Positions 1 to 23,361 of a stretch of DNA of 23,361 bases are shown in pieces. The translations under genes and the position numbers were made by a program. Every line of letters starts with the position of its first letter. Positions within the stretch are counted from its first letter, which is position 1. Source of the DNA: a virus; the IMG/VR virus record IMGVR_UViG_3300035115_000020, positions 1 to 23,361 of that record, one strand, 5' to 3'. Below the pieces are notes generated by a model. It did no database searches. It saw nothing but the letters and a program-made list of their open reading frames with translations, and had not been told where the DNA came from.

Positions 1-215
1 AGCCCCACGTTCGCCTTGGCCTGGTCGTACCGCGAGCCATACACCTGCTTGGCGCGGGCCGCACCCACTGCCTTCTGCGCCGCCGCCATCGCAGCCTGGT
101 ACCGCTGGTACTGGGCCAACGCAGCCGAGTACGCCTGCCGCTTTGCCTCGTTGTCATTGGTGCGCTGCGTCAGCCCCGCCTGGGTGACATCAGTGAGGGG
201 GATGGGAAGAGTCAT
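1..215 (-). CDS. Partial virion-associated protein, N-terminal part only
   Basis: The reading frame starts at ATG 215 and runs open off the left edge, so only about 71 codons are present. Its ATG shares one base with the stop of the preceding gene (TGATG), which indicates translational coupling. After a short Pro-rich start (MTLPIPLTDVTQ) the visible part is Ala/Gln/Lys-rich and looks helical, with heptad-like runs such as YQRYQAAMAAAQKAV. It follows the nozzle-like gene in the late operon. By position it could be an internal virion protein, an ejection protein or a tail component; nothing in the visible part decides between these. Confidence 0.7.
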   Translation of the reverse strand, partial: MTLPIPLTDVTQAGLTQRTNDNEAKRQAYSAALAQYQRYQAAMAAAQKAVGAARAKQVYGSRYDQAKANVG

Positions 216-490
216 CAAACCCTCCGGGCGGCGAGCTTCAAGCGGGCAAGAACAGCGTACGGGTGAGTGGACACCAACTCACCCACCATGGACGGATGCG
301 CTGCGGGCTGCTGCTGGCTGAGCTTGGTCATGGCCTGGCGGCGGGAACGGTCCGCGTAGCCTTCGTGATCCACCCGGCCGAACGTGGCGTGGGACTGGCC
401 GGACGAACCGCCGTACACCCGGTTGCCCACAGCATGTGGATTACTGGTGTGGATGGACTGGCCGTTCGGGTGGCCGTAGGGGCTGCTCAC
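215..490 (-). CDS. Small hypothetical protein of the late operon
   Basis: This 91-residue protein starts at GTG 490, whose last bases overlap the TGA of the upstream gene (GTGA). It ends with a TGATG overlap onto the next gene. The frame stays open further upstream, but that part is out-of-frame reading of the nozzle-like gene. The N-terminal half is rich in Gly, Ser, His and Asn (motifs such as YGHPNGQS and YGGSSGQSHATFGR) and looks disordered. The C-terminal half is more helical. No family is recognised; a minor virion or assembly role is suggested only by position. Confidence 0.6.
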   Translation of the reverse strand: MSSPYGHPNGQSIHTSNPHAVGNRVYGGSSGQSHATFGRVDHEGYADRSRRQAMTKLSQQQPAAHPSMVGELVSTHPYAVLARLKLAARRV

Positions 491-2067
491 GACGTGTTCA
501 CCTGCCGACCGTGGCTCGATGCGTGCGCCAGAATTTCCCACACCATGAAGTTCCCGGTGGTGCTGGACGCCAGCGCTCCCAGGTTCTTGATCGGCTTGTT
601 GACCGCGATCGACAGCGCCCGGAACCGCATGCTCCGCACCGGCACCTTGCCACCGTAGGTGCCCGCAGGAATTGAGACAGTTTGATCGGTGGTCAACGCA
701 GGACCGCTTCTCAATTCCAGCGCAGCCGGGTTGTCCCCACCGGACAGCGTGTTGTTGACCCGGGCGTCCAGCCAGTGCAGCCGCTTCCAGGTGTCGTACT
801 CGCCCCCGGTGGCCGGGGGGGTGATGAGCGCGTACTGCGGGCTGATCGTGGTGCCGTTGCCGTCCACATCCAGCTTGTCGTCGGAGAAGGCGTAGGCGGT
901 GCGCACCATCGACAGCACCCGGGTACCGTGGCCGTACAGCACACCCCGGCCACCCATCGACAAGGTGGTGTCGGTGTCGGACCACCCGATCTGCTTGGTG
1001 GAGGGCGCGGCGGCAGAGGTGAAGGTGCCGTCTGCGTTCTGGTAGGCCCGCAGCGACCAGGCGCCCGTGTGCAGGTTCATGGAGACGTGGCTGAACACCT
1101 GAGAGCTTCCGGTGAACGACGGCCCCACGATCAGCTTGTCGTTCTCCAGGCCGATGACCGCGTTCGGCACGTAGTCCAGTGCCATGTTGCCGCGCCAGTC
1201 CTCGTTCACCGCGATGTCGGTGAACACGTTGTTGGTCATGCGGTACACGGAACGGTCATTGACGATGAAGATGCCGCCGGTCCACAGGGTCGCGGAGTAC
1301 GCCCCGATCAGGTTCGAGATCAGGGTGAGTTGGCCGTCGATCGCCGGGTCGGAGGTGAAGGTGAACAGGAACGTCTTGTTGCGCTTGAAGATGTAGAGCT
1401 GGGAGTTCACCACCACCACGTCGTTGATCATCTGCCCGTCACCGGGGTTGATGTCCACGAACCCGCCGTCCGGCGCGGCCCATGTGGTGGGGTCGGTGGC
1501 CTTCGACCAGTACATGCGGTTGGCAGCCTTGTCGATGACGAAGGCGCGCTCGCGCACCACGAACGACAACTCGCCCTTGGGCATGGTCCCGACAGCAGTC
1601 CAGGTGCCCGCCGTCATCGACGTGCGGGACTGCCCGGTACCACCACCGGGTGCGCCGACGAAGTAGATGAGGTTGTTGTACTGGAACAGGCTGGCGTAGA
1701 TGCCCGACAGGCTGCCACCCGGTGCCACCGTGTACTGCGTGGTGTCGTGCGGCTTGATGGTGGAGTACACCTTTGTGGTGCCCGGCGAGCCGCCGTCGTG
1801 GGTCGCGATCACCGCGTACTTGATGCTGGTCGTCAGGTCCACGCTGCCCAGCAGCGAGAACAGCCCGTTGGTGGACAGGTCGGTGTACATGGTGCTGGAG
1901 CCGCACTTACGGCAGCCCGGCCGAGCAACCAGAGTGCCGGTGTCAGTCACGTCCAGGTTGGTGACGAACCGCAGCGCGGTTGGCGGCGTGGCGTAGGGAG
2001 CGGTGGAGAAGTCCCGCTGTGCCAGTCCGCTCGGCCACGGCCCTAGACGCAGCGCCGTGCTCGCCAT
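487..2067 (-). CDS. Tail nozzle / stabilisation-type beta-rich virion protein
   Basis: This 526-residue protein is dominated by short beta-strand repeats with aromatic and Gly-Asp turns (for example IYFVGAPGG, LYIFKRNKT, IFIVNDRSVYR), as expected of a beta-propeller. Near the N-terminus it reads TNLDVTDTGTLVARPGCR, resembling the 'asparagine-strand-G-x-L-RPG' opening of podoviral nozzle/stabilisation proteins (P22 gp10 or T7 gp12 type). Its length is close to those proteins and it directly follows the adaptor gene, with a TAATG overlap. The inferred role is the tube below the portal and adaptor. A minor tail protein of a long-tailed phage is the alternative. Confidence 0.65.
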   Translation of the reverse strand: MASTALRLGPWPSGLAQRDFSTAPYATPPTALRFVTNLDVTDTGTLVARPGCRKCGSSTMYTDLSTNGLFSLLGSVDLTTSIKYAVIATHDGGSPGTTKVYSTIKPHDTTQYTVAPGGSLSGIYASLFQYNNLIYFVGAPGGGTGQSRTSMTAGTWTAVGTMPKGELSFVVRERAFVIDKAANRMYWSKATDPTTWAAPDGGFVDINPGDGQMINDVVVVNSQLYIFKRNKTFLFTFTSDPAIDGQLTLISNLIGAYSATLWTGGIFIVNDRSVYRMTNNVFTDIAVNEDWRGNMALDYVPNAVIGLENDKLIVGPSFTGSSQVFSHVSMNLHTGAWSLRAYQNADGTFTSAAAPSTKQIGWSDTDTTLSMGGRGVLYGHGTRVLSMVRTAYAFSDDKLDVDGNGTTISPQYALITPPATGGEYDTWKRLHWLDARVNNTLSGGDNPAALELRSGPALTTDQTVSIPAGTYGGKVPVRSMRFRALSIAVNKPIKNLGALASSTTGNFMVWEILAHASSHGRQVNTS

Positions 2068-2711
2068 TAGTACCCCAGCCAGGTGTCATCGATGGACACC
2101 GTGATGTTCGGGTACGCCTGCTTGGGCTGCCACAGGTCCATGTCGGTCTGGGCGATTCCCGTGTTGAAGGCGGCCATCTTCATGGCTTCGCCCTGCGGGT
2201 TCGCGTCAAGTTCGTGCGCCTTGGCGATGCAGTAGTCCACGATCCGCAGGTGGTACTGCACCGGAAGCTCCGGGGTGTCACCCACCACCGTGACCGCGAC
2301 TGGAATCCTGGTGTAATACATCTTCAAAACGCTGGTGGAGTTGTTGGGGATCGGGTACAGGTTGATGAATCCGCCCCACACCCAGTACGTGGTGGGCGTA
2401 CCACTGCCGACGCTCGCTACCCCAGCGTCGTAGTTCGGCACCATCTCCTCGGCCTGGGCGAACGAGATGGGGTCCAGCGTCATCCCGTCGTACTTCACCG
2501 ACCGCAGTTGCAGAATGTTGGTCGGGGTGACGTACGCCCCGACACCGGAGGTGACCGTAGCGGTGGTGGTGACCTGGAGCAGTTCCTTCTGACGGGCGAT
2601 CTCGGCCTGGGCGTCGTTCACCCAGCGAATCACGTCGGCGGAGTCGATCTGAGCGCCGGACTCGTCACCAAAGGCCCGCTGCACGCGGGTCAGGATGTCG
2701 GAGACGAGCAT
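2067..2711 (-). CDS. Head-to-tail adaptor (connector) protein
   Basis: The 214-residue protein begins with a helical segment (DILTRVQRAFGD, then DVIRWVNDAQAEIARQ) followed by a beta-rich middle (TATVTSGVGAYVTPTNI, YWVWGGFINLYPIP) and a C-terminal helix pair. This order is typical of phage adaptor proteins that dock under the portal ring (P22 gp4 / T7 gp11 / gp6-like group). Its place between head genes and the nozzle-like gene fits that role. The ATG at 2711 is preceded by AAGGGG-type ribosome-binding sequence. Family membership is inferred from pattern, not from a search. Confidence 0.7.
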   Translation of the reverse strand: MLVSDILTRVQRAFGDESGAQIDSADVIRWVNDAQAEIARQKELLQVTTTATVTSGVGAYVTPTNILQLRSVKYDGMTLDPISFAQAEEMVPNYDAGVASVGSGTPTTYWVWGGFINLYPIPNNSTSVLKMYYTRIPVAVTVVGDTPELPVQYHLRIVDYCIAKAHELDANPQGEAMKMAAFNTGIAQTDMDLWQPKQAYPNITVSIDDTWLGY

Positions 2712-2720
2712 AGGTACCCC

Positions 2721-3179
2721 TTACAGGTCGCGACGCCCGCCGTAGGGTCGATCGAAGCGGATGCCATTGTGCACGTAGGTGTTCAGCGGCGAGTTGAAGA
2801 CCGCCTGGGCAAACTCCCGGGCCGCCTCCTTCGCCTCACGAGCCTTCTTGGCCTCCACCAGCTTCACGGCCTCATTGTGGGCCTCAGTGCGCGACCACAC
2901 GTCGTGCTTGTGGGTGTCCCCGAGGTAGATCCGCTCGATCACGCGCTCATCGAACTCCGCCTCCGACTTCACCGAGAACGCGACGACCCGCCCGCCGTCC
3001 CGGGTGCGCTCGATGATGCGGAACGCGTCGTCGTCGGGTTCCCGGCGGTCCCGGGGCACCCACTGGACCTCCAGGTTCGGGTCCATGTCGTGGATGATCT
3101 CCGCAATACGGGCCACCTTCGCCGAAACGAACGAGCCGTCCTCCAGCGGCACCGCCGCATCAACCAGGTGGTCCAGCAT
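2721..3179 (-). CDS. Hypothetical late-operon protein, helical C-terminal half
   Basis: This 152-residue protein starts at an ATG sharing one base with the upstream stop (TGATG). The N-terminal half is an alpha/beta segment containing WVPRDRREPDDDAFRI and is rich in acidic and basic residues. Residues around 95-125 form a charged helix with repeated K/A/E (VEAKKAREAKEAAREF). It ends Gly/Arg-rich. No family is recognised. Its position between the small beta-rich protein and the adaptor suggests a head-completion or assembly role, which is inference only. Confidence 0.75.
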   Translation of the reverse strand: MLDHLVDAAVPLEDGSFVSAKVARIAEIIHDMDPNLEVQWVPRDRREPDDDAFRIIERTRDGGRVVAFSVKSEAEFDERVIERIYLGDTHKHDVWSRTEAHNEAVKLVEAKKAREAKEAAREFAQAVFNSPLNTYVHNGIRFDRPYGGRRDL

Positions 3180-3619
3180 CAGAGCCCTCCGAGAACCATG
3201 GCGACGAACACGCCGGTACCACCAGCGGTGGTGCCGGACAGCCGAGGCCGGATGTACCGCAGCGGGGTGTCGATCGCGTTGGTAAACAGGGTGACCGCAG
3301 CGGTGGTGAAGGCGAAGCCTCCCGCCGCAACCGCCGCATTGGACGTGGCGTTCAGGATCGCCAACTCCAGCCAGTCGGAGCCGTTGACGGTGCCTTCCAC
3401 GGTGAACTTGCCCGCCGAGAAGGTGCCCGTGGTCCGCAGCGAGGCTGAGAAGGACTGGAAGCTCTGCGGGATGGTCAGGCCAGCCACGGTAGAGGCCACC
3501 CCGTTGAGCGCCATCACGTTGCCGATGGTGTCCACGGCAACGCCGTTGATCCCGGACTGCGCCTCGGCCACGTAGAAGCCGTTGGCCACGTTGAACTGGT
3601 AGTCCGCCAAGCTGGGCAC
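3179..3619 (-). CDS. Beta-rich virion protein, possible head decoration protein
   Basis: About 146 residues, rich in Gly, Ala, Thr and Val with alternating strand-like hydrophobics (FSAGKFTVEGTVNGSDWLELAIL, read in parts) and almost no charged residues, as in capsid-surface or minor structural proteins. GTG at 3619 is preferred because AAGGGG lies 5 nt upstream; GTG at 3625 would sit against that sequence. It is the first gene after the capsid gene, separated from it by a hairpin. Position and composition suggest decoration or head completion; no motif proves it. Confidence 0.65.
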   Translation of the reverse strand: MPSLADYQFNVANGFYVAEAQSGINGVAVDTIGNVMALNGVASTVAGLTIPQSFQSFSASLRTTGTFSAGKFTVEGTVNGSDWLELAILNATSNAAVAAGGFAFTTAAVTLFTNAIDTPLRYIRPRLSGTTAGGTGVFVAMVLGGL

Positions 3620-3640
3620 GAGCACCCCTTTCAGACAGGG

Positions 3641-3679
3641 GGCCGGACCCAGGGACTGGAGGGTGCCCCGGGTCCGGCC
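3641..3679 (-). terminator. Hairpin after the major capsid gene
   Basis: A perfect 10-bp inverted repeat, GGCCGGACCC (3641-3650) and GGGTCCGGCC (3670-3679), encloses a 19-nt loop. It begins 7 nt beyond the capsid stop codon on the minus strand. No T-run follows, so it may be a weak U-less terminator, a transcription attenuator or an mRNA-stabilising 3' structure that raises capsid expression relative to downstream genes. Confidence 0.6.
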
Positions 3680-3686
3680 AGCTTGA

Positions 3687-4901
3687 TCAGTTCTCGGTGA
3701 TGTCAGCGAACAGCGCGTTGGCGTTCCGCTGCTTCACACCGATCTCCCAGTACTTGTACAGCCGGGCCTCGTACTGGTCGAAGCCCGAGATCCGCGACCA
3801 CATCGAGCCGTCCGTGTCGTCCCAACTCCAGTCCTCCTCCTGGAAGACGGTGAGGCTGGGCTCGTTGACGAACCACATCTTGCCGGTCGGCGCGTCGGGG
3901 TCATCGATGACCGGGATCTCCTGGCCGTGGTTGAACGCGAGACCGGAGAAGCCGCCCGCGAACTCCTTGGTGTCGGTGTACCGGCGCTGCTGGGTGAGCA
4001 GGTTGAAGTACGCCCGGCGAACACCGAGGGAGGCGAAGATGACGGTCGGCCGAGCGCCACCCGCCTTCCGCACCCGGTCCACGATGGCGATCATGGCCGA
4101 CTCGGACAGCGCGCGGGACGTGCCGTTGTTGGAGTCCACGACGGAGGCCCACACCGGCTGGGTGGCGGGGTCCACGTTGTAGAGCGCGCCGGTCGCCTTG
4201 ACGATCGAGGACAGGCCGTTGGGCTCCAGCACGGTGCCCGCGAAGTTGCCGGTCCGGACCACCAGGTCACCGGTCGCGTCCGAGGCGATGTCCGCGCCGG
4301 AGTAGACGAAGGTGCCCGCCGGGGCGGTGGTGACGGTGATCGAGGTGATGGTCCGGTTCGAGCCACGCACCGTGCCGCCGGGGGACACGATGTCGATGAC
4401 CTGGCCGACCTCCAGGTACTGCACGTCGTTGACGGCCGAGGTGTTCGCGGTGGCCTGGGACGCAGCGGACAGGGTGGCCAGGGCGCCCGTGCCGTCACCG
4501 TAGAAGATGCGGGCGGTGTCCTTGGCCACGTCGTTCTTGAGGCCGTCCATCTCGTCCGACATCACCGAGGCGAACGCCTGGGCGTTGGTCTTGAGCAGGC
4601 GCATCGACTGGCCCGACAGCAGCAGCATGCCGTAGCCGTACTTGAGGCCGATCTGCACCGAGGCGTAGCCCTGGTTGCCACCGGTCGGCAGTGCGCCACC
4701 CTCAGCGCGGTAGCCGAGGCCGGGGTTACGGGACACGCGGATCGGGAAGCGGACGTACTTGCCTCCGGTGTCCGACGACACGCCGTCGCTGGACTTCATG
4801 ACCCGGCGCAGGCCGATGACTTCCTTGTTGAGTTGGCCGACCAACTGCGGGAGGTAGACCTCCTTCGCGATGTTGGTCGCGGTAACGAGAGTGGCGGGCA
4901 T
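3687..4901 (-). CDS. Major capsid protein (HK97-fold type)
   Basis: The 404-residue protein starts MPATLVTATNIAKEVYLPQL, with AAGGAG 7 nt before the ATG. An N-terminal helical arm is followed by core segments such as KYVRFPIRVSRNPGLGYR, FASVMSDEMDGLKNDVAKDTARIFYGDG, then a beta-rich central segment at residues 161-216, and C-terminal core pieces (PTVIFASLGVRRAYFNLL, WSRISGFDQYEARLYKYWEIGV, read in parts). It lies directly after the scaffold-like gene and before small head proteins, the standard place for the major capsid gene. The segment at residues 161-216 recurs in a separate gene at 6260-6760. Fold assignment rests on pattern and context. Confidence 0.85.
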   Translation of the reverse strand: MPATLVTATNIAKEVYLPQLVGQLNKEVIGLRRVMKSSDGVSSDTGGKYVRFPIRVSRNPGLGYRAEGGALPTGGNQGYASVQIGLKYGYGMLLLSGQSMRLLKTNAQAFASVMSDEMDGLKNDVAKDTARIFYGDGTGALATLSAASQATANTSAVNDVQYLEVGQVIDIVSPGGTVRGSNRTITSITVTTAPAGTFVYSGADIASDATGDLVVRTGNFAGTVLEPNGLSSIVKATGALYNVDPATQPVWASVVDSNNGTSRALSESAMIAIVDRVRKAGGARPTVIFASLGVRRAYFNLLTQQRRYTDTKEFAGGFSGLAFNHGQEIPVIDDPDAPTGKMWFVNEPSLTVFQEEDWSWDDTDGSMWSRISGFDQYEARLYKYWEIGVKQRNANALFADITEN

Positions 4902-4943
4902 GCGGGTGCTCCTTGGTGGGCAGGAGCGTCACGCCGGAGCGGA

Positions 4944-5753
4944 CTACCCCTGGGACTGGGCTGCCTGGATCATCTGAGCCACCAGATTCCGCGTGTCTTG
5001 CGGATTCAGGTTGGTCACATCCACCTGGTTCGAGGGGCTTCCACCGCTTGCAGACATGATGCCGGGGAGACGCCGCTGGTTCGCGGCAGCGATGACCGAC
5101 TGCTCCCAGGTCTTGTATGCCAGAACGGCCTTCTCGGGGTCATCGAACTCACCCGAGGCGACCTTCGCCAGCACCCAATCCTGGTCGTAGTCACCGTGCT
5201 TGGTCTTGAGATCCCCGAGGTACTGGTCGAACTGTGCCAGTTCCTCCTGGACCCGCTGCTGCTCCTGCTGCTCCATGATCGTCCGGCCGGTCAACTCAGC
5301 GAGTTGCTCGACACGGTTGATCCGCTCCACGACCTCAGGCGGAAGACCTGCCAGGTCGGTCTGTGCTTGGTCCTGGCCCCACTGCTGAGTTTGCCCACCC
5401 TGACCCTGCTGGGCCTGAGCCTGCGAACCCAATTGCAAGCCGAACTCCTGGGCGAGCCACGGGATGACCTCGTTCGGGTTCTGCTGGATCTGGTCCAGCA
5501 TCGCCGCTGCTGCGGTCAGGTACTGCGGCTCGTAACGCTGCGAGAGCGTCTCGTACGGCTTGTACTGGGACTGTGCCTCTTCGAGCTTGGACTGCCAATG
5601 CCGGTCGGTCTGCTTGAACCCGTCGAGCAGTTGACCGTGGAACTGTTCCGGAATGTCCTTGAGATACCCGGCGTACTGTCCGGCTGCGTCTCCCTGGCCC
5701 TGGCCCTCAGTGGGCTGTACCTCGGGGGTGCCCCCCTCGACGGGCATCGTCAT
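4944..5753 (-). CDS. Capsid scaffolding protein
   Basis: The 269-residue protein is acidic, Gln/Glu/Ala-rich and predicted helical, with coiled-coil-like stretches near residues 50-75 and 140-175 (VVERINRVEQLAELTGRTI, EQQEQQRVQEELAQ). Low-complexity Gln/Gly regions occur near residues 10-25 and 108-130. The C-terminus ends with a helix (NLVAQMIQAAQSQG). This composition and the location immediately upstream of the capsid gene are typical of scaffolds, which guide procapsid assembly and then leave or are degraded. GGAGGG lies 7 nt before the ATG. No protease motif is visible. Confidence 0.75.
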   Translation of the reverse strand: MTMPVEGGTPEVQPTEGQGQGDAAGQYAGYLKDIPEQFHGQLLDGFKQTDRHWQSKLEEAQSQYKPYETLSQRYEPQYLTAAAAMLDQIQQNPNEVIPWLAQEFGLQLGSQAQAQQGQGGQTQQWGQDQAQTDLAGLPPEVVERINRVEQLAELTGRTIMEQQEQQRVQEELAQFDQYLGDLKTKHGDYDQDWVLAKVASGEFDDPEKAVLAYKTWEQSVIAAANQRRLPGIMSASGGSPSNQVDVTNLNPQDTRNLVAQMIQAAQSQG

Positions 5754-5789
5754 GTAGGTCCCTCCGGTCCTGGTTCTTTCCGCAGGATA

Positions 5790-6260
5790 CTACCGATTAC
5801 CGATCACGAAAGGTGGTCGCGTGGTCGGACGCATGTATCCAGGCATACCGTTCTGAGGTTCGGTGCTCCCCATCTTTGGTCCAGGACCTGGAGTGATGGG
5901 CCGCCGGAACGGCATTCCCGGCGGGCCGACCACACCCGGCGGCAGGCTCGACCCGCCGCCCGGAGCCTCAGGCGGAATCGCCGGACCACCCGGAGGAACG
6001 TTGCCCCCGATCGGTCCGCCACCTCCCGGGCGACCCTGAGACATCCGGGCGCGGGCCAGCATCTGCATCCGCTGCGCGTCGGGCGCACCAGGCATCGCCT
6101 GCGCAGGCGGGGTGGGTCCACCGCTGATACCCCGGTTGCCCTGGGCCAGCGACGCCAGGATCGCCAACAGTGGCGACGGCGACCCGCCCTCCGGACGGCC
6201 AGGCGGACCCGGACGGGGGTTCATGCTGCCCATGCCCATGGGCCGGACCGGCATCGTCAT
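5790..6260 (-). CDS. Proline/glycine/methionine-rich disordered protein
   Basis: About 156 residues starting at ATG 6260, which overlaps the preceding stop as TGATG. It is dominated by Pro, Gly, Met and Arg (for example MGMGSMNPRPGPPGRP, GGGGPIGGNVPPGGPA), with one short hydrophobic helix (SPLLAILASLAQG) near residues 29-41 and a second helical patch (AQRMQMLARARM). The portal C-terminus is similarly Pro/Gly-rich. It lies between the capsid-domain paralogue and the scaffold. It is likely intrinsically disordered; an accessory role in assembly is inferred from position. Function unknown. Confidence 0.6.
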   Translation of the reverse strand: MTMPVRPMGMGSMNPRPGPPGRPEGGSPSPLLAILASLAQGNRGISGGPTPPAQAMPGAPDAQRMQMLARARMSQGRPGGGGPIGGNVPPGGPAIPPEAPGGGSSLPPGVVGPPGMPFRRPITPGPGPKMGSTEPQNGMPGYMRPTTRPPFVIGNR

Positions 6261-6760
6261 CAGATACTCCCCGGGCTGTCGTTGAGGCGGAGCGCGTACT
6301 GCTTGTCGTTCTTGCTGGACTGGTTCAGCCGGGTCGCGTTGGTGGTGCCGCTGTTGCTGCCCCAATAGGTCGAGTTGACCGTAGTCAGCCGGGCATCCAG
6401 ATCCTGAACACTGTCGTAGTTCTCGGGCTGCCCCAGCGCATCCGCGCCCTCCGACAGAATCACCAGGTCGCCGTTGGCGTCGGTGCCGATGTCGGCGCCG
6501 GAGTAGGTGACAGTCAGCGTGGTCGTGCCCGAGATCGCGGTGATGTTCCGCGTCGAGCCACGGACGGTTCCGGTCGGGGACACGATGTCCACGATCTGAC
6601 CGATCTCCACGGACGCGACCGGCGGGTAGCCGGTGTTCGGGCCGTTGCACTGGAACTGGTTGGCGACGGTCTGCGTGCCGTTGAGAATGGCGACGATCCG
6701 ACTACCCCGGCGACGGTCCACGATCCCCAGTGCGGTGGAGCCCATATCGGTGTTCGGCAT
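6260..6760 (-). CDS. Stand-alone paralogue of the capsid protein's central domain
   Basis: The protein has 166 residues from ATG 6760, preceded by GGAGGGGGATGAC; longer upstream reading is frame overlap with the portal gene. Residues 51-101 closely match major capsid residues 163-216: both contain GQ(I/V)(V/I)DIVSP, a GTVRGS motif, then YSGADI, T/SDA and GDLV in the same order and spacing. Weaker similarity continues on both sides, such as SRIV against ARIF and GSNSGTTNATRL against DSNNGTSRALSE. No capsid arm or rest of the core is present. It may bind the capsid lattice or portal vertex, or be a duplicated remnant under selection. It sits between portal and scaffold. Confidence 0.75.
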   Translation of the reverse strand: MPNTDMGSTALGIVDRRRGSRIVAILNGTQTVANQFQCNGPNTGYPPVASVEIGQIVDIVSPTGTVRGSTRNITAISGTTTLTVTYSGADIGTDANGDLVILSEGADALGQPENYDSVQDLDARLTTVNSTYWGSNSGTTNATRLNQSSKNDKQYALRLNDSPGSI

Positions 6761-6761
6761 G

Positions 6762-8819
6762 TCATCCCCCTCCGGGGGTGCTTGGACCGGGCGGACCCGG
6801 AGGTGGTGGCGGTCCGGGCGGGGGACCACCTGGTCCAGATGGTAGGCCAATACCCGATGCTTCCGGTGGGCCGCCACCCATCTGCATTTGCATGGCCGCC
6901 ATCTGCTTCGCCTCATGTTCGGCCACGTGCTCATCGAACATGGCCTGAATCTCCGGCGGCAGGGTCTGGTACATCTGACCCTTCTGGAAGCGCTGGTGGT
7001 CCTTGATGTGCGCAGGGTCGTTGTCGTAGGGATTGACCGGCACCTGAATACCCCGGGACATCAGGATGTTCTCCCGGTCGGTCTGGCGCCGATCGGCCTG
7101 CCAGTCTTCCAGTGCCTTGTCCATTCCGCCCAGGTCAAGGGCGGTCAGCAGCTTGGTCCCGGCTTCGGGGGCGCCGGGCTGCCCAGGAGCCCCCGGGGCG
7201 CCGAAGACGCCCTTGGAGTAGAGGTCCAACAGCATCGCGGAGCGGGCCGACTTGCTCACCGGCAGGCTGGACCCGGACTGCACCCGGATGTCCGCGACAC
7301 CCTTCACGTCCGACACGCTGAACTGGAGGGCGTCGAAGCTCCCGTCCGCGCCAACCGTGCGGATCAGCCGAGGACCGGTCCAGAACTCGCGGACGTGGGA
7401 CAGGCAATGGCGGCCCAGGCGGGCGACCGCTTCCTCCAGACTGGCGGTGGTGTAGGCAAGCAGCGTGTCGTCCTGCTCCTGCAAGTACGCGATGGCCGAG
7501 GCTGCGGTGTGCGACGGCGCGAACCCCCGGCTGATCTGGTGCTGGCCCGACACGTCATCGAAGTCAGCCTGCAACTGCTGCACCTGCTCGATGACGTACT
7601 GCGGGATGGGCACCAACGGCAGTGGCTCCAGCTTGCCCAGGCCGAGCTTGTAGAAGACCACCTGACCCGGCTCGGACGTGATCGCGGGAACCTCCACCGA
7701 GCCCTCGGGCGCCTGGTACTTCGGCTTGCTCATCAGGTTCTTCGACTCGACAAGCTGGGACCGGGTGCGGTTCAACTCCCGCTGCAACGGAACCAGGTCG
7801 GTGATGGAGGACTCCGCGTAGAAGCCGTCCATCGGGATGTGGTCGTGCTTGGAGAACGGGACCTCCTTGTGCGCGAAGACCGGCCCCTTCTCCCGCACAT
7901 CCCACACTTCGACAAGCTGGTCGCCCACGGTGGTGATGAGTCCACCCTGCGGTAGATCGCGGTGCACACCCGACTGAATCCAGGTCTCCAGGCAGAGCAC
8001 CTGCTGGGTGGGGCGCGGCGTGAACGGCCCAGCCAGCACGTCCTCCATCAGCGCGTCGGTGGCCGAGACGGTCGCCTTGTCGCTGATGTCCTTGTTGAGC
8101 CGGTGGCGCACCCACTCCTTGGTGTGCGTGGTGGCGTGCATCACCCACGGCTGGCCGTCGATGTCCCGCTCACGCACGTCAGGGATCACCAGGTGGAACG
8201 GGTCCACCGTCTCCACCTTGATGTCGCCCATGGGCTGGCCGGTGGTCGGGTCGATCTCCCCACAGGACGGGTCCCACCAGTCCTTGGTGAAGCTGGTACC
8301 GCAGATCGCGGACCACCACACCAGGTCGCGGATGGTGCGGGCCAGCTTAAGGTCGGCCCACATCGAGTCCAGCAACTGTTCGGCCGCCCGCGAGGCGGCC
8401 AGATCGCTGTCATCGGAGGTGGCCGGGACGGCGACGAACTGCGGCTTGGTGGAGGTCAGCTTGGCGATCTCCTTGCGGACGATCGGCCTGATCCGGTTGA
8501 TGACCAGGCGCACCCGCCACGGCGGGGCCTCCGGCACACGCAGACGCACACCCAGTGGTGAGGTGGCCTGCCGATAGAACTCCACGTTCTGCCGCCCGGC
8601 GTAGAACGCCAGGTTCAGGTACCACTGGCGCTCACGCGGGGTCCGGGCGGACCGGCCCATCGTGTAGTGCCGCTGCACCCATTCGACCATCTTCGCCTTG
8701 TCGCGCTCCGAGAGCCGGTGCAGGCTGGACGGTCCACTGACGGTCTCACTCTGTTGCGAAATCGGAGCCGCGAGCAGTGGGTCCGATGGGGAACTCAGGG
8801 AGATGGAGGGCATCGTCAT
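6762..8819 (-). CDS. Portal protein (P22-like size class)
   Basis: The 685-residue protein forms the dodecameric DNA gate of the head. Features seen include an N-terminal charged helix (residues 36-50), VINRIRPIVRKEIAKLTS near 106-123, GTSFTKDWWDP near 174-184, and VDPFHLVIPDVRERD near 205-219, a pattern common in large podoviral portals. Long helices follow (around the EQVQQLQADFDDVSGQ segment), and the last ~35 residues are almost pure Pro/Gly. The length is near that of P22 gp1. The start at 8819 is supported by GGGAGGAGGT 11 nt upstream. The first 74 nt overlap the preceding gene. Confidence 0.85.
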   Translation of the reverse strand: MTMPSISLSSPSDPLLAAPISQQSETVSGPSSLHRLSERDKAKMVEWVQRHYTMGRSARTPRERQWYLNLAFYAGRQNVEFYRQATSPLGVRLRVPEAPPWRVRLVINRIRPIVRKEIAKLTSTKPQFVAVPATSDDSDLAASRAAEQLLDSMWADLKLARTIRDLVWWSAICGTSFTKDWWDPSCGEIDPTTGQPMGDIKVETVDPFHLVIPDVRERDIDGQPWVMHATTHTKEWVRHRLNKDISDKATVSATDALMEDVLAGPFTPRPTQQVLCLETWIQSGVHRDLPQGGLITTVGDQLVEVWDVREKGPVFAHKEVPFSKHDHIPMDGFYAESSITDLVPLQRELNRTRSQLVESKNLMSKPKYQAPEGSVEVPAITSEPGQVVFYKLGLGKLEPLPLVPIPQYVIEQVQQLQADFDDVSGQHQISRGFAPSHTAASAIAYLQEQDDTLLAYTTASLEEAVARLGRHCLSHVREFWTGPRLIRTVGADGSFDALQFSVSDVKGVADIRVQSGSSLPVSKSARSAMLLDLYSKGVFGAPGAPGQPGAPEAGTKLLTALDLGGMDKALEDWQADRRQTDRENILMSRGIQVPVNPYDNDPAHIKDHQRFQKGQMYQTLPPEIQAMFDEHVAEHEAKQMAAMQMQMGGGPPEASGIGLPSGPGGPPPGPPPPPGPPGPSTPGGG

Positions 8820-9123
8820 AGCCGAGCATTACCTCCTCCCCCGTCTCCATCTGGCGACGCCAGAGTGCCAACTCCTGCTCGTCCGCCGCTGCGGACACGT
8901 GCTGCACCGGGGCCTTGTCGATCCCGCGCAGTGCGGCGAACGTGGTGATCTCCCCACCGGACAACATCATGTCGGTGAGACGGGCCTCCCGGGCGAGGCT
9001 CCGGGAGATCATCTCATCGAACCTCCGGTGCACCTGCCGATTCGGTACCCCGGCCAGCAGTGCGCCGAGGCCGACCGCCACCAGCGTTCCGACGAACACC
9101 GCCACTAGCCACCACGGGTTCAC
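8746..9123 (-). CDS. Single-pass membrane protein upstream of the portal
   Basis: This protein of about 125 residues has an N-terminal membrane segment (WWLVAVFVGTLVAVGLGALLAG) followed by a charged helical region (RRFDEMISRSLAREARL) and an acidic tail. GTG 9123 is preferred to ATG 9129 because AAGGAGG lies exactly 6 nt before the GTG, while it directly abuts the ATG. It overlaps the upstream gene by about 110 nt and the portal gene by 74 nt. The strong ribosome-binding site argues that it is real. Function unknown; a lysis (Rz/spanin-like) or membrane role is possible but unsupported. Confidence 0.65.
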   Translation of the reverse strand: MNPWWLVAVFVGTLVAVGLGALLAGVPNRQVHRRFDEMISRSLAREARLTDMMLSGGEITTFAALRGIDKAPVQHVSAAADEQELALWRRQMETGEEVMLGYDDALHLPEFPIGPTARGSDFATE

Positions 9124-9439
9124 TCGCATCCTCCTTGATCATCGCCCGGACCGCAGCGCGGACATTGGCGAGCGCGGTCAGTTCACCCAACGCATCGGCA
9201 AGCCGACCGCGCACGTCGATGACCTCCAGGTCGAGGTCAGCAACCTCGTCAAAGGTCTTCATGTCCCACGCCCGTGCCATCTCGATGACGCAAGGAGCGC
9301 AGATGTAGAAGCGACCCAGCCAGTCGTCCGTGATCCCGGTGTCGATGAAGCCGTCCTGGGACTCAGCCACACGGCACAAGAGACACTGCCCCGGCGCCAA
9401 CGGCAGGGTCTGGAGACGGACGAACCGGCTGTTGGTCAC
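9014..9439 (-). CDS. Small CxxC-CxxC protein, function unknown
   Basis: The 141-residue protein starts at GTG 9439, overlapping the previous stop as GTGA. It has two cysteine pairs, CLLC near residues 19-22 and CAPC near 47-50, separated by an aromatic segment, consistent with a zinc-binding knuckle. A helical stretch follows (DVRGRLADALGELTALANVRAAVR). The last ~40 residues are Arg/Gly/Ala-rich and coincide with the overlap with the next gene, so this tail may be constrained by the other frame. No family recognised. Confidence 0.65.
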   Translation of the reverse strand: MTNSRFVRLQTLPLAPGQCLLCRVAESQDGFIDTGITDDWLGRFYICAPCVIEMARAWDMKTFDEVADLDLEVIDVRGRLADALGELTALANVRAAVRAMIKEDASEPVVASGGVRRNAGGGRPRRTAGRGTESAGAPEVR

Positions 9440-9963
9440 TCGCCCTCCGGTGCCTTCGCGGTGCTCGACTTCGGCTCCGACTCTTCGGCCTTCACCGACG
9501 CCTCGTGCTTGCCCTTCTCGGCGTCGCCCGGGGTGTAGGTCGGGTCGCCCGCGCCCTCGACGCCCGCCGACTTGCGCAGATCCTCGGCGGCATTCAGGTC
9601 GGCGGTGCTGGTGATAAGCGAACCGGAGACCAGCGGCTCACCGCGCTCGGCCACCACCGGGTGCGTGTTCGCCGCGATGGCGGTCAGGTCCACCCGGCTG
9701 CCGTCCTTCTCCCAGCCCTGGTTCTCGATGTAGTCGCGCATGCGCTGCTGCTCCGCCGCGAGAACGTCGTCGTAGAACAAGGACTGCTTGGGACGGCCGT
9801 CCGGGCGCAGCGTGCCCTCGGCCAGCGCCGCACGGGCCACCTCGTCGGCGGTCATCGCGTGGTTGGTCCGGCCGTACAGGTCTTCGGTGACCCCATCGGG
9901 GTAGTTCGTGGTGGTCTCCTTCTCAGGAGCCTCCACCTCGGCCTTGCGCTTGCGGGGTGGCAT
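9436..9963 (-). CDS. Hydrophilic hypothetical protein
   Basis: About 175 residues beginning MPPRKRKAEVEAPEK. ATG 9963 is chosen because GAAGGGA lies about 8 nt upstream; a longer upstream start would lack a ribosome site. It has a basic N-terminus, an alpha-helical middle (DDVLAAEQQRMRDYIENQGWEKDG) and a Glu/Ser/Lys/Ala-rich disordered C-terminus. It resembles small head-associated or scaffold-accessory proteins in composition only. It lies between the large terminase and the portal. No function assigned. Confidence 0.65.
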   Translation of the reverse strand: MPPRKRKAEVEAPEKETTTNYPDGVTEDLYGRTNHAMTADEVARAALAEGTLRPDGRPKQSLFYDDVLAAEQQRMRDYIENQGWEKDGSRVDLTAIAANTHPVVAERGEPLVSGSLITSTADLNAAEDLRKSAGVEGAGDPTYTPGDAEKGKHEASVKAEESEPKSSTAKAPEGE

Positions 9964-10153
9964 GGTGGGTCCCTTCATCGAGGAATGGGGTGATTGTTGC
10001 ACCCCGACGTGCCCAGTAGGTGCGAAGCGTGGAGACGTGCCTACCTATGCACCACCGTGCGATCGGCGGCGCCTCGGTGCAGTATCCGTCCCGGAAGTTC
10101 AGGGCGAACGTGGGGCTGGGCAGGGTGACGTAGAGCCAGAACGACGTACTCAC
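9923..10153 (-). CDS. Small protein coupled to the large terminase gene
   Basis: A frame of about 76 residues starts at GTG 10153, overlapping the terminase stop as GTGA; a GTG at 10156 is also possible. It fills the otherwise empty stretch between the terminase and the next gene. The beginning is protein-like and strand-rich (FWLYVTLPSPTFALNFRDGY), then helical (HVSTLRTYWARRGA). The final ~13 residues overlap the next gene and are low complexity. No family recognised. It is supported by coupling and gap filling, not by motif. Confidence 0.5.
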   Translation of the reverse strand: MSTSFWLYVTLPSPTFALNFRDGYCTEAPPIARWCIGRHVSTLRTYWARRGATITPFLDEGTHHATPQAQGRGGGS

Positions 10154-11694
10154 CACATACCCCCCATGTGCTCGTCCACCAACTCGAAGTCGCCGTAGTC
10201 GGAGTCGCGGGTCTTCTTCCGGGTCACCAGAACCTTCGGCCTGTTGAACGGGTCTTGCATCACCGGTCCCTCCATCGAGGGGCGCTGGCCAGGGGCGAGC
10301 GGGCCACCAGGCTCATGCGGCTTTGGACGGGCCGCCAGATCGGCGGTGTCGGGCCGGGACATCAGGAAGTACCGCAACGAGTCGCAGGCGTGGTCGTTCT
10401 TCTTGAGCGGCACCTCGAACTTGTTGACCCGATCCCGCATCTTGGGGCTGATGTAGGTCTTCCAGCGGTAGTGCCGCATCTCGCGGATCAGGTTCACGCA
10501 GTCGGTGGTGCACTGCCAGCGCGGGGTCTGGCCGGGTGCGCACATCAGGTAGCGCCGGACCCGGTTAATCCCGGCCTCGACGTTGTTGTCGCCCAAGATG
10601 ATGTTCACCCCGGCGCGCAGGTAGTCCAGGTGGATCGAGTTGACGATGCCCTGCGCCTGCTGGCGGTTCGCGATCGACGGGTCCCCGATCCGGTACTCCA
10701 CCGGCCGCCGCCACTCCATCTCGCGGGCCAGCAGAACGGCGGCGTGCTGATCGGCGGTCATCTCGGCGGCGTAGTGCTCCGCGAAGGTCAATACCTGACC
10801 ACCAGGTCCAACTGCATGCCAGAGCCACGCAGTTGGGGCGGCGAGGCCATGATCCATTGAGGCGTAGATGGGCCATCCTGCGGGGGGAGCTTGTGCAGGT
10901 ACAACGTGATCGTCAGCGTTGAAACCGGGGTACACAAGTCCGCCGAGAGCCGTGTAACGACCATGGACACGCGCCTCACGCTCCTCGTTGCTCAAGGTGG
11001 CGACGAATCGCTGCACCTCATCGGCGTCCAAGTGCGGGTTGTCGGCCATGTCGGCTTCGATCACGTCGATATCGGGGTTGTCCCGCTTGCCCTCGGTGCC
11101 AGGCAGGTAAATCTGCTCGTAGCTCCAGTTCTGGCCCATGATCGGCGTCATGGTGATCCACATGTTGCCCTTGGCGTCCACGGTGCGCGCGCGGTTCTCA
11201 GTGAAGACCGCCTGGGACGGCTCCTCGTCAAACCACACGAAGTCACGGGACACGCCCGCGAACTTCTCCAGCGCCGACTCGCCGGACATGAACTGGATGG
11301 TGGAGCCGTTCGCCAACGTCAACGTGCGCAGTTGGCGGTCGAAGCTGTCTTCCCAACTGGCGCGGATCAGGTCGGACGGCAAGATCCAGCGGCGCAGCGC
11401 GGGCAGGATGATGTCGGCCACGCCGTGGTCGTAGTCCACCGCGACCACGCGACCCTTGATGGGCCGGTTGGGGAACGTACGGAACGGGTGGCGCTTGGTG
11501 GCCCACCACAGAGCCTCGATGATGCCTGCCGTGGTCTTGCCCGCACGGTTGCCCCCGATGTACTGCCGCAACCGTGCGGGCGAGCGGTGGAACCTCTGCT
11601 GCATCTCGTGCGGGGTGTACCCGAGCATGTTGGGCTGCTCGGCCGTCCGTGCGAGTTCGGCAGCGATGTTCTCCAGGGCATCAGCGAGGTTCAC
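10150..11694 (-). CDS. terL: Terminase large subunit (packaging ATPase and nuclease)
   Basis: The 514-residue protein drives DNA translocation into the head and cuts concatemers. The ATPase domain shows Walker A GGNRAGKTT at residues 47-55, Walker B with catalytic acid FVWFDEEP at 152-159, and the coupling motif TMTPI at 181-185. The nuclease domain has candidate metal-binding acids in YASMDHG (D281), RIGDPS (D338) and KKNDHACDS (D434/D438). The C-terminus is Pro-rich, with a charged tail. It starts at GTG 11694, sharing one base with the holin TAG stop. Its length is typical for the family. The small subunit is four genes upstream rather than adjacent. Confidence 0.93.
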   Translation of the reverse strand: MNLADALENIAAELARTAEQPNMLGYTPHEMQQRFHRSPARLRQYIGGNRAGKTTAGIIEALWWATKRHPFRTFPNRPIKGRVVAVDYDHGVADIILPALRRWILPSDLIRASWEDSFDRQLRTLTLANGSTIQFMSGESALEKFAGVSRDFVWFDEEPSQAVFTENRARTVDAKGNMWITMTPIMGQNWSYEQIYLPGTEGKRDNPDIDVIEADMADNPHLDADEVQRFVATLSNEEREARVHGRYTALGGLVYPGFNADDHVVPAQAPPAGWPIYASMDHGLAAPTAWLWHAVGPGGQVLTFAEHYAAEMTADQHAAVLLAREMEWRRPVEYRIGDPSIANRQQAQGIVNSIHLDYLRAGVNIILGDNNVEAGINRVRRYLMCAPGQTPRWQCTTDCVNLIREMRHYRWKTYISPKMRDRVNKFEVPLKKNDHACDSLRYFLMSRPDTADLAARPKPHEPGGPLAPGQRPSMEGPVMQDPFNRPKVLVTRKKTRDSDYGDFELVDEHMGGMW

Positions 11695-12005
11695 TAGTCG
11701 CGGATCTCGCCTGGGCCGAGCGGGAAGGGCTGAGACGAGATCGGACCACGATCGTCCTCGAAGTGCATCTCGTCCAGCTTGGGCTGCATGGTGGGGTCGT
11801 CCTTAACCGGGGTTCCGGCCTGCCAGCCCGACAGCACGGTGGCGAGAGGGATGGCGAGGACCACGATCAACGCCTGCACCCACGGGGGGCCAGGAAGGAT
11901 CTTGGCGTTGTCGTTAAGGGCAATGAGGACCCCGACGATGATGCTGACGAACAGCGAGGCCAGGGACCCCGCGATGACCTTCGGGTGAACCGGGCCAACC
12001 TTCAT
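11694..12005 (-). CDS. Holin-like membrane protein
   Basis: This 103-residue protein has two predicted membrane helices, residues 9-30 (KVIAGSLASLFVSIIVGVLIAL) and about 42-60 (WVQALIVVLAIPLATVLSG), joined by a short turn with NDNAKILPGP. A hydrophilic acidic tail of about 40 residues follows. Size, two-helix topology and placement one small gene after the endolysin fit a holin that permeabilises the membrane so that the amidase reaches the wall. Holins share little sequence, so the call rests on topology and context. It starts in an ATGA overlap. Confidence 0.7.
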   Translation of the reverse strand: MKVGPVHPKVIAGSLASLFVSIIVGVLIALNDNAKILPGPPWVQALIVVLAIPLATVLSGWQAGTPVKDDPTMQPKLDEMHFEDDRGPISSQPFPLGPGEIRD

Positions 12006-12211
12006 GTGTTCTCCGTGAACAGTTGATCGAACTGCCCCGCGGGGACCGGCTGGACGTACCCGGTGACCACGTTGATGGTGACCATGGAGTTGGGCAGGAA
12101 CGCGCCGTCCAGGTTGGCGGGGTCCATGTCAAGCCACTCCGCGATCTCGTTCAGGTTGGTGCCGTCGTACAGCCGGGCATCCACCACCGGCTGGTTCTGG
12201 GTCCAGGTCAC
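12002..12211 (-). CDS. Small protein in the lysis cassette
   Basis: A 69-residue protein starts at GTG 12211 in a GTGA overlap with the endolysin stop and ends in an ATGA overlap with the holin. It contains a helical LNEIAEWLDMDPANLDG stretch and a beta-strand pattern SMVTINVVTGYVQPVPAGQF. There is no membrane segment or signal peptide. Its position between endolysin and holin suggests a lysis accessory or a moron. No family recognised. Confidence 0.7.
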   Translation of the reverse strand: MTWTQNQPVVDARLYDGTNLNEIAEWLDMDPANLDGAFLPNSMVTINVVTGYVQPVPAGQFDQLFTENT

Positions 12212-12969
12212 TTGGTCGCCTTCATCTCGGTCAGGGCCGCGAGGGCCTGCTTGATCTCGGCCAGTTCCTCGAAGATCGCGGGACCACGCTCGAAGAACTC
12301 GATCGGGGTCATCGCCTTGTCACCACCCGGGATGTCATGCCGGGTGCGCATCCACTGGTCCACGCCAGCAGCGATCTCTGCCTTGGTGTTTGCCATGTCG
12401 TCCTCTCCCAAGTACGGAATGGTGGCCAGAACGGCGTTCCGGAACGAGTCCATGTTCACGCCGTCCGGGTCGGACTTGCGGCCGGGCGCGTACTCCTTGT
12501 GCCCTAGCACCGCGTTACGTGGGCTCCACCCAGTGAACTCGCAGATCGCCGCGCAGGCGATGCGCACCGCATCAAGCTGGAGCGGAACCCACGGCTCCTT
12601 GTCGGTGTGATCGGTCTCGATGCCCAACGACTTGCGGTTGCCCTCGCCTGCACCGACAACACCCCAGCCGGTGCCCCTACCGGCATGCTGGGCACGGCCC
12701 GCAGCGATGATGTAGACATCGGCCTCACGGTCGATCCACACCTGTGCGTCGTAGTTGTCGTCGCCGCTGCTTTTGAACCCGTTGATCAGGTAGTTCAGTG
12801 CACCGGGCGAGTCCCCGTACGGACTGCCATCGTGGTGGACCATGACGGCGCGGGGCAGGAAGTCGCCATCGTCGGTGTGCCCCCGCGCTTCCCAGCCGGG
12901 AACAGTGATCACGTTCAGTCCGGCACGGGCAAGAACGTCCGGCAACCAGAGCATCCGTTCGGTGACCAT
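12208..12969 (-). CDS. Endolysin: N-acetylmuramoyl-L-alanine amidase (Amidase_2)
   Basis: The 253-residue enzyme is expected to cut the bond between MurNAc and L-alanine in the host wall. Zinc-site candidates are H45/H46 (VMVHHDGSP), H157 and D167 in GHKEYAPGRKSDPDG. K165 sits where the catalytic lysine of T7 lysozyme-type amidases lies, and Asp replaces the usual Cys ligand, as in many actinophage lysins. The domain spans about residues 35-190. The C-terminal ~60 residues (after YLGEDDM) are helical and charged without a recognisable wall-binding repeat. GGAGGG lies 6 nt before the ATG. The holin follows after one small gene. Confidence 0.9.
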   Translation of the reverse strand: MVTERMLWLPDVLARAGLNVITVPGWEARGHTDDGDFLPRAVMVHHDGSPYGDSPGALNYLINGFKSSGDDNYDAQVWIDREADVYIIAAGRAQHAGRGTGWGVVGAGEGNRKSLGIETDHTDKEPWVPLQLDAVRIACAAICEFTGWSPRNAVLGHKEYAPGRKSDPDGVNMDSFRNAVLATIPYLGEDDMANTKAEIAAGVDQWMRTRHDIPGGDKAMTPIEFFERGPAIFEELAEIKQALAALTEMKATK

Positions 12970-12982
12970 GCGATTCCCTCCG

Positions 12983-14020
12983 TCAGAGAGACACGATAAT
13001 CCTGCGGGCGGTCGCGGACAGCGTGTCGGACACGATTTTGTACTGCAACGTGAAGGTGTGTGTACCCAGCGCCGCCGAGGCGAACGACCCTGGCCGGGTC
13101 AGCGTCAGGTCCTGAATGCTCAGCGTCTGCCAGGAGTCAGCATCGGCTGCGGCAACGGTCTCGGCGCCGGAGACTGCCCAACTTCCGAAACCAGCGTGCC
13201 CGGAACCGCCACCAGCCACGTGCGCGCGGGCACTGACCTGAACCGTGCACTTCTGGCCGACCACCATCCAGAGCGACACCGACGTGGTGACGGCGTCAGC
13301 CAGATTGGCATACGTAGTGGAGGTTGTGGTGGAGCCGCCGGAAGTGTCCGCCTGCACGATATAGCTGCCGCAGATACCCCACGCCTGCGCCGTGGTACCG
13401 AGCGTGATGGTGCCGGTGGTGTACAGCTTCCAGGTGGTCTTCCCGTACAGCGTTCCCTCTTGGACGTTGACTTGCATCCCGGAGAACGTGACGGCATCGA
13501 AGTTGCTGTCCGAGTCGCGAACCAGCGGGCTGCCGGATCCCTGATACAGCCACACCCCATTCTCTGCGCCGGCCGTCTGGTTGACCAGCAGCACCCGTTG
13601 GCCGGTGGCCATGGACACGCCGTCCGCCGTGAGCGAACCCGGGGTTCCGGTGTTGACGTTGGTCAACGCCACCGCTCGTACCGGGCGGAGCATGCCGGGG
13701 GTCGCGGCGTAGTGCTGGCCAGGAGTGATGGTGGACTCGGTGACCAGGTACATCCCGCTCGCGCCGTGCGGGATAGTGGCGACCTCCAGGCTCTGGTTGA
13801 TCACCAGGAGGTCGCCCATGCTGGACCCGGCCGGTGCGCTCAGGGCCGTCAGGGCGATGTGGTTGCTGGAGACGCCATCGTGCTTGTGGTCGCCCGGCGA
13901 CGACTGGGTGTTGCCCTTGCCGAGCGTGTGGTGCTGGGACAGCGGGCCTACGTCGATGTCGGAGTTCTGGTGTAGCTCGCTGACACCCTGCGGCGTGGAC
14001 AGCGGCTCGGTGGTGGTCAC
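12983..14020 (-). CDS. Tail fibre / receptor-binding-like virion protein
   Basis: The 345-residue protein has a short N-terminal region with HHTLGKGNTQSSPGDHKHDG near residues 29-48; the DHKHDG type of motif is common in phage tail fibres. Residues about 103-210 match the widespread tail-fibre module with 'DGV...G.RVLLVNQT..AENGVWL' and a following strand-rich half ending GTTAQAWGI. The C-terminal ~130 residues are Ser/Thr/Ala-rich beta structure, a likely receptor-binding tip. GTG 14020 overlaps the small terminase stop. The inferred role is host recognition. Its place between terminase subunits is unusual. Confidence 0.75.
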   Translation of the reverse strand: MTTTEPLSTPQGVSELHQNSDIDVGPLSQHHTLGKGNTQSSPGDHKHDGVSSNHIALTALSAPAGSSMGDLLVINQSLEVATIPHGASGMYLVTESTITPGQHYAATPGMLRPVRAVALTNVNTGTPGSLTADGVSMATGQRVLLVNQTAGAENGVWLYQGSGSPLVRDSDSNFDAVTFSGMQVNVQEGTLYGKTTWKLYTTGTITLGTTAQAWGICGSYIVQADTSGGSTTTSTTYANLADAVTTSVSLWMVVGQKCTVQVSARAHVAGGGSGHAGFGSWAVSGAETVAAADADSWQTLSIQDLTLTRPGSFASAALGTHTFTLQYKIVSDTLSATARRIIVSL

Positions 14021-14853
14021 AGCGCGTGGCCCGTCTGGTCGATGACTCGGGGAAGGGCGGCCATGGGCTGGCCGCCGCGCATGGCCCCGGCGATGGCGGC
14101 CAACTCGGTGGCGATCTGAGTTTGGGTGGCGGGGTCACAATGCCGGGAGATGACTTCCAACACCCGGGCCATGAGCATGCCCGCATCCACCGCGTTCTTG
14201 TCCTGCTTGATGCGGCCGGTGAGTTCCATGGACAGCTTGATCGCGGGCACATCGCCAGAGACGGCCTCCCGGATCAGGGCCATGTCGATCTCGCCCTGCT
14301 TGTCTCCGAACAGTCGGGAGCCCAGGTCGCGCACGTACCCGGCGAACACCGGGTCGCCCATCCACCCGTCCCACTGCTGCACTGTCACGTCGATCTCTTC
14401 GAGGGCGGCAGCGAGGGTGCGCGGGTTGTGAACGAGGGAGTAGTACTGCCGCACCGCATTGACCTGCTTGGTGGTGAGCCCAGCTTCTCCACCGGAGACG
14501 GCCTGCTCCCAGGACTGGCAGTTGTCGGGGATGACGCCGAGGGTGATCAGGTCCGCGATGGTCTGCGGGTTCTCCAGGGCGCCCAGCACGGCCTGGGTGT
14601 CGATCTTCTTGTAGGTGCTGATCTTGTCCACGGTCGGCAACCGGGAGTACTGGTTCCAGGTCTGCACGATGCAGGTGATGACGGACCGGCGATCACGCTC
14701 CTCCTGGGGCAGATCCCGCCAGCGCACGTGGCCGCCGTGGTTCAAGTTCTTCCGCACGTCCTCCCCGGTGTACTGCGGGGTGACGGTGGACCCGACGCCC
14801 ACGTAGGGCGGGGCCTCATCGAGCGCGTTCGGCGCGGGCTTGAGGTCGGTCAC
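14017..14853 (-). CDS. Terminase small subunit-like protein
   Basis: The 278-residue protein carries a segment near residues 165-215 (DPVFAGYVRDLGSRLFGDKQ, then MALIREAVSGDVPAIKLSMELTGR, read in parts) that resembles the C-terminal oligomerisation helices of small terminases of actinobacterial phages: a downstream helix ending 'A..GDV.A.KL.ME.TG'. The N-terminal region includes helices that could form a DNA-binding HTH (SCWEQ...LTTKQVNAVRQYYSLV-like order). It is the first gene of the late operon and adjoins the non-coding hairpin array, a usual place for a packaging site. The start is GTG 14853, without a strong ribosome site. Assignment is by pattern and context. Confidence 0.6.
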   Translation of the reverse strand: MTDLKPAPNALDEAPPYVGVGSTVTPQYTGEDVRKNLNHGGHVRWRDLPQEERDRRSVITCIVQTWNQYSRLPTVDKISTYKKIDTQAVLGALENPQTIADLITLGVIPDNCQSWEQAVSGGEAGLTTKQVNAVRQYYSLVHNPRTLAAALEEIDVTVQQWDGWMGDPVFAGYVRDLGSRLFGDKQGEIDMALIREAVSGDVPAIKLSMELTGRIKQDKNAVDAGMLMARVLEVISRHCDPATQTQIATELAAIAGAMRGGQPMAALPRVIDQTGHAL

Positions 14854-14955
14854 ATACCCAGTGTGGCACCCGGTTCAAGAAGTCCTTGCGCCGGACGGAA
14901 CCGTCCTGTAGGTTCTCCCTTGAACACGGAACGGTCCTCCGCGACCCTTGGTACT

Positions 14956-15176
14956 GGAGCCCCGCCGGTCGCCCGCACAGCTATTGGCGGGGCTCCTCCC
15001 CACAACACAACAGACTTGCCACCCGGGTCATACAGCACACCACCGGGTGGGGTGATCCACCACCTACGGGGCTTGGTGTCGATCACCCGGGAGCCCCGTC
15101 CGCCCCCCAGGCCCGCAGCGGGGCTCCCGTCAACTTCCCACCCGGCCACACAGGGGAAGGCTGGCCGGGTGGGAAG
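14956..15176. repeat. Alternating A-B-A-B hairpin array
   Basis: Four perfect inverted repeats occur in 221 bp. A1: GGAGCCCCGCC 14956-14966 with 14986-14996. B1: CCACCCGG 15019-15026 with 15043-15050. A2: CGGGAGCCCCG 15088-15098 with 15119-15129. B2: CTTCCCACCCGGCC 15134-15147 with 15163-15176. Both A hairpins share GGAGCCCCG and both B hairpins share CCACCCGG, so arms can also pair between hairpins. Loops are 15-20 nt. No T-run follows any of them. Possible roles are a packaging (cos/pac) site beside the small terminase gene, a structured RNA, or back-to-back terminators. Confidence 0.75.
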
Positions 15177-15287
15177 ACAGCGTGCAGTCAGGTGTTCACA
15201 CCCGACACCAATCTGGATTGATCATCCGGATGTTCGGGTCCTGAGTGGACGGCGGTACAGGCTTCCACCGTGCACGAAACGGAGCCC

Positions 15288-15335
15288 AAGGGACCAGCCT
15301 GACTCGGTGAGGGACGGGCTGGTCCCTTGTTTTTT
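15288..15335 (+). terminator. Rho-independent terminator reading right
   Basis: A perfect 12-bp stem AAGGGACCAGCC (15288-15299) and GGCTGGTCCCTT (15317-15328) has a 17-nt loop and is followed by GTTTTTT (15329-15335). It is the only hairpin in the window with a proper T-run. It lies just before the plus-strand promoter, so it ends a rightward transcript coming from 14854-15287 or shields the early operon from read-through. No plus-strand gene is seen upstream. Confidence 0.85.
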
Positions 15336-15345
15336 GCCCACGGAC

Positions 15346-15374
15346 TGGACAACGTGCGTGCGTTGTGCTAACGT
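15346..15374 (+). promoter_or_regulatory. Sigma-70-type promoter of the plus-strand operon
   Basis: TGGACA (15346-15351) is one mismatch from the TTGACA -35 consensus. It is followed after exactly 17 nt by TAACGT (15369-15374), which fits the TAnnnT pattern of actinobacterial -10 boxes. Transcription would start near 15381, about 19 nt before the first ATG at 15400, leaving room for the GAGAGG ribosome site. It reads the run of small genes to 18461. The host housekeeping sigma factor should suffice, consistent with early expression. Confidence 0.7.
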
Positions 15375-15399
15375 GAGGTCACGATCGAGAGGATGAGCC

Positions 15400-15582
15400 A
15401 TGAGGAAGACGAAGTGGGCCAAGATCGACTCTGGCAACAAGCGTCGGAACACGAGCGACCGTGCCGAAGTCGAGTTGCAGTGCCCCGCTGGGCACACCGG
15501 GCGTTTCAGCACCAAGGTGGAGAACGCCCAGGCCACCCGGAACTGGGACCAGGAGCACTCCACGCATCGCAAGAACGACTGA
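15400..15582 (+). CDS. Small basic protein, first gene of the plus-strand operon
   Basis: A 60-residue protein starts at ATG 15400 with GAGAGG about 8 nt upstream. It is Lys/Arg-rich at the start (MRKTKWAKIDSGNKRRN) and contains ELQCPAGHTGRF, where Cys, His and Gly could be part of a metal site or a beta hairpin. It ends His/Lys-rich. No family recognised. First position after an early-type promoter suggests high early expression. Confidence 0.7.
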   Translation: MRKTKWAKIDSGNKRRNTSDRAEVELQCPAGHTGRFSTKVENAQATRNWDQEHSTHRKND

Positions 15583-15587
15583 TCACC

Positions 15588-15725
15588 ATGGTCAAGTGGA
15601 AGTCGTGCTACCTCTGCGGCGGTACCAAGAAGATGCCGAGTGGCAGGAAAGACGAGGACGGCAACCCGATCATGGTGACCTGCTCGGCGTGCCACGGCAC
15701 CGGCAAGGTGGTGGACACCGAATGA
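15588..15725 (+). CDS. Tiny zinc-ribbon protein with DnaJ-type cysteine repeats
   Basis: The 45-residue protein starts at ATG 15588, 5 nt after the previous stop. It holds two motifs, CYLCGGTKKM (residues 7-16) and CSACHGTGKV, resembling the CxxCxGxG repeats of the DnaJ zinc finger. The four cysteines could bind one zinc ion, so the whole protein may be a minimal zinc ribbon. Phages often carry such pieces without J domains; partner and role are unknown. It ends in an ATGA overlap. Confidence 0.7.
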   Translation: MVKWKSCYLCGGTKKMPSGRKDEDGNPIMVTCSACHGTGKVVDTE

Positions 15726-15952
15726 GCCACCCGGGCATGTTCAACTACGAGCCTTCCGAGTACGACACCGACGAGATGCAGACCTTCCACGTGGGCTACT
15801 GGTGCCCGCGCGGTGGTGGGCACGCCGACCTCTTCAATGAGGCAGACGGCGGCATGTGCGGGTCGAAGGGCTGGCCCCTGTACCTGGAGTGCCCGAAAAG
15901 CGAAGTCAACGAACTCCCCGAGTGGATCAAGGAGCGGCGCTATGACGGCTGA
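15722..15952 (+). CDS. Small hypothetical protein with spaced Cys/His residues
   Basis: The 76-residue protein starts at ATG 15722, overlapping the previous stop. It is acidic and aromatic, with FNYEPSEYDTDEMQTFHVGYWCPRGGGH in overlapping parts, then GGMCGSKGW and LECPKSEVNELPEWIKERR. Three cysteines with His residues might bind zinc. No family recognised. The C-terminus ends in a charged helix and the stop lies inside the start region of the next gene. Confidence 0.65.
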   Translation: MSHPGMFNYEPSEYDTDEMQTFHVGYWCPRGGGHADLFNEADGGMCGSKGWPLYLECPKSEVNELPEWIKERRYDG

Positions 15953-16166
15953 GTGGCCCATCGATCGGCGGCTGGGGATGAACCTGTCGTTCAAGGGCGC
16001 TACCGCACTGTCGGAGCTTCTGGCGATGGGCGAGGGCACCAAGACCGACATCGTGAACGGCGCCCTGGAGCGGATGCTCTACATCACCAAGGCCCTGGAC
16101 TCGGGTGCCAAGCTCTACCTGGAGCGGCCCGGCGTGGAGGGACTGGAGAACGTGGTGTTCCTATGA
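15942..16166 (+). CDS. Ribbon-helix-helix DNA-binding protein
   Basis: The 74-residue protein fits the RHH (Arc/MetJ/CopG) pattern: a short strand LGMNLSF (residues 11-17), helix A GATALSELLAMG (19-30), a turn with EGTKTDI, and helix B TDIVNGALERMLYITKAL (35-52). The end, SGAKLYLERPGVEGLENVVFL read in two parts, matches the 'GA.L.L..P.GE...V.FL' tail of actinobacterial and actinophage RHH proteins. RHH dimers insert the paired strands into the major groove. It ends ATGA-overlapped with the DUF397 gene, so the two are translationally coupled. It could repress early genes or act on host promoters. Confidence 0.75.
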   Translation: MTAEWPIDRRLGMNLSFKGATALSELLAMGEGTKTDIVNGALERMLYITKALDSGAKLYLERPGVEGLENVVFL

Positions 16167-16405
16167 CCGGGTGGCACAAGAGCACATTCAGTGCGCAAGG
16201 CAACTGTGTGGAGGTGAGACACGTGGACCCGTGGAAGAAGTCGAGCTTCTCGCACGGCAATGGTCAGTGTGTGGAGGCCCAGCACGTCAACAAGGTCTGG
16301 CAGGTCCGCAACACCAAGGACCGTTGGGGCACCGTCGTGCAGTTCACCGAGGCTGAGTGGTCCGCGTTCATCGCGGGGGTGAAGGCCGGGGAGTTCGATG
16401 AGTGA
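16163..16405 (+). CDS. DUF397-family protein with duplicated N-terminal motif
   Basis: The 80-residue protein has two copies of the DUF397 signature: WHKSTFSAQGNCVEVRHV (residues 4-21) and WKKSSFSHGNGQCVEAQHV (24-42). The standard second half follows: WQVRNTKD, then VVQFTEAEWSAFIAGVKAGEFD (in parts), matching the family's 'VRDSKD...F....W..F..GVKAGEFD' order. DUF397 proteins abound in actinomycete genomes, usually next to XRE regulators of development and secondary metabolism. Here the neighbour is an RHH protein instead. The doubled N-terminal motif is unusual. It may mimic a host DUF397 partner or form a phage-specific pair with the RHH protein. Confidence 0.85.
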   Translation: MTGWHKSTFSAQGNCVEVRHVDPWKKSSFSHGNGQCVEAQHVNKVWQVRNTKDRWGTVVQFTEAEWSAFIAGVKAGEFDE

Positions 16406-16958
16406 ACCCCTCTCCTGGGACGAGCGCGTGCAGATGTTCCTCGATGAACTGAACGACATCGAGGCCACCTGGAAGATCAGCTTGGTGGATCACTCGTTCG
16501 AGCCGGACCTCAACCTGGTGGACGAGATCGGCGCCAACACCGCCGTACTGCACGTTTCGGATGGGGTGTGGACCCGATGGATTCCACCGAAGCGCTCGGC
16601 AGAACCACCGAGCCAACTAGAGCTTCTGTTCCAGAGCCTGTACAACCCGGCGCTCACCGAGCAGATGTCTCGCGAGGCTGCCATGCTGCACCGCACACTG
16701 GAGGACATCGACCGCGATGAGGCATCCCTTCACGAGCAGTACGGGACCGTCACCTTCGCCATCCACCGTGACGCTCACCTCGGACATCGCGAAGACGACC
16801 GGCCAAGAACTTCTGAACCGGGCGTTCAACCCGCCCCCGGTGACGCTGGAGATCGCGTTCACCAACGGGACGATCGCCAAGTTGGTGGTCAAGCGCGCGG
16901 ACATGAGGGCAGCCTGGATGCGGCTGGCGGGGATCGTGCAGATCCTGGACCTGGATGA
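16398..16958 (+). CDS. Hypothetical protein with a long out-of-frame overlap
   Basis: The 186-residue frame starts at ATG 16398, 8 nt inside the DUF397 gene. Residues 1-120 are protein-like: WDERVQMFLDELNDIEATWKI, DEIGANTAVLHVSDGVWTRWI and a long helix EQMSREAAMLHRTLEDIDRDE (each in parts). After about residue 125 the sequence becomes Arg/Gly/Asp/Pro-rich and looks like a shadow of the next gene's frame. The real protein may be read through as given, or a frameshift near 16740-16770 may join it to the next frame. No family recognised. Confidence 0.6.
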   Translation: MSEPLSWDERVQMFLDELNDIEATWKISLVDHSFEPDLNLVDEIGANTAVLHVSDGVWTRWIPPKRSAEPPSQLELLFQSLYNPALTEQMSREAAMLHRTLEDIDRDEASLHEQYGTVTFAIHRDAHLGHREDDRPRTSEPGVQPAPGDAGDRVHQRDDRQVGGQARGHEGSLDAAGGDRADPGPG

Positions 16959-17103
16959 GCCGCTGGTCCCGGACACCAACAAGGTGGACGAGTACGAGTT
17001 GAACACCCTGGGGCTGGTGGTGGGCGCCCACGACCTGATCTTCTCCCGAGACCAGATCGCGCGCGTCACCCTGCTCGACGGATACATCACCTGGGTGTGC
17101 TGA
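16768..17103 (+). CDS. Hypothetical alpha/beta protein
   Basis: About 111 residues from GTG 16768; an ATG at 16717 is possible but gives a Ser/Pro-rich leader. No ribosome site is seen for either start. It contains a beta-alpha pattern: VTLEIAFTNGTIAKLVVKRADM, a helix RAAWMRLAGIVQIL, then LVVGAHDLIFSRDQIARVTLLDGYITWV (each in parts). Codon use is clearly coding. The upstream gene overlaps about 190 nt in another frame, so this may be the second half of a frameshifted product. No family recognised. Confidence 0.6.
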   Translation: MTLTSDIAKTTGQELLNRAFNPPPVTLEIAFTNGTIAKLVVKRADMRAAWMRLAGIVQILDLDEPLVPDTNKVDEYELNTLGLVVGAHDLIFSRDQIARVTLLDGYITWVC

Positions 17104-17105
17104 CA

Positions 17106-17366
17106 ATGGACGAGGTGGCCTGGTTCCGGCACCGGGGAGTCCGCGTCCGCTGGCGCGACCTACGCGGCTACACATCGGGCGACGTGATGTGGGACGGCAA
17201 CATGTCCGGCAACTACGCCGACCACTGCCGGGTCGCAGTGACCTGGGACGAGACCTCCGTTCCGGAGGGCGTTGGCCCACGCCGGAACTGGGTACCGGTC
17301 AAGGAGCTTGTGCGGCTGCCGCCGAGCAGCCGGCCTGGGATAGAGGATGAGATGCGTGATGCGTGA
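17106..17366 (+). CDS. Small SH3-like or beta-barrel hypothetical protein
   Basis: The protein has about 86 residues from ATG 17106; GTG 17097 is an alternative that overlaps the preceding gene. It has strand-rich segments, GVRVRWRDLRGYTSGDVMW and DHCRVAVTWDETSV, then WVPVKELVRLP (in parts), suggestive of a small beta barrel such as an SH3/KOW-type fold. It has two Trp-rich strands. The stop overlaps the next start region. No family recognised. Confidence 0.6.
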   Translation: MDEVAWFRHRGVRVRWRDLRGYTSGDVMWDGNMSGNYADHCRVAVTWDETSVPEGVGPRRNWVPVKELVRLPPSSRPGIEDEMRDA

Positions 17367-17547
17367 CTTCGAGTTGCATGGGGACGAGTTCTGGCCGCTG
17401 ATCAGCTTCGGCCTGGCCACACCCAACACGTCCAAGCATGACCGCTTCCCGCTGGACATCACCGACGAGGAGATCGCGGAGTACCGGCAGGCGAGCAGCG
17501 TGTTCTTCGCCATGCAAGAGCGGCTGGACCGAGTATGGAGCGCCTAG
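17359..17547 (+). CDS. Small acidic hypothetical protein
   Basis: The protein has 62 residues from ATG 17359, which overlaps the preceding stop; ATG 17347 is in frame but lies too close to its purine-rich leader. It contains FELHGDEFWPLISFG and DITDEEIAEYRQASSVFFAMQERLDRV (in parts), the latter a likely amphipathic helix. It has no cysteines. The size and the acidic, DNA-mimic-like charge pattern are seen in anti-host or anti-defence proteins, but no family is recognised. Confidence 0.65.
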   Translation: MRDFELHGDEFWPLISFGLATPNTSKHDRFPLDITDEEIAEYRQASSVFFAMQERLDRVWSA

Positions 17548-17765
17548 ACCCGTTCCAGCTTGACCTGCTGTGCGCCATCGTGCGCCTGGAGCAGATCGAG
17601 CAGGAGTTGGGCGAGAACGTGCCGGATGGCATCGGCGGGCACCTGCTGGAGCGGGTGTTCACCTGTGACGTGCCCCGGCTGCGGTCGTACCTGTCGGACG
17701 AGGCGCTGGCCTTCGAGGCAGAACTGGAGGAAGAGGATGAGCGACAACGACAAGGACGAGGCTGA
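17535..17765 (+). CDS. Small helical acidic protein
   Basis: The 76-residue protein begins at ATG 17535, overlapping the upstream gene by 13 nt. It is helical: FQLDLLCAIVRLEQIEQELGE, then GGHLLERVFTCDVPRLRSYL, and a strongly acidic tail AFEAELEEEDERQRQGRG (each in parts). The C-terminal 29 nt overlap the next gene. No family recognised. The helical acidic build fits a protein-protein interaction role. Confidence 0.65.
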   Translation: MERLDPFQLDLLCAIVRLEQIEQELGENVPDGIGGHLLERVFTCDVPRLRSYLSDEALAFEAELEEEDERQRQGRG

Positions 17766-17919
17766 CCAGTGGACCGCCAACGTGTCCCTGACCCTGATGC
17801 TGCTGCACAACCGGATCACCAAGCTGGAGACGCAGGTCGCGGAACTCACCAGGTTCATGCGTCTCGCGGTACAGGAGAAGCTCCGCGCTGAGGCGCGCGC
17901 GCTGGGGATAGACCTGTGA
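17737..17919 (+). CDS. Small coiled-coil protein
   Basis: The 60-residue protein starts at ATG 17737 with GGAGG 6 nt upstream, inside the end of the previous gene. After a hydrophilic start (MSDNDKDEADQW) it is one amphipathic helix: LMLLHNRITKLETQVAELTRFM continuing to QEKLRAEARAL (in parts), with clear heptad spacing of Leu, Ile and Val. It probably forms a dimeric coiled coil. No family recognised. Confidence 0.7.
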   Translation: MSDNDKDEADQWTANVSLTLMLLHNRITKLETQVAELTRFMRLAVQEKLRAEARALGIDL

Positions 17920-18122
17920 CCGCCCTGCCATTCGGGTACGAGCGCCGATACAGCACGCCGAAGGCGACGGTGGCTCATGCCGCAGCGGTGTACCGTCCGG
18001 ACGCCACTGCCCGCTGTGGGTACCGACCGCACCTGGCTGGGTGGTACGGCACCGGCTCCCAGGAGGAGTACGAGAAGGCAGCCTCGCTGCCGCTGTGCAA
18101 GCTCTGCGCGAGGAACCTCTGA
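17916..18122 (+). CDS. Small Cys-containing protein
   Basis: The 68-residue protein starts at GTG 17916 in a GTGA overlap. The middle, AHAAAVYRPDATARCGYRPHLAGWYG in parts, and the end, LPLCKLCARNL, contribute three cysteines, two as CKLC. With His residues, a small zinc site is possible. The stop shares bases with the next ATG (TGATG). No family recognised. Confidence 0.65.
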   Translation: MTALPFGYERRYSTPKATVAHAAAVYRPDATARCGYRPHLAGWYGTGSQEEYEKAASLPLCKLCARNL

Positions 18123-18286
18123 TGGGCTGGGACGAGCAGACCCTCACGATCAGTGCGCTGGTGTCCCGGCACAACAGCGAACGGGACCGCCGGGACGACC
18201 ATCTCTGGGAGGAGTTGCAGGGACGCATCAGGACCATCGTGAACGAGGAGAAGTACGAGTCGATCTCCGCGATGCTCCATGGCTGA
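18122..18286 (+). CDS. Small hydrophilic helical protein
   Basis: The 54-residue protein starts at ATG 18122, overlapping the previous stop as TGATG. It is mostly charged helix: MGWDEQTLTISALVSRHNSE, then RDRRDDHLWEELQGRIRTIV and KYESISAMLHG. No cysteines or membrane segment. Its reading frame is too short to judge by composition alone, but coupling on both sides supports it. No family recognised. Confidence 0.6.
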   Translation: MGWDEQTLTISALVSRHNSERDRRDDHLWEELQGRIRTIVNEEKYESISAMLHG

Positions 18287-18461
18287 GCCGGTCGTCCGCT
18301 GCTGGGTGTGGGACTCCACCACCGGGATGGGCGTGCTGATCGTGGACAACAGACGCAAGAAGCAGACGAAGCCCGAGAAGGCGGCAACGAAGCGCCGAGG
18401 AGACAACGCCCAGACGATCACGTACGAGCAGTGGCTGCGCAGGCAGGGTCGTGGGCGCTAG
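18279..18461 (+). CDS. Small basic protein, last gene of the plus-strand operon
   Basis: The 60-residue protein starts at ATG 18279 with an 8-nt overlap. A hydrophobic strand-like start (PVVRCWVWDSTTGMGVLIVD) is followed by a highly basic stretch NRRKKQTKPEKAATKRRG and a helix ITYEQWLRRQGRGR. The basic half could bind nucleic acid. It ends with TAG, immediately followed by a weak inverted repeat GGGTGC/GCACCC (18461-18489) that may stop transcription. No family recognised. Confidence 0.6.
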   Translation: MAEPVVRCWVWDSTTGMGVLIVDNRRKKQTKPEKAATKRRGDNAQTITYEQWLRRQGRGR

Positions 18462-18575
18462 GGTGCACTCACGCACGCGATGAGCACCCGCCTTGCGTCG
18501 GGAGACGATCCAGGGGACCGAGCGTGTAGCCGTTCACTCGCGGCGAGCCATGCACCGTGGCCGGATGTCCGGCAG

Positions 18576-18600
18576 CCTCCGTTCCGTAAGACGGCGGAGG
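18576..18600 (+). terminator. Bulged hairpin downstream of the plus-strand operon
   Basis: CCTCCG (18576-18581), two unpaired T residues, CCGT (18584-18587), loop AAG, ACGG (18591-18594) and CGGAGG (18595-18600) form a 10-bp stem with a 2-nt bulge and a 3-nt loop. It lies about 115 nt beyond the last plus-strand stop and no T-run follows. It could be a U-less terminator of the plus-strand operon or part of a structured RNA. Confidence 0.45.
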
Positions 18601-18961
18601 ACGGAGGGGCTGGCTTGGTGTGTCCAGCGGCCTCCCGGGTTGTCCATGGGACTTGGCCTTGCACTGGACACGCCGTTGTGTGAGTACCGCAGCGGTGCGG
18701 ATGTGGGGCAAGGTCGTGCATGGCGCTCGATGAAGCCGTGGGTGTCCCTCCGAAGCGTGGAAGGCTACGTAGTGCCGGGTGGTAGCCAGGGTGACCTCTG
18801 CCTTCGGCAGCTTCAACTTCGAGCTGCACTGGCACAAGCCAGCGGGTACCACCCCCAGACCAAGATCAACTCGGATATCAGTGAAAAGTTCTCTGGGTCC
18901 TGTCGCTCCGCTCCCCCCCACTGACGCCCCCAGGTGACTCGACATCCGGGGGAGCGGGTCT

Positions 18962-19071
18962 GTCCACAGTGGAGGGTGCCTCTGTCCTATGTGGACGGAC
19001 AGGCGCGCGGCTGTCCATTGTGGACGTCCTATGTAGACGGTGCGACTGTCCACAGGGTGTCCACTAGGGAG
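18962..19071. repeat. Cluster of GTCC-N5-GGAC repeats (iteron-like)
   Basis: Six 13-mers related to GTCC-N5-GGAC occur in 110 bp. They are GTCCACAGTGGAG (18962), GTCCTATGTGGAC (18984), GTCCATTGTGGAC (19013), GTCCTATGTAGAC (19026), GTCCACAGGGTGT (19048) and GTCCACTAGGGAG (19059). Start spacings are 22, 29, 13, 22 and 11 nt, several near whole helical turns. The first four are near-palindromic. The 10-mer CTGTCCACAG appears twice (18960 and 19046) and differs in one base from the Streptomyces-type DnaA box TTGTCCACA. An AT-richer patch follows. This fits a phage origin, partition site or multi-operator site. Confidence 0.65.
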
Positions 19072-19112
19072 GCACCCGACCGTGAGGAGTTGTTAACCTG
19101 AGTATCAGAGCA

Positions 19113-19126
19113 CTGTCGCGCGACAG
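19113..19126. repeat. 14-nt perfect palindrome
   Basis: CTGTCGCGCGACAG is a perfect palindrome between the repeat cluster and the terminator-like hairpin. It could be a binding site for a dimeric protein such as an RHH or ParB-like factor. A second small hairpin, GCGGGT-CACT-ACCCGC, lies at 19231-19246. Confidence 0.5.
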
Positions 19127-19256
19127 ACGCTTGTTATCTCTCAGCACTGTTCCGTCTACACGAGGCCTGTCGTCAACCTCGCGTTGCCGCGTGGGGTTGA
19201 GCCCCGGACGCATCGGCCCGGACGAGGCAAGCGGGTCACTACCCGCGCAGCACTGC

Positions 19257-19293
19257 ACCCCCGCCAGCCGGGAGACAAGCGGCTGGCGGGGGT
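19257..19293 (-). terminator. Strong hairpin ending the right minus-strand operon
   Basis: A perfect 14-bp stem, ACCCCCGCCAGCCG (19257-19270) with CGGCTGGCGGGGGT (19280-19293) and a 9-nt loop, starts 19 nt after the stop of the last minus-strand gene. No T-run follows, which is common for actinobacterial terminators. Being symmetrical, it may also block rightward transcripts. Confidence 0.75.
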
Positions 19294-19311
19294 GTGTGCC
19301 CCGGCGAGGGT

Positions 19312-20085
19312 CTAGGGCAGGCAGGCGCCTGAGTGGCCGGAGTGCAGACGGCACGGCACACGCGGGTTGGTTCCCACGCGGTGCGGGCATGGCTGATTGG
19401 CACGGACGGGACAGACGTCCCACGGCGCATGGGACTGAGCGCAGACCGGGCAGTACCGCACCGGCTCTGAGCCAGCGAAGTTACACGGGCCGTCGTGGCC
19501 GACCATGGGCCGAGTGCACCGCCTGCCTGTGGGGTGCACGCCTGGGCAGCGCACCGCGTCAGGGTCCGGACAGGCGTGGCGCTGAGCCAACTCAGTTTCG
19601 GCCTGTAGCTGCACAGCCCAGCGGCGAAGCATCTCCCGCTCGGTCGTCAACTGGCCGATCTCGATCTCCTGTTCGGACTGCGCCCGCAGGGCCGCACGCA
19701 GAGCAACGTTCAACCGCGCGGTCTCCCGTCGCTCGGCGGCCAGCTCGGCACGCAACCCGGCGACCTTGGCGGCGGCCTGAGCCAGCTCACGGTGAGCGAC
19801 GTCAAGCGCGTCGTTGGCCTGGTCGAGCCGCTGGGCTAGCTCGCGGGAGTGCACGCGCAGAGCTAGACACTCCTCGGTCATCTGCTGCACAGTGGCCGGA
19901 TCGTGCTCGTCCCACCGGTCAACAATCACGTAACACGCGGCGCACAGAAGCGGCCGGTTGCCGCCGTCGTACTTGCGCACGCGGCCGGTACCGATGTGAT
20001 CGCACGGGCCAACCATCTCCAGCGCACGCGGGCTGTAGGTGCAGAGCGTGCACTCACAGCCCGCGTCGTGACCGTAGACGCTCAT
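19312..20085 (-). CDS. Coiled-coil protein flanked by cysteine/histidine clusters
   Basis: The 257-residue protein starts at ATG 20085 (ATGA overlap); upstream frame continuation is shadow. The N-terminal Cys cluster is C10, C12, C15, C28, then CAAC at 48-51. Residues 70-168 form a long coiled coil (ELAQRLDQANDALDVAHREL and onward). The C-terminus is Cys/His-rich: RCTRPMVGHDGPC (189-201), CPVC (212-215), CPVRANQPCPH (225-235), PCRLHSGHSGAC (244-255). The two 'C..(x)GHxGxC' elements look like a repeat. It resembles a zinc-ribbon/coiled-coil/zinc-ribbon architecture. Function unknown; zinc-dependent binding to nucleic acid or protein is inferred. Confidence 0.7.
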   Translation of the reverse strand: MSVYGHDAGCECTLCTYSPRALEMVGPCDHIGTGRVRKYDGGNRPLLCAACYVIVDRWDEHDPATVQQMTEECLALRVHSRELAQRLDQANDALDVAHRELAQAAAKVAGLRAELAAERRETARLNVALRAALRAQSEQEIEIGQLTTEREMLRRWAVQLQAETELAQRHACPDPDAVRCPGVHPTGRRCTRPMVGHDGPCNFAGSEPVRYCPVCAQSHAPWDVCPVRANQPCPHRVGTNPRVPCRLHSGHSGACLP

Positions 20086-20414
20086 CGCTGCCACCCGCAC
20101 ACGTCGTTGCCCATGATGGTGCAGTCCCAACAGGGCATGTCCTCGGTACAGCGGGAGAAGGTAGGCACGATGGACACGGTGCGGTGCGCGGTGATGTAGT
20201 CGCTGATGGCGTAGAACGTCACGGCGGTGCCGAACATGCTGGTCGCCGTGACGGCCGCGTAGGCCACGAAACGCGAGAACGCACGCACGGCGGTCAGAGA
20301 GCCACGGACCACGCGGGTGGTCCACAGCGCGCGCAGCCACACCGTGGCCCACACGCTGTAGACGATCAGCACGAAGCCCACCAGGGCCAGGGCCACGGCC
20401 AGGGCGGTGCCCAT
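20082..20414 (-). CDS. Two-pass membrane protein with a Cys-rich tail
   Basis: The 110-residue protein has two predicted membrane helices, residues 4-28 (ALAVALALVGFVLIVYS and following Trp residues) and about 47-70 (SRFVAYAAVTATSMFGTAV and following), separated by a basic linker. Its ~30-residue tail carries Cys 89, 95, 98 and 106, including CWDC. ATG 20414 directly follows the upstream stop (TGAATG), and its stop overlaps the next ATG. It lies between two Cys-rich proteins. Superinfection exclusion is one possibility, without direct evidence. Confidence 0.75.
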   Translation of the reverse strand: MGTALAVALALVGFVLIVYSVWATVWLRALWTTRVVRGSLTAVRAFSRFVAYAAVTATSMFGTAVTFYAISDYITAHRTVSIVPTFSRCTEDMPCWDCTIMGNDVCGWQR

Positions 20415-21281
20415 TCAGATCACCACCAGACGCGAGGAGAAGAACGCCGCGCCGGCCGCGAGATCGTGAATGTACGGGTCGGAGCCGCCCATGACGGCGG
20501 TACCGGCGTTGCCGGGGGTGCAGTCCGGGCACTCGTCCACGGGGAGCGCGTGCTCGCACGGGTGGCCGTCGTGGGCGCAGTCGTCATGGTGGTACGGGCA
20601 CGCGATGCTGGCGGTGTGGTCGCTGGCGTACGCGCACGTGCCGTCCGCGCAGAGGACCATGCCGCAGTGGGTGAGGGTGGTCCGGCTGCCGTCGAAGACC
20701 GGGGTCAGTGCCTCACAGATGGCGGCGTCCCCGTTGCACGCCGGGCAGTGGTTCATACAGAAGCGCGAATGCGGCTCATCCTCACCCAAGCGCGGGTACC
20801 ACGGGTACGTGATCTCGCAGTCCGGGTGAGCACACGTACGGTGCTCGGCCGGAAGGGAGATGTCCGGCCGCTCGGTCTGGCGCCACTCCGACTCGGGCAG
20901 CGGCGCGGTGAGCATGATGGGCTCGGCCTCCCGGGCCACGATGTGCGCGTCGAAGTCGTCAGACACGGCGCGGTCCGCGTGATCGGCCGCCAGGAGGCAG
21001 ATGCCGGACTCGCCCACCACGGCGGTACAGGGCACGCGCTCGCCGTTCTCGTTGAGCACGAACGCCGGGCAGGGCGCCCACTCGGACTGGTCGCCGTCGG
21101 GGCGGGGCGCGTCGCTGCACTGGCAGGAGTACGCGCCGCCGGCCAGGCAGAACCCGCACACGCTGGACTCGTCATCCTCGTGTAGCCGGTTGGCGGCAGC
21201 GAGGCCGTACTCCCGCACGTCGAGGACCCAGCAGATCGCCGGGTCGTTGGTGGGGCTCTGGTGTTCGGGCGTGGTGCTCAT
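20415..21281 (-). CDS. Large cysteine/histidine-rich protein
   Basis: The 288-residue protein from ATG 21281 holds 22 cysteines in spaced groups: CGFC (42-45), CQC (53-55), C71/C85/C95, CAHPDC (150-155), CMNHCPAC (175-182), C206/C211/C216, and a C-terminal set C228, HH, C235, H, C242, CPDC (251-254). This is consistent with several zinc knuckles. Between them lie acidic linkers. No catalytic motif of a known family is recognised. Its leader holds a 13-bp inverted repeat that closes on the start codon. The next two genes are also Cys-containing and coupled to it. Confidence 0.75.
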   Translation of the reverse strand: MSTTPEHQSPTNDPAICWVLDVREYGLAAANRLHEDDESSVCGFCLAGGAYSCQCSDAPRPDGDQSEWAPCPAFVLNENGERVPCTAVVGESGICLLAADHADRAVSDDFDAHIVAREAEPIMLTAPLPESEWRQTERPDISLPAEHRTCAHPDCEITYPWYPRLGEDEPHSRFCMNHCPACNGDAAICEALTPVFDGSRTTLTHCGMVLCADGTCAYASDHTASIACPYHHDDCAHDGHPCEHALPVDECPDCTPGNAGTAVMGGSDPYIHDLAAGAAFFSSRLVVI

Positions 21282-21350
21282 GGTCGGGTGTCCTCTCGCC
21301 GGGTGGTCTAGTCCTACTCTTGGATAGTCCCACGGCTGGACACCCGACCA
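21281..21350 (-). promoter_or_regulatory. Inverted repeat enclosing the leader of the Cys-rich gene
   Basis: TGGTCGGGTGTCC (21281-21293) and GGACACCCGACCA (21338-21350) are perfect 13-bp inverted repeats 44 nt apart. The minus-strand right arm runs into the A of the ATG at 21281, and the likely ribosome site GAGAGGA overlaps the stem. In mRNA this stem would hide the start region; on DNA the arms could be paired operator halves flanking a promoter. No clear -35/-10 pair was found inside. Confidence 0.6.
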
Positions 21351-21364
21351 TAGAGCCGAATGGC

Positions 21365-21556
21365 CTAGCCCTTGGGTGACTTCTTGCCCTTGGGTGCGGC
21401 GGTGGCGACGGCTGGGCCGACCCCTGCCACGCTCAGGCCACACGCGGTGCAGCGTCCGCCTCCGGCCTTCATGGTGTTGAACAAGCGCACCCCAGGACCG
21501 TGAAGCTGATCCTGGGGTGCGCTAGCACACCCGTGCCGGGCCAGGAACGTGCTCAT
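21365..21556 (-). CDS. Small hypothetical protein containing CxxC
   Basis: The 63-residue frame starts at ATG 21556 in an ATGA overlap, supporting translation by coupling. It includes RCTACGLSV (a CxxC) and a Lys-rich end (PKGKKSPKG). A perfect 14-bp hairpin lies within its first half, which is unusual for coding DNA. An alternative is that only a shorter protein from ATG 21472 is made, or that the hairpin is the functional element and this frame is fortuitous. Confidence 0.45.
   Translation of the reverse strand: MSTFLARHGCASAPQDQLHGPGVRLFNTMKAGGGRCTACGLSVAGVGPAVATAAPKGKKSPKG
21484..21523 (-). repeat. Perfect 14-bp hairpin inside a small gene
   Basis: AGCGCACCCCAGGA (21484-21497) and TCCTGGGGTGCGCT (21510-21523) pair perfectly around a 12-nt loop. 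On the minus strand TGTTC follows, a weak T-rich tail, so it could act as a terminator or attenuator after the 93-residue gene, 30 nt beyond its stop. It could also be an RNA-stabilising element. Confidence 0.6.
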
Positions 21557-21834
21557 CGGGTTGTCTGCTCATGCGCGGCCAGGATGCGGGCGCGTAGCTT
21601 GCCGGCGTGCGCGTGTAGCGTCTCGGCCATCGCCACCAGGGCGGCAACCTCTTCTTTGAGGCTGACCGCACCGGCACCGACCGGCGTCCGTGGTAGCCCG
21701 CCGTGAGCCTCACGGGCGTACGCCGCCGTTGTCTCAGCGCGAGTCAAGCAGCTATTGACCCGCTGGTAGGTGTTGGCCAGGGTGGCACGGCTGACTCCCG
21801 GGTAGGCCGTGGGAACGGCAGTAGTCGCGGGCAT
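21553..21834 (-). CDS. Small Ala-rich helical protein
   Basis: The 93-residue protein starts at ATG 21834 with the ribosome site GAGAGGAGG about 5 nt upstream. After a Thr/Ala-rich start it is helical: ATLANTYQRVNSCLTRAETTA, and KEEVAALVAMAETLHAHAGKL near the C-terminus (in parts). It probably forms a helical bundle or coiled coil. No family recognised. It is followed by an ATGA overlap. Confidence 0.65.
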   Translation of the reverse strand: MPATTAVPTAYPGVSRATLANTYQRVNSCLTRAETTAAYAREAHGGLPRTPVGAGAVSLKEEVAALVAMAETLHAHAGKLRARILAAHEQTTR

Positions 21835-21846
21835 GGGTTCCTCCTC

Positions 21847-22242
21847 TCAAGTGGTGTTGAAATCGGTGACCCGCCGCAGTGGCGGGTCAGGGAGCGCGTA
21901 TCCCCGAGGCTGACTCCGTACCGACGCCAGAAGATCGTTCAGAGTGGGTGCCGGACTCGTGCGGGGTTGCGGTGCGGCAGCGACGGGCTGCGACTGTGCC
22001 CGCGCACGCTCCTCCTCCGCAGCGATGCGCTCGGCCAGCCGGGCGGACTCCGACTCAGCCTGACGGATGAGCCGCATGACTTCGTTCACGTCATCGGAGT
22101 ACCCGCCCAGCACCGTGGCCGGGATTTGGCTGCTGCTGCGGCCAAAGGGGCTCCCCGTCGCCGTCCGCCACGCTAGGTGCAGGTTGTCCAGAATGTCGGC
22201 CAACTCGCTACAGATGTAACGCAGATCGCCACTCAACGGCAT
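21847..22242 (-). CDS. Helical hypothetical protein
   Basis: The 131-residue protein starts at ATG 22242 with GAGAGGAGG upstream. It contains DLRYICSELADILDNLHLAW, then DDVNEVMRLIRQAESESARL continuing to AERIAAEEERARAQSQ (in parts), a likely coiled coil, and a Pro/Ala-rich linker (VAAAPQPRTSPAPT). No family recognised. Its ribosome site lies within an 8-bp inverted repeat. Confidence 0.65.
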   Translation of the reverse strand: MPLSGDLRYICSELADILDNLHLAWRTATGSPFGRSSSQIPATVLGGYSDDVNEVMRLIRQAESESARLAERIAAEEERARAQSQPVAAAPQPRTSPAPTLNDLLASVRSQPRGYALPDPPLRRVTDFNTT

Positions 22243-22244
22243 GG

Positions 22245-22299
22245 CTGCCTCCTCTCAGGAGAGACGCGCCCCCGGCCCGCCCCCCTGGTGGGGAGGCAG
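22245..22299 (-). promoter_or_regulatory. Inverted repeat that can hide a ribosome-binding site
   Basis: On the minus strand CTGCCTCC (22299-22292) can pair with GGAGGCAG (22252-22245), which contains the GGAGG ribosome site of the gene starting at 22242. The 39-nt interval includes a small CTCTC/GAGAG helix. The layout suggests translational control or RNA-structure-dependent coupling. Confidence 0.45.
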
Positions 22300-22319
22300 A
22301 CCGGGGTGCGCGTACCGGC

Positions 22320-22703
22320 TCAGCCCTCCAGCAGCGAGGCCGTCACCGTGGTGTTGTGCCGGAAGTCCCGCCGCTTGTCGCTGCGGTCCACGAAGGACAC
22401 GGCCGACAGGGCGGACTGGACCTGGCGGACGGCGTCCGCACCGGACGTGGCCCGGACCCGCTGACGGGTGATCGTGACCGAGTACAGCGGGTTGCGCGGG
22501 CCGGCCTTGATGCCGAGACGGCCCAGCGCCGCCCGCACACCCGAGTCGCACCACCCGTTCTCGCGGGCGGCCGACTTGGCCTCGGCCTTGACGGCGGACT
22601 CCAGCGCGGCGAGGTACGCCGTCACCTGGTCGGCGTACTGCCGCCACGTGTACTGGTCAGCGAAGTCGGACGGGCGGACGGGCTTGGTGGGCAATGCGGT
22701 CAT
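22320..22703 (-). CDS. Hypothetical alpha/beta protein
   Basis: The 127-residue protein starts at ATG 22703 with GAGAGG 8 nt upstream. It has a helical first half (TWRQYADQVTAYLAALESAV, then KSAARENGWCDSGVRAALGRL in parts) and a second half with the pattern YSVTITRQRVRATSGADAVR followed by QVQSALSAVSFVD: a beta strand then a helix. The upstream partial protein has a similar strand-then-helix element (FRIMVPLDVTAFSEDEARR), so the two may share a domain type. No family recognised. Confidence 0.7.
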   Translation of the reverse strand: MTALPTKPVRPSDFADQYTWRQYADQVTAYLAALESAVKAEAKSAARENGWCDSGVRAALGRLGIKAGPRNPLYSVTITRQRVRATSGADAVRQVQSALSAVSFVDRSDKRRDFRHNTTVTASLLEG

Positions 22704-22837
22704 GGTGCATCCTCTCTCGCGGCCTCAGCCGCTTTTGTGGCGCGTCGCCTCTCGACACGCCGAACTAGTTGGTCAAGCAACCCCACACACCACGCGGCGC
22801 TGAGTACAGCCCGCGCGGCGTTAGCGAGGGGGGACAC
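22700..22837 (-). CDS. Tiny hydrophobic/basic protein
   Basis: The 45-residue frame starts at GTG 22837, 3 nt after the upstream stop, and ends with TGA overlapping the next ATG (CCATGA). It begins MSPLANAARAVLSAAWCVGL and continues with a basic helix RRVERRRATKAAEAARED. Residues 8-22 are hydrophobic, suggesting membrane attachment with a positive cytoplasmic tail. Tight packing between coupled genes supports it. No family recognised. Confidence 0.5.
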   Translation of the reverse strand: MSPLANAARAVLSAAWCVGLLDQLVRRVERRRATKAAEAAREDAP

Positions 22838-22840
22838 GGG

Positions 22841-22960
22841 TCAACCCACCGTGACGGACAGGTATCCGCGACTGGTGAGGCAGACCGTGATGACTGCGGC
22901 AACCACGGGGATCATGGCGCCTGCCGCAATGGCGCGCAGGGTCAGGGCACGGATGGTCAC
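22841..22960 (-). CDS. Tiny single-pass membrane protein
   Basis: The 39-residue frame starts at GTG 22960 in a GTGA overlap with the upstream gene and ends at 22841, just before the next small gene. Its sequence MTIRALTLRAIAAGAMIPVV is followed by AAVITVCLTSRGYL, forming one hydrophobic helix (about residues 11-28) with basic N-terminus. It may be a small membrane effector. No family recognised. Confidence 0.5.
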   Translation of the reverse strand: MTIRALTLRAIAAGAMIPVVAAVITVCLTSRGYLSVTVG

Positions 22961-23361
22961 GGCGTCCCACTCTCCGCCGCCGCACTGGCGTCCGGCTCGG
23001 GGGAGTCCACCGACTTCTTGGGGGGCGCGATCTTGAACCGGGAGGCGGCCGGGACCCGGAGCGGGTCGATCTGGCCGCGCGCCGGGTCGCGGTGCCGGTC
23101 GCGCAGGGCGTCCCGGGCGATCCGCCGAGCCTCATCCTCCGAGAACGCGGTCACGTCCAGCGGGACCATGATCCGGAAGGTCTCGGTCGGGGGCGCCGTG
23201 ATCTCGCACTCCCGCATCACGCGAGTCAGCTCCACCCCGCGCGACTGTTGCGCCCCGACAAGCGCGCGGTACAGCGCAGCCTTCCGGGCCACCAGGGCGG
23301 CCTCGGCCGCCGCGCGACCGGCCACCGTAGTGGGGGGCGACGCGGGCGGGTTGGGGTCGGG
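22957..23361 (-). CDS. Partial hypothetical protein at the right edge
   Basis: The frame is open to the window edge; GTG 23325 would give 122 residues, but the Pro-rich codons upstream (PDPNPPASPP) may belong to a longer protein. It contains a helix AAEAALVARKAALYRALVGA, then FRIMVPLDVTAFSEDEARRI, a strand followed by a helix, and a Pro/Lys/Ala-rich C-terminus. It is coupled by GTGA to the next small gene. No family recognised. Confidence 0.6.
   Translation of the reverse strand, partial: PDPNPPASPPTTVAGRAAAEAALVARKAALYRALVGAQQSRGVELTRVMRECEITAPPTETFRIMVPLDVTAFSEDEARRIARDALRDRHRDPARGQIDPLRVPAASRFKIAPPKKSVDSPEPDASAAAESGTP

Follow-up and report, generated by a model that had tools for sequence, protein, structure and literature searches.

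Two small genes that overlap at an ATGA stop/start junction in a viral record raise the question of whether they form a regulator-partner system, or whether one of them, a DUF397 (BldB-family) gene, acts on proteins of the host while the other is a mere neighbor. The first-pass annotation described a ribbon-helix-helix (RHH) protein translationally coupled to a DUF397 protein with a duplicated N-terminal signature, and proposed either a phage regulator-partner pair or a mimic of host XRE-DUF397 circuits. It had placed both reading frames and their overlap correctly (Table 1). The window, meaning the whole stretch of DNA analyzed here, is a viral record of 23,361 bases. Its minus strand encodes the terminase, portal, and major capsid proteins, and the two genes of interest lie inside a plus-strand row of small genes. 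Megablast of the window against a phage collection gave no match. Its closest phage relatives, L035 and L036, have terminases 75-76% identical to its own. The major capsid protein (3687-4901, minus strand) shares 43-44% identity with Microbacterium phage Shocker and a Caudoviricetes record, which is consistent with an actinobacterial host.

Table 1. Plus-strand features of the locus, in positions of the window.
Feature	Position	Strand	Evidence
Row of small overlapping phage genes (start approximate)	15400..18461	+	ORFs and third-position GC
74-aa ribbon-helix-helix-like protein, probable small dimeric DNA-binder	15942..16166	+	Family profile
ATGA stop/start overlap	16163..16166	+	Sequence
80-aa DUF397 (BldB-family) protein with duplicated N-terminal beta-hairpin	16163..16405	+	PF04149, phrog_10815, AF2 model
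First (extra) hairpin copy, residues 3-21	16169..16225	+	Own DUF397 match, profile 2-23
Complete DUF397 domain, residues 24-74	16232..16384	+	Profile positions 3-55 of 55

Judged by profile searches, the 80-aa protein is certainly a member of DUF397, as the first-pass annotation had named it. It matches PF04149 with 80.8 bits in two stretches (curated cut-off 24) and phrog_10815 with 84.7 bits. The AF2 model has a mean pLDDT of 82, with 91-97 per ten-residue block across residues 41-80, and contains the four strands and terminal helix expected of the family: a short first core strand (residues 25-26), strands at 37-42, 45-50, and 59-61, and a helix at 63-74. The CxE motif of strand 2, defined for DUF397 in an earlier survey (PMC7159879), is present as C36-V-E38 in the core and as C15-V-E17 in the extra copy. 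The RDS motif expected towards the end of strand 3 is absent; residues 49-51 read RNT, retaining the arginine, and many other phage DUF397 members carry RNS or RDS. This substitution leaves the profile-based family assignment not in doubt. A fold search of the model against the PDB returned nothing under E 0.9, and a sequence search for a solved DUF397 relative found none. The best sequence match, the ABC-transporter binding protein 2yln (E 0.014), was dismissed as chance.

The two stretches of the PF04149 match reflect a tandem N-terminal motif. Scored separately, residues 1-22 reach 27 bits and residues 21-80 reach 62.3 bits (cut-off 24). When the N-terminal 22 residues were shuffled, the best of 8,110 scored versions reached 11.7 bits, against 36.7 bits for the real hairpin; as none attained the real score, the motif is not a product of chance. 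In the AF2 model the extra hairpin comprises strands 3-6 and 17-20, with a low pLDDT of about 60. The protein does not hold two whole domains: a single complete DUF397 domain follows an additional copy of the first beta-hairpin. The duplication noted earlier stands at the level of a hairpin, and such motifs have already been published in host proteins: they occur in four of the 15 DUF397 proteins of S. coelicolor (SCO2514, SCO4177, SCO4300, and SCO6128; PMC10364602, Table 2). In a family search across five actinomycete genomes, one Streptomyces genome had at least five DUF397 genes whose products carry between two and four hairpins. Given these genes and the four published cases, tandem motifs are not specific to phages, and extra hairpins are ordinary for the family. 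The one in the window is a variation typical of the family that may alter the contact surface. A regular-expression count of zero tandem cases in 80 bacterial loci was set aside as unreliable owing to frame choice and selection.

Repeated hairpins also occur in seven other viral DUF397 proteins, with two or three copies each. The protein of locus L003 (5989-6492; also sampled as L209) begins with three hairpins, and its long C-terminal extension contains repeats of a degenerate hairpin and of a GVKDGEF tail; the protein of L023 likewise has three hairpins.

The genomic setting of DUF397 genes differs between viruses and bacteria. An XRE-DUF5753 gene lies within 1.4 kb of 71 of 80 bacterial DUF397 loci, but within 1.6 kb of only 18 of 64 viral loci (L209-L272), being absent from the other 46 (Fisher p about 4e-14); both samples were drawn largely via the C-terminal GVKAGEF motif, so that these fractions are indicative rather than unbiased. 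All seven viral loci with repeated hairpins fall among the 46 without XRE. Many viral contigs are fragments, and the orphan state rests on metagenomic contigs. In searches of whole records, DUF5753 (PF19054) is absent from the window; of 22 other viral records that have no adjacent XRE gene, 21 lack it throughout. A terminase is encoded in 17 of these 23 records, the window included, which indicates that most of them are phages. The neighbors of XRE-less viral DUF397 genes are varied phage genes, and no recurring partner was found beside them, no family appearing in more than two of 61 neighbors. The DUF397 tree is too short for firm resolution; within it, orphans are scattered (11 changes), and its well-supported branches do not contradict a single orphan origin.

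Several known systems invite comparison. The XRE-DUF397 pairs of actinomycetes (Scr1/Scr2 and the WhiJ-BldB paralogues) encode a DUF397 protein of the same size, downstream in a two-gene order, and the tandem N-terminal motif also appears among them in the four S. coelicolor proteins named above. In the window, by contrast, no XRE-DUF5753 gene is present, and the upstream gene is RHH-like and not a conserved neighbor. DUF397 genes without an adjoining HTH gene also occur in VMAP-ternary conflict systems, and HTH-independent copies were reported in the same eLife 2020 survey that defined the CxE motif (PMC7159879); the gene studied here is phage-borne, and a VMAP-type neighbor is not seen. Phage-encoded DUF397 proteins are found too in the Streptomyces and Saccharomonospora phages Picard, Darolandstone, Success, Samy, and PIS 136, that of Samy being annotated to the same PHROG, phrog_10815. 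In these phages, unlike the window, an HTH/DNA-binding gene directly adjoins DUF397, as it does in Austintatious, the sixth isolated phage inspected.

The reading favored here, to which we assign a probability of about 0.5, is that the gene encodes an orphan BldB-type protein of phage that enters BldB/WhiJ assemblies of the host, the small RHH protein next to it being a regulator in its own right. The gene would be a host-derived, XRE-less member of the BldB/DUF397 family in an actinomycete phage, and its product would act as a stand-alone protein by oligomerizing with BldB-type proteins of the host. Such oligomerization could alter the activity of WhiJ-type XRE-DUF5753 regulators during infection. 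That a partnerless phage DUF397 protein would most likely work by joining host assemblies is suggested by three lines of published work. BldB hetero-oligomerizes with most of its paralogues, and its loss unleashes WhiJ9 (XRE)-dependent expression of a sporulation inhibitor (PMC10294661). Many DUF397 proteins change development or antibiotic output when overexpressed, and are not clearly toxic (PMC10364602). In mycobacteriophage TM4, a phage WhiB acts as a dominant-negative of the host regulator (PMC8612146). The latter offers a model of how a phage copy of an actinobacterial developmental regulator can interfere with the host's own, though WhiB is an unrelated protein family, and what is shown for WhiB is proposed for the phage DUF397 protein. 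Counting against the favored reading are the RNT in place of RDS and the HTH/DNA-binding neighbor in all isolated phages inspected.

A broader version is more tentative and, on present evidence, rather doubtful: actinomycete phages may repeatedly carry partnerless DUF397 decoys that join host BldB/WhiJ (XRE-DUF5753) assemblies, restraining or redirecting development and antibiotic production during infection, while the RHH-like protein would add a second, independent regulatory layer. The mimicry of host XRE-DUF397 circuits raised in the first-pass annotation thus survives as a hypothesis for DUF397 alone, and for phage orphans generally, without an RHH partner.

The strongest rival, which we consider unlikely, holds that the DUF397 gene no longer has a function and is left over, as a passenger or in decay, from an XRE-DUF397 immunity module that the phage once carried. 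Isolated phages keep HTH-DUF397 pairs near integrase or repressor genes, which makes loss of the XRE gene a short step, and the scatter of orphan copies in the weakly resolved tree would fit such losses. The state of the gene argues against decay: its core motifs CVE and GVKAGEF are kept, its reading frame is intact, and its third-position GC is 0.85. Moreover, orphans recur, at 46 of the 64 viral loci.

The 74-aa product of the upstream gene is harder to place. No direct match was obtained in Pfam, PHROG, NCBIfam, or the PDB; the Pfam RHH families gave nothing at E 10, and the single sequence found no match in the viral, phage, and genome collections. Homologues surfaced only via whole-genome searches and a family profile: L195, another phage record (the same record as the DUF397 locus L005), L199, a viral contig, and a few Streptomycetales genomes. 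The seven-member alignment shows a strand with an R-x-x-x-x-L pattern, followed by two predicted helices that meet at a K-(T/A)-D/T-x-(I/V)-N motif. When the family profile is compared with the PDB, the first four matches are of RHH type, namely the designed protein 2mdv, CopG (1b01 and 2cpg), and ParG (1p94). These matches are colinear across strand-helix-helix, though weak (E 0.007-0.26) and below significance singly, and the protein of the window adds a C-terminal tail of about 20 residues to the CopG and ParG plan. Two family members match RHH_1 weakly and one matches PSK_trans_fac (Rv0623-like), the relatives' best values being E 0.006-0.007. An AF2 model from the single sequence (pLDDT 57) was too poor for a fold search. 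The profile evidence is thus consistent but weak, and by our own estimate the protein is very probably RHH, as first proposed. It may well bind DNA, probably as a dimeric repressor or a copy-control-type DNA binder. In L195, a second small RHH/ParD-like ORF (2170-2358; Pfam ParD E 0.026) lies about 0.5 kb from the RHH homologue.

Gene spacing in the row bears on whether the RHH-like and DUF397 genes belong together. Its junctions overlap by 4, 11, 4, 8, 7, 20, 13, and 8 nt; there are two gaps, and two further junctions have unsure gene models. Almost every junction overlaps, so the ATGA between the RHH-like and DUF397 genes is not special; with overlaps the norm of the row, it is no sign of a particular pair. 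Other features of the row were noted. At 16398-17103, two plus-strand ORFs share 242 nt, and third-position GC moves to another frame at about 16740-16770; the probable cause is a frameshift within one gene, through misassembly or a true change of frame, or else a wrongly called start. A small plus-strand gene (15588-15725), the third one upstream of DUF397, encodes two CxxC-G knots (CYLCGG ... CSACHGTG) that resemble DnaJ zinc-finger repeats.

The regulator-partner pair of the first-pass annotation, in which RHH has taken the place of XRE and binds DNA while DUF397 modulates it, appears improbable. In its favor, the ATGA overlap and the order of DNA-binder then DUF397 match XRE-DUF397 modules, and elsewhere XRE and RHH proteins do replace each other beside one and the same toxin family, for example GNAT (PMC2701414). 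The pairing nevertheless is a single instance. With the family profile, no RHH of this kind turns up near the other viral DUF397 loci (about 64), nor in the remaining loci sampled, bacterial DUF397 loci included. The only other record with both genes, G008, has the RHH homologue at 48.3-48.5 kb and DUF397 at 19.0 kb, some 29 kb apart. Homologues of the RHH-like gene elsewhere stand alone, without an overlapping partner gene downstream, and none of the papers searched mentions an RHH-DUF397 pair. Conservation in related phages, which the annotation had named as a test, does not hold either: in the covered stretches of L035 and L036 neither protein has a convincing match, and their whole records contain no RHH. 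A DUF397-like match in L035 (E 0.036) was too weak to be counted. What stands of the non-XRE partner described at first is a record without XRE-DUF5753 and a probable RHH gene adjacent to DUF397; its role as a replacement partner does not. The RHH-like gene upstream, with its ATGA overlap, could be read as the DNA-binding gene of an XRE-DUF397-type module, but its pairing with DUF397 is not conserved.

A type II toxin-antitoxin system, with RHH as antitoxin and DUF397 as toxin, is very improbable: the protein sizes and gene order resemble RHH-antitoxin operons, and an earlier prediction cast DUF397 as the toxin to XRE antitoxins (PMC2701414), yet overexpression of 14 S. coelicolor DUF397 proteins caused no clear toxicity (PMC10364602), no catalytic motif is recognized, and the two genes are seen together once rather than as a conserved module. 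The adjacency of the two genes is most likely a chance neighborhood in a tightly packed gene row. The RHH-like gene would share a transcript with DUF397 by position and serve as a separate small regulator rather than as its functional partner. The pairing itself, being not conserved, would matter little.

The interest of the locus lies with the DUF397 gene. DUF397/BldB proteins are abundant in actinomycetes, the median being 19 in genomes that contain bldB (PMC10294661), and how they act is not settled. If stand-alone DUF397 proteins do serve phages against BldB/WhiJ circuits of the host, the phage gene would provide a handle on what DUF397 proteins bind, and a further regulator would join WhiB and Lsr2 among the few developmental genes carried by phages.
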